A stretch of 55,077 bases of DNA, taken from contig NZ_UEXK01000004.1 of the NCBI RefSeq assembly GCF_900491935.1, positions 3,085,844-3,140,920 of the forward strand, in the 5' to 3' direction. Shown one piece after another: positions 1 through 55,077 of the stretch. Below the pieces are notes generated by a model, which worked only from the letters and a program-made list of their open reading frames with translations, was not told the DNA's origin and ran no database searches. The position numbers and the translations under genes were made by a program. The DNA is from Klenkia terrae. Lineage in GTDB: Bacteria > Actinomycetota > Actinomycetes > Mycobacteriales > Geodermatophilaceae. Each line of letters begins with the position of its first letter. Position 1 is the stretch's first letter.

Positions 1-1
1 C

Positions 2-1285
2 GGCCCCGCCCCCGAGGAGACCCCACCCCGCACCGAGCGGCGGGGCTTCGCGATCGACACCACCCCGCTGCGGAACCCGGCCTACCGGCGGCTGTTCGGC
101 GGCATCACCGTCACCATGCTCGGTCAGCAGATGACGCTGGTCGCCGTCCCGTTCCAGGTCTACGCGATGACCGGGTCCTCGCTGCTGGTCGGCGTGACGT
201 CGGTGGTCGCGCTGGTCCCGCTGGTGGTCTTCGGCCTGCTCGGCGGGGCGATCGCCGACGCGATGGACCGGCGCCGGCTGATGCTCATCACCTCGATCGG
301 CGCGGCCGTGACCAGCGCGCTGCTGGCGGTGCAGGCCGGCCTCGGGATGGAGTCCCTCGCCGTCCTGTGGGTGCTCACCGCGCTGGTGTCGGCGTTCGCC
401 GCGGTCAACCAGCCCACCCGCAGCGCCGCGATCCCGGCCATCGTCGGGGCGGAGCTGGTGCCCGCCGCCAACGCGCTGGCGATGACCGTCCGCCAGGTCG
501 GGGTCATCGTCGGACCGCTGCTGGCCGGCGTGCTGATCGGCCAGGGCGAGCTGTTCCTGACCTACGTCGTGGACGCGGTCGGCTTCGCCGTCGCCGTGCT
601 GCTGGTCCGCGGGCTCCCGCCGCTGCCGGTGGCCGGCGCGGCCGCAAAGCTGCGGCTGGGCGCGGCCGTGCGCGGGGTGGGCGAGGGCTTCACCTTCCTG
701 CGCACCCAGCCGGTGCTGCTGATGACCTTCGTCGTGGACATCATCGCGATGCTCTTCGCCTGGCCGCAGGCGGTCTTCCCGCAGCTGGCCGCCACCGAGT
801 TCAGCGGCGACGCCAACAGCCTGGGCTGGCTCTACGCCGGCATCTCGATCGGCTCGCTGGTCATGGGGCTGACGTCGGGGTGGGTCTCCCGCGTGGACCG
901 GCAGGGCGCGGTGGTGCTGGTCGCGATCGCGGTGTGGGGCGTGGCGATCATCGGGTTCGGCTTCGCCGGCTCGCTGTGGTTCGCCGTCCTGTGCCTGGCC
1001 GTGGCCGGCGCCGGGGACATGGTCAGCGCGGTGCTGCGTTCGTCGATGCTGCAGCTGGCCGCCCCCGACGACATGCGCGGGCGGATGCAGGGCGTGTTCA
1101 TCGTGGTCGTGGCCGGCGGGCCGCGGCTGGGCGACCTGCGGTCCGGCGCGCTGGCGAGCGCGTTCGGCGTCTCGGTGGCGATGTGGACCGGCGGGGTGGT
1201 CATCGTGGTGGCGATGGCGGTCGTCGCGGTCGCCGTCCCCTCGTTCTGGTTGTTCCGGGCCTCCCGCGAGGCGCGTACGTCCTGA
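2..1285 (+). CDS. MFS transporter, 5' partial
   Basis: Major facilitator superfamily exporter of the EntS-like (MFS_3) group, in the cytoplasmic membrane, probably proton-driven drug or siderophore efflux. The reading frame is open to the window edge, so the true start lies upstream; 427 residues are visible. They contain repeated hydrophobic helices, the cytoplasmic loop 2-3 motif (GGAIADAMDRRRL) near residue 83, and the C-terminal AGGPRLGDLR segment seen in this group. The first residues visible (APEETPPRTERRGFAIDTTP) look like a short cytoplasmic N-terminus. The substrate cannot be told from the sequence. It is followed after 22 bases by the GlgC-like gene on the same strand. Confidence 0.85.
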   Translation, partial: GPAPEETPPRTERRGFAIDTTPLRNPAYRRLFGGITVTMLGQQMTLVAVPFQVYAMTGSSLLVGVTSVVALVPLVVFGLLGGAIADAMDRRRLMLITSIGAAVTSALLAVQAGLGMESLAVLWVLTALVSAFAAVNQPTRSAAIPAIVGAELVPAANALAMTVRQVGVIVGPLLAGVLIGQGELFLTYVVDAVGFAVAVLLVRGLPPLPVAGAAAKLRLGAAVRGVGEGFTFLRTQPVLLMTFVVDIIAMLFAWPQAVFPQLAATEFSGDANSLGWLYAGISIGSLVMGLTSGWVSRVDRQGAVVLVAIAVWGVAIIGFGFAGSLWFAVLCLAVAGAGDMVSAVLRSSMLQLAAPDDMRGRMQGVFIVVVAGGPRLGDLRSGALASAFGVSVAMWTGGVVIVVAMAVVAVAVPSFWLFRASREARTS

Positions 1286-1307
1286 CCGACCGGGGCACAG
1301 GGGGTGC

Positions 1308-2498
1308 ATGGCCCTCACCAAGATCCTCGTGCTCGTGCTGGCCGGCGGCGCCGGCGGCCGCCTCGAACTGCTCACCGAGCGGCGGGCCAAGCCGGCGGTC
1401 CCGTTCGCGGGGGTCTACCGGCTGATCGACTTCCCGCTGTCGAACTGCCAGCACTCGGGGATCGCCGACGTCCGGGTGGCCGTGCAGTTCCACCCGACGT
1501 CGCTGGCCGACCACCTGGCCAACGGCCGGCCCTGGGACCTGGACCGCACGGTCGGTGGGCTGATGACGCTGCCGCCGTTCCGCGGCACCGACCGCGGCGG
1601 CTGGGCGACCGGGACGGCGGACGTGCTCTGGCGGCAGGCCGACCTGGTCCGCGAGGCCGCCCCGGACGCGCTGGTCGTGGTGAGCGCGGACGCGGTCTAC
1701 AAGCTGGACTACCGGGAGGTCGTCGAGGAGCACCGGCAGTCCGGTGCCGAGGTCACGATGGTGACCACCGAGGTCGCCGCGGACGACGCCGCCCGCTACG
1801 GGATCGTGCAGCTCGAGGGCGACCGGGTGACCGACTACGCCTACAAGCCCGACGAGCCGGCCACCACCACGGCCACCAACGAGGTCTTCGTGTTCACCCC
1901 CGGCGCCACGCTGGACCGGCTCGAGGCGCTGGCCGCCGACGCCGGGGAGGACGGCCTGGCCGACCTCGGCGATGCGCTGCTGCCGGCGCAGACCGCCGAC
2001 GGGCTGGCCCGGGCGCACCGGTTCGCCGGCTACTGGCGCGACGTGGGCACCGTGCCGGCCTACTGGCAGGCGCACATGGACTTCCTCGCCGCCGACCCGC
2101 CGATCGACCTGGACGACACCGCCTGGCCGGTGCACACCCGCGGCGGCCGGCACTCCGCGGCCCGCCTCCTGCCCGGTGCTGCGGTCGAGTCGTCGCTGGT
2201 GTCCGGGGGCACCCGGGTGGCCGGGACGGTGCGCGGCTCCGTGCTCTCCCCGGGCGTCGTCGTCGAGGAGGGGGCGACGGTGACCGACTCGGTGCTGCTT
2301 CCCGGTGCCCGGGTGCGGGCCGGTGCGCGGGTGCACCGGGCCGTGCTGGACGACGGCGTGGACGTCGGACGGGACGCGACGGTCGGCGGGGACGGCTCGG
2401 CCGACGGCGACATCGCGCTGGTCGGCCGGGCGGCGCGGTTGGAGGCCGGCGCGGTGGTGCCGGCCGGTGGGCGGCTGCCGGAGCCCGAGCGGAACTGA
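1308..2498 (+). CDS. GlgC-like glucose-1-phosphate adenylyltransferase family protein
   Basis: Nucleotidyltransferase of the ADP-glucose pyrophosphorylase family (sugar-1-phosphate + NTP to NDP-sugar), cytoplasmic, expected to feed glycogen or alpha-glucan synthesis. The N-terminal catalytic domain has the pyrophosphorylase loop LAGGAGGRLELLTERRAKPA (residues 11-30) and YRLIDFPLSN (37-46). The C-terminal third is hydrophobic-hexapeptide-like and should form a left-handed beta-helix. The loop reads RLELLT where classical GlgC has RLxPLT, the form I associate with actinobacterial GlgC paralogues, so the substrate may not be strictly Glc-1-P/ATP. Length of 396 is normal. I see no other glycogen gene nearby; galU is about 49 kb away. 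Confidence 0.85.
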   Translation: MALTKILVLVLAGGAGGRLELLTERRAKPAVPFAGVYRLIDFPLSNCQHSGIADVRVAVQFHPTSLADHLANGRPWDLDRTVGGLMTLPPFRGTDRGGWATGTADVLWRQADLVREAAPDALVVVSADAVYKLDYREVVEEHRQSGAEVTMVTTEVAADDAARYGIVQLEGDRVTDYAYKPDEPATTTATNEVFVFTPGATLDRLEALAADAGEDGLADLGDALLPAQTADGLARAHRFAGYWRDVGTVPAYWQAHMDFLAADPPIDLDDTAWPVHTRGGRHSAARLLPGAAVESSLVSGGTRVAGTVRGSVLSPGVVVEEGATVTDSVLLPGARVRAGARVHRAVLDDGVDVGRDATVGGDGSADGDIALVGRAARLEAGAVVPAGGRLPEPERN

Positions 2499-2627
2499 TC
2501 CGGGGGCGTCCGCAGCCGGTGCAGGTCGCCGAGCGTTCACCGGGTGGTCATCCGCAGCACAGCTCGCCGGCCCGTGACCTGCGGAAGTGTGGGGTGACGA
2601 CCGCGCCGGACCAGGACGGGGACCACC

Positions 2628-4352
2628 ATGACGCACGAGCACCAGCACGACGGGCACAGCCACAGCCACCCGCACGACCACGACCACGAGCACCCGGTGA
2701 CCGACACCGGTGCCGCGGTCGACCTGCAGATCCCCGACGCGGAGCTGTCGCCCGGCGAGCTGGGACGCCGGTCGTTCCTCCGCCGGGCTGGTCTGCTCGG
2801 CGTCGGCGCCGCGGCGGCCGCGGGCATGGGTGCCCTCGGTGGCCTCGGCACGGGCACGGCCCAGGCGCGTCGGCCGGGCGGCGCGGGCCCCGGCGCCCCG
2901 GCGTCGCTGATGTGGCTGGCCGGCGACCACCACATCCACACGCAGTACAGCCCCGATGCCCAGTACCTGGTCTCCCAGCAGGTCGGGCAGGGGGCGCGGT
3001 ACGGGCTGGACTGGATGGTCATCACCGACCACGGCGGGGCTGCCCACCAGAAGTTCGACGTGGAGGTCACCCACGCCGACGTCGTCGCGGCGCGGGCGCA
3101 GAACGCCCGGACGCTGGTGTTCCAGGGCGTGGAGTGGAACATCCCCGCCGCCGAGCACGGCACCGTCTTCGTCGCGCCCGGGGACGGCGACGTGGCCCTG
3201 CTCAAGGAGTTCGAGGGCAGCTACGACGGATCGGTCAAGGGCGCCACGGCCCCGAACGCCGCCAACGAGGCCCTGGCCCGCGACGGGCTGGCGTTCCTGG
3301 GCACCGCCGTGCAGCAGGGTCGGGTCGCCGACGCGCTGATGCTGGCCAACCACCCCGCACGCAAGGGCCTGGACAGCCCGCACGAGATCCGCGGCTGGCG
3401 GGACACCGCCCCCACGATCGCGGTGGGCATGGAGGGCGCACCGGGTCACCAGGCCGCCGCCATCCCCGGCCCCGGCCACGCGACCAACGGCCGGGGCTAC
3501 TACGACAGCTCACCGTCGGCCGACAGCTTCGCCGCGTACCCGCGGGAGTCCTACCTGACCTACGGCGGGTTCGACTGGATGACGGCGACGGTGGGCGGGC
3601 TCTGGGACTCCCTGCTGGCCGAGGGGAAGCCGTGGTGGATCACCGCCAACTCCGACTCGCACCAGGTCTACCAGGACACCTTCGCCCCCGGCCCCGGCGT
3701 CCACGCCACCACGGGCAGCCGTGGCGCCCCGGTCGACACCGGTGCCCCGATCCCCTCCTACGGCGACTTCTGGCCCGGCTACTACAGCCGCACCGTCGTC
3801 GGGGCGACCGACTTCTCCTACGGCGCCGTCATGGCCGGCATCCGGGCGGGCCGGATGTACGTGGTGCACGGCGGGCTGATCGGCGGGCTGTCCGCCCAGG
3901 TGACCGGAGGCGGGGCCGCCCCGGCCACCCTCGGCGGGACGACCATGGTCAACGGCGGCAACGACGTCGAGCTGCAGGTCGACGTCCAGTTGGCCCGGCG
4001 GCCCAACCAGCACGGCGACGTGCCCCGGCTGCGCAAGGTCGACGTGGTCGTCGGCAGCATCACCGGCGCGGCGGGGGACCAGGACTCCTTCCTCGCCCCG
4101 GACACCACGGTGACGGCCAGCTACGAGGTGCCGGCGAACGCCAGCGGCACGTTCACCATCCGGCACCGCTTCGGCCGGCGCAGGCGTCCGTTCTACGTGC
4201 GGCTGCGCGGCAGCGACGGCAACCGGACGGCGCCCGGGCTGCTCGGTGCGGCGGTCGACCCCGCGGGTCCGGCGGTCGACGCGCTGGGCAACGCCGACCC
4301 GTGGACCGACCTGTGGTTCTACACGAACCCGATCTTCGTGCTGCCCCGGTGA
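2628..4352 (+). CDS. Tat-exported PHP-domain phosphoesterase-like protein with His-rich N-terminus
   Basis: Predicted metal-dependent hydrolase of the PHP superfamily, exported folded by the Tat system. Residues 1-26 hold ten His in an alternating His/Asp/Glu/Ser pattern. A twin-arginine motif (GRRSFLRR, Arg47-Arg48) is followed by a hydrophobic Ala/Gly stretch to about residue 75. The PHP core begins at GDHHIHTQYS, followed by VITDHGG, and ANSDSHQ lies further on; all are His/Asp metal-ligand type motifs. The ATG start has GGGGA a few bases upstream. It overlaps the next gene by 4 bases. Export of a PHP protein with a His-rich leader suggests metal loading or metal stress, but the substrate is unknown. 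Confidence 0.75.
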   Translation: MTHEHQHDGHSHSHPHDHDHEHPVTDTGAAVDLQIPDAELSPGELGRRSFLRRAGLLGVGAAAAAGMGALGGLGTGTAQARRPGGAGPGAPASLMWLAGDHHIHTQYSPDAQYLVSQQVGQGARYGLDWMVITDHGGAAHQKFDVEVTHADVVAARAQNARTLVFQGVEWNIPAAEHGTVFVAPGDGDVALLKEFEGSYDGSVKGATAPNAANEALARDGLAFLGTAVQQGRVADALMLANHPARKGLDSPHEIRGWRDTAPTIAVGMEGAPGHQAAAIPGPGHATNGRGYYDSSPSADSFAAYPRESYLTYGGFDWMTATVGGLWDSLLAEGKPWWITANSDSHQVYQDTFAPGPGVHATTGSRGAPVDTGAPIPSYGDFWPGYYSRTVVGATDFSYGAVMAGIRAGRMYVVHGGLIGGLSAQVTGGGAAPATLGGTTMVNGGNDVELQVDVQLARRPNQHGDVPRLRKVDVVVGSITGAAGDQDSFLAPDTTVTASYEVPANASGTFTIRHRFGRRRRPFYVRLRGSDGNRTAPGLLGAAVDPAGPAVDALGNADPWTDLWFYTNPIFVLPR

Positions 4353-4951
4353 CCCTGCACCACCTCGGCCTGGACGCGGGCCAGCGGGAGCGCGCCGACC
4401 TGGAGCACCTGCTGGCCCGCGCCGGCCACCTCGTGGTCGCGGCGGGCCTGGCGGTCCGGCTGGCCGGCACGCACGTGGTGGGCACGGACGAGCGGCACTG
4501 GGCGGGCGCCCTGGAGCTGGTGGGTGACCGCCCGGACGCCGGGCTCGTCGACCGGCTGGCGGCGCAGCTCCCGGCGTCGGTCGTCCTGCTGCCGGGCGGG
4601 GCCGACGGCGGCGCCCGGGAGGCCGCTACCCAGTTGCGGGACCGCTCCGCCGGTCGGCTGGTGCAGTTCCCGGGCCAGGACCGGCTGGTGGGCACCGTGC
4701 CCGCCGACGACGTCCCCCGGCTGTCCGCCGTCGAGCAGGTGGTCGGTCTGGCCGGCACCGCCACCGTGGGCGCAGCACTGCAGACCAGGGGCTTCGTCCG
4801 GCCCGAGCTGAGCGGGGGGCGGATCGTGCTCCTCGTGCGCCCGTTCGTCGAGGACGGCACGGTCGCGCCGTTCGAGACCGAGCACCCGACCCCGTGCTGC
4901 GCCGCCCACGACCCGCGCCCGGTCCCGGGGACGGCCCCCGTCGGGGGGTGA
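4349..4951 (+). CDS. hypothetical protein translationally coupled to the PHP protein
   Basis: I do not recognise this 200-residue protein. It starts with the GTG inside the GTGA overlap with the PHP gene stop, so the two are probably co-translated. It is soluble-looking with no signal peptide or membrane segment. It has alternating hydrophobic strands (HLVVAAGLAVRLAG, ASVVLLPGG, GRIVLLVRPF) suggesting an alpha/beta fold. The C-terminus is Pro-rich with a CC pair (TPCCAAHDPRP). Codon use matches its neighbours. Confidence 0.65.
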   Translation: MTLHHLGLDAGQRERADLEHLLARAGHLVVAAGLAVRLAGTHVVGTDERHWAGALELVGDRPDAGLVDRLAAQLPASVVLLPGGADGGAREAATQLRDRSAGRLVQFPGQDRLVGTVPADDVPRLSAVEQVVGLAGTATVGAALQTRGFVRPELSGGRIVLLVRPFVEDGTVAPFETEHPTPCCAAHDPRPVPGTAPVGG

Positions 4952-5014
4952 GACGGGGGCGTACCGGTCATCGCCTACGGTCGGGGCCAGGCCACCCCCG
5001 AGCGAGGAGCTGAC

Positions 5015-5920
5015 GTGCTGGAGTTCGACGGGCTGCACAAGGCCTACGGCGGGAACCAGGGGCTGCAGGGGGGCGGGGTCACCGTCGCGCCCGGCCAGAT
5101 GGACGGGGTCTGCGGGGCCAACGGCGCCGGCAAGACCACCACGATGCGGATCGCGATGGGCCTGGCCCGGGCCGACGCCGGGCAGGTGCGCTGGCGCGGG
5201 CAGCCGCTGGACGAGGCCAGCCGGCAGCGGATCGGCTACATGCCCGAGGAGCGCGGGCTGTACCCGAAGATGAAGGTCGCCCAGCAGCTCGCCTACTTCG
5301 CCCGGCTGCACGGGCTGACCGCCGCCGACGCCGCCGCGGCCGCCGAGCACTGGACCGAGCGGTTGGGTCTCGGTGACCGCCGCGACGAGCGGGTGGAGAA
5401 GCTGTCGCTGGGCAACCAGCAGCGGGTGCAGCTCGCCGCGGCCCTGGTCGGCCGGCCCGAGGTGCTGATCCTGGACGAGCCGTTCTCCGGCCTGGACCCG
5501 GTCGGCGTCGACTCCCTGGCCGAGGCGCTGCTCGAGCAGTGCCGCAACGGGGTGCCCGTGGTGTTCTCCAGCCACCAGCTCGACCTGGTCGAGCGGCTCT
5601 GCGACGCCGTCGGCATCCTCGCCCGCGGCACCATCGTGGCCAGCGGCACGGTCCCCGAGCTGCGCGCCGCCGAGGGCGGCCGGCAGCTGCGGGTCGTCGC
5701 CCCCGACGCGCTGCACGGCTGGGCCGGTGCCCTCCCCGGGGTCCGGGTGGTCAGCGAGCAGCGCGGGGACACCCTGCTCGAGCTGGGCCCGGGCACCGAC
5801 GACCAGGCCGTGCTGGCCGCCGCCCTGCGGACCGGCCGGGTCACCCACTTCGGCTGGCGGGAACCCACGCTGGTCGAGCTGTTCCGCGAGGCCGTCGCGG
5901 CGCCGGCGGTGGCGGCGTGA
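5015..5920 (+). CDS. ABC transporter ATP-binding protein (NatA-like)
   Basis: ATPase subunit of an ABC-2 type exporter; partner of the permease that overlaps its 3' end by 4 bases. Walker A GANGAGKTT covers residues 34-42, the signature LSLGNQQ starts at residue 130, and Walker B has LILDEPFSGLDP with Asp154-Glu155. The C-terminal ~90 residues form the extension typical of Na+/drug exporter ATPases. The GTG start has GCGAGGAGC upstream. The segment before Walker A (residues 15-33) is unusually Gly-rich and lacks the hydrophobic residues usually found there, which could be divergence or sequence error. Likely role: export of a drug, peptide or sodium. Confidence 0.88.
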   Translation: MLEFDGLHKAYGGNQGLQGGGVTVAPGQMDGVCGANGAGKTTTMRIAMGLARADAGQVRWRGQPLDEASRQRIGYMPEERGLYPKMKVAQQLAYFARLHGLTAADAAAAAEHWTERLGLGDRRDERVEKLSLGNQQRVQLAAALVGRPEVLILDEPFSGLDPVGVDSLAEALLEQCRNGVPVVFSSHQLDLVERLCDAVGILARGTIVASGTVPELRAAEGGRQLRVVAPDALHGWAGALPGVRVVSEQRGDTLLELGPGTDDQAVLAAALRTGRVTHFGWREPTLVELFREAVAAPAVAA

Positions 5921-7107
5921 CCGGCATCGCGAGCCCCAGCACGGCAGCCCGGATCCGGCTGGTCGCGGGCCGGGAGATCACCACCCGCGCCCGGGACAAG
6001 GGATTCCTGATCAGCTCGGCCGTCATCGTGCTGCTGGTCCTCGGGGTGATGGTCTTCCAGCTGCTCGCCGGCGGGTCGGGCTCCTCGACCACCATCGGCA
6101 CCGTCGACGGCGGCGCCCAGGTCGAGCAGGCCCTGGTCCGCTCCGGCGAGCAGGTCGGCACCGACGTCACCGTCACCGAGTTCGCCGACGTCGCCGCCGC
6201 GCGGCAGGCGGTCGCCGACGGCGACGTCGACGCCGTCCTGGTCGGCGGGGCCGGTGACGACCCGCAGGTCGTCGTGGAGTCCAGCCGGGACGACGCCGCC
6301 TCCGGGATCGCCGGGACGGCGGTCGGCGCGCTGTCGGTCGCCCGCCAGCTCGGCGAGCAGGGCGTGCAGCTGACCCCGCCGCCGGCCATCTCCTACGACG
6401 TGCTGGACCCCGCCACCGAGGGCAACGGCCAGCAGGTCGTCGTCGCGCTGCTCGGCGTCGTCGTCCTCTACGCCCTCTACATCCTCTTCGGGCAGTTCGT
6501 CGCCCAGGGCGTGGTGGAGGAGAAGTCCTCCCGGGTGGTCGAGCTGCTGCTGGCGACGATGAAGCCGTGGCAGCTGCTGGCCGGCAAGATCCTCGGCCTC
6601 GGCGTGCTGGGACTGATCCAGATCGTGCTGATCGCGGTGATCGGGGTGACCGGCGCGCTGGCGCTGGACGTCGTCGACCTGCCCGGCCAGCTCATCGGCA
6701 CCGTGCTGACCGTCATCGCCTGGTTCGTCCTCGGCTACGCCCTCTACGCCTCGATCTTCGCCGCGGCCGCCTCCCTGGTCAGCCGGCAGGAGGACCTGGG
6801 CAGCGTCCTCACGCCCACCACCCTGTTGCTCGTCGTCGGCTTCATCGTGTCGATCCAGGCCGCCCAGGACCCCGGCTCGACGGTGGCCACGGTGACCTCG
6901 TTCGTGCCGGGCATGTCGCCGCTGGTGATGCCGGTCCGGATCGCCGCCGGGGAGGCCGCCGGCTGGGAGATCGCCGTCTCGGTGGCGCTCATGCTGGTCG
7001 CGATCGCGCTCGTCGTCCGGATCGGCGGCCGGGTGTACGCCGGGGCGCTGCTGCGCACCGGCAGCAAGGTCAAGCTCCGCGAGGCCCTGCGCGCCGAGCG
7101 CGCCTGA
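5917..7107 (+). CDS. ABC-2 type transporter permease (NatB-like)
   Basis: Membrane subunit of the exporter encoded with the preceding ATPase. The GTG start lies in the GTGA overlap with that gene, giving 396 residues. It has an N-terminal membrane helix at about residues 32-52, then a large extracytoplasmic domain (about 55-175) with alternating strands. A cluster of five or six helices follows, including VVVALLGVVVLYALYILFGQ. The motif VVEEKSSRVVELLLATMKPW between helices is characteristic of NatB/ABC2_membrane_3 proteins. A palindromic element follows 23 bases after the stop. Confidence 0.88.
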   Translation: MTGIASPSTAARIRLVAGREITTRARDKGFLISSAVIVLLVLGVMVFQLLAGGSGSSTTIGTVDGGAQVEQALVRSGEQVGTDVTVTEFADVAAARQAVADGDVDAVLVGGAGDDPQVVVESSRDDAASGIAGTAVGALSVARQLGEQGVQLTPPPAISYDVLDPATEGNGQQVVVALLGVVVLYALYILFGQFVAQGVVEEKSSRVVELLLATMKPWQLLAGKILGLGVLGLIQIVLIAVIGVTGALALDVVDLPGQLIGTVLTVIAWFVLGYALYASIFAAAASLVSRQEDLGSVLTPTTLLLVVGFIVSIQAAQDPGSTVATVTSFVPGMSPLVMPVRIAAGEAAGWEIAVSVALMLVAIALVVRIGGRVYAGALLRTGSKVKLREALRAERA

Positions 7108-7130
7108 GCGCCTGCGCGCGCCTTGCCGCC

Positions 7131-7214
7131 CCTCGCGCCGAGGCAAGGGATCCCTTCCGCAACGTTTCTGGCTGCTCCGTTGCGCAAGGGCTCCCTTGCC
7201 TCGGCGCAGCGAGG
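7131..7214. repeat. long imperfect palindrome, copy 1
   Basis: The left arm (7131-7164) pairs with the right arm (7178-7214) over about 34 positions with two mismatches and one 3-base bulge. The core of each arm is itself palindromic: AAGGGATCCCTT on the left and AAGGGCTCCCTT on the right. The right arm shares an exact 23-base word (7178-7200) with the element at 8304-8326 in the same orientation. It may end the ABC exporter transcript, or it may be a REP-like repeat. Confidence 0.8.
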
Positions 7215-7327
7215 GTTCGAGGCACATCCGGGCGCCGGCTGCCAGTGGTTCCGGGCATCTGTGGACGGCGGTGCGTCGTCCACAGGGACGGCGGCGGGGA
7301 CGGTGACACCCCCGGCAGGGTGCGGGC

Positions 7328-8251
7328 GTGCCCGGGAAGAAGGACCTCCTCACCGCCGTCGCCGCCCACGGCGGCATCGCCACCCGGCAGCAGCTGCTGC
7401 AGGCCGTCGACGCCGCGACGCTGGACGCCGGGACCCGTCTGCGATGGGTCACGCGCGTCCATCCGCACACCTATGTGCCGGCCTCGGCGACGGTGACCGA
7501 TCTGGTCCGGGCGCGCGCGGCGCTCCGGTACGCGGTCCGCGGGGCCGCGGTGAGCCACCTGAGTGCGTTGTCCTGGTACGCCGGGGAGGCGATGGGCGGC
7601 GTCGTCCACATCACCGTGGATCACGGACGCCGGCTCGCCGGGAGTCCGGCCTTGCGGGTCCACCGCCGGGTGGGCTTCCGAGCCGAGGCGCCCCACTGCC
7701 GTTCGGTGCGAGGGTTGCTGGTGACCGAACCCGCCCGCACGGTCGTCGACTCGTGGCCATTGCTCCCGGCGCGCGACCGACGGCCGGCCGCGATCGACGT
7801 CGTCGGGCGGGGCACCACGACAGCTGCGGAGCTGGCAGCCGCCCTGGCGACGCGGTCCAACGTGGCCGGGCACGTCGAGCTCCACCGCACGATCGCGCTC
7901 ATCGCGGACGGCGTTCGCAGTGAGCTCGAGGCACTCGGGGTGCTGGGCGTGTTCCAGCACCCCGATCTCCCGACGAGCCAGGGACAGCGACGGGTGGAGG
8001 TCGCCGGTCGGCGCTTCTACCTGGATCGGTGCTGGTCCGAGGCCGGACTCGTCGTGGAGCTGGACGGCAAGGCGCACCACACGTCTCCCGAGGACCGCCG
8101 GGCCGACCTCGAGCGGGATCGGTTGCTCGCCTCTGCCGGGTGGCTGGTGCTGCGGTTCACCTACGCCGAAGTCGTGCGGGACCCGGCAGGGGTCCGGGCC
8201 CAGGTGCTGGCCGTCTACCGCGCGCGCCTCGGCCGCTGCGCGGTTGCCTGA
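7328..8251 (+). CDS. AbiEi-type HTH plus DUF559 (Vsr-fold) protein
   Basis: 307 residues with two parts. The N-terminal winged-helix (LLTAVAAHGGIATRQQLLQA, residues 8-27) resembles the domain of AbiEi antitoxins. The C-terminal DUF559 domain has VVELDGKAHH around Glu244-Asp246 and then RDRLLASAGWLVLRFTYAEV, the pattern of Vsr/very-short-patch-repair nuclease folds. It is common in actinobacteria in many copies; its function is not established. No AbiEii-like toxin is adjacent. Codon use is somewhat less GC3-biased than that of its neighbours, suggesting transfer. It is bracketed by two copies of a palindromic element. The GTG start has no obvious ribosome site. Confidence 0.75.
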   Translation: MPGKKDLLTAVAAHGGIATRQQLLQAVDAATLDAGTRLRWVTRVHPHTYVPASATVTDLVRARAALRYAVRGAAVSHLSALSWYAGEAMGGVVHITVDHGRRLAGSPALRVHRRVGFRAEAPHCRSVRGLLVTEPARTVVDSWPLLPARDRRPAAIDVVGRGTTTAAELAAALATRSNVAGHVELHRTIALIADGVRSELEALGVLGVFQHPDLPTSQGQRRVEVAGRRFYLDRCWSEAGLVVELDGKAHHTSPEDRRADLERDRLLASAGWLVLRFTYAEVVRDPAGVRAQVLAVYRARLGRCAVA

Positions 8252-8267
8252 CCTGTCCCGTGGCCAG

Positions 8268-8326
8268 GGCAAGGGAGCCCCTCCCGAATGCAATCGGGCC
8301 AGGCGTTGCGCAAGGGCTCCCTTGCC
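8268..8326. repeat. palindromic element, copy 2
   Basis: GGCAAGGGAGCCC (8268-8280) pairs perfectly with GGGCTCCCTTGCC (8314-8326) around a 33-base loop. Bases 8304-8326 are identical to 7178-7200. It lies directly after the DUF559 gene and could terminate it. Confidence 0.8.
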
Positions 8327-8398
8327 AGGACGGGCGGCGGTGATGGGCGAGCCCCGGTGGGCGGTTGGGGGTCCATGGGGCGGGGGTAGCGCAGCCGC

Positions 8399-9379
8399 AT
8401 GAGCATGCAGCTGGGCTACACGATGATGACCGAGCAGGCGGGTCCCAAGGACCTCGTCTCGCACGTGGTCGGGGCCGAGGAGGTCGGGTTCGACTTCGCG
8501 GTCAGCAGCGACCACTTCTTCCCGTGGCTGGACTCGATGGGCCACGCGCCCAACGCCTGGGTCACCCTCGGCGCGGCCGCGCAGGCCACCAGCCGGATCG
8601 ACCTGATGACCTACGTGACCTGCCCGACCTTCCGCTACCGGCCGGCCGTCGTCGCCCAGCAGGCGGCGACGCTGCAGATCCTGGCCGACGGGCGCTTCAC
8701 CCTCGGGCTGGGCTCGGGGGAGAACCTCAACGAGCACGTCGCCGGCGAGGGCTGGCCGGCGGTCTCGGTCCGGCAGGAGATGTTCGCCGAGGCGGTGCAG
8801 CTGATCAAGGAGCTGCTCGCCGGCGACGGCTACACCACCTTCCACGGTGACTACTTCGAGGCCGACGGCGCCAAGATCTGGGACCTGCCCGAGGGCGGCG
8901 TCCCGATCGGCATCGCGGTCTCCGGGCCCAGCAGCTGCGAGCTGGCCGGTGAGTACGCCGACGTCATGATCGGCACGGAGCCCAAGCCGGAGCTCGGCGA
9001 GATGTTCGACGCCGCCGGTGGCGCCGGGAAGAACCGGGTCGGGCAGATGCCGATCAGCTACGGCACCGACAAGGCCGCCGCGGTCACCCGCGCCCACGAC
9101 CTGTTCCGCTGGTTCGGCCTGGGCTGGAAGGTCAACGCCGACCTGCCCGGGACGGCGGGCTTCGAGGCGGCCAGCCAGTTCGTCCGCGAGGAGGACGTCG
9201 AGAGCTCCATCCCGTGCGGGGACGACGTGGACGCCGTCATCGAGGCCGCGAAGGCCTACGCCGACGCCGGCTTCACCCACCTGGCGCTGGTCCAGATCGG
9301 TGGCGACCAGCAGCAGCCCTACCTGGAGTGGACCCAGCGCGAGCTCATGCCCGCCTGGCGTGCCGCCTTCGGGTCCTGA
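8399..9379 (+). CDS. F420-dependent LLM-class oxidoreductase (TIGR03557-like)
   Basis: Luciferase-like monooxygenase-fold enzyme of the group that uses coenzyme F420 instead of FMN; cytoplasmic TIM-barrel redox enzyme of unknown substrate. Family signatures visible: LGYTMMTEQ at the N-terminus, AVSSDHFFPW (residues 35-44), a barrel strand with LMTYVTCPTFRYRP, and LGLGSGENLNEHV, where the cofactor phosphate binds. The 326-residue length is normal. The ATG at 8399 precedes a second in-frame ATG two codons later. It is followed after 25 bases by an SDR dehydrogenase, perhaps the same transcription unit. Confidence 0.85.
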   Translation: MSMQLGYTMMTEQAGPKDLVSHVVGAEEVGFDFAVSSDHFFPWLDSMGHAPNAWVTLGAAAQATSRIDLMTYVTCPTFRYRPAVVAQQAATLQILADGRFTLGLGSGENLNEHVAGEGWPAVSVRQEMFAEAVQLIKELLAGDGYTTFHGDYFEADGAKIWDLPEGGVPIGIAVSGPSSCELAGEYADVMIGTEPKPELGEMFDAAGGAGKNRVGQMPISYGTDKAAAVTRAHDLFRWFGLGWKVNADLPGTAGFEAASQFVREEDVESSIPCGDDVDAVIEAAKAYADAGFTHLALVQIGGDQQQPYLEWTQRELMPAWRAAFGS

Positions 9380-9404
9380 GACCCATCCCGACACCGGAGA
9401 CGAC

Positions 9405-10277
9405 ATGACCCTGATCGACCCCCGCAGCAAGCACACCTCCGAGATCCCCGGCCTGCAGGTGGAGCACCCGGGCACGACGGCGGAGCTCACGCCCGCGCCT
9501 GACCACGGCGAGGAGTCCTACCGCGGCTCCGGCCGGCTCGAGGGACGCCGGGCGCTGATCACCGGCGCCGACTCCGGCATCGGCCGCGCCGTGGCCCTGG
9601 CCTACGCCCGGGAGGGTGCCGACGTGGCGATCTCCTACCTGTCCGAGGACGCCGACGCGGAGGAGACCGCGCGGCTGGTCCGCGAGGCCGGCCGGACGGC
9701 GGTGCTGCTGCCCGGCGACATCTCCGACGAGGCCGTCGCCAAGGGCCTGGTCGCCCAGACCGTCGAGGGCCTGGGCGGGCTGGACCTGCTGGTGCACAAC
9801 GCCGCGTTCCAGAACGTCGTCACCGACGTCCTGGAGTTCTCCACCGAGGAGATCGACCGCACCTTCCGGACCAACGTCTACGCGTTCTTCTGGCTGCTGC
9901 AGGCCGCCAAGCCCGAGCTGGCCCCCGGCTCGTCGGTGATCGTGACCAGCTCGGTGCAGGCGTTCACGCCGTCGCCCAACCTGGCCGCCTACGCCGCGAC
10001 CAAGGCTGCGTTGGTCAACCTCACCAAGTCGATGGCCGACGAGTTCGCGCAGGTCGGCGTGCGGGTCAACTGCGTCGCGCCCGGACCGGTGTGGACACCG
10101 CTGATCCCGGCGACGATGCCGGAGGACCAGGTGGAGGGGTTCGGCGAGCAGGCCCTGCTGGGCCGGGCCGCGCAGCCCGCCGAGCTGGCCGGGGCGTTCG
10201 TGTACCTGGCCAGCGAGGACGCCAGCTTCACCAGCGGCGAGGTCATCGGCGTCACGGGCGGCTCGCCCATCAACTGA
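9405..10277 (+). CDS. SDR family oxidoreductase
   Basis: NAD(P)-dependent short-chain dehydrogenase of the YhdF/GsiB-neighbour type with an N-terminal extension of about 45 residues (HTSEIPGLQVEHPG...). The coenzyme motif TGADSGIG is at about residues 52-59. Catalytic residues are visible as the Ser pair in VTSSVQAF and YAATK (Tyr-x3-Lys). PGPVWTPLIP and the C-terminal VIGVTGG are classic. 290 residues from the ATG at 9405. Substrate unknown; homologues are often stress-induced. Confidence 0.88.
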   Translation: MTLIDPRSKHTSEIPGLQVEHPGTTAELTPAPDHGEESYRGSGRLEGRRALITGADSGIGRAVALAYAREGADVAISYLSEDADAEETARLVREAGRTAVLLPGDISDEAVAKGLVAQTVEGLGGLDLLVHNAAFQNVVTDVLEFSTEEIDRTFRTNVYAFFWLLQAAKPELAPGSSVIVTSSVQAFTPSPNLAAYAATKAALVNLTKSMADEFAQVGVRVNCVAPGPVWTPLIPATMPEDQVEGFGEQALLGRAAQPAELAGAFVYLASEDASFTSGEVIGVTGGSPIN

Positions 10278-10290
10278 CGGGTGTCGGCGA

Positions 10291-10340
10291 AGGAACCTCT
10301 GCACCCCACTTCGGGCCGAGGAGGGGGTGCAGAGGTTCCT
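10291..10340. terminator. bidirectional hairpin between convergent genes
   Basis: Perfect 17-base stem, AGGAACCTCTGCACCCC (10291-10307) with its complement at 10324-10340, and a 16-base loop. It sits between the SDR gene (plus) and the SMP-30 gene (minus). No T-run follows. The arms contain no CpG. Confidence 0.8.
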
Positions 10341-10366
10341 CTGCCGCACCGGGGCCGGGCGGGCGC

Positions 10367-11287
10367 TCAGGCCTGGCGGAGGGCGTCGACCGGGCCGCGG
10401 TAGGTGCCCGCGGGGCGCCCGGTCACGCCCGGGCGGACGGCGAACAGGCGGCCGGCGTCGGGCTCGGCGGCGCGGGCGGCGTCGTCCAGGTCCTGGGTCG
10501 ACGTGCTGATCACCAGCAGGTCGCGGTCCGGGCCGGTGAACGCGCAGCTCGAGGTGTTGCGGGCCGGCACGCGGACCTCGGCCACCAGCTCGCCGGCGGG
10601 GGAGTAGCGGCGCACCCGGCCGGCCCCCCACAGGGCGACCCACACGTGGTCCTCGTCGTCCATGGTCAGCCCGTCGGCCGGGCCGGCGTCGGAGCTGAGG
10701 TCCAGGAACACCCGGTCGGCGCCGAACGCCCCGGTGGTCACGTCGTAGTCGTAGGCGCGCACCGTCGACGTGCCCGAGTCGGCCAGGTAGACGGTGCGCC
10801 CGTCGGCGGTCCACTCGATCCCGTTGCTGATCGTCAGCCCGGTCAGCACGGTGTGCACCGAGCCGTCCAGGTCCACCCGGTACAGCGACCCGGCGCCGGG
10901 GGATCCGTCGAAGGCCATCGTGCCGCCGAACAACCGGCCCGTCGGGTCGACGGCCCCGTCGTTCATCCGGGTGCCGGCGGCCGGGCCCTCGCCGTCCAGC
11001 GCGACGAGCACGGTGGCCCGCCCGGCGGGGCCCAGGTGGGTGAAGCCGCCGTCGGCGCCGAGCAGCCACCCGCCGTCGGACGCCGGGACGACGAAGCCCA
11101 CCGTCTCCCCGCCGGTGTGCACCGCCACCTCGGCGACCTCGCCCCCGGCGGACACCGTCGCGCGGCGCACCTGACCGGCGTCGATGTCCACCCAGAGCAG
11201 CTCCTGGCGGGCGGCGTCCCAGGTCGGTCCCTCGCCGTGGACGGCGGGCGGGACGCTCCGGACAGGGGTCGCGGTGGGTGTCTGCAC
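10367..11287 (-). CDS. SMP-30/gluconolactonase/LRE family protein
   Basis: Six-bladed beta-propeller lactonase of the SMP-30 family, metal-dependent hydrolase of sugar lactones. Visible landmarks: HGEGPTW near the N-terminus (the metal-binding Glu), [18 protein letters not shown], and [20 protein letters not shown]. These hold the Asn and Asp positions expected to ligate the divalent metal. The chosen GTG start at 11287 has GGGGAGGA upstream and gives 306 residues. It diverges from ppc across about 55 bases and converges with the SDR gene. Substrate unproven. Confidence 0.85.
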
Positions 11288-11330
11288 ACTGCGATCCTCC
11301 CCGGGACACGAGCCCGTCACACCCGCTCGG

Positions 11331-11336
11331 CACAAT
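11331..11336 (+). promoter_or_regulatory. predicted -10 box for ppc, leaderless
   Basis: CACAAT lies six bases before the GTG start of ppc, with no ribosome-binding sequence between them. This places transcription start on or next to the start codon. Confidence 0.5.
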
Positions 11337-11342
11337 GCGCCC

Positions 11343-14126
<2,784 letters not shown>

Positions 14127-14147
14127 CCCCGCCGTCGCGGCAGTGAG

Positions 14148-14221
14148 CAGCTGGGTTCACCGGCGTGCGTCCTGGCTCACCGACGCCGGTGAGCCAGGAC
14201 GGCCGCTGCTGCACCCGGCTG
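14148..14221. terminator. nested hairpin between convergent ppc and fprA-like gene
   Basis: The inner stem is 14 bases, GTCCTGGCTCACCG (14169-14182) with 14187-14200, and a 4-base loop. The outer stem CAGCTGGGT (14148-14156) pairs with ACCCGGCTG (14213-14221) with one mismatch. It serves both converging genes. Confidence 0.75.
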
Positions 14222-14222
14222 A

Positions 14223-15557
14223 TCAACGCTGCGGGTCGGCGGGGTGGGCGGCGGCGCGGAGGTCGGCGCGGTCGTGCATCGTCGTGCGGGCCCGGCCCTT
14301 CGTCGCGCCCAAGGCGTGCTCCGCGTCGTCGATGGCCCGCCAGTTGTCCAGCAGGACCGGTCGGCAGCCGCGGGCGCGCAGGGTCTCCACCAGGTCGGGG
14401 CCCTCGACCCGGGGCAGCGTCGGGGCGTCGGCGAGCAGGGCGGCGACGGTCTCCCGGGCGTCGTGCTTGTTGGTGCCGACGACGCCGGTCGGACCGCGCT
14501 TGATCCACCCCGCGACGTACTCGCCGGGGCTGACCGCGCCGTCCCGCAGCACCCGGCCGCCGTCGTTGGGCACCGTGCCGCCGTCGACCTCGAGCCCGGG
14601 CAGGTCGTGGCCGACGTAGCCGATCGCGGCGACCACCAGGTCGGCGGGCAGCAGGTCGGTCTCCCGGGTGCCGCTCAACCGGTCCGCGGGGTCGACCGCG
14701 GTGCGCTCCACGACGACGCCGGTCACCGCGTCGTCGCCGAGGATCCGCACCGGCCGGGCGAAGAACCGCAGCCGCACGCTGGCCTTGCCCTCCTCGGGCA
14801 CGTGGTCGGCCCAGTCGCGCAGCGCGGCCAGGTTGCGGGCCACCGCGCGCACCTCCGACTCCTCGTCCAGGCCGTCGGGGTCCACCAGGGCGACCGCCGC
14901 GGCCAGGTGCCCGAGCTCGCGCAGCTCCTGGGTGGTGAACGTGGCCTGCGCCGGACCGCGCCGCCCCAGCAGCGTGATCCGCTCGACCGGCGCGGCGGCC
15001 AGCACGTCGAGCACGTGCTGGGGCATGTCGGTGTGCTCCAGCTCGGCGGGGGAGCGGGCCAGCACCCGGGCGACGTCGAGCGCCACGTTGCCGACCCCCA
15101 CCAGGACGACGTCCCGGGCCCGGGCCAGCGCCGCCTCCACCCGCGGCCGGTCGGCGTCCGGGTGGCCGGTGTACCAGGCGACCACGTCGGTGGCGGCCAG
15201 GCTGCCGGGCAGGTCCTCGCCCTCGATGCCCAGCCGGCGGGCCCCGGACGCGCCGTGGGTGAAGACGACGGCGTCGGCGTGCGCGCGCAGGTCGGCCACC
15301 GACAGGTCCCGGCCCACCTCGACGTCACCGACGAAGCGCACACCCGGGTGGTCCAGGGTGTGCCGCAGCGTGTCGGCCAGCGCCCGCATCTTCAGGTGGT
15401 CGGGGGCGATGCCGTGCCGGACCAGCCCGAACGGCGTGGGCAGCCGGTCCAGCAGGTCGACCACCACCGGGACGTCGTCCTGGTTCGCCAGCGCCTCGGC
15501 GGCGTAGATGCCCGCCGGACCGGCACCGACGACGGCCACCCGCAACGGTCGGTCCAT
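14223..15557 (-). CDS. fprA: ferredoxin--NADP+ reductase, FprA (adrenodoxin reductase-like) type
   Basis: FAD enzyme moving electrons between NADPH and ferredoxin, similar to mycobacterial FprA and mitochondrial adrenodoxin reductase. The Rossmann motif VVGAGPAGIYAAE starts at residue 9. PTPFGLVRHGIAPDH is a hallmark of the family. The second nucleotide site GVGNVALDVARVLAR and the TLLGRRGPAQATFT segment follow, and the C-terminal GWIKRGPTGVVGTNK is conserved. 444 residues is typical. The ATG at 15557 has a CATGGT -10-like box six bases upstream, suggesting a leaderless message. Partner ferredoxins may include the one at 22667-22978. Confidence 0.88.
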   Translation of the reverse strand: MDRPLRVAVVGAGPAGIYAAEALANQDDVPVVVDLLDRLPTPFGLVRHGIAPDHLKMRALADTLRHTLDHPGVRFVGDVEVGRDLSVADLRAHADAVVFTHGASGARRLGIEGEDLPGSLAATDVVAWYTGHPDADRPRVEAALARARDVVLVGVGNVALDVARVLARSPAELEHTDMPQHVLDVLAAAPVERITLLGRRGPAQATFTTQELRELGHLAAAVALVDPDGLDEESEVRAVARNLAALRDWADHVPEEGKASVRLRFFARPVRILGDDAVTGVVVERTAVDPADRLSGTRETDLLPADLVVAAIGYVGHDLPGLEVDGGTVPNDGGRVLRDGAVSPGEYVAGWIKRGPTGVVGTNKHDARETVAALLADAPTLPRVEGPDLVETLRARGCRPVLLDNWRAIDDAEHALGATKGRARTTMHDRADLRAAAHPADPQR

Positions 15558-15563
15558 GGCCGC

Positions 15564-15569
15564 ACCATG
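15564..15569 (-). promoter_or_regulatory. predicted -10 box for fprA-like gene
   Basis: CATGGT on the minus strand, six bases before the ATG, with no Shine-Dalgarno in between. It belongs to the recurring leaderless pattern. Confidence 0.45.
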
Positions 15570-15613
15570 CCCGACGGTCGACGGCGGCGCCAGACCCCGG
15601 CAGGCTGGCGGGC

Positions 15614-15919
15614 ATGCGCACGGTCGCGGAGTTCGACGTCACCGGTCCGGTCGTGGAGTGGCGCGGGCCCGCGCCGCACCACTTCGTCGAGGTCGCCGGG
15701 GAGCCGGCGGACCTGGTGCACGAGCTGGCCCGGGAGGTCACCTACGGCTGGGGCATGGTGCCGGTGCGCGTGCGGATCGGGGCCACCAGCTCGACCACCG
15801 CGCTGTGGCCCCGGCAGGGCAACTACGTCGTCCCGCTCAAGGCTGCGCTGCGCCGGACCGAGCTGGTCGAGCTGGGCGACGTCGTCACCGTGCACGTCGA
15901 GGTGCTCGGACAGGCGTGA
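15614..15919 (+). CDS. DUF1905 domain-containing protein
   Basis: 101-residue single-domain protein of the DUF1905 family, a small beta-barrel of unknown function. Recognisable features: the N-terminal EFDVTGPVVEWRGPAPHHFVEV, the VTYGWGMVPVRVRIG core and a C-terminal TVHVEVLGQA strand. The ATG has CAGGCT seven bases before it (leaderless pattern). In many actinobacteria such proteins stand beside small stress or DNA-related enzymes; here it precedes an ABM monooxygenase by 29 bases. Confidence 0.75.
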   Translation: MRTVAEFDVTGPVVEWRGPAPHHFVEVAGEPADLVHELAREVTYGWGMVPVRVRIGATSSTTALWPRQGNYVVPLKAALRRTELVELGDVVTVHVEVLGQA

Positions 15920-15948
15920 GCCCGGCCCCCAGCGGGCAGGGCAGGGGC

Positions 15949-16260
15949 ATGCCCATCACCGTCGTCGCCACCATCACCCCCAAGCCCGACCGCTTCGACG
16001 CCGTCCGCGACTCGTTCGCGGAGGCGATCCCCGCCGTCCACGAGGAGGACGGCTGCGAGCTCTACGCCCTGCACGCCGGGAAGGGCGTGCTGGTCATGGT
16101 CGAGCGCTGGCGGGACGGCGCAGCCCTGGAGGCCCACGGCGCCGGGACGACGTTCAACCAGCTCAGCGAGGGCGTGAAGGACGACCTGGCCGAGCCGCTG
16201 GTCGTGCACATCCTGGAGCCGGTGCCCGCCGGCGACCCGGCCAAGGGCGCGCTCAGCTGA
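15949..16260 (+). CDS. antibiotic biosynthesis monooxygenase (ABM) family protein
   Basis: Small ferredoxin-like dimeric alpha-beta barrel, 103 residues, of the ABM/YgiN family, which includes quinol monooxygenases and haem-degrading enzymes. The repeat ITVVATITPKPDRFDAVRDS and the central LVMVERWRDGAALEAH are typical. I chose the ATG at 15949, which follows a purine-rich GGGCAGGG stretch; an earlier in-frame GTG in the overlap with the preceding stop is possible. Its last 8 bases overlap the end of the convergent acetyltransferase. Function unproven. Confidence 0.75.
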   Translation: MPITVVATITPKPDRFDAVRDSFAEAIPAVHEEDGCELYALHAGKGVLVMVERWRDGAALEAHGAGTTFNQLSEGVKDDLAEPLVVHILEPVPAGDPAKGALS

Positions 16261-16714
16261 GCCGCAGCTCCAGGAACTGGTTGTCCGGGCCGGCCACGTA
16301 GTCGCCGAAGGGCCGGCGGTCGGTGAACCCGTGCCGGCGGTACAGGGCCACCGCGGGCCCGAAGGCGGGGGCCGTGCCGGTCTCCAGCACCACCCGGTCC
16401 AGGCCCCGGGCGCGGGCCTGGTCCAGCACGTGCACCAGCAGCGTCGCGGCCACCCCGCGGCGCAGGTGGTCGGGGTGGGTGCGCATCGACTTCAGCTCGC
16501 CGGCGTCGGACAGCGCGACCAGGCCGGCGAGCCCGTCGTCGTCGGTCCACGCCGTCCAGGCCGTCATGCCCGGGCCGGTCAGCCCGGTCAGGTCCAGGGC
16601 GAAGGACGTGCCGGGCGGGGAGTCGGCCAGCATCGCGCCCACGTGCAGCGCGACCAGCTCGCGCACCCGCGGGTCGGTGAGGTCGTCGACCCGGATGCTC
16701 AGACCGCCTGGCAC
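16253..16714 (-). CDS. GNAT family N-acetyltransferase
   Basis: Acetyl-CoA-dependent N-acetyltransferase of 153 residues. Motif A is seen as MRTHPDHLRRGVAATLLVHVLDQARARG (in full, residues about 83-110), with the R-R-G-x-A acetyl-CoA loop. Motif B is FGPAVALYRRHGF. The start is uncertain: the GTG at 16714 lies within the end of the glycosylase gene (16-base overlap), so the two are probably coupled. Substrate unknown. Confidence 0.75.
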   Translation of the reverse strand: MPGGLSIRVDDLTDPRVRELVALHVGAMLADSPPGTSFALDLTGLTGPGMTAWTAWTDDDGLAGLVALSDAGELKSMRTHPDHLRRGVAATLLVHVLDQARARGLDRVVLETGTAPAFGPAVALYRRHGFTDRRPFGDYVAGPDNQFLELRLS

Positions 16715-17505
16715 GTGGGGCACCAGAACAGGTTGCGGGTGGCCATCACCTCGGTGCGCACCGGGGTGCCGCAGATCCGGCACGGCAGGCCGGTGCGGCG
16801 GTACACGTAGCTGGCGTCGGTCCGGGTGGGGGCGCCGCGCTTGCGGTCCCGGTCCTCGGGCCGGGTGGTGATGATCCGGCCGGAGCGGACGCCGGCCTTC
16901 ATCAGCACGACCAGGTCGGTCCACATCGCCAGCCACTCGGTCTCGGTGAGCTGCTTGCCCGGGCGGAACGGCGAGATCCCGTGCCGGAAGAGGATCTCGG
17001 CCCGGTAGACGTTGCCCACGCCGGCCAGCACGGCCTGGTCCATGAGCAGCGCGCCGACGGTGACCCGGGAGCGGGAGATCCGGGCGTAGGCCTTCGCCGG
17101 GTCGGACCTGCGCAGCGGGTCGGGGCCCAGCCGGTCGAGGATCAGGCCCATCTCGCCGTCGGTGATCAGCTCGCAGGCGGTGGCGCCGCGCAGGTCGGTC
17201 CAGGCGCCCGCGCCGTCGGTGCCCGGGCCCTCCCAGCGCATCCGCAGCGCACCGCGCGGCTCGGGCGGCAGGCCGGTGCCCGACGTGTACTTGCCGTAGA
17301 GACCCAGGTGCACGTGGACGACGTCCGGACCGAACAGCGCGAACAGGTGCTTGCCGTAGCTGGTGACCTCGTCGACCACCCGGCCGTCGACCAGCTCGGC
17401 CTCGGCGGCGAACCGGCCCTGCGGGCTGGTCACGTGCACCTCGCGGCCGGCGAACGCGGCCTGCTGGTCACGGGCGAGACGGAACAGGGTGTGGCCCTCA
17501 GGCAC
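16699..17505 (-). CDS. Fpg/Nei family DNA glycosylase, Nei2-like
   Basis: Bifunctional DNA glycosylase/AP lyase for oxidised bases. The mature N-terminus PEGHT supplies the catalytic Pro2 and Glu3. The H2TH domain contains ALLMDQAVLAGVGNVYRAEILF, and the C-terminal zinc finger is complete as CRIC...CPTC. MPEGHT rather than MPELPE places it with Nei (endonuclease VIII/Nei2) rather than Fpg. 268 residues, GTG start. It acts in base excision repair on nucleoid DNA. It is coupled to a GNAT gene downstream. Confidence 0.9.
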   Translation of the reverse strand: MPEGHTLFRLARDQQAAFAGREVHVTSPQGRFAAEAELVDGRVVDEVTSYGKHLFALFGPDVVHVHLGLYGKYTSGTGLPPEPRGALRMRWEGPGTDGAGAWTDLRGATACELITDGEMGLILDRLGPDPLRRSDPAKAYARISRSRVTVGALLMDQAVLAGVGNVYRAEILFRHGISPFRPGKQLTETEWLAMWTDLVVLMKAGVRSGRIITTRPEDRDRKRGAPTRTDASYVYRRTGLPCRICGTPVRTEVMATRNLFWCPTCQAV

Positions 17506-17537
17506 CAGCAGTCACGCCCGCCATTGTCCCCCGGGTG

Positions 17538-17543
17538 CAGGAT
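17538..17543 (+). promoter_or_regulatory. predicted -10 box for SCO6745 family gene
   Basis: CAGGAT, six bases before the ATG at 17550. This supports that start over the in-frame GTG at 17535. Confidence 0.45.
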
Positions 17544-17549
17544 CGCGGC

Positions 17550-18386
17550 ATGACCGTCACCCCCGCCCTGGCCCGCCGCGCCTGGGGAACCCTGGAGACC
17601 CTGCACGTCACCGGCTTCTTCGCCCCCGAGGTCACCGCGGCCTACGACCGGTTCGGCGTCCCGGCCACCCGGGCCGGCTACTTCGCGGCACGGGGCTCGG
17701 CGTTCGGGCCGTGCGCCCCCGAGCTGGTGATCTCGACCTTCTACGTGTTCGCCCCGAAGCTGGTCCGGGCCGCGGTGCCCGCGGTCTGGGCGGCCGGGAC
17801 GCCGGAGGAGTGGGCGACCGCCCGGCGGGACGGCGTCGCGGCCCGGCTGCACGACGTGCTCGGCGAGCCCGACGTGGCCGAGGCGGTCGAGCTCGCCCGC
17901 GAGGCCTGCGCCGGCCTGACGCCCGCCGGCCGGCCGGTCTACGCGGCCTGGTCGGCGCAGCCGTGGCCCGAGGACCCGCTGCTGCAGCTCTGGCACGCCG
18001 GGCTGCTGCTGCGCGAGCACCGCGGCGACGGCCACGTGACGGCGCTGCTGTCGGCCGGTCTGGACCCGGTCGAGGCCCTGGTCACCGGCGGACTCGCGTC
18101 GGACTCGACCGAGTTCGTGCGCACCACCCGCGGCTGGACCGACGAGGAGTGGGCCGCCGGCGTCGAGCGCCTGCGGGCCCGTGGGCTGGTCGACGACGAC
18201 GGGCTGACCCAGGCCGGACGGGACCTGCGGGACGACGTCGAGACCGTCACCGACTTCCTCGCCGTCGAGGGGTGGGCGCACCTGGGGGAGGACGGGATCG
18301 GCCGGCTGGTCGAGCTGGTCACCCCGCTGCGCGAGCAGGTGCTGGCCAGCGGCGTCCTGCCCGACTGGATCCGCTCCCGCGGCTGA
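17550..18386 (+). CDS. SCO6745 family protein
   Basis: 278-residue protein of the SCO6745 (SalK-like) family, found widely in actinobacteria and of unknown role. It begins with ARRAWGTLETLHVTGFFAPE, has repeated helices and a conserved FYVFAPKLVR segment. The C-terminal third (RTTRGWTDEEWAAGVERLRARGLVDDDG LTQAGRDL) resembles a winged-helix domain like those of MarR-type proteins. It may sense a ligand, but no DNA-binding role is shown. It stands alone after a divergent glycosylase. Confidence 0.75.
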   Translation: MTVTPALARRAWGTLETLHVTGFFAPEVTAAYDRFGVPATRAGYFAARGSAFGPCAPELVISTFYVFAPKLVRAAVPAVWAAGTPEEWATARRDGVAARLHDVLGEPDVAEAVELAREACAGLTPAGRPVYAAWSAQPWPEDPLLQLWHAGLLLREHRGDGHVTALLSAGLDPVEALVTGGLASDSTEFVRTTRGWTDEEWAAGVERLRARGLVDDDGLTQAGRDLRDDVETVTDFLAVEGWAHLGEDGIGRLVELVTPLREQVLASGVLPDWIRSRG

Positions 18387-18502
18387 GGACCCACCACGGC
18401 GCGGGCCGGTGTGCCCGGTCGCACAAGGGGTGTGGCCGCTCGGGCAAGCCTGCGCGCGGTCGGTGGGGCACGCTGGGGGCAGGACGACGTGAGGAGGGGA
18501 TC

Positions 18503-18940
18503 GTGGAGGGACCTTGCCGCGGGGGCGTGACCCGCGGGGCGACCGTGGCCTCCGCCCTCCTCGCCCACCCCCGCACCAGCCCGCCGGCCACCACGGTCGC
18601 GCAGGCCCGCGCCTTCTTCGCCGACGACCACGTGCACGCCCTGCTGGTGGTCGACGGCGACCGCCTGCTCGCCGTGGTCGAGCGCGCCGACCTGGTCGGG
18701 GCCGCACCCACCGACCCGGCCGCGCCGCGGGGCACGCTGGTGGGCCGGACCGTGCGCCCGGACGCCGACCTGGCCGTCGTCCACCGCCGGCTGCTGGCCG
18801 AGGGCGGCCGTCGCTCGGCCGTCGTCGACGCCGACGGCCGGCTGCTCGGCCTGCTCTGCCTCAAGCGCAGCGGCCGCGGGTTCTGCTGCGACTCCGACGT
18901 CGGGGCGCGTGCGGCGGAGCGGCTGGCGCTGGCCGGCTGA
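18503..18940 (+). CDS. CBS domain protein
   Basis: Small protein of 145 residues with two CBS motifs, the adenine-nucleotide-sensing module: ATTVAQARAFFADDHVHALLVVDGDRLLAVVERADL (in pieces) and a second repeat ending RSAVVDADGRLLGLLCLKRSG. The C-terminus carries a CC pair (RGFCCDSD). The chosen GTG start has a strong GAGGAGGGGA site 2-10 bases upstream. As a stand-alone CBS protein it probably regulates a partner by binding AMP/ATP; the partner is not evident. Confidence 0.7.
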   Translation: MEGPCRGGVTRGATVASALLAHPRTSPPATTVAQARAFFADDHVHALLVVDGDRLLAVVERADLVGAAPTDPAAPRGTLVGRTVRPDADLAVVHRRLLAEGGRRSAVVDADGRLLGLLCLKRSGRGFCCDSDVGARAAERLALAG

Positions 18941-18946
18941 GCCGTG

Positions 18947-18976
18947 CGTCACACCCGTGTGATGACAACGTCACAC
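18947..18976 (+). promoter_or_regulatory. paired CGTCACAC boxes upstream of araC-like gene
   Basis: CGTCACAC occurs at 18947-18954 and again at 18969-18976, a spacing of 22 bases (two helical turns) on one face of the DNA. The first is part of the palindrome TCACACCCGTGTGA (18949-18962). A CACGAT -10-like box follows at 18985-18990, five bases before the ATG. This arrangement fits an AraC-type autoregulatory site. Confidence 0.55.
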
Positions 18977-18995
18977 GGATGGGCCACGATCGGGC

Positions 18996-19940
18996 ATGGC
19001 CATCACCAGCATCGACACCGCGACGGTGGCCGCACCCGACCGGCTGGACTTCTGGCGCGAGGCGGTCTGCGACCAGTTCGTCACCCTCGACGTCCGGCCG
19101 CTGGAGGACGTGCCCAGCCGCGGACGGGCGACCGCCGCGCACGTCGGCGAGACGCTGGTCCGCCGGATCGAGGCCGGCCCGCACCGGTTCGCCCGCACCC
19201 AGTCGCTGGTCCGCCGGGCCGACGAGGAGTACCTGCAGATCGCCCTGGCCCGCCAGGGCAGCACCCTGGTCGCCCAGGACGGCCGGGAGGCGGTGATCGG
19301 TCCGGGTGACTTCGTGCTCTACGACAGCAGCCGGCCCTTCGTCTTCGAGACGAGCGGGTCCTTCGCCTACTCGGTGTGCCTGCACCCCAAGCGGTTGCTG
19401 CCGCTGTCGGCCGCGGAGATGCAGCAGGTCACCGCCGTCCGGTTCGACGGCCGGTACGGGATCGCCGCCACCGTGCCGCCGTTCCTCTCCGCGCTGCACC
19501 GGCTGGACGGCGACGAGCTGGCCGGCCCGGCCGCGGCGGCCATGACGCAGACCGTCGGCGACCTCATCGTCGCCCTGGTGCGCAGCGAGGCCCCGGCCGC
19601 CCGCAGCACCGACCTGCACCTGCACCGAGCCCAGCGGTTCGTCGAGGCCCACCTCGGCGAGGCCGACCTCAGCCCGCAGGACGTCGCCGACGCCTGCGCC
19701 ATCTCGCTGAGCTACCTGAACCGGATCTTCCGGGCCTCCGGGACGACGCCGGTGGAGCACCTGCGGGAGCAGCGCTTGCAGCGCTGCTGGCGCGCGCTGG
19801 TGGACCCCGCCGCCGCGGCGCTGCCGATCGGGGCGGGCGCGGCCCGGCACGGCCTGCCCGACCACGCGCACTTCTGCCGGGTGTTCCGCGCCCGGTTCGG
19901 CATGACCCCCAGCGCGCGGCGGGCCCAGCTCGGCGGCTGA
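18996..19940 (+). CDS. AraC family transcriptional regulator
   Basis: 314-residue regulator with an N-terminal AraC-binding-like domain (PF14525 type: RLDFWREAVCDQFVTLDVRP, GPGDFVLYDSSRPFVFE) and a C-terminal double helix-turn-helix. The HTH reads DVADACAISLSYLNRIFRASG followed by HGLPDHAHFCRVFRARFGMTPSA. Such proteins are activators that respond to aromatic or other small molecules. No catabolic gene is adjacent on its strand, and the convergent acyl-CoA synthetase starts 1.7 kb away. Two direct boxes upstream suggest autoregulation. Confidence 0.85.
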   Translation: MAITSIDTATVAAPDRLDFWREAVCDQFVTLDVRPLEDVPSRGRATAAHVGETLVRRIEAGPHRFARTQSLVRRADEEYLQIALARQGSTLVAQDGREAVIGPGDFVLYDSSRPFVFETSGSFAYSVCLHPKRLLPLSAAEMQQVTAVRFDGRYGIAATVPPFLSALHRLDGDELAGPAAAAMTQTVGDLIVALVRSEAPAARSTDLHLHRAQRFVEAHLGEADLSPQDVADACAISLSYLNRIFRASGTTPVEHLREQRLQRCWRALVDPAAAALPIGAGAARHGLPDHAHFCRVFRARFGMTPSARRAQLGG

Positions 19941-19952
19941 GCCCGCGGCGCG

Positions 19953-21644
19953 TCAGCCGCGCAGGTCGGGGAAGTCGGTGTCGCTGAACTCGGTCGCCCC
20001 GCCGTCGCCGGCCTCCTCGCGCTGGCGCAGCTCGACCCGGCGGATCTTGCCGGAGATGGTCTTGGGCAGCTCGTGGAACTCGACCTTGCGGACCCGCAGG
20101 AACGGGGCCAGGTTCGCCCGGGCGTGCGCCAGGATCGACCGGGCGGTCTCCGCGGTCGGCTCGTACCCGGCGGCCAGGGCGATGTAGGCCTTGGGGACGG
20201 CGGCCCGGACCGGGTCGGGGGCGGGGACGACGGCGGCCTCGGCGACGGCCGGGTGCTCGATCAGCACGCTCTCCAGCTCGAACGGGCTGATCTTGTAGTC
20301 GCTGGCCTTGAAGACGTCGTCGGTGCGCCCGACGTAGGTGATGTAGCCCTCGGCGTCCCGGGTCGCGACGTCCCCGGTGTGGTAATACCCGCCGGCCATG
20401 GCGTCGGCGTTGCGCACCGGGTCCCCGGCGTAGCCGGTCATCAGCGGCAGCGGTCGCGCCGACAGGTCCAGGCAGATCTCGCCCTCGTCGCCGACCTCGC
20501 CGGTGACCGGGTCGACGAGCACCACCGGGCAGCCCGGCAGCGGCCGCCCCATGGAGCCTGGCTTGACGGGGGAGCCGGGGGTGTTGCCGACGACGGCGGT
20601 CATCTCTGTCTGGCCGAACCCGTCCCGCAGCGTGAGCCCCCACGCCTTCTCGACCTGGGAGATGACCTCGGGGTTGAGCGGTTCGCCGGCCGCGATGACC
20701 TCGCGCAGCGCGCCCGGGCCGCCGGACAGGTCGGCCTGGATGAGCATCCGCCACACCGTGGGCGGGGCGCAGAACGTGGTGACCCCGGCCGAGCGGATCC
20801 GGTCGAGCAGGGCCGGGGCGTCGAAGCGCGCGTAGTTGTAGAGGTAGATCGTGGCGCCGGTGATCCACGGGGCGAAGAAGCACGACCAGGCGTGCTTGGC
20901 CCACCCGGGCGAGCTGATGTTCAGGTGCACGTCGCCGGGCTGCAGGCCCAGCCAGTACACCGTGGACAGGTGGCCCAGGGGGTAGCTGACCTGGGTGTGC
21001 TCGACCAGCTTGGGCCGCGACGTCGTCCCGGAGGTGAAGTACAGCAGCAGCGGGTCACCCGGCGCGGTCCCCGGGTGCTCGACGGGGGCGTCGTCCACCT
21101 CGTCGGCGGCGGCGTAGGGCAGCCAGCCCTCGACCGGGTCGCCGACGGCGATGCAGGTGTAGTCCCCGGGCACGTCGGCGAACTTGGGCGTGTCCGCGGC
21201 GTTGGCGACCACGTGGGCCGCGCCGCCGCGCTCGATCCGGTCGACCAGGTCGGCCGGGCCCAGCGCGGTGGTCGTGGGCATGATGACCGCGCCGAGCTTC
21301 ATCACCGCCAGCATCGACTCCCACAGCTGGACCTGGTTGCCCAGCATCAGCACGACCCGGTCGCCCCGGCCGACCCCGACCGAGGACAGCCAGCGGGCCA
21401 CCTGGTCCGACCGGCGGACCACCTCGGCGAAGGTGTACCTCGCCTCGCTGCCGTCGGCCTCGGCGATCCACAGCGCAGTGCCCTGGTCGTCGCGGGCGTA
21501 GGCGTCGAACCAGTCGTGCGCCCAGTTGAACCGGTCGCCCAGGTCGGGCCAGGCGAACTCGGCGACCGCGCGCGCGTGCTCACCCCGCAGCGCCAGCAGC
21601 TGGTCCCGGGCGGCGCGGTAGGCGTCGGTGGCCGTGGTCGTCAT
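19953..21644 (-). CDS. AMP-dependent acyl-CoA synthetase
   Basis: Adenylate-forming ligase converting a carboxylic acid, ATP and CoA to acyl-CoA, of the medium-chain/acetate-like group. The phosphate loop is YFTSGTTSRPK. DGFGQTEMT and YHTGDVATRDAEGYITYVGRTDD are conserved adenylate-binding motifs. The catalytic Lys is in the C-terminal TISGKIRR. 563 residues; the ATG has GGAGGAG upstream. It precedes nothing obvious in an operon; the ferredoxin reductase gene upstream is 51 bases away on the same strand, so it may be the last gene of that operon. Confidence 0.88.
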   Translation of the reverse strand: MTTTATDAYRAARDQLLALRGEHARAVAEFAWPDLGDRFNWAHDWFDAYARDDQGTALWIAEADGSEARYTFAEVVRRSDQVARWLSSVGVGRGDRVVLMLGNQVQLWESMLAVMKLGAVIMPTTTALGPADLVDRIERGGAAHVVANAADTPKFADVPGDYTCIAVGDPVEGWLPYAAADEVDDAPVEHPGTAPGDPLLLYFTSGTTSRPKLVEHTQVSYPLGHLSTVYWLGLQPGDVHLNISSPGWAKHAWSCFFAPWITGATIYLYNYARFDAPALLDRIRSAGVTTFCAPPTVWRMLIQADLSGGPGALREVIAAGEPLNPEVISQVEKAWGLTLRDGFGQTEMTAVVGNTPGSPVKPGSMGRPLPGCPVVLVDPVTGEVGDEGEICLDLSARPLPLMTGYAGDPVRNADAMAGGYYHTGDVATRDAEGYITYVGRTDDVFKASDYKISPFELESVLIEHPAVAEAAVVPAPDPVRAAVPKAYIALAAGYEPTAETARSILAHARANLAPFLRVRKVEFHELPKTISGKIRRVELRQREEAGDGGATEFSDTDFPDLRG

Positions 21645-21695
21645 GCAGCTCCTCCTCGATGAGGTGCGTGGGTCAGGGGGCCATCGTGCACCGGG

Positions 21696-22670
21696 TCAGG
21701 CGGAGTCGCTGGAGTGCCCCGGGACGACGGCCAGGTCCGGGCGGACCAGCGGGGCCAGGTTGTTCACGGCCAGGGCGGCCTCGCCGAACCCGACGGAGAT
21801 CAGCCGCACCTTGCCGGGGAAGTCGGTGATGTCCCCGGCGGCGAACACCCGGGCGCGGTTGGTGCGCATCGACCGGTCGACCGGGATGTGCCGGCCGGTC
21901 AGCTCGATGCCCCAGCCGGCCAGCGCCTTCAGGTCGGCCTGGAAGCCGAGCGCGGCGACCACCTCGTCCACCGCGACGGTCAGCCCGCCGGCCGGGCCGA
22001 GCAGGTCCACCTCGGCGACGGTGTCCCCGCCCCGGACGGCGGACACCTCGAACGGCGTCAGCAGCCGGACCGACGACGCCCGCAGCTGGGCGACGCTGTG
22101 CTCGTGCGCCCGGAAGGCGTCCCGCCGGTGGGCCACGGTCACGCTGGCGGCCAGCGGCTCCAGCACCAGCGCCCAGTCGACGGCGGAGTCCCCGCCGCCG
22201 ACGACCAGCACGTGCTTGCCCGCCAGGTCCGCGGGCCGGGGCACGGTGTACCGCAGCCCGCGGCCCTCGAACTCCCCGCCGGCCGGCAGCGGTCGGGGCC
22301 GGAACCCGCCCATGCCGCCGGTGATCAGCATCGCCCGGGCCCGCACCTCGGCGCCCCGGTCGGTGCGCACCGTGACGCCGTCCGCGTCCTCCTCCAGCTC
22401 CAGCGCGCGGTGGCCCAGGAGGTAGGTCGGCTCGGCCAGCGCGGCCTGGGCGACCAGGTCGTCGACCAGGTCCTGGGCGCGCACCCGGGGGAAGCCGGCG
22501 ACGTCGAACACCGGCTTCTCCGGGTACAGCGCGGTCATCTGGCCACCGGGCTGGGCCAGGGCGTCGACCACCACGACCGACATGCCGCGGAAGCCCGCGT
22601 AGTAGGTGGCGTACAGCCCGGCCGGACCCGCGCCGACCACCACCAGGTCCGCGGTGAGGACCTCGCTCAC
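21696..22670 (-). CDS. ferredoxin--NADP+ reductase, thioredoxin reductase-like
   Basis: FAD/NAD(P) two-domain reductase of the TrxR-like FNR type. VVVGAGPAGLYATYYAGFRG is the FAD motif, VLVVGGGDSAVDWALVL the NADPH motif, and VFAAGDITDFPGKVRLISVGFGEAALAVNN the C-terminal FAD motif. There is no CxxC redox pair between the motifs, so it is not a disulfide reductase. 324 residues from a GTG that overlaps the ferredoxin stop by 4 bases. It probably reduces the adjacent 7Fe ferredoxin with NADPH, or the reverse. Confidence 0.88.
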   Translation of the reverse strand: MSEVLTADLVVVGAGPAGLYATYYAGFRGMSVVVVDALAQPGGQMTALYPEKPVFDVAGFPRVRAQDLVDDLVAQAALAEPTYLLGHRALELEEDADGVTVRTDRGAEVRARAMLITGGMGGFRPRPLPAGGEFEGRGLRYTVPRPADLAGKHVLVVGGGDSAVDWALVLEPLAASVTVAHRRDAFRAHEHSVAQLRASSVRLLTPFEVSAVRGGDTVAEVDLLGPAGGLTVAVDEVVAALGFQADLKALAGWGIELTGRHIPVDRSMRTNRARVFAAGDITDFPGKVRLISVGFGEAALAVNNLAPLVRPDLAVVPGHSSDSA

Positions 22671-22978
22671 GCCGGCTTCCGCTGCGACACGACCGGGTGG
22701 TCGGCGTCGGTGGCGTCGTCCCCGGCGCCCCCGGAGAGCCCGTGCTCGGCGACGAACTCGGCGTTGACGGCCACGAAGAGCTCCAGCTCCGGGGGCATCT
22801 TGTACTCCCAGTGGATCGCGTCGCTCGGGCACGCCGGCAGGCACTTGCCGCAGTCCACGCACTCGTCGGGGTGGATGTAGGCCATCCGGGCGCCGGGGTA
22901 GATGCAGTCGACCGGGCACTCCTCCACGCAGGACCGGTCCAGCACGTCGACGCAGGCGTCGGTGATCACGTAGCTCAT
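22667..22978 (-). CDS. fdxA: 7Fe ferredoxin (3Fe-4S/4Fe-4S), FdxA-like
   Basis: 103-residue electron carrier. Cys9, Cys17 and Cys50 are placed to hold the 3Fe-4S cluster, and Cys21, Cys40, Cys43 and Cys46 the 4Fe-4S cluster; Cys25 is additional. The sequence after the clusters (IHWEYKMPPELELFVAVNAEF) is typical of actinobacterial FdxA. It overlaps by 4 bases both the molybdoenzyme gene upstream and the reductase downstream, so the three are made together and likely form one electron chain. Confidence 0.9.
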   Translation of the reverse strand: MSYVITDACVDVLDRSCVEECPVDCIYPGARMAYIHPDECVDCGKCLPACPSDAIHWEYKMPPELELFVAVNAEFVAEHGLSGGAGDDATDADHPVVSQRKPA

Positions 22979-25135
22979 GCGATCTCGACCTCCACCAGGG
23001 TGTCGGAGAACGTGGGCGCGTTGCCCAGGTCGGCGAACGCCGTCGGGTTCACCGCGGCCAGCGTCGCGCCGGCCCGGGAGTGCTTGCGCCACGAGCCCAT
23101 CGCGCTGACCACCACCCCGGGCAGCAGGGTGGCGTCGAGCTTGGCGACCAGGGTGAACCGGCCGCGGTCGTTGAACACCTGCACCTGGGCGCCCTCGGTG
23201 ATGCCGCGGGCCGCCGCGTCGTCGGGGTGCAGGACGAGCGTGGCCTCCTTCTGCACCCTCCGGTGGAACTCGTGGTTGCCGAAGCTGGAGTTCAGGTAGG
23301 CGTGCGACTTCGGGGTCAGCAGGTTGAGCGGGTACCGGCCGGCCAGCGACGGGTCGCCGGCGGCGTTCTCCCGCGGCGGGATGTAGTGCGGCAACGGGTC
23401 GACCGGTTGCCCGGGCTGGTGGTCGTTCGAGCCCTGCCGGAACAGCGGGACGACGAAGTTCCCGCCGGCCGCGGCCGAGGCGACGAACTCGACCTTGCCC
23501 GACCCGGTCGGGAAGCCGCCCTGCGCGTGCGGGGCGTACTCGTCGGGCGAGGGCACGGCCAGCCGCTGCCAGCCCTTCTCCTGCAGCGACTCCACGGTGA
23601 TGCCGGCCATGTTCGGGTGCGACCAGTCGAAGGCCTCGGCGACCATCTCGGCGTCCGTGCGCCGGAAGACCGGCTCGTCGAAGCCCATCGCCGCGGCCAG
23701 CCGGCGGAACATCTCGGTGTTGGGCACCGCCTCGCCCAGCGGGTCGATGGACCGGTGGTTGTAGGTCACGAACAGGTGGCCCCAGCTGAACATGATGTCG
23801 TCCTGCTCGAGCTGGGTGGTCGCGGGCAGCACGATGTCGGCGTAGTCCGCGGTGTCGGTCATGAACTGCTCGCTGACCACGGTGAACAGGTCCTCGCGCT
23901 GCAGCCCGGCGACCAGCTTGTCCTGGTCGGGGCAGACCACGACCGGGTTGGAGTTGTAGACGAACAGGGCCTTGAGCGGTAGCCCGTCCAGCTCGCCGGC
24001 CAGGGCCGAGCCCAACCGGTACTGGTTGATCACCCGGGTGCCCGGGGTGAGCATCTCCGGGTGCATGAACGCACCCCAGTTGACCGGGAAGGCCCACAGC
24101 GGCAGCTGCAGGATGCCGCCGCCGGGCTTGCGCCACGCGCCGACCAGCCCGGGCAGGCAGGACAGCGCCCGGACCGCCTGGCCACCGCCGGCGTGCCGCT
24201 CGACGGCGACGCCGATCCGGATGACCGAGGGCTGGGCGGTGGCGTACTCCCGGGCCAGGGTGCGGATGGTCTCGGCGGGGACGCCGGTCTCCGCCTCGGC
24301 CCACTCCGGGGTGTACTGCTCGACCCGCTCGGCGAACTCGGGGTAGCCGACGGTGAACTGCTCGACGTAGTCGTCGTCGGTCAGCCCCTCGGCGATGATC
24401 ACGTGCGCCATCGCCAGGGCCAGCGCGCCGTCGGTGCCCGGGCGCAGCGCGATGTGCTGGTCGGCGGCGGCGGCCGTCCGGGTCCGCACCGGGTCGACCA
24501 CGACGACCTTGGCGCCGCGCTTGCGGGCCTCGGCGATGTATGGCCACAGGTGCAGGTTGGTGCTCTGCACGTTGCAGGCCCAGATGAGGATGAACCGGGA
24601 GTGCACCAGGCTCTCCGGGTCCACCCCCGGCGGTGTCGCCGATGGTCATCGCGTAGGCGGTGCACGAGCCGGAGTCGCAGTAGGTCCGCTCGGCGACCGT
24701 GGCACCCAGCTTCGCGAAGAACGGGTCGCCCACGTTCAGGCCGTTGAGGATGCCCTGGGTGCCCAGGTAGCTGACCGGCATGACCGACTCGGGACCGAAC
24801 TCCTCGACGGTGGCCCGCAGCCGGGTGGCGATCTCGCCGATCGCGGCGTCCCAGCTGATCCGCTCGAACTGCCCGCTGCCCTTGGGGCCGGTGCGGCGCA
24901 TCGGGAACAGCACCCGGCCGGGGTCGTACACCCGGTCCAGGTAGTTGTTGACCTTCACGCACAGGCCGCCCGCGGTGTACGGGTGGTCGGGGTCGCCGGC
25001 CACCTGGACGGCGACGCCGTCGGTGACGGTCACGAGCATCGCGCAGGTGTCCGGGCAGTCGTGCGGGCAGGCGCCGCGGACGACGGTGGTCTGCTGCGGC
25101 GTGGCGGTGCTGGGTTCCGGCGGCGCGAGCGTCAC
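22975..25135 (-). pseudogene. molybdopterin oxidoreductase, interrupted by a 1-base frameshift
   Basis: Mo/W-bisPGD oxidoreductase of the DMSO reductase superfamily, about 719 residues if read through. The N-terminal part starts from the GTG at 25135 (GGAGG upstream). It has the Fe-S domain with Cys23, Cys27, Cys31 and the later GGLCVKVN, then reads to YAMTIGDTAG. The C-terminal part continues in another frame from VDPESLVHSRFILIWACN to VEVEIA. The shift falls in a run of five C at 24624-24628 (five G in the gene); four would restore the frame. Everything else is intact, so this is either a recent lesion or a sequence error. Partners: ferredoxin and reductase immediately downstream. Substrate unknown; no signal peptide, so cytoplasmic. 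Confidence 0.85.
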
Positions 25136-25220
25136 GGGGGCCTCCGAGGGAGCGGTCGGGGTGTCCTCCCCACCCTCGCCCGGCAGCCCCCTCCGGTCTT
25201 GGCTCAGCTGACCCGGACGT

Positions 25221-25236
25221 TGTCCCTGCGGGGACA
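25221..25236 (-). terminator. short hairpin after photolyase gene
   Basis: TGTCCC-TGCG-GGGACA, a 6-base stem with a 4-base loop, 17 bases after the photolyase stop. It would shield the molybdoenzyme operon from read-through. No T-run. Confidence 0.45.
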
Positions 25237-25253
25237 GCCCCGCCGGACCCGGC

Positions 25254-26609
25254 TCAGCGGCCCTTGGCCGCCTGGTAGCGGTCGAGGGCGACCTGCCGCT
25301 CGTGCGCGTGGTCCACGATCGGCTCCGGGTACCCGTCGGGGACGCCGCCGGGCGCCGTCCAGGGCTCGTGGACGTGCTTGGCGTCCAGGTCGCGCAGCTC
25401 GGGCACCCAGCGCTTGACGTAGCCGCCGTCCGGGTCGAACTTCTTGCCCTGGGTCGTCGGGTTGAACACCCGGTAGTAGGGCGAGGCGTCGGTGCCGGTG
25501 CCGGCCACCCACTGCCAGCCGTGGTTGTTGCTGGCCAGGTCGCCGTCGACCAGGTGCTGCATGAAGTACCGGGCGCCGGTGGTCCACTCCTGGTGCAGGT
25601 CCTTGACCAGGAAGCTGCCCACGATCATCCGCAGCCGGTTGTGCATCCAGCCCTGGGCCAGCAGCTGGCGCATGCCGGCGTCCACGATCGGGAAGCCGGT
25701 GCGGCCCTGGGCCCAGGCCTCGAAGTCCTCCTCGGCGCCCTGCCCGGTGGAGTAGGTGATGCCCTGCAGCTCGGGGTTGTAGTACTCCCGGGCGGTCTCG
25801 GGCCGGTGCCAGAGCACGTCGGCGTAGAACTCCCGCCAGCACAGCTCGGAGACGTAGGTGTCCACGCCGGGGCCGGTCAGCCCGGACCGGGCGATGTCGT
25901 GCAGCAGGGTGCGCGGGTGCACGGTGCCCAGGTGCAGGTGCGCGGACATCCGGCTGGTGGCGTCCAGGTCAGGGCGGTCGCGCTGGCCGTCGTAGTCCAC
26001 CAGGCGCTCGTCCCGGAACTCCCGCCAGCGCTTGCCGGCGGCGGTCTCGCCGGGCTCGAGCACCTCGGTGCCGCCGAGGTCGGGGGCCTCGGGCAGGTCC
26101 TCGGAGTCCGCGCGGGCCCAGCCGACCGAGCGCGGGCGGGGGGCCGGGTCGGGCCAGCCGTGGTCGAGCCAGCGGCGCTTGAACGGGGTGAAGACCTTCA
26201 GCGGGTCGCCGTCGTCCTTGGTGATCGTGCCCGGGGCGATGGCGTAGGCCGACCCGGTGCGGACCAGGTCGACGTCGCCCAGGGCCTTCTCCACCGCGGC
26301 GTCGCGGCGTCGTCCGTAGGGCCCGGTGTCCCCGGCGACGTGCACCGAGGCGGCGTCGACCTCCCGGGCCAGCGCGGGGACGACGTCCTGCGGCGTGCCG
26401 TGCCGGATCACCAGCCGGCCGTCGGTGGCCTCGTGCAGGTCGGCCAGGCAGCCGGCCAGGAAGTGCTTGCGCGGGTCACCGGAGACCTCCCACAGCGCCG
26501 GGTCGACGACGAACAGCGGCAGCACGTCGCCGGCGTCGCGCGCGGCCAGCAGCGCCGGGTTGTCGGCCAGGCGGAGGTCGCGGCGGAACCAGTGGATGGC
26601 GGTCGGCAC
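25254..26609 (-). CDS. phrB: deoxyribodipyrimidine photo-lyase
   Basis: Light-driven repair of cyclobutane pyrimidine dimers, with FAD and an antenna chromophore. The N-terminal photolyase domain is IHWFRRDLRLADNPAL. FAD-binding signatures are LCWREFYADVLWH, the WMHNRLRMIVGSFLVKDL core, and DLASNNHGWQWVAGTGTDASPYYRVFNP, diagnostic of class I CPD photolyase. 451 residues from the GTG at 26609; an in-frame GTG at 26633 would add eight. Neither has a good ribosome site. Confidence 0.9.
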   Translation of the reverse strand: MPTAIHWFRRDLRLADNPALLAARDAGDVLPLFVVDPALWEVSGDPRKHFLAGCLADLHEATDGRLVIRHGTPQDVVPALAREVDAASVHVAGDTGPYGRRRDAAVEKALGDVDLVRTGSAYAIAPGTITKDDGDPLKVFTPFKRRWLDHGWPDPAPRPRSVGWARADSEDLPEAPDLGGTEVLEPGETAAGKRWREFRDERLVDYDGQRDRPDLDATSRMSAHLHLGTVHPRTLLHDIARSGLTGPGVDTYVSELCWREFYADVLWHRPETAREYYNPELQGITYSTGQGAEEDFEAWAQGRTGFPIVDAGMRQLLAQGWMHNRLRMIVGSFLVKDLHQEWTTGARYFMQHLVDGDLASNNHGWQWVAGTGTDASPYYRVFNPTTQGKKFDPDGGYVKRWVPELRDLDAKHVHEPWTAPGGVPDGYPEPIVDHAHERQVALDRYQAAKGR

Positions 26610-26633
26610 ACCCGACCGTAACGGAAAGGACAC

Positions 26634-26678
26634 GCCTGCACCCCGCCACGAGCAAGCTCGCGACGGGCCCCTGCAGGC
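26634..26678 (-). terminator. hairpin between acetyltransferase and photolyase
   Basis: GCCTGCA (26634-26640) pairs with TGCAGGC (26672-26678). Inside it, CCCGCCACGAGC pairs with GCTCGCGACGGG with small mismatches, around an AA loop at 26654-26655. It lies after the stop of the acetyltransferase. Confidence 0.65.
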
Positions 26679-26690
26679 GGCCTGGGCGGG

Positions 26691-27008
26691 CTAGAGGCCG
26701 AAGTGGGGGCGCTCGTCCGGGGCGACCAGGTCGACGTCCTCGGGGTGCGTCTGCAGGTAGTGCCGCACGAAGGAGCAGTAGGGGAGCACGGTGAGGTGCC
26801 GCTCGCGGGCGGCGGCCAGGACGGCGGCGACCAGCACGGTGCCGATGCCCCGCCCGGCGACCGCGGGGGAGACCTCGGTGTGCGGGAGGGTCATGACGTC
26901 GCCCTCGACGTGGTAGCTGGCCATGCCGACGACCTGGCCGTCGACCATCACCTCGAAGCGCCCGCGCATGGGGGCGTCCTCGACGTGCACCTGCTGCGTG
27001 CTGCTCAT
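26691..27008 (-). CDS. GNAT-related acetyltransferase, YjdJ/Gcn5-CG type
   Basis: Minimal 105-residue GNAT-fold protein of the PF14542 type (similar to human GTLF3b/yeast small N-acetyltransferase-like proteins). It has MTLPHTEVSPAVAGRGIGTVLVAAVLAAARERHLTVLPYCSFV (in pieces): the G-R-G-I-G acetyl-CoA loop followed by the conserved P-x-C near the end of the fold. The ATG has GGAGGTGG upstream. Substrate unknown. Confidence 0.8.
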   Translation of the reverse strand: MSSTQQVHVEDAPMRGRFEVMVDGQVVGMASYHVEGDVMTLPHTEVSPAVAGRGIGTVLVAAVLAAARERHLTVLPYCSFVRHYLQTHPEDVDLVAPDERPHFGL

Positions 27009-27169
27009 GCTGCTGGTTCCACCTCCTGCCCGGCGTCGGTGCCGGGACCTGGTGCCGGGTGACCACCCGACTCCGGACAGACACGGTAACCGTTCCGCAT
27101 CGGTTCCGCCTTGCCCTCTCCGACGATCTTCCCCGTCCGGGTGTTCCCGGCCCGCAGCGACGCGCCCGC

Positions 27170-27175
27170 TAACCT
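27170..27175 (+). promoter_or_regulatory. predicted -10 box of tRNA-Arg
   Basis: TAACCT, 15 bases before the mature 5' end of the tRNA. I see no strong -35 at the expected distance. Confidence 0.45.
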
Positions 27176-27190
27176 CGGGACCGCACCCGG

Positions 27191-27263
27191 GCCCCCGTAG
27201 CTCAGGGGATAGAGCATCGGTTTCCTAAACCGTGTGCCGCAGGTTCGAATCCTGCCGGGGGCA
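27191..27263 (+). tRNA. tRNA-Arg (anticodon CCT)
   Basis: A 73-base cloverleaf. Acceptor GCCCCCG pairs with CGGGGGC; D-arm GCTC...GAGC; anticodon loop TTCCTAA with anticodon CCT (reads AGG); T-arm GCAGG-TTCGAAT-CCTGC; discriminator A. The first anticodon-stem pair is a T-T mismatch. The 3' CCA is not encoded. AGG is a rare codon in this genome, so this is a low-demand tRNA. No integrase follows, so it is not visibly used as an attachment site here. Confidence 0.95.
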
Positions 27264-27329
27264 CACCGTCGCCGTGAGGGACTCGTCTCCTCCGGTTTGC
27301 GCAGGTCACGGCGGAGGCATCCACCACTG

Positions 27330-28310
27330 GTGACTCGTTGTCTGGTGACAGGTTCCTCCGGCTACATCGGGTCCCGGCTCGTGGTGCAGCTCGACCGCGC
27401 CGGCCACGAGGTGGTGGCCACCGCCCGCGACGTCGCGAAGCTGGCCGACCTGGACTGGTCCGACGACGTGGCCGAGGTGGCGCTGGACGTCTCGGACGCC
27501 GGGTCCTGCCGGCAGGCGTTCGCCGAGGCGGGGGACGTGGAGGTCGCCTACTTCCTGGTGCACTCCATCGGCGAGGGCGACTTCGCCGCCCAGGACCTGG
27601 ACAGCGCCCGGCAGTTCGCGTCGGCCGCCCGGGACGCCGGGGTGTCCCGGATCGTCTACCTGGGTGGGTTCGTGCCCCAGCAGGAGGAGCTCTCCGAGCA
27701 CCTGGAGAGCCGCGCCGACGTCGGCGACGCCCTCGGGGAGGCCGGGGTCGAGCTGGTGTGGCTGCGCGCGGCGGTCGTGCTCGGCGGTGGGTCGACGTCC
27801 TACGAGCTGGTCCGGCACATCGCCGACCGGGTGCCGGTCATCCCCCTGCCGACCTGGATGCAGCACCCGGTGTCCCCGATCGCGGTCACCGACGTCCTGC
27901 ACTACCTGGTCGCCGCCGCCGACCGCGACCTCCTCCCGGCGGGGGCCTACGAGGTCTCCAACGGCGAGCAGCCCACGTACGCCGACTTGATCAAGGCCTA
28001 CGCCGCCGAGGCGGGGCTGCGCCGGCTGTGGGTGCCCTTCCCGCCGGTGCCGCCGAAGCTGGTCGCCACGATCGCGTCGTGGCTGACGCCGCTGCCGCAC
28101 GAGCTCGCCGCGGACCTGATCATGAGCCTGCCCAACAGCATGGGGTCCACCGACCACCGCATCCGCGGCATCGTGCCCGACCCCGAGGGCGGGCTGGTCA
28201 GCTCCCGGGAGGCGCTGCGCCGCGCGCACCAGGGCAGCCGGACCGCCGGGGTGGGCAACAGCGCGGACCCCACCCACCGGGTGCGCTCGGACCCCGACTG
28301 GTCCGCCTGA
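27330..28310 (+). CDS. NAD(P)-binding NmrA/atypical SDR family protein
   Basis: 326-residue Rossmann protein of the atypical SDR (NmrA/YtfG-like) group. The nucleotide motif is LVTGSSGYIGSRLVVQL at residues 5-21, then VAYFLVHSIGEGDF, IVYLGGFVPQQ and VWLRAAVVLGGGSTSYEL. The catalytic Tyr/Lys of classical SDRs is not evident, so it may be a sensor or a reductase of an unusual substrate. The GTG at 27330 has GGCGGAGGC upstream. It starts 66 bases after tRNA-Arg. Confidence 0.8.
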   Translation: MTRCLVTGSSGYIGSRLVVQLDRAGHEVVATARDVAKLADLDWSDDVAEVALDVSDAGSCRQAFAEAGDVEVAYFLVHSIGEGDFAAQDLDSARQFASAARDAGVSRIVYLGGFVPQQEELSEHLESRADVGDALGEAGVELVWLRAAVVLGGGSTSYELVRHIADRVPVIPLPTWMQHPVSPIAVTDVLHYLVAAADRDLLPAGAYEVSNGEQPTYADLIKAYAAEAGLRRLWVPFPPVPPKLVATIASWLTPLPHELAADLIMSLPNSMGSTDHRIRGIVPDPEGGLVSSREALRRAHQGSRTAGVGNSADPTHRVRSDPDWSA

Positions 28311-28327
28311 ACCCATGACCGACTGAG

Positions 28328-28343
28328 TCGAACACACGTTCGA
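28328..28343 (+). promoter_or_regulatory. LexA (SOS) box
   Basis: TCGAACACACGTTCGA is a perfect palindrome matching the actinobacterial/Gram-positive LexA operator (GAAC-N4-GTTC, extended TCGAAC-N4-GTTCGA). It lies 8 bases upstream of a predicted -10 box CATCAT (28352-28357), itself six bases before the ATG of the next gene. The operator therefore covers about -36 to -21 of that promoter. Confidence 0.8.
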
Positions 28344-28351
28344 CGGCGTGC

Positions 28352-28357
28352 CATCAT
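28352..28357 (+). promoter_or_regulatory. predicted -10 box of LexA-controlled gene
   Basis: CATCAT, six bases before the ATG at 28364; leaderless arrangement just downstream of the LexA box. Confidence 0.5.
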
Positions 28358-28363
28358 GGGCGC

Positions 28364-28630
28364 ATGGCTGCTGCTGCCGACCGGGCCGGTGAACCGGCTC
28401 GCCACTGCTGGGTGGCCGGCATGCCCGGGCAGCTCCAGGACGTCTACCCCGCCGTCCTGCTGGCCTGGCGGCAGGACGCCGAGGGCCGGTGGTGGGGGCG
28501 GGTCACCTACTCGGTGCCCCGGGACCTCGGCCCGGCCGTGATCGACACCTGGGTGCAGGCCGGCTACCTCACGGGCCTGGACCCCGAACCCGCGCCGCCG
28601 GTGGTGAAGCCGCGGCGGTTCCCGGACTGA
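28364..28630 (+). CDS. hypothetical protein, predicted SOS-regulated
   Basis: I do not recognise this 88-residue protein. It has no signal peptide or membrane helix. Residues about 14-70 look like one compact domain (HCWVAGMPGQLQDVYPAVLLAW then WWGRVTYSVPRDLGPAVIDTWVQAGYL), rich in Trp (five) and alternating strands, with a Pro-rich basic tail (PAPPVVKPRRFPD). Its promoter carries a perfect LexA box, so it should be induced by DNA damage. Candidate roles are a damage-response effector, an inhibitor of division or a DNA-polymerase accessory factor; none is supported by motif. It converges with the small STAS-like gene after 1 base. Confidence 0.7.
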   Translation: MAAAADRAGEPARHCWVAGMPGQLQDVYPAVLLAWRQDAEGRWWGRVTYSVPRDLGPAVIDTWVQAGYLTGLDPEPAPPVVKPRRFPD

Positions 28631-28631
28631 C

Positions 28632-28826
28632 TCAGGCGGCCGCCCGGACCACGAACCGGTGCCCGCGGGCCTGCGCCCGGCGCGCGCACTGGTCCAGCGC
28701 CAACCGGGCGCCGGGCGGCCAGGAGTCCACCCGCGCGGCGTCGAGGACGACGTCCCCGCGGTGGACGGCGAGCCGGAGCTGGCGGAGCACCCGGGCGATC
28801 TCGGGGCCGTGCGACACGTTCTCCAT
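28632..28826 (-). CDS. small STAS-like hypothetical protein
   Basis: 64 residues from the ATG at 28826. The segment GDVVLDAARVDSWPPGARLALDQCARRAQARGHRFVV (in pieces) resembles the C-terminal half of a STAS domain (strand, D-S-x-x-x-x-x-L helix, then R-x-R-G-x-x strand). The N-terminal half of the fold is missing, so it is a short variant or a remnant. The frame continues open upstream but with non-coding-like composition. Function unknown. Confidence 0.5.
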   Translation of the reverse strand: MENVSHGPEIARVLRQLRLAVHRGDVVLDAARVDSWPPGARLALDQCARRAQARGHRFVVRAAA

Positions 28827-29135
28827 GCCGACGAGTCTCGGGCGCAGGCGGCCCGCGCACATCGGCCGTGGGGCCCATCCGCCCTCCACCCAGGGGTGGA
28901 GAGCGGCCGCCGCGGGAGGTCCCCGGACCCGCCCTCGCCGCAGGAGCTGACACGTGGTGGTGGTGGTGCGTGCTGGTTGCGCGGTCACCGGTGCGCGGTT
29001 CCGGGCTGCGTCGTGATCGGGGGAGTCGAACCCCCCGGGCTGCCCCTCGCCCGCCATCGGTGGGCCGGATGACCCGCCGGCCCGTCGGGTTCGTGTCCAC
29101 CCTCCTGCGGCTACCGACTCCCGCGGCGGCCGTGC
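28827..29135. other. 309-base intergenic region, no gene seen
   Basis: Neither strand shows convincing coding bias. It holds a short TGG/GTG microsatellite around 28963-28975. It also holds a tRNA T-arm look-alike on the minus strand at 29019-29036: a five-base G/C stem with loop TTCGACT. No complete tRNA could be folded around it. The region separates two minus-strand genes. Confidence 0.5.
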
Positions 29136-29594
29136 TCAGTCCACCAGATCGTGGGTCCAGTTCGCCTGCTGGATCCGGACGTCGAGCTCGCGCAGCTGCC
29201 GGGCGACGTCGTCGGCCCGGCTCCGCAGCTCGCGCACCGGCAGGGACGTGAGCTGGCGCAGCTCGCTGCGCAGCTGCCGGAACCCGGTGCCGGCGGCGGC
29301 GTCGGCGGCCGACGTGAGCAGCGCGTGCCGCAGCCGGAGCACGTCCCGGGTGGCCAGGGCGTCGGTCATCGTGCCGTCGGCGCCCAGGTCGACCGCGGCG
29401 TTGGTCCGGTTGATCCGGCCGATCCACGACTCCAGCTCGTCGAGGGCCCGCTCGGCCTCCACCAGCAGCTCGGCGGAGCTCTCGGTGGGCTCCTCGCCCT
29501 CCTGGTACCGGGCGTTGGCGGTGATCCGGGCCCGCAGCTGGTCGACCCGGCGGCGGGCGTCGGTGCGCAGCGACAGCGCCTCGGCGATCTTCAT
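29136..29594 (-). CDS. DIP1984 family protein
   Basis: 152-residue helical protein of the DIP1984 family. It starts MKIAEALSLRTDARRRVDQLRARI and contains the family core NARYQEGEEPTESSAEL and RTNAAV...MTDALATRDVLRLRH. It is almost entirely alpha-helical and coiled-coil-like; function is unknown. The ATG has TACCGT six bases upstream (leaderless pattern). Confidence 0.85.
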   Translation of the reverse strand: MKIAEALSLRTDARRRVDQLRARITANARYQEGEEPTESSAELLVEAERALDELESWIGRINRTNAAVDLGADGTMTDALATRDVLRLRHALLTSAADAAAGTGFRQLRSELRQLTSLPVRELRSRADDVARQLRELDVRIQQANWTHDLVD

Positions 29595-29600
29595 GCCCGC

Positions 29601-29606
29601 ACGGTA
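29601..29606 (-). promoter_or_regulatory. predicted -10 box of DIP1984 gene
   Basis: TACCGT on the minus strand, six bases before the ATG, without Shine-Dalgarno. Confidence 0.5.
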
Positions 29607-29685
29607 CGAGCGCCTACCCCTGCAGGCGTAGTCCGGGCGGGGCAGGTGACGCCGCGCGGGCGACGCGGCCGGCGGTCGACCGCAG

Positions 29686-29691
29686 CAGGAT
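29686..29691 (+). promoter_or_regulatory. predicted -10 box of ABC exporter/two-component operon
   Basis: CAGGAT, seven bases before the ATG at 29699. This argues for that ATG rather than the in-frame GTG at 29693. Confidence 0.45.
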
Positions 29692-29698
29692 CGTGGGC

Positions 29699-30613
29699 AT
29701 GATCGAACTGCGCGGGCTGACCAAGCGGTACGGCGACCGCCTCGCCGTCGACGACGTGACGGTGACCGTCCAGCCGGGCGTGGTCACCGGCTTCCTGGGC
29801 CCCAACGGCGCCGGCAAGTCCACCACCATGCGGATGGTCCTGGGCCTGGACCGGCCCACCGCGGGCACCGCCCTGGTCAACGGCAAGCCCTACGCCGAGC
29901 ACCGCGACCCGCTGCGCCAGGTCGGCGCGCTGCTGGAGGCCCGCGCGCTGCACCCGGGCCGCACCGCCCGGGCGCACCTGCAATCCCTGGCCGCCGCGGG
30001 CGGGTTGCCCCGGGAGCGGGTGGACACCGTGCTGGAGCTGTCCGGCCTCACGGGGGTCGCCGGGAAGCGGGTCGGCGGGTTCTCCCTGGGCATGGGCCAG
30101 CGTCTGGGCGTGGCCACCGCGCTGCTCGGCGACCCGGCCACCGTCGTCCTCGACGAGCCGGTGAACGGGCTGGACCCCGACGGCGTCCTGTGGATCCGCA
30201 CCCTGGCCCGCCGGCTGGCCGCGGAGGGCCGCACCGTCTTCTTCTCCTCCCACCTGATGGCCGAGATGGCGGTGACCGCCGACCATCTGGTGGTCATGGG
30301 CCGCGGCCGGCTGGTCGCCGACGTGTCCACCGCGGAGTTCCTCCGCCGGGCCGGCGGGGACGGCGTCCGGGTGCGCAGCCCGCGGGCCGCCGAGCTCGCC
30401 GGGCTGCTGGCCGGGCCGGACGTCGCCGTCGAGTCCGCCGAGGCCGGCGTCCTGCTGGTCCGGGGTGTGCCGACCGAGGTGATCGGCGACCGGGCCGCGG
30501 CCGCCGGCATCGCCCTGCACGAGCTGACCGCCGTCCAGGCCTCCCTGGAGGAGGCGTTCATGGCGCTCACCGCCGACGACCGCGAGTACCGCACCGAGGA
30601 GCAGCCGGCATGA
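29699..30613 (+). CDS. ABC transporter ATP-binding protein
   Basis: ATPase of an ABC-2 exporter of the bacitracin/lantibiotic-resistance type. Walker A GPNGAGKST, signature FSLGMGQR, Walker B VVLDEPVNGLDPDG and the switch His in FFSSHLMAEM are all present. The C-terminal extension of about 90 residues is standard for the group. 304 residues. It is the first gene of a four-gene operon (ATPase, permease, histidine kinase, response regulator) with overlapping or adjoining ends. Confidence 0.92.
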   Translation: MIELRGLTKRYGDRLAVDDVTVTVQPGVVTGFLGPNGAGKSTTMRMVLGLDRPTAGTALVNGKPYAEHRDPLRQVGALLEARALHPGRTARAHLQSLAAAGGLPRERVDTVLELSGLTGVAGKRVGGFSLGMGQRLGVATALLGDPATVVLDEPVNGLDPDGVLWIRTLARRLAAEGRTVFFSSHLMAEMAVTADHLVVMGRGRLVADVSTAEFLRRAGGDGVRVRSPRAAELAGLLAGPDVAVESAEAGVLLVRGVPTEVIGDRAAAAGIALHELTAVQASLEEAFMALTADDREYRTEEQPA

Positions 30614-31407
30614 CCACCACCCTGGAGCGCCCCCCGACCACCGCCGGACTGCTGCGCGGTGAGTGGATCAAGGCCCGCTCGCTGCGCTCCACCTGGTACG
30701 TGCTGGTGGGCTCGCTGGTCGGCATGGTGCTGCTCGGCCTGCTGTTCACCTCCACCGCCGACGACGGCGGACCCGGGGGCAACGGCGGCGGGCCGCCCGG
30801 CGTGGACTTCGCCCAGCCGCTCACCCTGGCGCTGGCCGGCTACAACCTGGCCCAGCTCGCCCTCGGCGTGCTCGGCGTCCTGCTGGTCACCGGCGAGTAC
30901 ACCTCCGGCACGATCCGCAGCACCTTCGCCGCGGCGCCGCGGCGCTGGCCGGTCGTCGTCGCCAAGGCCGCCGTGCTCGGCGGCCTCGTGCTGGTCACCT
31001 CCGCGGTCGCCGCGCTGGTCGCCTACGCGGTCGGCTCGGCCGTCACCGACGGCATGCCCGGGCTGGGGGAGGACGGCGTCCTGCGGGTCGTCCTGGGGAC
31101 GGCGCTCTACCTGACCGCGATCACCCTGCTCGGCTCCGCGCTGGGCTGGCTGCTGCGCTCCACCGCCGGCGGGGTGGCCACGCTGTTCGGCCTGGTCTTC
31201 CTGCTGCCGATCCTGGGCAACCTGCTGCCGGCCGACTGGGGCCCCGACGTCGTGCGCTGGCTGCCCGGGTCGGCCGGGGGCAGCCTGCTGCGGCTGACCA
31301 CCACCGCCGACCAGTTCGCGCCGTGGACCGGGTTCGCCGTGCTGGTCGGCTACGTGGTCGTGGGGCTGGCCGCGGCCGTGTGGCGGTTGCGGACCCGCGA
31401 CGCGTGA
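30610..31407 (+). CDS. ABC transporter permease
   Basis: 265-residue membrane partner of the preceding ATPase, with an ATGA overlap. Six hydrophobic helices are visible, including WYVLVGSLVGMVLLGLLF and LVTSAVAALVAYAVGSAV. The loop LLVTGEYTSGTIRSTFAAAPRR is the conserved cytoplasmic motif of ABC-2 permeases. The first extracytoplasmic loop is Gly/Asp-rich (TADDGGPGGNGGGPPG). Probably exports an antibiotic or peptide sensed by the adjoining kinase. Confidence 0.9.
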   Translation: MTTTLERPPTTAGLLRGEWIKARSLRSTWYVLVGSLVGMVLLGLLFTSTADDGGPGGNGGGPPGVDFAQPLTLALAGYNLAQLALGVLGVLLVTGEYTSGTIRSTFAAAPRRWPVVVAKAAVLGGLVLVTSAVAALVAYAVGSAVTDGMPGLGEDGVLRVVLGTALYLTAITLLGSALGWLLRSTAGGVATLFGLVFLLPILGNLLPADWGPDVVRWLPGSAGGSLLRLTTTADQFAPWTGFAVLVGYVVVGLAAAVWRLRTRDA

Positions 31408-31415
31408 CGAGGACC

Positions 31416-32576
31416 ATGGCCGGCATGACCCCGCGGGGTCGGCTCGTCGTCCCGGTCGTCGTGCTGGCCGTGGTCTCGCTGGGTCCGCTGCTGCGGTTCG
31501 GCGAGCTGGACCCCGCGGCGGTCGTGGTCTCGGTGCTGCTGGCCGGCACCGCGCTGGCCCGGTACCGGGCACCGCTGCCGGCGCTCGGGGTCGCCGCTCT
31601 GGTCCTCGGCGTCTGGTGGGTGGGCCACGGGCTGGACGCGCAGCGGCTGCTCCCGGCGGGCGTGGTGCTGCTGTGGCTGCTGGCCTCGGTGGCCGACCGC
31701 CGTCCGGTTCGCGAGGTGGTCGCCGCGGCCGTCGTCGTGGCGGCCCTGCCGGTGACCCTGGTCGTGCTCGCGCTGCTGGGCCGACCCGGCGGGGAGGCGG
31801 TGGTCCCGCTGAGCGCGCTGACCGTGCTCGCCGTGGTCGCCGGGCGGAACCGGCGCACCCGGCGGTCGCTGCTGCAGGCGCTGGAGGAGCGCGCGCTGCG
31901 CGCCGAGCGGGAGCGGGACGCCGGCGCCCGGGCCGCGGTCGCCGAGGAGCGCACCCGGATCGCCCGGGAGGTGCACGACGTCGTGGCGCACAACATCTCG
32001 GTGATGACCGCGCTGGCCGACGGCGCCGGCTACGCCATCGACACCGCCCCCGACCAGGCCCGCCGGGCGGTGGCCCAGATCGCGGGCACCGGCCGGGAGG
32101 CGATCGCCGAGATGCACCGGCTGCTGGGCGTGCTGCGCACCGACGGCGACCCGGCCGGCCCGGACGCCCCCGCGCCCGGGCTGGCCCAGCTCGACGCCCT
32201 GGTCGAGCAGGTCCGCGCCGCCGGCCTGGCGGTCACCCTCACCGTGTCCGGCACCCCGGCGCCGCTGCCCGCCACCGCGCAGCTCGCCGTCCACCGGCTG
32301 GTGCAGGAGGCGCTGACCAACACCCTCACCCACGCCGCCGGCGCCCGCGCCGCCCGGGTCGCTCTGGGCTGGTCGGCCGAGGAGCTGGTGGTCGAGGTGA
32401 CCGACGACGGGCGCGGCGGCCGGCCGCGCGACCCCGACCGGCCGCCCGGGCACGGCCTGGTCGGCATGCGGGAGCGGTTCGGCGCCTGGGGCGGCACCGT
32501 CGAGACCGGACCCACCGACGGCGGCGGCTGGCGGGTGCGGGCTGCGCTGCCGGTCGCCGCGCAGGTGCCGGCATGA
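31416..32576 (+). CDS. sensor histidine kinase, NarL/DesK type
   Basis: Membrane sensor kinase of the HisKA_3 group. About five N-terminal membrane helices lie within residues 1-140, with very short loops (intramembrane-sensing type). The phosphoacceptor motif is EERTRIAREVHDVVAHNISV with His187. The ATP-binding domain has LVQEALTNTLTHA, DDGRGG and GHGLVGMRERF. 386 residues from the ATG at 31416; the GTG at 31404 in the 4-base overlap with the permease is an alternative. It pairs with the response regulator whose start overlaps its stop. Confidence 0.9.
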   Translation: MAGMTPRGRLVVPVVVLAVVSLGPLLRFGELDPAAVVVSVLLAGTALARYRAPLPALGVAALVLGVWWVGHGLDAQRLLPAGVVLLWLLASVADRRPVREVVAAAVVVAALPVTLVVLALLGRPGGEAVVPLSALTVLAVVAGRNRRTRRSLLQALEERALRAERERDAGARAAVAEERTRIAREVHDVVAHNISVMTALADGAGYAIDTAPDQARRAVAQIAGTGREAIAEMHRLLGVLRTDGDPAGPDAPAPGLAQLDALVEQVRAAGLAVTLTVSGTPAPLPATAQLAVHRLVQEALTNTLTHAAGARAARVALGWSAEELVVEVTDDGRGGRPRDPDRPPGHGLVGMRERFGAWGGTVETGPTDGGGWRVRAALPVAAQVPA

Positions 32577-33235
32577 CCACGGTGCTGCTGGTCGACGACG
32601 AACCCCTGGTCCGGGTGGGCTTCGGCATGGTGCTGGACAGCCAGCCCGACCTCGAGGTGGTCGGCCAGGCCGGTGACGGCGCCGCCGCGGTGTCCCTGGC
32701 CCGGCAGCTGCTCCCCGACGTCGTCCTCATGGACGTGCGGATGCCGGTGCTGGACGGGGTGGCGGCGACCGCGCAGATCGTGGCCGCCGGGCTGGCCAGC
32801 CGGGTGCTGGTGCTGACCACGTTCGACCTGGACGAGCACGCCTTCGCCGCGCTGCGGGCCGGGGCCAGCGGGTTCCTGCTGAAGAACACCGAGCCGGGCG
32901 ACCTGCTGGCCGCGATCCGCACCGTGGCCGCCGGGGACGCCGTCGTCTCGCCCCGGATCACCCGCCGGCTGCTGGAGACCTTCGCCGGCCAGCTCCCCGA
33001 CCCCGGCGCCCGGGACACCCGGCTGGACGCCCTGACCGACCGCGAGCGCGAGGTGCTGGTGCACGTCGCCGGCGGGCACTCGAACGCCGAGATCGCCGCG
33101 GACCTGGTGCTCTCCGAGCTCACCGTGAAGACCCACGTGGGCCGCATCCTGGGCAAGCTCGGCCTGCGCGACCGGACGCAGGCCGCGGTGCTGGCCTACG
33201 AGACGCGGTTGGTGCGCCCCGATCCCGGCAGGTGA
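32573..33235 (+). CDS. LuxR/NarL family response regulator
   Basis: 220 residues: receiver domain with Asp8/Asp9, phosphoacceptor Asp54 (VLMDVRMP) and the conserved Lys in FLLKNT; then a LuxR-type HTH (LTDREREVLVHVAGGHSNAEIAADLVLSELTVKTHVGRIL, in pieces). ATGA overlap with the kinase. It likely controls its own operon and the ABC exporter in response to the exported compound. Confidence 0.92.
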   Translation: MTTVLLVDDEPLVRVGFGMVLDSQPDLEVVGQAGDGAAAVSLARQLLPDVVLMDVRMPVLDGVAATAQIVAAGLASRVLVLTTFDLDEHAFAALRAGASGFLLKNTEPGDLLAAIRTVAAGDAVVSPRITRRLLETFAGQLPDPGARDTRLDALTDREREVLVHVAGGHSNAEIAADLVLSELTVKTHVGRILGKLGLRDRTQAAVLAYETRLVRPDPGR

Positions 33236-33323
33236 CCGGCGCGCGGGTCGGTTACGTTGCGGCGGACAGCGACCCGCAGCTCGACGGCGCCGCCTGCCGC
33301 GAGCACTGCCCGAGAGGGGTCCC

Positions 33324-35417
33324 GTGGCCCGCAGCGTGTACGTCGCCTCCGTGGAGGGTCACTCCGGCAAGTCCGTCGTGGCCCTCGGCCTGCTCGCCCT
33401 GCTCACCCGGGAGGTCGGCCGGGTCGGGGTGTTCCGCCCGATCGCCCGGGGCGCGACCGACCCGGTGCTGGACACCCTGCTGCGGCACACCACCGCGGAG
33501 GTCGACTTCGCCGAGGCGGTCGGGGTCACCTACGACGACGTGCACGCCGACGGCGACGCCGCCCTGGCCCGCATCGTCGAGCGGTACAAGGCCGTCGAGG
33601 CCCGCTGCGACGCCGTGGTCGTGGTCGGCTCGGACTTCACCGACGTCAGCTCGCCCACCGAGCTGTCCTTCAACGCCCGGATCGCGGCCAACCTGGGCAC
33701 CCCGGTCGTGCTGGTGCTGGGCGGCCGCGACCCGGCCGGTGCCGAGCAGCTCGGCCAGGCGCCGGCCCGGCCCCCGGCCGCCCTGGCCGCGGTGGCCGAG
33801 CCGGCGCTGCGGGAGCTGGCCGACGAGCACGCCGGGGTGGTCGCGGTGGTGCTCAACCGCGCGGACCCGGAGCGGCTGGCCGAGGGCGTCGCCGCGGTGC
33901 AGGCGGTGACCGACCGGCCGGTCTGGGCGATCCCGGAGGAGCCGTTCCTGATCGCGCCGACCTTCCGGGCGGTCGCCGAGGCGGTGGACGGCGAGCTGGT
34001 GGCCGGGGACCCCGAGCTGATGGACCGCGAGGCGATGGGCGTCGTCGTCGCGGCGATGTCGATGGTCAACGTGCTGCCGCGGCTCACCGAGGGCGCGGTC
34101 GTCGTCGTCCCCGGGGACCGGCCCGACGTCGTCCTGGCCGTCATGACCGCGCACGCCGCGGGCACCTACCCCTCGCCGACCGGCATCCTGCTCAACGGCG
34201 GCATCGACCTGCCCGAGCCGGTGCTGCAGCTGATCGCCGGCCTGGGCTCGTCGCTGCCGATCGTCGCGACCCAGCTCGGCACCTTCGACACCACCGCCCG
34301 GGTCATCCACACCCGCGGCCTGATCGCCTCGGACTCCCCGCGCAAGACCGACACCTCGCTGGCGCTCTTCGAGGAAGCCGTGGACACCCGGCAGCTGCTG
34401 GACAGCCTGGACGTCGGCCCGTCGGCCGTCGTCACGCCGCTGATGTTCGAGCACCTGCTCACCGAGCGCGCCCGGGCGGCCGAGCAGCACGTCGTGCTGC
34501 CCGAGGGGGACGACGACCGGGTCCTGCGCGCGGCGGCCACCGTGCTGTCCCGGCGGGTGGCCCGGCTGACCATCCTGGGCGAGGAGGCCAAGGTGCGCGG
34601 CCGGGCGTCGGAGCTGGGCCTGGACATCGCCGCCGCCGAGGTGGTCAGCCCGTTCGACGAGGAGCTGCGCGGTCGGTTCGCCCGGGAGTACGCCGGGCTC
34701 CGGGCGCACCGGGGCATGACCGAGGAGCTGGCCTGGGACGTCGTCCCGGACGTGTCCTACTTCGGCACGATGATGGTGCAGCTGGGCCTGGTCGACGGCA
34801 TGGTCTCCGGGGCCGCGCACACCACGGCGCACACCATCCGGCCGGCCTTCGAGATCATCCGCACCCGGCCCGGGGTCTCGGTGGTCTCCAGCGTCTTCCT
34901 CATGGCGCTGGCCGACCGGGTGCTGGTCTACGGCGACTGCGCGGTCAACCCGCTGCCCGACGCCGCGCAGCTGGCCGACATCGCGATCTCCTCGGCGGCC
35001 ACCGCCGCCCGGTTCGGCATCGAGCCGCGGGTGGCCATGCTGTCCTACTCCACCGGGGACTCCGGCTCCGGCGCGGACGTCGACAAGGTGCGGGAGGCCA
35101 CCCGGCTGGTCCACGAGCGCGCCCCGGAGCTGGTCGTCGACGGCCCGATGCAGTACGACGCCGCGGCCGACCCCGCCGTCGGGGCGTCGAAGATGCCGGG
35201 CTCGCCGGTCGCCGGCCGGGCCACCGTGTTCGTCTTCCCGGACCTCAACACCGGCAACAACACCTACAAGGCGGTGCAGCGCTCGGCCGGCGCGGTCGCC
35301 ATGGGCCCGGTGCTGCAGGGGCTCAACAAGCCGGTCAACGACCTGTCCCGGGGAGCCACCGTGCGCGACATCGTCAACACCATCGCCCTCACCGCGGTGC
35401 AGGCGGCCGGCTCGTGA
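33324..35417 (+). CDS. pta: phosphate acetyltransferase (long form)
   Basis: Converts acetyl-CoA and phosphate to acetyl phosphate and CoA, the first step of acetate overflow. 697 residues in three domains: N-terminal BioD/DRTGG-type P-loop domain (VASVEGHSGKSVVALGL, residues 7-23), a central DRTGG domain (about 210-320), and the C-terminal PTA_PTB catalytic domain (VVLPEGDDDRVLRAA, VSGAAHTTAHTIRPAF, FPDLNTGNNTYKAVQR). The GTG start has GAGAGGGGT upstream. Overlaps ackA by 4 bases. Confidence 0.95.
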   Translation: MARSVYVASVEGHSGKSVVALGLLALLTREVGRVGVFRPIARGATDPVLDTLLRHTTAEVDFAEAVGVTYDDVHADGDAALARIVERYKAVEARCDAVVVVGSDFTDVSSPTELSFNARIAANLGTPVVLVLGGRDPAGAEQLGQAPARPPAALAAVAEPALRELADEHAGVVAVVLNRADPERLAEGVAAVQAVTDRPVWAIPEEPFLIAPTFRAVAEAVDGELVAGDPELMDREAMGVVVAAMSMVNVLPRLTEGAVVVVPGDRPDVVLAVMTAHAAGTYPSPTGILLNGGIDLPEPVLQLIAGLGSSLPIVATQLGTFDTTARVIHTRGLIASDSPRKTDTSLALFEEAVDTRQLLDSLDVGPSAVVTPLMFEHLLTERARAAEQHVVLPEGDDDRVLRAAATVLSRRVARLTILGEEAKVRGRASELGLDIAAAEVVSPFDEELRGRFAREYAGLRAHRGMTEELAWDVVPDVSYFGTMMVQLGLVDGMVSGAAHTTAHTIRPAFEIIRTRPGVSVVSSVFLMALADRVLVYGDCAVNPLPDAAQLADIAISSAATAARFGIEPRVAMLSYSTGDSGSGADVDKVREATRLVHERAPELVVDGPMQYDAAADPAVGASKMPGSPVAGRATVFVFPDLNTGNNTYKAVQRSAGAVAMGPVLQGLNKPVNDLSRGATVRDIVNTIALTAVQAAGS

Positions 35418-36583
35418 CCACCGTGCTGGTGGTCAACAGCGGGTCCTCGTCGCTGAAGTACCAGCTGCTGGACGACGCCGAGCAGGTGCTGGCCTCGGGG
35501 TTGGTCGAGCGGATCGGCGGCGAGGGCACGATCACCCACCGCGGGCCCGGCGGGGAGGTGTCGGTCGCCGCGCCGGTGCCCGACCACGCCGGGGCGCTGG
35601 CGCTGATGGCGGCCACCTTCGCCGAGCACGGGCCGGTGCTGGCGCCCGACGTCGTCGGGCACCGGGTGGTGCACGGCGGCGAGCGGTTCAGCGCCCCGGT
35701 GCTGGTGGACGCCGAGGTCGAGGCCGCCGTCGAGGAGCTGTCCGTGCTCGCGCCGCTGCACAACCCGCCCGGGCTGCTGGGCATCCGGGCCGCCCGGGCC
35801 GCGTTCCCCGGCGTGCCGCAGGTCGCGGTGTTCGACACCGCCTTCCACGCCACCATGCCGCCGGAGGCCACCACCTACGCGATCGACGCGGAGCTGGCCG
35901 CCGAGCGCGGCATCCGGCGGTACGGCTTCCACGGGACCTCGCACGAGTACGTCTCACAGGCCGCGGCCGCGTTCCTGGGCGGCGCGGGCCGGTTCGTCGT
36001 GCTGCACCTGGGCAACGGCGCCTCGGCCTGCGCGGTCTCCGACGGGCGGTCGATCGCCACCTCGATGGGGCTGACCCCGCTGGAGGGCCTGGTCATGGGC
36101 ACCCGCGGCGGGGACCTGGACCCCGGCGCCGTGCTGCACCTGCTGCGCACCGGGTCGACGGTCGAGGAGGTGGACACCCTGCTCAACCGCCGCAGCGGGC
36201 TGACCGGCCTGACCGGGAGCGGCGACCTGCGGGACGTGCTGGCCGCGGCCGGCGCCGGCGACGAGCGGGCCGAGCGGGCGCTGGGCGTCTACGCGCACCG
36301 GGTCCGCGGCTACGTCGGCGCCTACCTCGCGCACCTGGGCGGGCTGGACGCGCTGGTCTTCACCGCCGGGGTGGGGGAGAACAGCCCCGAGGTGCGGGCC
36401 CGCGTCTGCGCCGGGCTCGGGCACCTGGGCATCGAGCTGGACCCCGCGCGCAACGAGGCACGCGGTCGGGGTGTCCGCCGGATCAGCCCGGACGACACCC
36501 CCGTCGCCGTCCTGGTGGTCCCGACCGACGAGGAGCTGCAGATCGCCCGGCATGCCCTGCGCACGGTGGCCGCCGCGCGGTGA
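35414..36583 (+). CDS. ackA: acetate kinase
   Basis: Makes ATP and acetate from acetyl phosphate and ADP. The ASKHA-fold signature VVNSGSSSLKYQL is at the N-terminus, and RRYGFHGTSHEYVS is the second. TRGGDLDPG and VFTAGVGENSPEVR complete the nucleotide site. 389 residues. The GTG start lies in the GTGA overlap with pta. It converges with the APC permease gene, leaving only three bases between the stops and no room for a dedicated hairpin terminator. Confidence 0.95.
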   Translation: MTTVLVVNSGSSSLKYQLLDDAEQVLASGLVERIGGEGTITHRGPGGEVSVAAPVPDHAGALALMAATFAEHGPVLAPDVVGHRVVHGGERFSAPVLVDAEVEAAVEELSVLAPLHNPPGLLGIRAARAAFPGVPQVAVFDTAFHATMPPEATTYAIDAELAAERGIRRYGFHGTSHEYVSQAAAAFLGGAGRFVVLHLGNGASACAVSDGRSIATSMGLTPLEGLVMGTRGGDLDPGAVLHLLRTGSTVEEVDTLLNRRSGLTGLTGSGDLRDVLAAAGAGDERAERALGVYAHRVRGYVGAYLAHLGGLDALVFTAGVGENSPEVRARVCAGLGHLGIELDPARNEARGRGVRRISPDDTPVAVLVVPTDEELQIARHALRTVAAAR

Positions 36584-36586
36584 CCG

Positions 36587-38146
36587 TCAGCGGATCGGCT
36601 GCTCGACCGGCTCGACCTCCTCCGTGCGGCGGACGTTCCTCCGGCCGGCGGCCCAGAACCCGACGGCGATCGCGACGAACACCGCCAGCGGGACCAGCTC
36701 GGTGAACAGGTAGACCCACTTCTCCGAGGCCGCCCAGCCGTCGAGGCGGTAGTCCGCGCCGAACCAGCCGTCGCCCAGGCCGGGGAACAGCAGCTGCACC
36801 GTGCAGAACGCGATCCAGGCCATCGACACGACGGTGAGCAGGCCCAGCGCCGGCGCCCGGTAGGGGAGCGGGTGGTCCGGTCGGGTGCGCCGGAGCTTCC
36901 ACGCGGCCGGGAAGATGCCCAGGTAGGAGATCAGCGTGGTCGAGATGGCCAGGCTGAGCGCGACGCCGAAGAACTTGGCGATGTCGCCGCCGGTGATCTC
37001 GGTGACCCCGACGAACACCACGCTGCTGATCACCCCGGACAGGACGTTCACCCGGGTCGGGGTGCCGAAGCGGGCGGAGAACCGGCCCAGCCAGCGCGGC
37101 CCGGCGCCGTCGTAGCAGGACACGGCCAGGGTGCGGTCCGAGCCCATGATCCAGGTGAGCCCGCTGGTGAAGGCCACCAGCGCGACCAGGGCGCCCAGCA
37201 CCCAGCCGACCGCGGTGGAGAAGGGCGTCAGGGTGGCGGTGACCGTGCCGTCGGCCGCGGTGACCACCTCGCCGCCGAACACCGTCAGCGCCTGCCGGAT
37301 CGCCTCCGGGAACCCGGCCAGCCCGCTGGCCTGCTCGGTCGGCAGCACCAGGAGGATGCCCAGCACGGGGACGGCGTACAGCAGCCCGGTGGCCACCACC
37401 GACTTGGCGATCCCGGCCGGGACGTCCTTCGCGGCGTCGCTCATCTCCTCCCCGGCGGCGCTGGGCAGCTCGAACCCGACCAGGCTGAACAGCACCAGCG
37501 GGACCAGGGCGACGAAGCCGGCGAAGGTGGGGGCGTAGTCGCCCAGGCTCGGCCCGTGGAAGCCGTGGTCGAACCCGTAGGCGATGACCAGCACGCTGAA
37601 CAGGCCCAGCAGCAGGAACCGGGCCAGCGCCCCGATCGTGGCCACCCACTTGCCGACCCGGAAGGAGAGGACGGCGAACAGCACGCCGGCCCAGATGAAC
37701 ACCGCGGCGAAGACGTAGGTCGTCGCCGTCGAGTACTCGGCGCCGTCGTTGAAGAACACGATCAGCCCGCCGAGCGCGGTGCCGACCAGCGTGCCGCCCA
37801 TCCACACCGGGTTGGTCACCCAGTAGAAGAAGTTGTTGACCGCGCCGGCGAGGTGGCCGAACGCCATCCGGACCCAGACGTAGGGGCCGCCCTCGTCGGT
37901 GTACGCGGCGCCGAGCTCGGCCAGCACCATCGCCGAGGGGACGGCGAACAGCAGCACGCAGACCACCAGCCAGGTGAAGCCCTGCCCGCCCTCGGTGGCC
38001 AGGGTGCCGAGGCCGTCGATCCCGACCAGGGTGCAGACCAGGAAGAAGAAGACGTCGGCCCGGCCGAAGTGCTTCTGCAGCTTGGACTTCTCCGCCGCCG
38101 CGTCCGCCGTGGTGGTGTCGGGTACCGGTGCCGTGCTGGTCGCCAT
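36587..38146 (-). CDS. APC superfamily amino acid permease
   Basis: Cytoplasmic-membrane amino acid/amine transporter of 519 residues with about twelve helices. FFFLVCTLVGIDGLGTLATEGG carries the unwound helix-1 G-x-x-G-x-G-like motif, and LVGFELPSAAGEEMSDAAKDVP is the conserved TM6-region/loop. The ATG at 38146 has AGGA upstream; the frame is open a little further. The N-terminus is a 30-residue polar tail. Substrate not predictable. It diverges from the SRPBCC gene across a 179-base region in which I see no recognisable riboswitch. Confidence 0.88.
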   Translation of the reverse strand: MATSTAPVPDTTTADAAAEKSKLQKHFGRADVFFFLVCTLVGIDGLGTLATEGGQGFTWLVVCVLLFAVPSAMVLAELGAAYTDEGGPYVWVRMAFGHLAGAVNNFFYWVTNPVWMGGTLVGTALGGLIVFFNDGAEYSTATTYVFAAVFIWAGVLFAVLSFRVGKWVATIGALARFLLLGLFSVLVIAYGFDHGFHGPSLGDYAPTFAGFVALVPLVLFSLVGFELPSAAGEEMSDAAKDVPAGIAKSVVATGLLYAVPVLGILLVLPTEQASGLAGFPEAIRQALTVFGGEVVTAADGTVTATLTPFSTAVGWVLGALVALVAFTSGLTWIMGSDRTLAVSCYDGAGPRWLGRFSARFGTPTRVNVLSGVISSVVFVGVTEITGGDIAKFFGVALSLAISTTLISYLGIFPAAWKLRRTRPDHPLPYRAPALGLLTVVSMAWIAFCTVQLLFPGLGDGWFGADYRLDGWAASEKWVYLFTELVPLAVFVAIAVGFWAAGRRNVRRTEEVEPVEQPIR

Positions 38147-38312
38147 GGGAGGTCCTCGTCTGCGCGGTCGACGTCGCACCGGCAGGGGCGGTGCAGTCGC
38201 CGAGGATCTGCTGTGCGTGTTGCGCCCGGGTCTCGCCCACCTGTGCGTCTGCTGGCAGCAGCGCTCAGGGGTCGGTCCCCGGCCTGGGGCGTCGAGCTCC
38301 GGCAGCCCGGGG

Positions 38313-38318
38313 CAGACT
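38313..38318 (+). promoter_or_regulatory. predicted -10 box of SRPBCC gene
   Basis: CAGACT, seven bases before the ATG at 38326. Confidence 0.45.
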
Positions 38319-38325
38319 GGTCGGC

Positions 38326-38766
38326 ATGGGTCAGGTCGTCGCCACCGCAGAGCACGTCGTCCACGCTCCCGCCGACCGGGTGCGGGTCGCCCTCGGCGAC
38401 TACGCCGGCACCCGGCAGCGGATCGCCGGCCCGCAGTTCAGCGAGTACCGGGTCGAGTCCGGCGGCGAGGGCGGCGGCACCCGGGTGCACTGGAAGTTCG
38501 CCGCCACCGAGAAGCGGGTGCGCGACCAGGTCGTCTCGGTCAGCGAGCTGCCCGACGGCGGCGGCCTGGTCGAGAGCGACACGAAGTCCTCCATGGTCAC
38601 CACGTGGACGCTGCACCCGGCCGGTGAGACCACCACGGTCCGCGTGCGCACCACCTGGGACGGCGCCGGCGGCATCGGCGGGTTCTTCGAGCGCACCTTC
38701 GCCCCCAAGGGCCTGGCCCGCACCTACACCGGCATGCTCGAGCGGCTGGACGCAGAACTGCGCTGA
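38326..38766 (+). CDS. SRPBCC family protein
   Basis: 146-residue START/Bet v1-fold protein, a hydrophobic-ligand pocket domain. The N-terminal strand and helix (TAEHVVHAPADRVRVALGDYAGTRQRIAGP), a central antiparallel sheet and the long C-terminal helix (FFERTFAPKGLARTYTGMLERLDAEL) are in the right order. Homologues are polyketide cyclase/dehydratase-like proteins with diverse roles; no substrate is implied. Sirtuin gene follows after 10 bases. Confidence 0.8.
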   Translation: MGQVVATAEHVVHAPADRVRVALGDYAGTRQRIAGPQFSEYRVESGGEGGGTRVHWKFAATEKRVRDQVVSVSELPDGGGLVESDTKSSMVTTWTLHPAGETTTVRVRTTWDGAGGIGGFFERTFAPKGLARTYTGMLERLDAELR

Positions 38767-38776
38767 ACCAGGGACC

Positions 38777-39637
38777 ATGGGTGGGGTGACCGCAGCACCC
38801 ACCGTCGTCCCCGGGCTGGACGAGCTGGCCGCCCTGGTCGGCGACGGCAACGTCGTCGTGCTGTCCGGCGCCGGGCTGTCCACCGACTCGGGCATCCCGG
38901 ACTACCGCGGCGCCACCGGGTCGCTGCGCCGGCACACCCCGATGACCTGGCAGACGTTCACCCGGGACCCGCGTGGCCGGCACCGGTACTGGGCGCGCAG
39001 CTTCGTCGGCTGGCGGCAGATCGCCGGCGCACGGCCCAACGCCGGCCACCGCGCGGTCGCCGAGCTGCAGCACGCCGGGCTGGTCGGCGGGATCGTGACC
39101 CAGAACGTCGACGGCCTGCACCAGGCCGGCGGCGCCACCGACGTGCTCGAGCTGCACGGCGGGCTGGACCGCACCGTGTGCCTGCAGTGCGGCGACGTCG
39201 CGCCGCGGGCCGCCCTCGACGTGCGGCTGCGCGAGGCCAACCCCGGGTTCCGGCCCGAACCGGTCGACGGCGAGGTCAACCCCGACGGCGACGTCGAGCT
39301 GCCGGAGTCCGCGCTGGACGGGTTCGTGATGGTCGACTGCCTGGTCTGCGGCGGCGGTCCGCTCAAGCCCGACGTGGTGTTCTTCGGCGAGACCGTGCCG
39401 GCCGACCGTGTGCAGGCCGCCTTCGACCTGGTGCGGTGCGCGCGGTCGCTGGTGGTGCTCGGGTCCTCGTTGACCGTGATGAGCGGCTACCGCTTCGTGC
39501 TGCGGGCGGCCAAGGACGGCATCCCGGTCGCCATCGTCAACGCTGGGCCGACCCGGGGCGACGAGAAGGCCGACGTGCGGGTCGACGCCCCGCTCGGCCG
39601 GGTGCTCCCCGAGCTGGCCGGCCGGCTGTCCCGGTGA
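38777..39637 (+). CDS. NAD-dependent protein deacylase, Sir2 family
   Basis: Sirtuin removing acetyl or acyl groups from lysine with NAD+. Signature motifs: GAGLSTDSGIPDYRG (residues about 31-45), TQNVDGLH, catalytic His in ELHGGLDRTVC, the zinc ribbon CLQC...CLVC, and VLGSSLTVMSGYRF. 286 residues. It overlaps the next small gene by 4 bases. It may counter acetyl-phosphate-driven acetylation; the pta-ackA genes are 2 kb away, but that link is only positional. Confidence 0.92.
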   Translation: MGGVTAAPTVVPGLDELAALVGDGNVVVLSGAGLSTDSGIPDYRGATGSLRRHTPMTWQTFTRDPRGRHRYWARSFVGWRQIAGARPNAGHRAVAELQHAGLVGGIVTQNVDGLHQAGGATDVLELHGGLDRTVCLQCGDVAPRAALDVRLREANPGFRPEPVDGEVNPDGDVELPESALDGFVMVDCLVCGGGPLKPDVVFFGETVPADRVQAAFDLVRCARSLVVLGSSLTVMSGYRFVLRAAKDGIPVAIVNAGPTRGDEKADVRVDAPLGRVLPELAGRLSR

Positions 39638-39945
39638 CCCGAGAGGTCGAGCGGACCGAGGACGGTCGCTGGATCGTGGTGGACGGCCGCCGGTGGCGGG
39701 CCCAGGACCCGCAGCTGCCCGACGACGTCCGGGAGCGGCTGCTGCACCACCTCGGGGTCGGCCGCAGCGGGGTGCGGACGGCGAAGAAGGCCGGGGACGA
39801 CGCCGCGGTGACCGCCGCCCGGGCGCTGGTGCAGGCCGCGAAGACCGGGCTGGGCGAGCGCGGGGCGAAGTGGTGGGAGCAGTCCGACGACGAGCGCCGC
39901 GCCCGCTGGGAGGCCGCGCTCGCCGCGCTGGACGACGCCGGCTGA
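39634..39945 (+). CDS. conserved actinobacterial small protein
   Basis: 103 residues, starting at the GTG inside the sirtuin stop. The N-terminus (VERTEDGRWIVVDGRRWRAQDPQLPDDV) and C-terminus (GERGAKWWEQSDDERRARWEAALAAL) match a widespread small actinobacterial family sometimes labelled as biopolymer transporter Tol, with no evidence for that function. It is highly charged, mainly helical and soluble. Function unknown. Confidence 0.7.
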   Translation: MTREVERTEDGRWIVVDGRRWRAQDPQLPDDVRERLLHHLGVGRSGVRTAKKAGDDAAVTAARALVQAAKTGLGERGAKWWEQSDDERRARWEAALAALDDAG

Positions 39946-39947
39946 CC

Positions 39948-39953
39948 CAGACT
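39948..39953 (+). promoter_or_regulatory. predicted -10 box of MSMEG_6728-family gene
   Basis: CAGACT, seven bases before the GTG at 39961; identical to the box of the SRPBCC gene at 38313. Confidence 0.45.
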
Positions 39954-39960
39954 GGACCCG

Positions 39961-40860
39961 GTGCAGACCTTCCTCCCCGTCGCCGACTTCGCCGGCAGCG
40001 CACGGCTGCTGGACAGCCCGCGCCTGGGCAAGCAGCGGGTGGAGACGCTGCAGATCCTGCGGGCGCTGGAGCTGCCCGACTACGGCTGGACCACCCACCC
40101 GGCGGTGGTGATGTGGCGCGGCCGCACCCCGGCGCTGGTCCGGTACGGGCTGGAGATGGTGGCCGAGTGGGTGGCCCGCGGGTTCGCCGACTCGACCGCG
40201 GCCCAGATCGAGGAGTTCGCGCCGGGGGTGGGCAGCCAGGCCGAGCTGGGTGCCGCCGGTGAGCTGCCGGGCTGGCTGGGCGAGGAGTCGGTGCACCGCT
40301 CGCACCGGTCCAAGCTGCTGGCCAAGGAGCCGGCCACCTACCGGTCGCTGTTCGCCGAGGACCCCGACGACCTGGACTACGTCTGGCCCGCGGCCGACGA
40401 CCTGCCGCCGACCCCCGCGCCCGACGGCGTCCCGGTGTGGGTGGTCCGGCCCCGGGCGCACCCGGAGCTGGGCGCGGCGCTGGCCAACGGGGTGGTCGGG
40501 CTGGGCACCCAGTCGGGGGTCGACGTGGATGCCACCGGCCTGGACGCCGCCCAGCTGCGGGCACTGGCCCACGAGCTGACCGGCAAGCGGCCGGCCAAGG
40601 ACCTGCGGCAGCTGTCGGCGTTCCTGGACGAGGTCCGGGCGGGTGACCGGGTCGCGCTGCCGGTGACCGGGGGCGCCGGGCTGCTGCTCGGGGAGGTCAC
40701 CGGCGACTACGCCTTCGCCGGGCGCGAGCTGCTGCCGCACCGCCGGCCGGCCCGGTTCGACGTCGTCGTCCCCCGGTCGGCGGTGCGCCGGCCGGCGACG
40801 ATGCAGGACCCGCGGGCGCTGTTCCGCGTCGTGCTGGACCCCGCCGCCGTGCCGCGCTGA
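39961..40860 (+). CDS. MSMEG_6728 family domain fused to a PUA-like domain
   Basis: 299 residues. Residues 1-135 are the MSMEG_6728 family (QTFLPVADFAGSARLLDSPRLGKQRVET, HPAVVMWRG), which resembles pyrimidine-dimer glycosylase (T4 endonuclease V-like) proteins. Residues about 155-295 are a separate module (VWVVRPRAHPEL, GDRVALPV, GEVTGDYAFAG, LLPHRRPARFDVVV). It resembles the PUA-like/Mrr-N type domain attached to restriction and modified-base enzymes. The combination suggests recognition of a damaged or modified base. Neither activity is demonstrated. GTG start. Confidence 0.7.
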   Translation: MQTFLPVADFAGSARLLDSPRLGKQRVETLQILRALELPDYGWTTHPAVVMWRGRTPALVRYGLEMVAEWVARGFADSTAAQIEEFAPGVGSQAELGAAGELPGWLGEESVHRSHRSKLLAKEPATYRSLFAEDPDDLDYVWPAADDLPPTPAPDGVPVWVVRPRAHPELGAALANGVVGLGTQSGVDVDATGLDAAQLRALAHELTGKRPAKDLRQLSAFLDEVRAGDRVALPVTGGAGLLLGEVTGDYAFAGRELLPHRRPARFDVVVPRSAVRRPATMQDPRALFRVVLDPAAVPR

Positions 40861-40874
40861 GCGCCCGTCGTCGG

Positions 40875-41372
40875 TCAGCCCATGGTCTTGGCGCCGTCGA
40901 TGCCCTCCCGGACGACGTCGGCGTGGCCGGCGTGCTGGGCGGTCTCGGCCACGAGGTGCACCAGCACCCGGCGCCGCGACCAGCGGGTGCCCGGCGGGAA
41001 CCAGGGCATCGCCGGCAGCTCGACGTCGGTGTCCAGGTCGTCGAAGGACCGGACCAGCGCCTCGGTCGCGGCGGCCACCGTGTCGTGGTCGGCGAGGACC
41101 CCGGCGAGGGTGTCGTCGGGGCCGAGGGCGAACTGGGCCGCGAAGGCCTCGGGGGTGACCTCCTCGTGCGCGGCGGCCCCGCGCTGCAGGAAGTCGGTCC
41201 AGATCCGCTCCTGGGCCACGACGTGCCGGAGCACGCCGCCGACGGTCAGCTCGCTGGCGGAGGTGCGCTGCCGGGCCTGCTCGTCGTCCAGCCCGTCGGC
41301 GGTGCGGCGGAGGAGCCCGCGGTGCGCGGCGAGGGTCTCGAGCAGGTCCGCGCGTTCGCGGTCGAGGGTCAC
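40875..41372 (-). CDS. DinB family protein
   Basis: 165-residue four-helix-bundle protein of the DinB/DUF664/mycothiol-dependent enzyme superfamily. It has ERADLLETLAAHRGLLRRTADGLDDEQARQRTSASELTVGGVLRHVVAQERIW (in pieces), with a His in LRHVVAQE and two His in HLVAETAQHAGHADVVRE that form the usual metal triad. Probably a thiol-dependent S-transferase using mycothiol. GTG start with GGAGG upstream. Confidence 0.85.
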   Translation of the reverse strand: MTLDRERADLLETLAAHRGLLRRTADGLDDEQARQRTSASELTVGGVLRHVVAQERIWTDFLQRGAAAHEEVTPEAFAAQFALGPDDTLAGVLADHDTVAAATEALVRSFDDLDTDVELPAMPWFPPGTRWSRRRVLVHLVAETAQHAGHADVVREGIDGAKTMG

Positions 41373-41442
41373 GGGTGCCTCCGGCAGGTCGGGTCGGGTC
41401 GGTGCCGTGATCGTGGCACCGGGGTCCGACAGGACCGGTCGG

Positions 41443-41850
41443 TCAGGCGCCCGGCAGCGGCACGTTCTGCAGCCGGACCTGGCCGCGGGCGACGGTCTTG
41501 CCGTCCTCGGCGCGGGTGAGGGTGACCAGCCACAGCTGCAGGGTGCGGCCCTGCTGCACGGGCTCGGCGAGGACGTCGAGCCGGCCCTCGGTGGCCGGGC
41601 GCAGGAAGTCCGTGGAGTTGTTGACCCCGACGGCGAACTGCCCGCGGTCGGCCACCGCCGCGCTGGCCCCGATGCTGGCCGCGGACTCGATGACCGCGGC
41701 GTAGACGCCGCCGTGCACGACGCCCCAGGGCGTGTGCTGGTCCGGGCCGAGCTCGACGGTGCCGGTCACCCGCGTCCCGGTCATCTCGTCGGGGGTGAAC
41801 CCGGTGGCGGCCACGAAGGCGCTCATCGAGGCCAGGTCGGGGGTGGTCAT
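41443..41850 (-). CDS. PaaI-type hotdog thioesterase
   Basis: 135-residue hotdog-fold acyl-CoA thioesterase. TPWGVVHGGVYAAVIESAASIGA is the central hotdog helix with the catalytic HGG, and GVNNSTDFLRPATEGRLDVLAEPVQQGRTLQLW (in pieces) follows. The ATG has GAGGAGA upstream and overlaps the upstream VOC gene by 4 bases (ATGA). Substrate likely a short or aromatic acyl-CoA. Confidence 0.88.
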   Translation of the reverse strand: MTTPDLASMSAFVAATGFTPDEMTGTRVTGTVELGPDQHTPWGVVHGGVYAAVIESAASIGASAAVADRGQFAVGVNNSTDFLRPATEGRLDVLAEPVQQGRTLQLWLVTLTRAEDGKTVARGQVRLQNVPLPGA

Positions 41851-42245
41851 CGGGTCTCCTCGGGTGCCGGCGGCGGGACCGGAGCGTCCCAGACCAGGCA
41901 GAACGGGTGCCCGACCGGGTCGGCGTACACCCGGAAGTCACCCCCGCCGCCGGGCAGCCGGCGGGCACCCAGGGCCAGGACGGCGGGCTCGGCGGTGTCC
42001 ACGTCGGCCACCCGGACGTCCAGGTGCGCCTGCTGCGGGCGGGCCGGGTCGGGCCAGTCCGGCGGCTGCAGGTCCGGCGCCTGCTGGAAGGCCAGCCGGT
42101 AGCCCTGCCCGCTGACGACCACCCAGTCGTCGCCCGGCGAGCCCTGGACCTGCATGCCCAGCAGCTCGGCGTAGAAGGTCGCCAGCGCGTGCGCGTCGGG
42201 GGCGTCGATGACGTAGGAGTGCAGCTGACCGATCACGCCCGCCAT
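41847..42245 (-). CDS. VOC family (glyoxalase-like) protein
   Basis: 132-residue vicinal-oxygen-chelate fold protein (glyoxalase/bleomycin-resistance superfamily). LHSYVIDAPDAHALATFYAELLGM is repeat 1 and HLDVRVADVDTAEPAVLALGARRL repeat 2, ending YADPVGHPFCLVW. The ATG at 42245 is used here; the GTG three codons later has a CAGGAT box seven bases before it and could be the real start. Possible metal ligands are His in the first strand and the terminal HPFCLVW segment. Substrate unknown. Confidence 0.82.
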   Translation of the reverse strand: MAGVIGQLHSYVIDAPDAHALATFYAELLGMQVQGSPGDDWVVVSGQGYRLAFQQAPDLQPPDWPDPARPQQAHLDVRVADVDTAEPAVLALGARRLPGGGGDFRVYADPVGHPFCLVWDAPVPPPAPEETR

Positions 42246-42267
42246 CCTGGCCCAACCCCGCGGGGTG

Positions 42268-42273
42268 CACGAT
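42268..42273 (+). promoter_or_regulatory. predicted -10 box of YbaK-like gene
   Basis: CACGAT, seven bases before the ATG at 42281; same hexamer as upstream of the AraC-type gene. Confidence 0.45.
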
Positions 42274-42280
42274 CGGACCC

Positions 42281-42829
42281 ATGACCGCACCGCAGCTGGG
42301 CACGCTGACCTGGGCCCCCGCCGCCGACCGCCCCGACCTGCTCGCCGCCCCGGTGGCCGCCGCGCTGCCGGGCCTCGCCGGACCCGCCTGGGTGGCCGAG
42401 ATCGACGACGACCTGGCCGACACCGCCGCGTTCGGGGAGGCCTACGGGGTGCCGGGCGAGGCGTCGGCGAACTGCGTCGTCGTGGCGGCCCGGCGCGGCG
42501 GGGAGACCACGCTGGCCGCCTGCCTGGTGCTCGCCACCACCCGGGCCGACGTCAACGGGCTGGTCCGCCAGCACCTGGGCGCCCGCAAGGCCTCCTTCGC
42601 GCCGCAGGACGTCGCGGTCGCCGAGAGCGGCATGGCCTACGGCGGGATCACCCCGGTCGGGCTGCCGGCGTCGTGGCCGGTGCTCGTCGACGCGGCCGTC
42701 GCGGCCGCCGAGCTGCTGGTCGTGGGCTCAGGCACGCGGGGGTCGAAGCTGGCTGTGCCGGGGTCGGTCCTGGCCGCGCTGCCGGGCGCCGTCGTGCTGG
42801 AGGGGCTGGGCCGTCCCGTCCCGGCGTGA
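42281..42829 (+). CDS. YbaK/EbsC-type aminoacyl-tRNA deacylase-like protein
   Basis: 182 residues of the YbaK/ProX trans-editing fold. The conserved pieces are ANCVVVAARRGGETTLAACLVLATTRADVNGLVRQHLG, the catalytic-type Lys in GARKASFA, ESGMAYGGITPVGLP (the G-x-x-P loop) and ELLVVGSGTRGSKLAVPG (all shown in pieces). It should hydrolyse misacylated tRNA, by homology Cys- or Ala-tRNA(Pro), but this actinobacterial subgroup is untested. Confidence 0.82.
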   Translation: MTAPQLGTLTWAPAADRPDLLAAPVAAALPGLAGPAWVAEIDDDLADTAAFGEAYGVPGEASANCVVVAARRGGETTLAACLVLATTRADVNGLVRQHLGARKASFAPQDVAVAESGMAYGGITPVGLPASWPVLVDAAVAAAELLVVGSGTRGSKLAVPGSVLAALPGAVVLEGLGRPVPA

Positions 42830-42844
42830 ACCGGGGGCGACGCC

Positions 42845-42850
42845 TACGGT
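42845..42850 (+). promoter_or_regulatory. predicted -10 box of Pro-rich small gene
   Basis: TACGGT, seven bases before the ATG at 42858. Confidence 0.5.
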
Positions 42851-42857
42851 CGAGGGC

Positions 42858-43094
42858 ATGACCGACAGCCAGCCGCGACCGGTGGGGCAGGGCTCCTACC
42901 GCCCCCCGACGGCGCCGCCCCGGATGCGGCCGCGGCGCCGGGCGACCTCACCGGGGACCGGCCCGGTCGAGCCCGACGCCGTCCCGGCCGAGCCGGCGCC
43001 CGACGACAGCGACGTCGGCTGGGGCGACCGGCCGCCGGCCGACGAGGAGACGCGCTACCTCGCCGACCGGCCCCCCCACTGGGGGTCGGACTAG
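42858..43094 (+). CDS. hypothetical Pro-rich small protein
   Basis: 78 residues, probably disordered. The N-terminal two thirds are Pro/Arg/Ala-rich (RPPTAPPRMRPRRRATSPG). The C-terminus has a short conserved-looking acidic motif, DDSDVGWGDRPPADEETRYLADRPPHWG (in pieces), of a kind I associate with small actinobacterial proteins of unknown role. It converges with mscL with 1 base between them. Confidence 0.6.
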   Translation: MTDSQPRPVGQGSYRPPTAPPRMRPRRRATSPGTGPVEPDAVPAEPAPDDSDVGWGDRPPADEETRYLADRPPHWGSD

Positions 43095-43095
43095 C

Positions 43096-43533
43096 TCAGA
43101 GCTGGCCGGGCAGGCTGGTGGTGCCGGGGCCCGACGGGTCCGCCCGCGGGGCCTGGCCCTGCTGGGCGACGAGCAGGTCGCGGATCTCGACGAGCAGCTC
43201 GACCTGCGTCGGGGCGGCCGGGCCGGCCTCCTCGCCGCGCTGGCGACGCTCCATGATCTTCTTCATCGGGACGACGACCACGAAGTAGACGACCGCGGCG
43301 GTCAGCACGAACGTGATGACGGCGCCGATGAACTCGCCGTAGGTGAAGGTCTCGCCGTTGACGGTGAAGCTGCCCCCGGTGCCGCCGCCGCCGCTCACCA
43401 GCGCGATCAGCGGGGTGAGGAACGAGGCCGTGAACGCGGCCACGAGTGCGGTGAACGCGGTGCCGATGACGACCGCCACCGCCAGGTCGACGATGTTGCC
43501 GCGGAGCAGGAAGTCCTTGAAACCCTTGAGCAT
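43096..43533 (-). CDS. mscL: large-conductance mechanosensitive channel
   Basis: Homopentameric osmotic safety valve in the cytoplasmic membrane. 145 residues: N-terminal helix LKGFKDFLLRGNIVDLAVAVVIGTAFTALV (TM1 with the hydrophobic gate), a periplasmic loop with GGGGTGG, TM2 ITFVLTAAVVYFVVVVPMKK, and a charged C-terminal bundle ending in a variable tail. The ATG has AGGAG upstream. As in M. tuberculosis it sits near the FmdB-like serine-rich gene. Confidence 0.95.
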   Translation of the reverse strand: MLKGFKDFLLRGNIVDLAVAVVIGTAFTALVAAFTASFLTPLIALVSGGGGTGGSFTVNGETFTYGEFIGAVITFVLTAAVVYFVVVVPMKKIMERRQRGEEAGPAAPTQVELLVEIRDLLVAQQGQAPRADPSGPGTTSLPGQL

Positions 43534-43571
43534 GGTGCTCCTCAGCTGGTAGTGGGCCCCGATCCGGGAGG

Positions 43572-43976
43572 TCAGGGCGGGCCGAGGGTAACGGTCAGGG
43601 TGGCCGCCGTGGTGGCCGTCGCCAGGTCCGACGCGGTGGCGGCGGGGACGGCGAGCACCAGCAGCCCGCTGCCGGCTCCGGACCCGTCCGCGGATCCACC
43701 CCCGGGCACGGCCAGCACCAGGGCGCCGGCGGCGACCACCTCGGTGCCCGCGCCGTCGACCGACGCCAGCACGTCGACGCGGTCACCGGGTCGCAGCAGG
43801 TCGGCGACGGCGAGGTCGGCCAGGCGGACCGGTGCGGCGACCTGGCCCGGGGGGACCTGCGACCACAGCCCCGGACCGACCACCCGGGCATCGGTCACCG
43901 GCTCCCCGCGCCGCAGCGGGGACGCGAGCACGGCGCCGACCAGCTCGGCGGGGTCGCCGGCGGCACCGTCGGGCAC
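43572..43976 (-). CDS. SAF-domain protein, apparently 5'-truncated
   Basis: 134 residues matching the C-terminal part of SAF/CpaB-RcpC proteins of the Flp pilus type (DPAELVGAVLASPLRRGEPVTDARVV, VRLADLAVADLLRPGDRVDVLAS, then two strands ending in TLTVTLGPP, in pieces). Family members normally start with a membrane helix and a first strand plus DLPAG-type motif. Here the frame upstream of the GTG at 43976 is Arg/Pro-rich, lacks those elements and meets a stop at 44049. It may be a remnant or may use an unusual start. Confidence 0.6.
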   Translation of the reverse strand: MPDGAAGDPAELVGAVLASPLRRGEPVTDARVVGPGLWSQVPPGQVAAPVRLADLAVADLLRPGDRVDVLASVDGAGTEVVAAGALVLAVPGGGSADGSGAGSGLLVLAVPAATASDLATATTAATLTVTLGPP

Positions 43977-44053
43977 CGCTCGCCGAGTCCGACCTGTGGA
44001 CGGCGCCCCCGGGTGGGGACGGCGGCCGGCAGGCCGGCGTCCCCCGTGCTACG

Positions 44054-44443
44054 TCAGCTGGTCGACGACCCGCCGGTCGAGGACCCGGACGACCCGGAGG
44101 GCGACGACGAGCCCGAGGACGAGGAGGAGGACGAGGTCGTGCTCGAGCTGGACGACGAGCTGTCCTTGCTGCCCCCGCCCGACGACGAGTCGCTGCCCGA
44201 CGACGACCCGGACTCCTTGCCCGACGAGGACGACGAGGTGGCCGACTTCTTCGAGCCGGAGTCGCGACTGTCGGTGCGGTAGAAGCCCGAGCCCTTGAAC
44301 ACGACACCGACCGAGCCGTAGACCTTGCGCACCGGGGCGCCGCACTCCGGGCAGGTGGCGACCGCCGGGTCGGTGAACGACTGGACCACCTCGAAGGAGT
44401 GCTTGGTCTCGGGGTTGGTGCAGGCGTACTGGTACGTGGGCAC
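44054..44443 (-). CDS. FmdB-family zinc-ribbon protein with Ser-rich tail (Ruc/Rv0991c-like)
   Basis: 129 residues. The N-terminal FmdB domain VPTYQYACTNPETKHSFEVV contains Cys8, then Cys31 and Cys34 in a CPEC knuckle, followed by VGVVFKGSGFYRTDSR. The C-terminal 60 residues are almost all Ser/Gly and disordered. M. tuberculosis Rv0991c (Ruc), with the same architecture and neighbours, is described as a redox-regulated chaperone. Here the first knuckle has lost its second Cys (CTNPETKH instead of CxxC), leaving His15 as a possible ligand. GTG start. Confidence 0.82.
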   Translation of the reverse strand: MPTYQYACTNPETKHSFEVVQSFTDPAVATCPECGAPVRKVYGSVGVVFKGSGFYRTDSRDSGSKKSATSSSSSGKESGSSSGSDSSSGGGSKDSSSSSSSTTSSSSSSSGSSSPSGSSGSSTGGSSTS

Positions 44444-44554
44444 GGTGCTGGACTCCTCGGTCGGTGCTTCTCTCGTGGTGCTCCGGGCTGGCACTCGCAC
44501 CCGGCGACTGCCAATCATGCGCCACCGCAGGTGCGTCGTCCACGAGGCACCCCT

Positions 44555-44560
44555 TACGGT
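44555..44560 (+). promoter_or_regulatory. predicted -10 box of MarR-type gene
   Basis: TACGGT, six bases before the GTG at 44567; leaderless arrangement. Confidence 0.5.
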
Positions 44561-44566
44561 CCCGAC

Positions 44567-45046
44567 GTGACGTCGCCGTGGCTGGACGAGGAGCAACAAC
44601 GGACCTGGCGGACCTGGCTGGCCGTGTCCGAGCTGCTGCCCCGCGCCCTCGACGCCCAGCTGCAGCGCGACGCGGGCCTGACCCACGCGGCCTACATCGT
44701 GCTGGCGATGCTGTCCGAGGCGCCCGGCCGCAGCCGGCGGATGAGCGAGCTGGCCCGGATGGCCAACCAGTCGCAGAGCCGGCTGTCCCACACGGTGGCC
44801 CGCTTGGAGGAGCGCGGCTGGGCCCGCCGGGAGAAGGCGGCCGAGGACGGCCGGGGCAACGTCGCCGTCCTCACCGACGCCGGCTGGGAGGTCGTCCGGT
44901 CCGCCGCACCCGGGCACGTCGCCGCCGTCCGGGAGGGCCTGTTCGCCGCGCTGAGCCCCGAGCAGGCGGCCGCGCTGCAGGACGCGCTGGCCGCCGTCCT
45001 CGACCGGCTGGACCCCGACCACTCCGAGCGCGCGGGCCGGGGCTGA
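44567..45046 (+). CDS. MarR family transcriptional regulator
   Basis: 159-residue winged-helix repressor of the MarR type. WRTWLAVSELLPRALDAQLQRDAGLTHAAYIVLAMLSEAPG, the recognition helix MSELARMANQSQSRLSHTVARLEERGW (in pieces) and the wing RREKAAEDGRGNVAVLTDAG are standard. It ends 3 bases before the end of the convergent AAA ATPase gene. Its target and ligand are not evident. Confidence 0.88.
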   Translation: MTSPWLDEEQQRTWRTWLAVSELLPRALDAQLQRDAGLTHAAYIVLAMLSEAPGRSRRMSELARMANQSQSRLSHTVARLEERGWARREKAAEDGRGNVAVLTDAGWEVVRSAAPGHVAAVREGLFAALSPEQAAALQDALAAVLDRLDPDHSERAGRG

Positions 45047-45049
45047 GCC

Positions 45050-45751
45050 CTAACGCAGGTGCCGCAGGAAGCTCTCCGGCCGGTCCAGGAACTGCCGCCA
45101 GCTCGCGGTGAGCTCCAGGTCGTCCCAGGCGGCCGGCCGCAGCCCCCACGGCCCGACCTCGAGGATCGTGGCCCCCGGCAGCGCGGCCACGAGCGGGGAG
45201 TGCGTGGCCACCACGACCTGCGCGCCGCGGTCGACCACGTCGACCAACCCGGCGACCAGGCGGAGCTGGCCGGCGAAGGAGAGCGCGGCGTCCGGCTCGT
45301 CGAGCAGGTAGGTGCCCGCCCCGCGCGCCCGGTCCTCGAAGATCGCGAGGAACGCCTCGCCGTGGCTGAGGTGGTGGTAGCTGGGCCCGGACTCCTCCAG
45401 GTACGTGTAGAGACCGTGCAGCGTCTCGTCGCGCAGCAGGTAGGCCCACCGCGGGGCGCCCGGCGCCCGCTCCACCACCAGCGGCAGCGCGTCGGGCTCG
45501 GTCCGCCGGGTCTCCAGCCGGGCCCCGGCCGAGCCGCCCTCGGGGTTGAGGCCCAGCGCGACGGCGAGCACCTCGACCAGGGTCGACTTGCCCGACGCGT
45601 TCTCGCCCACCAGGACCGTGGCCCCCGGCGCGAGCTCGAGCCCCTCGGCCCACAGCGGGGCCACCGCCGGCACGGTCATCGGCCACATGGCGTCCAGCGG
45701 CGGGGGCGCACCGGCGTCGGCGCGCACCCGTCGCACCCCGGGCCGCGCCAT
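45050..45751 (-). CDS. small AAA/SMC-like ATPase
   Basis: 233-residue ABC-ATPase-fold protein of the COG3910 type, without the coiled coil of SMC or the membrane partner of ABC transporters. Walker A is VLVGENASGKSTLVE, the signature-like region is YHHLSHGEAFLAIFEDRA, Walker B is TYLLDEPDAAL, and the switch is VVVATHSPLVAALPG. Function unknown; similar proteins accompany defence or repair genes. ATG at 45751 with CAGGAT seven bases before it. Confidence 0.8.
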   Translation of the reverse strand: MARPGVRRVRADAGAPPPLDAMWPMTVPAVAPLWAEGLELAPGATVLVGENASGKSTLVEVLAVALGLNPEGGSAGARLETRRTEPDALPLVVERAPGAPRWAYLLRDETLHGLYTYLEESGPSYHHLSHGEAFLAIFEDRARGAGTYLLDEPDAALSFAGQLRLVAGLVDVVDRGAQVVVATHSPLVAALPGATILEVGPWGLRPAAWDDLELTASWRQFLDRPESFLRHLR

Positions 45752-45774
45752 GCTCCTCATCCTGCCTGGGCGTG

Positions 45775-45854
45775 GATCAGCTGCGTCGACCAGCGTGCAT
45801 CCTCAGCCACGCGCGTCGGCGGCTGAGGATGCACGGGCGTCGTCGCAGCTGATC
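45775..45854. terminator. nested hairpin between AAA ATPase and carboxyltransferase genes
   Basis: The outer stem GATCAGCTGCG (45775-45785) pairs perfectly with 45844-45854. The inner stem GTGCATCCTCAGCC (45795-45808) pairs perfectly with 45821-45834 over a 12-base loop. It follows the carboxyltransferase stop at 45872 on the minus strand and probably terminates that operon before the ATPase gene. Confidence 0.8.
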
Positions 45855-45871
45855 GATGCCGGACACAGCCG

Positions 45872-47398
45872 TCAGCGGGCGCGGCGGCCCAGGTGGCGCC
45901 AGCGCGTGGTCCGGCTGCGCTGGCGCTCGACGTCGTCCCGGCCGAGCAGCCCGGCGAGCTCCTCGGCGAGCACCCGGCCCAGGCGGGCGCAGAACTCGTC
46001 GGGCTCGTCGGCGGCGTCCGGGCGCTCGGGGACGACGCGGTCGACGATGCCGGCCCGCCACAGGTCGGTGGCCCGCACGCCCTGCTGGGCGGCCATGACG
46101 TCGGCGTGGTCGACGTCGCGGTGCACGATCGCCGAGGCGCCCTCGGGCGGCAGCGGACCCAGCCAGCCGTTGGCGCAGGCCAGCACCCGGTCGGCCGGCA
46201 CCAGCGCGAGCGCGCCGCCGCCGGTGCCCTGGCCCAGCAGCACGGCCAGCGTCGGTGCCTTGAGGGTGACCAGGTCGGACAGGCAGCGAGCGATCTCGCC
46301 GGCCAGCCCGCCCTCCTCGGCCTCCTTGGACAGCGCCGCGCCGGGGGTGTCGATGAGGGTGACCAGCGGCAGCCGCAGCTCGGCGGCCAGCCGCATGCCG
46401 CGGCGGGCCTCCCGCAGTGCGGCCGGGCCCAGCGGGGCGCTCAGCGACTGCCCGCGCCGGTCCTGGCCGAGCACCACGCACGGCGCGCCGCCGAACCGGG
46501 CCAGCGCCAGCAGCAGGCCGGGGTCGGACTCGCCGGCGCCGGTGCCGTTGAGGGCGACGACGTCGGTGGCCGCGGTGCGCAGCAGCCGCCGGACGCCGGG
46601 GCGGTCGGTGCGGCGGGAGGCGGTGACGACGTCCCAGGCGCTGCGGCCGTCCTCGGGGTCGTCGGCGTCGGTGCCGTCGCCCTCGACCGGTCCGGCGACC
46701 TGGGCGTCGCGGTGCCAGGTGGCCCGGGCGGCGAGCACCCGCAGCGCGCGGTCGGCGACATCGGCGACCTGCTCGTGCGGGACGACGGCGTCGATGACGC
46801 CGCGCTCGTGCAGGTGCTCGGCGGTCTGCACGCCCTCGGGGAACTTCTCGCCGTACAGGGACTCGTAGACCCGGGGGCCGAGGAAGCCGATGGAGGCGCC
46901 GGGCTCGGCGATGGTGACGTGGCCCAGCGAGCCCCAGGAGGCCAGCACGCCGCCGAAGGTGGGGGAGCGCAGGTAGACCAGGTAGGGCAGCCCGGCCTCC
47001 TTGTGCCGGGCGACGGCCTGGGTGATGCCGACCATCTGCAGGAAGGCGACGGTGCCTTCCTGCATGCGGGTGCCGCCGGAGACGGGGGCCGCCAGCAGCG
47101 GCAGCCCCTCGGCGGTGGCCCGCTCGACGGCGGCCATCAGCCGCTCCGCGGTCGCGACGCCGATGGAGCCGGCCAGGAAGCCGAACTCCCCGGCCACCAC
47201 GGCCACCCGGCGCCCGCGCAGCCGGCCCTCGCCGCTGACGATGGCCTCGTCCTGCCGGGTCTTCTCCTGCGCCCGGGCTAGCTCGGCGGCGTACTCCGGC
47301 GACACGTCGCGCGGCCCGACCGGGGTGTCCCAGGAGATCCAGGTGCCGGGGTCCAGCACCAGGTCGCGCAGGGTGCGGGCGTCCATCCGGGTGCTCAC
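45872..47398 (-). CDS. fused acyl-CoA carboxyltransferase (AccD-AccA like)
   Basis: 508-residue carboxyltransferase with two crotonase-type halves. The N-terminal half resembles AccD (VVAGEFGFLAGSIGVATAERLMAAVERA, GGTRMQEGTVAFLQM, YLRSPTFGGVLASWGSLGHVTIAEPGASIGFLGPRV, in pieces) but lacks the CxxC zinc ribbon. The C-terminal half resembles AccA (TLIDTPGAALSKEAEEGGLAGEIARC, LGQGTGGGALAL). It should move a carboxyl group between an acyl-CoA and carboxybiotin, or act as a decarboxylase. No biotin carboxylase or BCCP gene is nearby. GTG start, 4-base overlap with the CoA-transferase gene. Confidence 0.82.
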   Translation of the reverse strand: MSTRMDARTLRDLVLDPGTWISWDTPVGPRDVSPEYAAELARAQEKTRQDEAIVSGEGRLRGRRVAVVAGEFGFLAGSIGVATAERLMAAVERATAEGLPLLAAPVSGGTRMQEGTVAFLQMVGITQAVARHKEAGLPYLVYLRSPTFGGVLASWGSLGHVTIAEPGASIGFLGPRVYESLYGEKFPEGVQTAEHLHERGVIDAVVPHEQVADVADRALRVLAARATWHRDAQVAGPVEGDGTDADDPEDGRSAWDVVTASRRTDRPGVRRLLRTAATDVVALNGTGAGESDPGLLLALARFGGAPCVVLGQDRRGQSLSAPLGPAALREARRGMRLAAELRLPLVTLIDTPGAALSKEAEEGGLAGEIARCLSDLVTLKAPTLAVLLGQGTGGGALALVPADRVLACANGWLGPLPPEGASAIVHRDVDHADVMAAQQGVRATDLWRAGIVDRVVPERPDAADEPDEFCARLGRVLAEELAGLLGRDDVERQRSRTTRWRHLGRRAR

Positions 47399-48579
47399 GA
47401 GCGCAGCCAGGCCCGGATCGCGTCGCCGTCGGCGCCGAGGACCGGGGGAGCGGTGTGCGCCGTCCGGGTGGTCTCGGTCTCGCCGTCGGGCGACGGGGCG
47501 AAGAACCGCAGCGGCGGCCCGGGCAGCTGGACGGTGCCCAGCGTGGCGTGGTCGACGTCGACCAGCAGGCCCTGGGACTGCGCCTGGTCCCAGCCGTAGA
47601 CCTCGTCGATCGTGCGGACCTTGCCGGCCGGCACCCCAGCCGCGGACAGCCGGGCCAGCAGCGCCTCGGCCTCGATGCCGACGAACGCGGTCTCCAGCAG
47701 CTCGATGACCCGCTCGCGGTTGCCCACCCGCTCGCCGTTGGTGGCCAGGCCGTCGGCCTCGGCGTCCAGCCCGAACTCCGCGCACAGCTTGCGCCACAGC
47801 GACTCGCTGCCGCAGGACAGCTGGACGCTGCCGCCGTCGGCGCAGCGGAACAGCCCGTACGGGGCGATCGAGGGGTGGTGGTTGCCCTGGGCGTGGCCGA
47901 CCTTGCCGGCCACCGTCCACGCCGTCCCCTGGAAGGCGTGCACGCCGACGACGGCGGCCAGCAGCGACGTGCGCACGACCTGGCCGCGGCCGGTCTTCTC
48001 CCGCTCCAGCAGCGCGGCGAGCACCCCGTAGGCGCCGTACATGCCGGCCAGCAGGTCGCCGATCGGGACGCCGACCCGCTGCGGGTCCTCGGGCCCGGAG
48101 CCGGTGAGCGACATCAGCCCGGCCTCGCCCTGGGCGATCTGGTCGTAGCCGGCCCGCCCGCCCTCGGGACCGTCGTGGCCGAAGCCGCTGATGGCCAGGG
48201 TCACCAGCCGCGGGTTGAGCTCGGCGAGCACGTCGGTGCCGAAGCCCAGCCGGGCCAGCGTGCCGGGCCGGAAGTTCTCCAGCAGCACGTCGGCGCGGCG
48301 CAGCAGCTCGGTCAGCGTCGCCTTGTCCGCGTCGTCCTTGAGGTCGAGGGTGATCGACTCCTTGTTCTTGTTCGTGGACAGGAAGTAGGTGGACTCCCGG
48401 TCGGCGCCCTCGGGCTGCACGAACGGCGGACCCCACCCGCGGGTGTCGTCGCCGCTGTCGGGGTTCTCCACCTTGATCACCCGGGCACCGAGGTCGCCGA
48501 GCATCATCCCGGCGTGCGGGCCGGCCAGCGCGCGGGTCAGGTCGACGACGAGCAAGCCGTCCAGGGGTCCTGCGGTCAC
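47395..48579 (-). CDS. CaiB/BaiF type III CoA-transferase
   Basis: 394 residues. VVDLTRALAGPHAGMMLGDLGARVIKVE (in pieces) with the following GDDTRGWGPPF is the family N-terminus. The catalytic Asp is expected in the GRAGYDQIAQGEAGLMSLTG region, and the FRPGTLARLGF segment is conserved. It transfers CoA from a donor such as succinyl-CoA or acetyl-CoA to a carboxylate. The GTG at 48579 has GGAGG four bases upstream; an ATG at 48594 in the transporter stop (ATGA) would add five residues. It likely activates the substrate brought in by the MatC-like carrier. Confidence 0.88.
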   Translation of the reverse strand: MTAGPLDGLLVVDLTRALAGPHAGMMLGDLGARVIKVENPDSGDDTRGWGPPFVQPEGADRESTYFLSTNKNKESITLDLKDDADKATLTELLRRADVLLENFRPGTLARLGFGTDVLAELNPRLVTLAISGFGHDGPEGGRAGYDQIAQGEAGLMSLTGSGPEDPQRVGVPIGDLLAGMYGAYGVLAALLEREKTGRGQVVRTSLLAAVVGVHAFQGTAWTVAGKVGHAQGNHHPSIAPYGLFRCADGGSVQLSCGSESLWRKLCAEFGLDAEADGLATNGERVGNRERVIELLETAFVGIEAEALLARLSAAGVPAGKVRTIDEVYGWDQAQSQGLLVDVDHATLGTVQLPGPPLRFFAPSPDGETETTRTAHTAPPVLGADGDAIRAWLRS

Positions 48580-48593
48580 GGTTCCTCCGGTCA

Positions 48594-49925
48594 TCAGAGC
48601 CACCCGGGGACGACGAAGACCAGCCAGGCCAGGAGCGGGCCGACCAGGACGACGATGCCGGAGTAGCCGAGGATCTGCTTGTAGAAGCGGTCGCGGTCGA
48701 CGTCCTGGGCGTTGGCCAGGACGAGCGCGCCGTTGGTGGAGAACGGGCTGACGTCGACGATGGTCGAGGCGACCGAGAGCGCCACGACGACGCCCACCGC
48801 CCCGATCTCGCCGGCCAGCAGGAACGGCACGGCCAGCGAGATGGCCACGCCGATGATCGCCGTCGAGCTGGCGAAGGCCGAGACGACGCCGCCGATGTAG
48901 GCCAGCAGCAGGGCCACGACCAGCGGGGCGCCGATCGAGGTCACGCTCTCCCCGACGTAGTCGATGGTGCCGGCCTCCTGCAGCACGAAGACGAAGCTGA
49001 GCACGCCGGCGATCAGCAGCACGGTGGACCAGCTGATCTGCATGACCGCGCCCTTGTGCCGGGCGGCGGAGAACAGGGCCAGCACGGTGGCGATGGTGAT
49101 CGAGACGAACCCGATGTCCAGGTCGAAGACCAGGGCGAGGACGACGAGGACGACCAGGCCCACCAGGGTCAGGATCTGCTCGACGGTGACCCGGCCGGTC
49201 TTCTCGGCGACGTCGACCGACGACCCGGCCGTGGACCCGGCGGAGGTGCCGTGCCCGGTGACCTCGGCGTCGGTGTCGCCGTCGGCGGGCTCGGGGACGG
49301 CCTCGTCGCCGACCCGGCGGCCCATGAGCTTGCGCCCGCCCAGGACGACGAACAGCACGATGCCGATCGCCAGGTTGAAGAACAGGCTGCCCAGGAACAC
49401 CGTCAGCGGGCTGCTGGGCAGGTCGTTCTGGGCCACGATGTTGTTGACCGTGACGCCGTAGACGCTGATCGGGGAGAACCCGCCGGCCTGGGCGCCGTGG
49501 ATGACCATCATGCCCATCAGCAGCGGGCTGATCCGGTACTTCGCGGCGAAGCCCAGCGCGATGGGGGCGATGATCGCGACCGCTGCCGGGCCGAGGGCGC
49601 CGATGGCGGTGAGCACGCCGGTGACGGCGAACATGATCCACGGGATCAGGGCCACCCGGCCGGCCACCAGCTTCACCGCGCCGCGGACCAGCAGGTCCAC
49701 GGTGCCGTTGTTCTGCGCGATGGCGAACAGGTAGGTGACCCCGATCAGGGTCAGCACCAGCTCGCCCGGGAAGCCGGCGAGGATGTCGTCGGTGGTCATC
49801 CCGACGGCGAGGGTGCCGACCAGGAAGGCGGCCACGAACGCGAGGGCGCCCATGTTGATCGGCAGGAAGGTGGCGATCGCGAAGATCGCCACCAACGCCA
49901 GGATCGAGATGATCTCGGGTGACAC
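48594..49925 (-). CDS. MatC-like dicarboxylate carrier (SLC13/ion transporter superfamily)
   Basis: 443-residue membrane protein. The N-terminal half matches MatC_N (FLPINMGALAFVAAFLVGTLA, IGALGPAAVAIIAPIALGF, HGAQAGGFSPISVYG). A hydrophilic acidic loop lies at about residues 205-245 (EAVPEPADGDTDAEVTGHG). The C-terminal half is a second helix repeat with STIVDVSPFSTNGAL. MatC carriers take up malonate-like dicarboxylates. It heads the operon with the CoA-transferase and carboxyltransferase, and diverges from the GntR regulator. Confidence 0.82.
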   Translation of the reverse strand: MSPEIISILALVAIFAIATFLPINMGALAFVAAFLVGTLAVGMTTDDILAGFPGELVLTLIGVTYLFAIAQNNGTVDLLVRGAVKLVAGRVALIPWIMFAVTGVLTAIGALGPAAVAIIAPIALGFAAKYRISPLLMGMMVIHGAQAGGFSPISVYGVTVNNIVAQNDLPSSPLTVFLGSLFFNLAIGIVLFVVLGGRKLMGRRVGDEAVPEPADGDTDAEVTGHGTSAGSTAGSSVDVAEKTGRVTVEQILTLVGLVVLVVLALVFDLDIGFVSITIATVLALFSAARHKGAVMQISWSTVLLIAGVLSFVFVLQEAGTIDYVGESVTSIGAPLVVALLLAYIGGVVSAFASSTAIIGVAISLAVPFLLAGEIGAVGVVVALSVASTIVDVSPFSTNGALVLANAQDVDRDRFYKQILGYSGIVVLVGPLLAWLVFVVPGWL

Positions 49926-49969
49926 GTCGGACTCCCACGTCGTCGAGGGGCGGGTCGTATGACCCCGGT

Positions 49970-50015
49970 CACTGGTTCAGTGGCCTAGCCTCTCGGCCAG
50001 TCGCTAGTGTGTCAA
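49970..50015 (-). promoter_or_regulatory. promoter and candidate GntR operator of the MatC operon
   Basis: On the minus strand, TTGACA (50015-50010), a 17-base spacer and GAGGCT (49992-49987) form a sigma-70-type promoter. The perfect inverted repeat CACTG-GTT-CAGTG (49970-49982) covers the expected start point. It is placed to block transcription of the MatC operon and lies 64 bases before the regulator gene. Known FadR-type sites are short palindromes of similar size. Confidence 0.6.
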
Positions 50016-50045
50016 CCACCACGCACGGGAGACCAGGAGGGTGCC

Positions 50046-50750
50046 GTGAGCGTCGGACCTGGGCCGCTGCGCCGCAACCGGCTCTACGAGCAGGTCGTGC
50101 ACCAGCTGCTGACCTGGGCGTCGTCGGCCGGGCTCGGCCCGGGGGACCGGCTGCCGGCCGAGCGCGAGCTGGCCGCCTCGCTGGGGGTCAGCCGCGCGAC
50201 GCTGGCCCAGGCGCTGGTCGCCCTGGAGGTCACCGGGGTGGTCGCCGTCCGGCACGGCGACGGCACCGTGCTGCTGGTGGCGCCGCGGGCGGACACCGTG
50301 CTGGCCGCGCTGCAGACCCGGCGCGAGGACCTCGGCGACGTCATCGAGGCCCGGGAGGCACTCGAGGTCCGGCTGGCCGGGCTGGCCGCCCGCCGGCGGA
50401 CCGAGGCGGACCTGGCCGAGATCGACGCCGCCCTGGACGCGATGGCCGCCGACGTGGCGGCCGGCGGGCGCGGGGTGGCCGGCGACGAGCGCTTCCACGC
50501 CGCGGTCACCGCCGCCGGGCACTCCGCGCTGCTGGCCCGGTTCATGGCCGAGATCAGCGACCGCGTCCGGGAGAGCCGGATCGAGTCCCTCGCCCAGGAG
50601 GGCCGCCCGCACCGCTCCCTGGACGGCCACCGCGCGATCGCCGAGGCCATCCGCGCCGGGGACGAGGCCGCCGCCGGTGCGGCGATGGCCGCGCACATCC
50701 AGATGGTCTCCGACGTCCCGCTGCTGGGCGGCGGTCAGCCCGGCAGGTAG
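50046..50750 (+). CDS. GntR family (FadR subfamily) transcriptional regulator
   Basis: 234 residues. The winged helix is LYEQVVHQLLTWASSAGLGPGDRLPAERELAASLGVSRATLAQALVALEVTGVV (in pieces). The FCD effector domain has EAREALEVRLAGLAARR, DERFHAAVTAAGHSALLARFM and a final DGHRAIAEAIRAGD...AMAAHI with the His residues that bind a metal/carboxylate ligand. GTG at 50046 with AGGAGG eight bases upstream. It diverges from the MatC operon, so it probably represses it and senses the transported acid or its CoA ester. Its 3' end overlaps the cyclo-ligase gene by 16 bases. Confidence 0.9.
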   Translation: MSVGPGPLRRNRLYEQVVHQLLTWASSAGLGPGDRLPAERELAASLGVSRATLAQALVALEVTGVVAVRHGDGTVLLVAPRADTVLAALQTRREDLGDVIEAREALEVRLAGLAARRRTEADLAEIDAALDAMAADVAAGGRGVAGDERFHAAVTAAGHSALLARFMAEISDRVRESRIESLAQEGRPHRSLDGHRAIAEAIRAGDEAAAGAAMAAHIQMVSDVPLLGGGQPGR

Positions 50751-51313
50751 GTCCAGCCCGCCGACGGGGTGACCACGGCGTGCAGCCGGACGTCGTGCAC
50801 ATCGACGGGGACGGCGTCGCGCAGCTCCTCGTCGAACACCACGCCCACCAGGACGGCGGCGGGGTGGGCGTGCGCCAGTGCCCGGTCGTAGAACCCGGCC
50901 CCCCGGCCCAGCCGCGAGGCGTCCCGGCCCACCGCCAGCGCCGGGACGACGACCACCGCGGCCCCGCCCAGCGCGTCGGCCGGCAGCCGGGGGCCGGCCG
51001 GTTCCAGCAACCCGAACCGGCCCGGGACCAGGTCGCCGCCGACCCGGGCCCACCCCAGCACCCGGCCGGTCGGCGGGACCACCGGCAGCAGGGCCCGCGG
51101 GCCCAGGGCGGCGACCAGCTCACCGTGCCCGGGCTCCTCGGCGTTCGGCACGTACCCGGCCACCACCGCGTCGTCGGGCAGCCCGGTGCGCAGGTGCGCG
51201 GCCAGCGCCCGCGCCGCCGCCCGCCGGACGTCGGCCGGCCGGGCGGCCCGGGCCGCGAGCAGGGCTGTGCGCAGCGCCACCTTGGCGCTCACCACGTCGG
51301 GGGAGGTGCCCAC
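50735..51313 (-). CDS. 5-formyltetrahydrofolate cyclo-ligase
   Basis: ATP-dependent conversion of 5-formyl-THF to 5,10-methenyl-THF in folate salvage. 192 residues. SAKVALRTALLAARAARP is the N-terminal helix, VPALAVGRDASRLGRGAGFYDRALAH (in pieces) holds the substrate/phosphate-binding loop, and VGVVFDEELRDAVPVDVHDVRLHAVVTP is the conserved end. The GTG at 51313 is weakly supported; a GTG at the VSAKVAL position is an alternative. Homologue of Rv0992c in the conserved galU neighbourhood. Confidence 0.88.
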   Translation of the reverse strand: MGTSPDVVSAKVALRTALLAARAARPADVRRAAARALAAHLRTGLPDDAVVAGYVPNAEEPGHGELVAALGPRALLPVVPPTGRVLGWARVGGDLVPGRFGLLEPAGPRLPADALGGAAVVVVPALAVGRDASRLGRGAGFYDRALAHAHPAAVLVGVVFDEELRDAVPVDVHDVRLHAVVTPSAGWTYLPG

Positions 51314-51327
51314 CGCCGCAGGCTAGC

Positions 51328-51333
51328 TAGGGT
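51328..51333 (+). promoter_or_regulatory. predicted -10 box of galU
   Basis: TAGGGT, six bases before the ATG; an overlapping TAGCTA precedes it. Leaderless arrangement. Confidence 0.5.
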
Positions 51334-51339
51334 CCTCCC

Positions 51340-52278
51340 ATGCCGAGCTCGACGAACAGCCGTCCCGCCCGCAAGGCCGTCATCCCGGTCGCCGGGATGG
51401 GCACCCGCTTCCTGCCGGCCACCAAGGCCGTGCCCAAGGAGCTGCTCCCGGTCGTGGACCGGCCCGCGCTGCAGTACATCGTGGAGGAGTCCGCCCGGGC
51501 GGGCCTGGGCGAGGTGCTGATGGTCACCGGCCGCGGCAAGGCCGCCATCGAGGACTTCTTCGACCGCACCCCCGAGCTCGAGGCCGCGCTGGAGAAGAAG
51601 GGCGACCAGGCCCGCATCGACGCCGTCGCCGAGTCCACGGACGTGGCGCAGGTGCACTTCGTGCGCCAGGGCGAGGCCAAGGGCCTGGGCCACGCCGTCC
51701 TGCAGGCCGCCTCCTTCGTCGGCGACGAGCCGTTCGCCGTGCTGCTCGGCGACGACCTGATCGACGCCCGCGACCTCCTGCTCGAGCAGATGCTCGCGGT
51801 GCAGGCCGAGCACGGCGGCTGCGTCATCGCCCTGCTCGACGTGGGCGCGGACGACATCGACAAGTACGGCTGCGTCGCGATCGACGACGCGCCGCAGACG
51901 GACGCCGGGGACGGCGACCAGGTCGTCCGGATCACCGGCATGGTCGAGAAGCCCGCGAAGGAGGAGGCGCCGTCCAGCCTGGCCATCATCGGCAGGTACG
52001 TGCTCGCGCCGGAGATCTTCGACGCGATCCGGGCCACCCCGCCCGGCCGGGGCGGGGAGATCCAGCTGACCGACGCGCTGCTGAAGCTGGTCCAGGACGG
52101 CGTCCCGGTGCACGGCGTGGTCTTCTCCGGCCGCCGCTACGACACCGGCGACAAGCTCGACTACCTCAAGGCCGTCATCCGGCTGGCCGTGGAGCGCGAG
52201 GACCTGGGCCCGGCGCTGCGGCCCTGGCTGCGCGATTTCGTCGGTGACCTTGCTCCGGAGGGCGCGTCGCAGGCCTGA
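51340..52278 (+). CDS. galU: UTP--glucose-1-phosphate uridylyltransferase
   Basis: Makes UDP-glucose from UTP and glucose-1-phosphate for cell-wall and glycolipid synthesis. 312 residues. AVIPVAGMGTRFLPATKAVPKELLPVVDRPALQYIVEE (in pieces) is the catalytic N-terminus. FAVLLGDDLIDA holds the metal-binding Asp pair and VEKPAKEEAPSSLAIIGRYVL the sugar-binding strand, ending GRRYDTGDKLDYLKA. Followed by the Glp/MoeA gene after 88 bases, as in M. tuberculosis Rv0993-Rv0994. Confidence 0.95.
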   Translation: MPSSTNSRPARKAVIPVAGMGTRFLPATKAVPKELLPVVDRPALQYIVEESARAGLGEVLMVTGRGKAAIEDFFDRTPELEAALEKKGDQARIDAVAESTDVAQVHFVRQGEAKGLGHAVLQAASFVGDEPFAVLLGDDLIDARDLLLEQMLAVQAEHGGCVIALLDVGADDIDKYGCVAIDDAPQTDAGDGDQVVRITGMVEKPAKEEAPSSLAIIGRYVLAPEIFDAIRATPPGRGGEIQLTDALLKLVQDGVPVHGVVFSGRRYDTGDKLDYLKAVIRLAVEREDLGPALRPWLRDFVGDLAPEGASQA

Positions 52279-52366
52279 CCGGGCACGCGGAGCGGGCACC
52301 ATCGGTGGCCGGGCGCCCGATCCAGGTGCGCCGAGAGCGCAGACGGCGGTGGTGACGGTGGCGGGG

Positions 52367-53815
52367 ATGACCGAGGACAGGACGCGGGGCTGGTTCCGGG
52401 GGACCCGGGAGACCACCCAGATCGACCTGACCACCGGGGCGCCGGTCGGCGTCCAGTCGACCCGCCAGATCGCGGGCACCGGCCCGCACCCGACGGTGCA
52501 GGTCGACCGCGACCAGCTGCCCGAGCTGTCCGGCGGCGACGAGCCCCGCACCGACAGCTGGGCGGTCGCCGAGGCACCCGTGGTGCGCAGCGTCGAGCAG
52601 CACCTGGACCTGATCCTCGCCGCCGCGCCGACCCCCGACCCGATCGAGCTCGCCGTGCTCGACGCGCAGGGGCTGCTGTGCGCCGAGCACGTGGTCAGCG
52701 ACCGCGACCTGCCCTCCTTCGAGCAGGCCGCCCTCGACGGCTACGCCGCCCGCTCGGCCGACACCGTCGGCGCCACCCTGGAGGACCCGGTCGGGCTCGC
52801 GGTGGTGGGGGAGAGCCAGGCCGGCCCCGCCGAGCCCTCGGCCATCGGTCCCGGTCTGGCGCACAAGGTCGCCGCCGGGGCGATGCTGCCCAGCGGCGCC
52901 GACGTCGTCGTCCCGACGGTGTGGACGGACTCCGGTGCCGCGCACGTCGGCGTGCACGCCGAGCTCGAGCCGGGCACCTACGTGCGGCACGCCGGGGAGG
53001 ACGTCGCCGTGGGCGACACCGCCGTGGCGCTGAACACCCCGATCGGCCCGGCGCAGATCAGCCTGCTGGCCGCCGTGGGCCGCGAGCGCGTGCTCGTGCA
53101 CCCCCGGCCGCGGATCGCGGTGCTGTCGGCCGGCAGCGAGCTGGTCGACGTCGGCCGCATGCCCGGCCCCGGCCAGGTCGTCGACGTCAACAGCTACGCC
53201 CTGGCCGCCGCGGCGCGCGACGCCGGGGCCGAGGCCTACCGGTCGGGCATCGTGCCGCGGGACCGGCGCCGGCTGGTCGAGCTGCTGGAGAGCCAGCTGC
53301 TGCGCAGCGACATCGTGCTGATCGCCGGCACGTTCGCCGGCAACGGCTTCGACCTGGTGCAGGAGGCCCTGGCCCAGCTGGGCGAGGTCACCTTCGCCCA
53401 GGTCGCGATGCACCCCGGTCCGATCCAGGCGTTCGGGCGGCTGGGCCGCGACGGCGTCCCGGTCATCTGCATCCCGGGCGAGCCGGCGGCCGCGCTGGTC
53501 GCCTTCGAGGTCTTCGTCCGACCGGCGATCCGGCTGATGCTGGGCAAGCGCCAGCTGTTCCGGCGCACGGTGCAGGCCGTGTCGGCCCAGCAGCTGCTCT
53601 CGCCGCTGGGCTACCGGCAGTACCTGCACGGCCAGGTCATGCGGCACCCCGACGGCGGCTACGTCGTGGAGCCCGTGGGCGGCGGGGAGAGCGGGCACGA
53701 CGCCGCGCTGGCCCGCACCGCGCGCGCCAACTGCCTGGTCGTCATCGACGAGGACGTCACCGAGGTCTCGCCCGGCGGACTGGTGACGGTCATGCCGATG
53801 CTCCTCGGCGGCTGA
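52367..53815 (+). CDS. glp: gephyrin-like molybdotransferase Glp (MoeA family)
   Basis: 482 residues of MoeA/gephyrin fold with a ~70-residue N-terminal extension. SFEQAALDGYAARSAD is the domain-1 motif, and HPRPRIAVLSAGSELVDVG the start of the MPT-binding domain. The canonical SGGVS(V)G loop is replaced by IAGTFAGNG, and KPGKP and PGNPVS by HPGPIQ and PGEPAA. In Corynebacterium the orthologue Glp binds FtsZ and the membrane receptor GlpR. The neighbouring SepX/GlpR gene supports the same role here. The start is the ATG with a GACGGT box seven bases before it. Confidence 0.85.
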   Translation: MTEDRTRGWFRGTRETTQIDLTTGAPVGVQSTRQIAGTGPHPTVQVDRDQLPELSGGDEPRTDSWAVAEAPVVRSVEQHLDLILAAAPTPDPIELAVLDAQGLLCAEHVVSDRDLPSFEQAALDGYAARSADTVGATLEDPVGLAVVGESQAGPAEPSAIGPGLAHKVAAGAMLPSGADVVVPTVWTDSGAAHVGVHAELEPGTYVRHAGEDVAVGDTAVALNTPIGPAQISLLAAVGRERVLVHPRPRIAVLSAGSELVDVGRMPGPGQVVDVNSYALAAAARDAGAEAYRSGIVPRDRRRLVELLESQLLRSDIVLIAGTFAGNGFDLVQEALAQLGEVTFAQVAMHPGPIQAFGRLGRDGVPVICIPGEPAAALVAFEVFVRPAIRLMLGKRQLFRRTVQAVSAQQLLSPLGYRQYLHGQVMRHPDGGYVVEPVGGGESGHDAALARTARANCLVVIDEDVTEVSPGGLVTVMPMLLGG

Positions 53816-53870
53816 CCTGACGTCCTTCTGGACCGACGCCGCCCTGCACCCGGGCTGGCCAGCCGAGCTC

Positions 53871-54443
53871 GTGGACGGCGACGTCCGGCTGCACCCGCTG
53901 CGCCGCTCCGACGCCGCGGCGTGGTCGCAGCTGCGGCTGGCCAACCGGGACTGGCTGGCGCCCTGGGAGCCGTCGGCACCCGGTGCGTGGGAGGCGCGGC
54001 ACAGCCCGGCGGTCTACCGGGCCATGCGCCGGGCCGCCCGCCGGCGCGCCCAGCTGGGGATGGCGCTGCCCTTCGCCGTCCGGCACCGCGACCGGCTGGT
54101 CGGCCAGGTCACCCTCGACAACGTGGTGCGCGGCGCGCTGCGCTCGGCGCACGTCGGCTACTGGCTGGACGAGGCCGCCGCCGGGCGTGGGATCGCGTCC
54201 ACCGCGGTGGCCCTGGTGTGCGACCACGCGTTCGGACCGGCAGGCCTGCACAGAATCCAGGCCGACATACGTCCCGAGAACGGTCGAAGCCGCCGATTGG
54301 TAGAGCGACTGGGTTTCCGCGAGGAAGGGACGTTCCGCTCGTACCTCGACATCGACGGCGACTGGCGCGACCACCTGGGCTACGCGCTGCTCGCCGGTGA
54401 CCACCCTGCCGGGGTGGTCGCGCACCTCCGTCGGTCGCCGTGA
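53871..54443 (+). CDS. rimJ: GNAT family acetyltransferase, RimJ-like
   Basis: Ribosomal-protein-alanine N-acetyltransferase-like enzyme of at least 190 residues. RLHPLRRSDAAAWSQLRLANRDWLAPWEP, GYWLDEAAAGRGIASTAVALVCDHAF (acetyl-CoA loop G-R-G-I-A) and NGRSRRLVERLGFREEG are family signatures (in pieces). Conservation-like sequence (FWTDAALHPGWPAELVDGD) continues upstream of the GTG at 53871. No ATG, GTG or TTG is available there, so a CTG at 53817, just after the Glp stop, may be the true start. Bases 54240-54330 use codons unlike the rest (AGA, ATA, GTA, TTG, CGA). Confidence 0.82.
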   Translation: MDGDVRLHPLRRSDAAAWSQLRLANRDWLAPWEPSAPGAWEARHSPAVYRAMRRAARRRAQLGMALPFAVRHRDRLVGQVTLDNVVRGALRSAHVGYWLDEAAAGRGIASTAVALVCDHAFGPAGLHRIQADIRPENGRSRRLVERLGFREEGTFRSYLDIDGDWRDHLGYALLAGDHPAGVVAHLRRSP

Positions 54444-54445
54444 CC

Positions 54446-54490
54446 GACACGCCGATCCGTGCGACACGCCGGACCGGCGCGACACGACAC
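54446..54490 (+). repeat. four GACAC motifs upstream of sepX/glpR
   Basis: GACAC starts at 54446, 54463, 54481 and 54486. The first two sit in a 17-base near-repeat (GACACGCCGATCCG, GACACGCCGGACCG). GACAC is the core known for the sporulation/division regulator WhiA in Streptomyces. It lies in the 181-base gap before the divisome gene. Confidence 0.55.
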
Positions 54491-54535
54491 GGGCACCTCC
54501 CGGTGCGCCTCCCTCGTCCGGGGGAGCGCGCGCCC

Positions 54536-54541
54536 TAACGT
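54536..54541 (+). promoter_or_regulatory. possible -10 box before sepX/glpR
   Basis: TAACGT, 84 bases upstream of the ATG and just before the GTGAC repeats. If used, the message has a leader, unlike most genes here. Confidence 0.35.
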
Positions 54542-54550
54542 GCTCCTCGA

Positions 54551-54573
54551 GTGACCCGTGTGACTCGTGTGAC
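54551..54573 (+). repeat. three GTGAC repeats at exact 9-base spacing
   Basis: GTGAC at 54551, 54560 and 54569, each with four intervening bases (CCGT, TCGT). Such short direct repeats resemble OmpR/MtrA-family binding arrays. They sit about 50-75 bases before the sepX/glpR start. Confidence 0.55.
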
Positions 54574-54624
54574 GCCAGGGATCGGCGTCGCACACGCGGG
54601 ATGCCAGGGACGGGGTGGTTTGCG

Positions 54625-55077
54625 ATGGGATCGGGTGTGCTGCTGGCCGCTCTGGTCGTGCTGTGGTTCGTGGTGCTGGTGCCGATGGTGGTCACCCGCG
54701 GCGACGCAGCACCGGCCCGGGTCGGTGCTGTCGACTCGGGGCGCACGTTGCGCCGCCGTCGGGTGGTGGACCCGGTGGTCCACGCCGACACCGAGCGGGT
54801 CGCCGTCGACCGCGAACAGCTCTACCGCACCGGCGAGCTGCAGGTGGACGTGCACGCGCTGCGCCGCCGCACGCTGGCCGGCCTCGCCGCCCTCGCCGTC
54901 CTGGCGCTGGTCGGTGCGCTGACCTACCGCACGTGGCTGTGGGCCCCGCAGGTGCTGCTGGACCTCGCCGTCGTCGGGTACCTCATGGTCACCCGGGCCG
55001 CTGCGCAGCGGGAGCGCCGGGCCGCAGCCCGCCGCCAGGCCCGCGTCGCGTCCCGGCCGGGCGGGCCGGCCGGGACG
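54625..55077 (+). CDS. divisome membrane protein SepX/GlpR, 3' partial
   Basis: 151 residues visible, open at the window end. An N-terminal membrane anchor (VLLAALVVLWFVVLVPMVV, residues 5-23) is followed by a basic cytoplasmic stretch with TLRRRRVV. A second hydrophobic pair (LAGLAALAVLALVGALTY and LLDLAVVGYLMV, about residues 89-135) leads to a highly basic segment (AAAQRERRAAARRQARVA). This layout and the position after galU-glp-rimJ match Rv0996 and the SepX/GlpR family, which recruits Glp and acts in cell division. Confidence 0.8.
   Translation, partial: MGSGVLLAALVVLWFVVLVPMVVTRGDAAPARVGAVDSGRTLRRRRVVDPVVHADTERVAVDREQLYRTGELQVDVHALRRRTLAGLAALAVLALVGALTYRTWLWAPQVLLDLAVVGYLMVTRAAAQRERRAAARRQARVASRPGGPAGT

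Follow-up and report, generated by a model that had tools for sequence, protein, structure and literature searches.

In Rhizobium trifolii, the matABC genes encode a route from malonate through malonyl-CoA to acetyl-CoA that resembles the operon described here in its MatC carrier and GntR-type regulator, and differs from it in using a MatB synthetase and a malonyl-CoA decarboxylase of an unrelated fold. In the Pseudomonas malonate decarboxylase MdcABCDE, as described in excerpts of PMC5534430, a transferase step is followed by biotin-free decarboxylation in a two-part crotonase-fold enzyme resembling AccD/AccA, with kinetics given for MdcD-MdcE acting on malonyl-CoA; this system additionally requires the transferase MdcA and an acyl carrier protein that bears a special prosthetic group. 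A third activity, malonate CoA-transferase (EC 2.8.3.3), catalyzes the same reaction that we propose below for a Klenkia enzyme. According to excerpts of PMC8307300, it was reported for Pseudomonas ovalis, along with malonyl-CoA decarboxylase activity, and a 2021 table there lists it without a KEGG function number. The two open-licence PMC papers containing the phrase malonate CoA-transferase concern, in the passages where it occurs, other organisms.

To this background we add a window of 55,077 nucleotides (the whole stretch of DNA analysed) from the soil actinobacterium Klenkia terrae, in which a GntR/FCD regulator gene on the forward strand (50046..50750; Pfam GntR 2.5e-17, FCD 1.9e-27) diverges from three genes on the reverse strand. 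These encode (i) a MatC-type carrier of 443 aa (48594..49925; MatC_N 4.3e-60, CitMHS 6.7e-26), (ii) CaiB, a family III CoA-transferase of 399 aa and predicted malonate CoA-transferase (47395..48594; CoA_transf_3 4.3e-114), and (iii) CT, a fused AccD-AccA-like carboxyltransferase and predicted biotin-independent malonyl-CoA decarboxylase (45872..47398; Carboxyl_trans 7.9e-59, ACCA 3.5e-47; 508 aa counted from the GTG at 47398). The MatC stop and CaiB start have one base in common (TGATG), and the CaiB stop and CT start have four (GTGA); the gene placement and the overlaps of four bases or nearly so are as an earlier note on this DNA had described them. The longest regulator reading frame spans 50007-50750, and the start at 50046 is likelier than that at 50007 because AGGAGG lies five bases upstream. 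The only Rfam family reaching gathering score in the window is one tRNA, distant from the operon, and a promoter and terminator scan gave no useful result.

The complete GntR-MatC-CaiB-CT set is also found in other families (loci L099, L112, L130, L153, and L211), and because the four genes are co-located there as well, the arrangement is not a matter of chance. The comparison of gene order in relatives that the earlier note had called for shows the genes to be conserved together elsewhere, although MatC and GntR are often missing from these sets. With moderate confidence, we read the operon as a malonate utilisation system comprising MatC import, CoA transfer by CaiB, decarboxylation by CT, and control by GntR. 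The earlier proposal of diacid import, CoA activation, and decarboxylation is thus partly supported and is still the best reading; the diacid can now be named, with fair confidence, as malonate because of the replacement of CaiB by MatB, the linkage to barbiturase, and the regulator and palindrome common to both kinds of locus.

The GntR homologue is divergent from MatC in Klenkia, Mycolicibacterium sediminis, Rhodococcoides fascians, and the Streptomyces-type loci. The palindrome AGTGGC-N3-GCCACT, with at most two mismatches, is present in 19 of 20 GntR/MatC intergenic regions, compared with a mean of 0.245 and a maximum of 3 in shuffles, the motif having been derived from the same 20 regions in which its matches were counted. 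In Klenkia it lies at 49979..49993 with one mismatch, and in our best reading this predicted operator is the site at which GntR would act. A FadR-like site (TNGT..ACNA) was rejected as the common operator, being present in only 2 of the 20 regions. The carrier scores 202.5 bits with MatC_N, the carrier criterion of a MatABC operon, against a cut-off of 23.

Two Streptomyces-type loci (L193 and L201) carry homologues of the regulator (50-53%) and the carrier (56-58%), the same palindrome with no mismatch in either, MatB, and a distant fused CT (33-35% identity), with no biotin carboxylase match nearby. They probably correspond to the S. coelicolor mat genes SCO2443-2445, whose labels are inconsistent between PMC5447737 and PMC10302056. 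In these loci malonate is activated by an ATP-dependent MatB (the L201 protein gives 1.1e-294 against 3nyq, a solved malonyl-CoA ligase), whereas the Klenkia operon carries a CoA-transferase. The earlier note had contrasted the operon with classical mat operons; the lack of MatB in the operon stands, but the contrast was too strong, since regulator and carrier are shared with the Streptomyces-type loci, which encode a distant CT and have MatB where Klenkia has CaiB. The window genome itself contains no close MatB match (best 3.7e-54, 37% identity), and matches at 1e-90 were found in 72 of 200 genomes of the order but not in the window genome.

Among 85 genomes with CT, 50 have CaiB only, 25 MatB only, 2 both, and 8 neither, and CaiB and MatB orthologues occur together in 3 of the 200 genomes; these are raw genome counts that include shared descent, and the contrast among CT genomes comes mostly from one family group (f8), whose MatB matches reach only 52-56% identity with the query. 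Both CT genomes that have CaiB as well as MatB (G034 and G178) carry CT twice, once within a GntR-MatC-CaiB-CT cassette and once on its own. As for other malonate genes, the mdcD family was not found at 1e-30 in the window genome and was positive in 1 of the 200 genomes, none of MdcC and MdcA/B/G/H is among the three structural genes of the operon, and a PF05292 malonyl-CoA decarboxylase search gave no match in the 200 genomes, the positive control being likewise unmatched.

The decarboxylation assigned to CT is the weakest part of the malonate reading, which here draws on sequence comparison. CT probably decarboxylates malonyl-CoA without biotin. It forms a single clade in the tree (support 100/100) that does not include the Streptomyces-type proteins, and a further split places both of these apart from AccDA and E. 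coli ACC (98/94, with a long-branch warning), so that CT falls outside the clade of AccDA and E. coli ACC, and the placement among known ACC/PCC subunits that would have contradicted the earlier note did not occur. All four Cys of CT fall within residues 308-471 of P0001, in the C half, and therefore CT lacks an N-terminal zinc ribbon, as previously claimed; the zinc-ribbon pattern is likewise found in 0 of 5 Streptomyces-type CTs. CT scores below the NCBIfam cut-offs for accD (177.7 vs 317.45 bits) and accA (157.5 vs 357 and 130.8 vs 319.3), and below those for malonate decarboxylase beta (49.6 vs 278.15) and gamma (37.9 vs 237.15). The likely malonyl contacts of MdcE named in excerpts of PMC5534430 (Gln100, Tyr102, and Ser142) align, in an inferred register, with position 354 (mostly Ala), L356, and G393 of the CT clade, a difference that speaks against the malonate reading. 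The Klenkia operon also departs from the Pseudomonas system in its family III transferase. Related CT proteins were named malonyl-CoA decarboxylases in 2019, and SACE_3856 was given as an orthologue of MatA, in a single mention with no assay in excerpts of PMC6491548.

Alternatively, CT could be biotin-dependent, moving CO2 between an acyl-CoA and a borrowed biotin carrier so that the operon carboxylates or transcarboxylates, which we consider unlikely. CT does share its fold and the order of its halves with heteromeric ACC (AccDA-AccB-AccC), it retains the N-half carboxyltransferase motifs SGG-RMQEG and PT-GG, and the search for an orphan biotin carrier suggested in the earlier note did uncover one of 89 aa in the genome, although away from CT rather than adjacent to it. 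However, a single-query search for biotin carboxylases (at least 40% identity, within 5 kb) found none at 117 CT loci, the nearest being 6.6 kb off (L123), compared with 19 of 19 for AccDA paralogues, which group with E. coli. Of the six biotin carboxylases over the cut-off in the window genome, one is part of a pyruvate-carboxylase-like protein and the other five each lie no more than 4 kb from another CT gene. Three C-half loops of CT also differ from those of the AccDA clade, CT having LS for PG, G for S, and PLP for VIS. An ordinary ACC was rejected as the identity of CT on the basis of tree, partners, and loops.

Membership of CaiB in family III is clear (CoA_transf_3, 381.9 bits vs a cut-off of 23.3), and the Asp of its GDLLAG motif, which we take to be the catalytic Asp of the family, aligns with an Asp in 5 of 5 solved relatives shown. 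Its nearest solved relatives are 4ed9, the succinate-hydroxymethylglutarate CoA-transferase 9br6, 10uh, and YfdE (4hl6), which are transferases for several acids, and it scores under the cut-off of every NCBIfam model matched. The best reading of CaiB is a malonate CoA-transferase, with malonate as the acceptor suggested by context. CaiB and CT are adjacent in several actinobacterial families: with orthologues set at 60% identity or more, CaiB lies within 5 kb of 43 of 87 CT orthologues in 6 family groups of the 200 genomes, the other 44 having none in that range, and of the 70 named loci whose flanks are long enough, 57 have a CaiB match near CT. Outside the Geodermatophilaceae-like group, CaiB is near CT in 14 of 22 such loci and MatC in 2 of 22. 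The two genes are nevertheless separable, since 19 of 71 CaiB genomes lack a CT orthologue.

CaiB also tracks the AtzD (barbiturase) family, which belongs to a pathway with malonate as its end product, being present in 57 of 61 genomes with an AtzD-family gene and in 14 of 139 without one, again as raw counts that include shared descent. Within family groups, the corresponding figures are 13/13 vs 3/11 (f2) and 2/3 vs 0/21 (f10), while CaiB is common in f4 even without AtzD (6/8) and the single AtzD genomes of f8 and f7 both lack CaiB. The window genome has a barbiturase-like gene with a carbamate kinase homologue (C4:2409348-2410427), about 0.7 Mb from the operon. Its product matches the solved barbiturase at 7.4e-187 and cyanuric acid hydrolase at 2.2e-95; both AtzD-family proteins tested exceed the NCBIfam cyanuric acid amidohydrolase cut-off, but cyanuric acid was rejected as the substrate because the solved barbiturase scores far higher with the two proteins that were compared with solved structures.

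The same chemistry could act on another diacid, such as methylmalonate, another alkylmalonate, or ureidomalonate directly from barbiturase, to which we give rather little credence. The missing NCBIfam assignment of CaiB and the several acids used by its solved kin would allow this, and because 17 of the 19 CaiB genomes without CT carry an AtzD-family gene, an intermediate further up the pathway could be the CaiB substrate. Against this, MatB takes the place of CaiB in loci that share the carrier, regulator, and palindrome, barbiturate breakdown reportedly yields malonate, and ureidomalonate would leave the MatC carrier unexplained. Least probable is that CT serves in the general control of malonyl-CoA or acyl-CoA and has a secondary link to CaiB and MatC, since CT without CaiB in Rhodococcus loci (in L101 beside an ABC-2 transporter gene) and several Blastococcus loci is offset by MatB matches in 25 of 33 CT genomes without CaiB and by two-gene CaiB-CT units recurring amid unrelated genes; in Brevibacterium daeguense, for example, the unit is flanked by hisG and a His_biosynth gene.

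Under the malonate reading, GntR would repress the operon until malonate (or malonyl-CoA) is bound, and malonate would be imported by MatC. CaiB would then charge malonate with CoA taken from succinyl-CoA or acetyl-CoA as the acyl-CoA donor, with no ATP spent, and CT would convert malonyl-CoA to acetyl-CoA at an interface of the AccD/AccA type. This step would need no biotin, and MdcD-MdcE can carry it out on malonyl-CoA in the same way. If acetyl-CoA is the donor, malonate would in sum yield acetate and CO2, CoA being catalytic. Oxidative pyrimidine breakdown may be a partial source of malonate in barbiturase-bearing relatives, and perhaps in Klenkia too. No account of the CaiB-CT pair was found in titles and abstract openings of open-licence PMC papers, a weak negative given that scope.

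Judging from gene content, the operon is probably a shorter version of known malonate pathways, linked in relatives to pyrimidine breakdown. We see about an even chance that it represents a minimal malonate decarboxylase widespread in actinobacteria, with two soluble proteins working on CoA without acyl carrier protein, biotin, sodium pump, or ATP-dependent ligase, and that it supplies the gene for EC 2.8.3.3, the end step of barbiturate breakdown, and a GntR design as in MatB operons. If so, many actinobacterial genes labelled acetyl-CoA carboxylase carboxyltransferase would be malonyl-CoA decarboxylases, and metabolic models and malonyl-CoA engineering would change accordingly. CaiB would be a candidate gene for malonate CoA-transferase, because EC 2.8.3.3 has no KEGG sequence entry in the 2021 table, and the pair would provide candidate enzymes for the fate of barbiturate-derived malonate. 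A CoA-transferase standing in for an ATP-dependent ligase, with the type of regulator unchanged, would then be a natural swap that can be tested.

The window carries a GntR/FCD regulator (GntR; 50046-50750, plus strand) divergent from three minus-strand genes encoding a malonate-type carrier (MatC; 48594-49925), a family III CoA-transferase (CaiB; 47395-48594), and a fused AccD-AccA-like carboxyltransferase (CT; 45872-47398). MatC and CaiB overlap by one base, CaiB and CT by four. The start codons were our own choice, guided by ribosome-site position and overlap, and the arrangement agrees with that given in the earlier note. An AAA-domain protein (AAA_21; 45050-45760), downstream of CT on the same strand, was left out of the operon.

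Gene order in relatives, which the earlier note had proposed comparing, places CaiB near CT in three samples. Among the best 80 of 556 relatives in named genomes, the closest named locus was that of Klenkia soli (96% CT identity), and 70 loci had 5 kb of flank on both sides; within 5 kb of CT, these held a CaiB match in 57/70, MatC in 31/70, and GntR in 9/70, with the whole four-gene cassette in 9/70. Cassette carriers were Klenkia, some other Geodermatophilaceae, Mycolicibacterium sediminis (L099), and Rhodococcoides fascians (L112). The second sample comprised the less similar 40 of 57 further orthologues from the order, and the 34 with enough flank yielded CaiB in 13, MatC in 3, a carbamate kinase homologue in 8, a member of the barbiturase/cyanuric acid hydrolase (AtzD) family in 6, and the cassette in 2. 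For 14 hand-chosen stretches elsewhere in the class, 13 with enough flank, the counts were 6 for CaiB, 2 for MatC, and 1 for the cassette. The Rhodococcus loci and several Blastococcus loci have CT without an adjoining CaiB. In Brevibacterium daeguense (L095, by Pfam), the CaiB-CT pair is flanked by hisG and a histidine-biosynthesis gene, and the pair is therefore a unit in unrelated surroundings; the neighbor clusters recur in related Brevibacterium loci.

Two loci (L193 and L201) carry, in this sequence, GntR (50-53% identity to the window GntR), MatC (56-58%), the ATP-dependent malonyl-CoA ligase MatB, and a distant CT (33-35%); the L201 MatB has the solved malonyl-CoA ligase 3nyq as a match (1.1e-294). 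All 5 fetched loci with CT of this type have MatB no more than 5 kb from CT, and at 10 places picked by hand within the order the two are 26-140 bases apart. We then surveyed 200 genomes of the order for CT (at least 57% identity), CaiB (at least 60%), and MatB (E ≤1e-90; identities of 49-77%), finding 87 CT genes in 85 genomes, 73 CaiB genes in 71, and MatB matches in 72. Both CaiB and MatB occurred in 3 genomes, CaiB only in 68, MatB only in 69, and neither in 60; among CT genomes, the counts were 2 (both), 50 (CaiB only), 25 (MatB only), and 8 (neither). The MatB side of the CT genomes is mostly one family group (f8; 29 genomes, with CT in 26, MatB in 28, and CaiB in 2), so this exclusion reflects a small number of independent events; with only 52-56% identity to the query, the ligases of f8 are also less certain to be MatB. 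Each of the two CT genomes that combine CaiB and MatB carries a pair of CT genes, of which one belongs to a complete cassette and the other stands by itself (loci L130 and L156; L153 and L157).

Across 20 intergenic regions between GntR and MatC, a count of exact palindromes of four bases revealed a concentric palindrome, AGTGGC-N3-GCCACT, present with at most two mismatches in 19/20 of the regions from which it was derived, many of them close kin; 200 single-base shuffles gave a mean of 0.245 and a maximum of 3. It is perfect in L193 and L201, the MatB loci. In an independent check, it occurred within 300 bases upstream of MatC in 1/22 MatC loci without a GntR match. This suggests one regulator type common to the CaiB and MatB activation routes, and therefore perhaps one effector.

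The earlier note's reading would have failed had CT fallen inside a known acetyl-CoA carboxylase (ACC) or propionyl-CoA carboxylase beta-subunit clade, and CT falls outside the ACC one: CT forms one clade (SH-aLRT 96 in one tree; bootstrap/SH-aLRT 100/100 in another), and CT with the Streptomyces CT is split from ACC-type paralogues (AccDA) and E. coli AccD-AccA at 98/94, with a program warning of long branches. A biotin carboxylase lies within 5 kb in 19/19 flanked AccDA loci versus 0/117 CT loci, where the closest is 6.6 kb off (L123). In the 4.8-Mb window genome, six biotin carboxylases score above the cut-off; five of them adjoin other carboxyltransferase genes, and the sixth is part of a pyruvate-carboxylase-like protein. 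The genome also has nine biotin/lipoyl domains, including an orphan 89-aa carrier of the kind the earlier note had proposed searching for. At 3335-6145 of locus L223, the 89-aa carrier gene sits between a biotin-carboxylase-start-like ORF and a sensor-kinase-like ORF (both by eye), the pair resembling M. tuberculosis Rv3221c/Rv3220c. From its gene partners and context, we infer that CT works without biotin.

In the alignment, 15 positions are fixed to different residues in CT (92 rows) and in AccDA (21 rows); among them, CT has L356-S357 where AccDA has P-G, G393 where it has S, and P415-L416-P417 where it has V-I-S. A passage of PMC5534430 names Gln100, Tyr102, and Ser142 of MdcE, from the biotin-independent malonate decarboxylase (MDC), as likely malonyl contacts. 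Aligned with the fused MdcD-MdcE of genome G034, in a register inferred by us, CT has L356 at Tyr102, G393 at Ser142, and position 354 (mostly Ala) at Gln100; none of the three is kept, and CT is therefore not an MDC member by sequence. Its C-half loops are unlike those of both ACC and MDC. The G034 fusion (L219, 6405-8129), in a malonate decarboxylase operon, is the sole mdcD-family match among the 200 genomes.

A possible source of malonate appears in the same survey, where 62 AtzD-family genes occur in 61 genomes. Barbiturase converts barbiturate to ureidomalonate, which ureidomalonase converts to malonate and urea, steps reportedly described by Soong in 2001. CaiB is present in 57/61 AtzD-family genomes versus 14/139 others (Fisher 1.7e-31, shared descent ignored); by family group, the values with versus without AtzD are 25/25 versus 1/3 (f1), 13/13 versus 3/11 (f2), 3/3 versus 1/2 (f3), 9/9 versus 6/8 (f4), 2/3 versus 0/21 (f10), 4/4 versus 0/1 (f13), and 0/1 versus 2/28 (f8). 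An AtzD-family gene lies within 10 kb of 21/73 CaiB genes, in 5 family groups. The AtzD-family proteins of Embleya (L121) and the window genome (L170) are barbiturase-like as judged by similarity, matching solved barbiturase at 6.1e-178 and 7.4e-187, respectively, and the best cyanuric acid hydrolase at about 1e-95. A carbamate kinase homologue is found in 18/21 fetched loci with an AtzD-family match (family checked for two). In the window genome, the barbiturase-like gene directly adjoins such a homologue (G000:C4:2409348-2410427; L170 9340-11420), which hints that nitrogen from ureidomalonate may leave as carbamoyl phosphate. This pair is ~0.7 Mb from the operon, and the link there is therefore one of presence only. 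At three loci (L176, L149, and L129), genes for hydantoinase A and B are found close to the AtzD-family and carbamate kinase genes and CaiB or CT.

PMC6491548 puts some actinobacterial CT proteins into one group with the malonyl-CoA decarboxylases that serve malonate assimilation, and terms SACE_3856 a MatA orthologue. SCO2445 is labeled variously as a mat gene or acetyl-CoA carboxylase in PMC5447737, PMC10302056, and PMC4367926. A section of PMC8307300 lists malonate CoA-transferase (EC 2.8.3.3) without a KEGG function number, and the titles and abstract openings returned by searches of open-licence PMC papers gave no description of the CaiB-CT pair. Overall, the reading of a malonate operon with a CoA-transferase standing in for MatB is well supported; malonate is fairly likely to be the substrate, and CT would likely perform the predicted biotin-free decarboxylase step.
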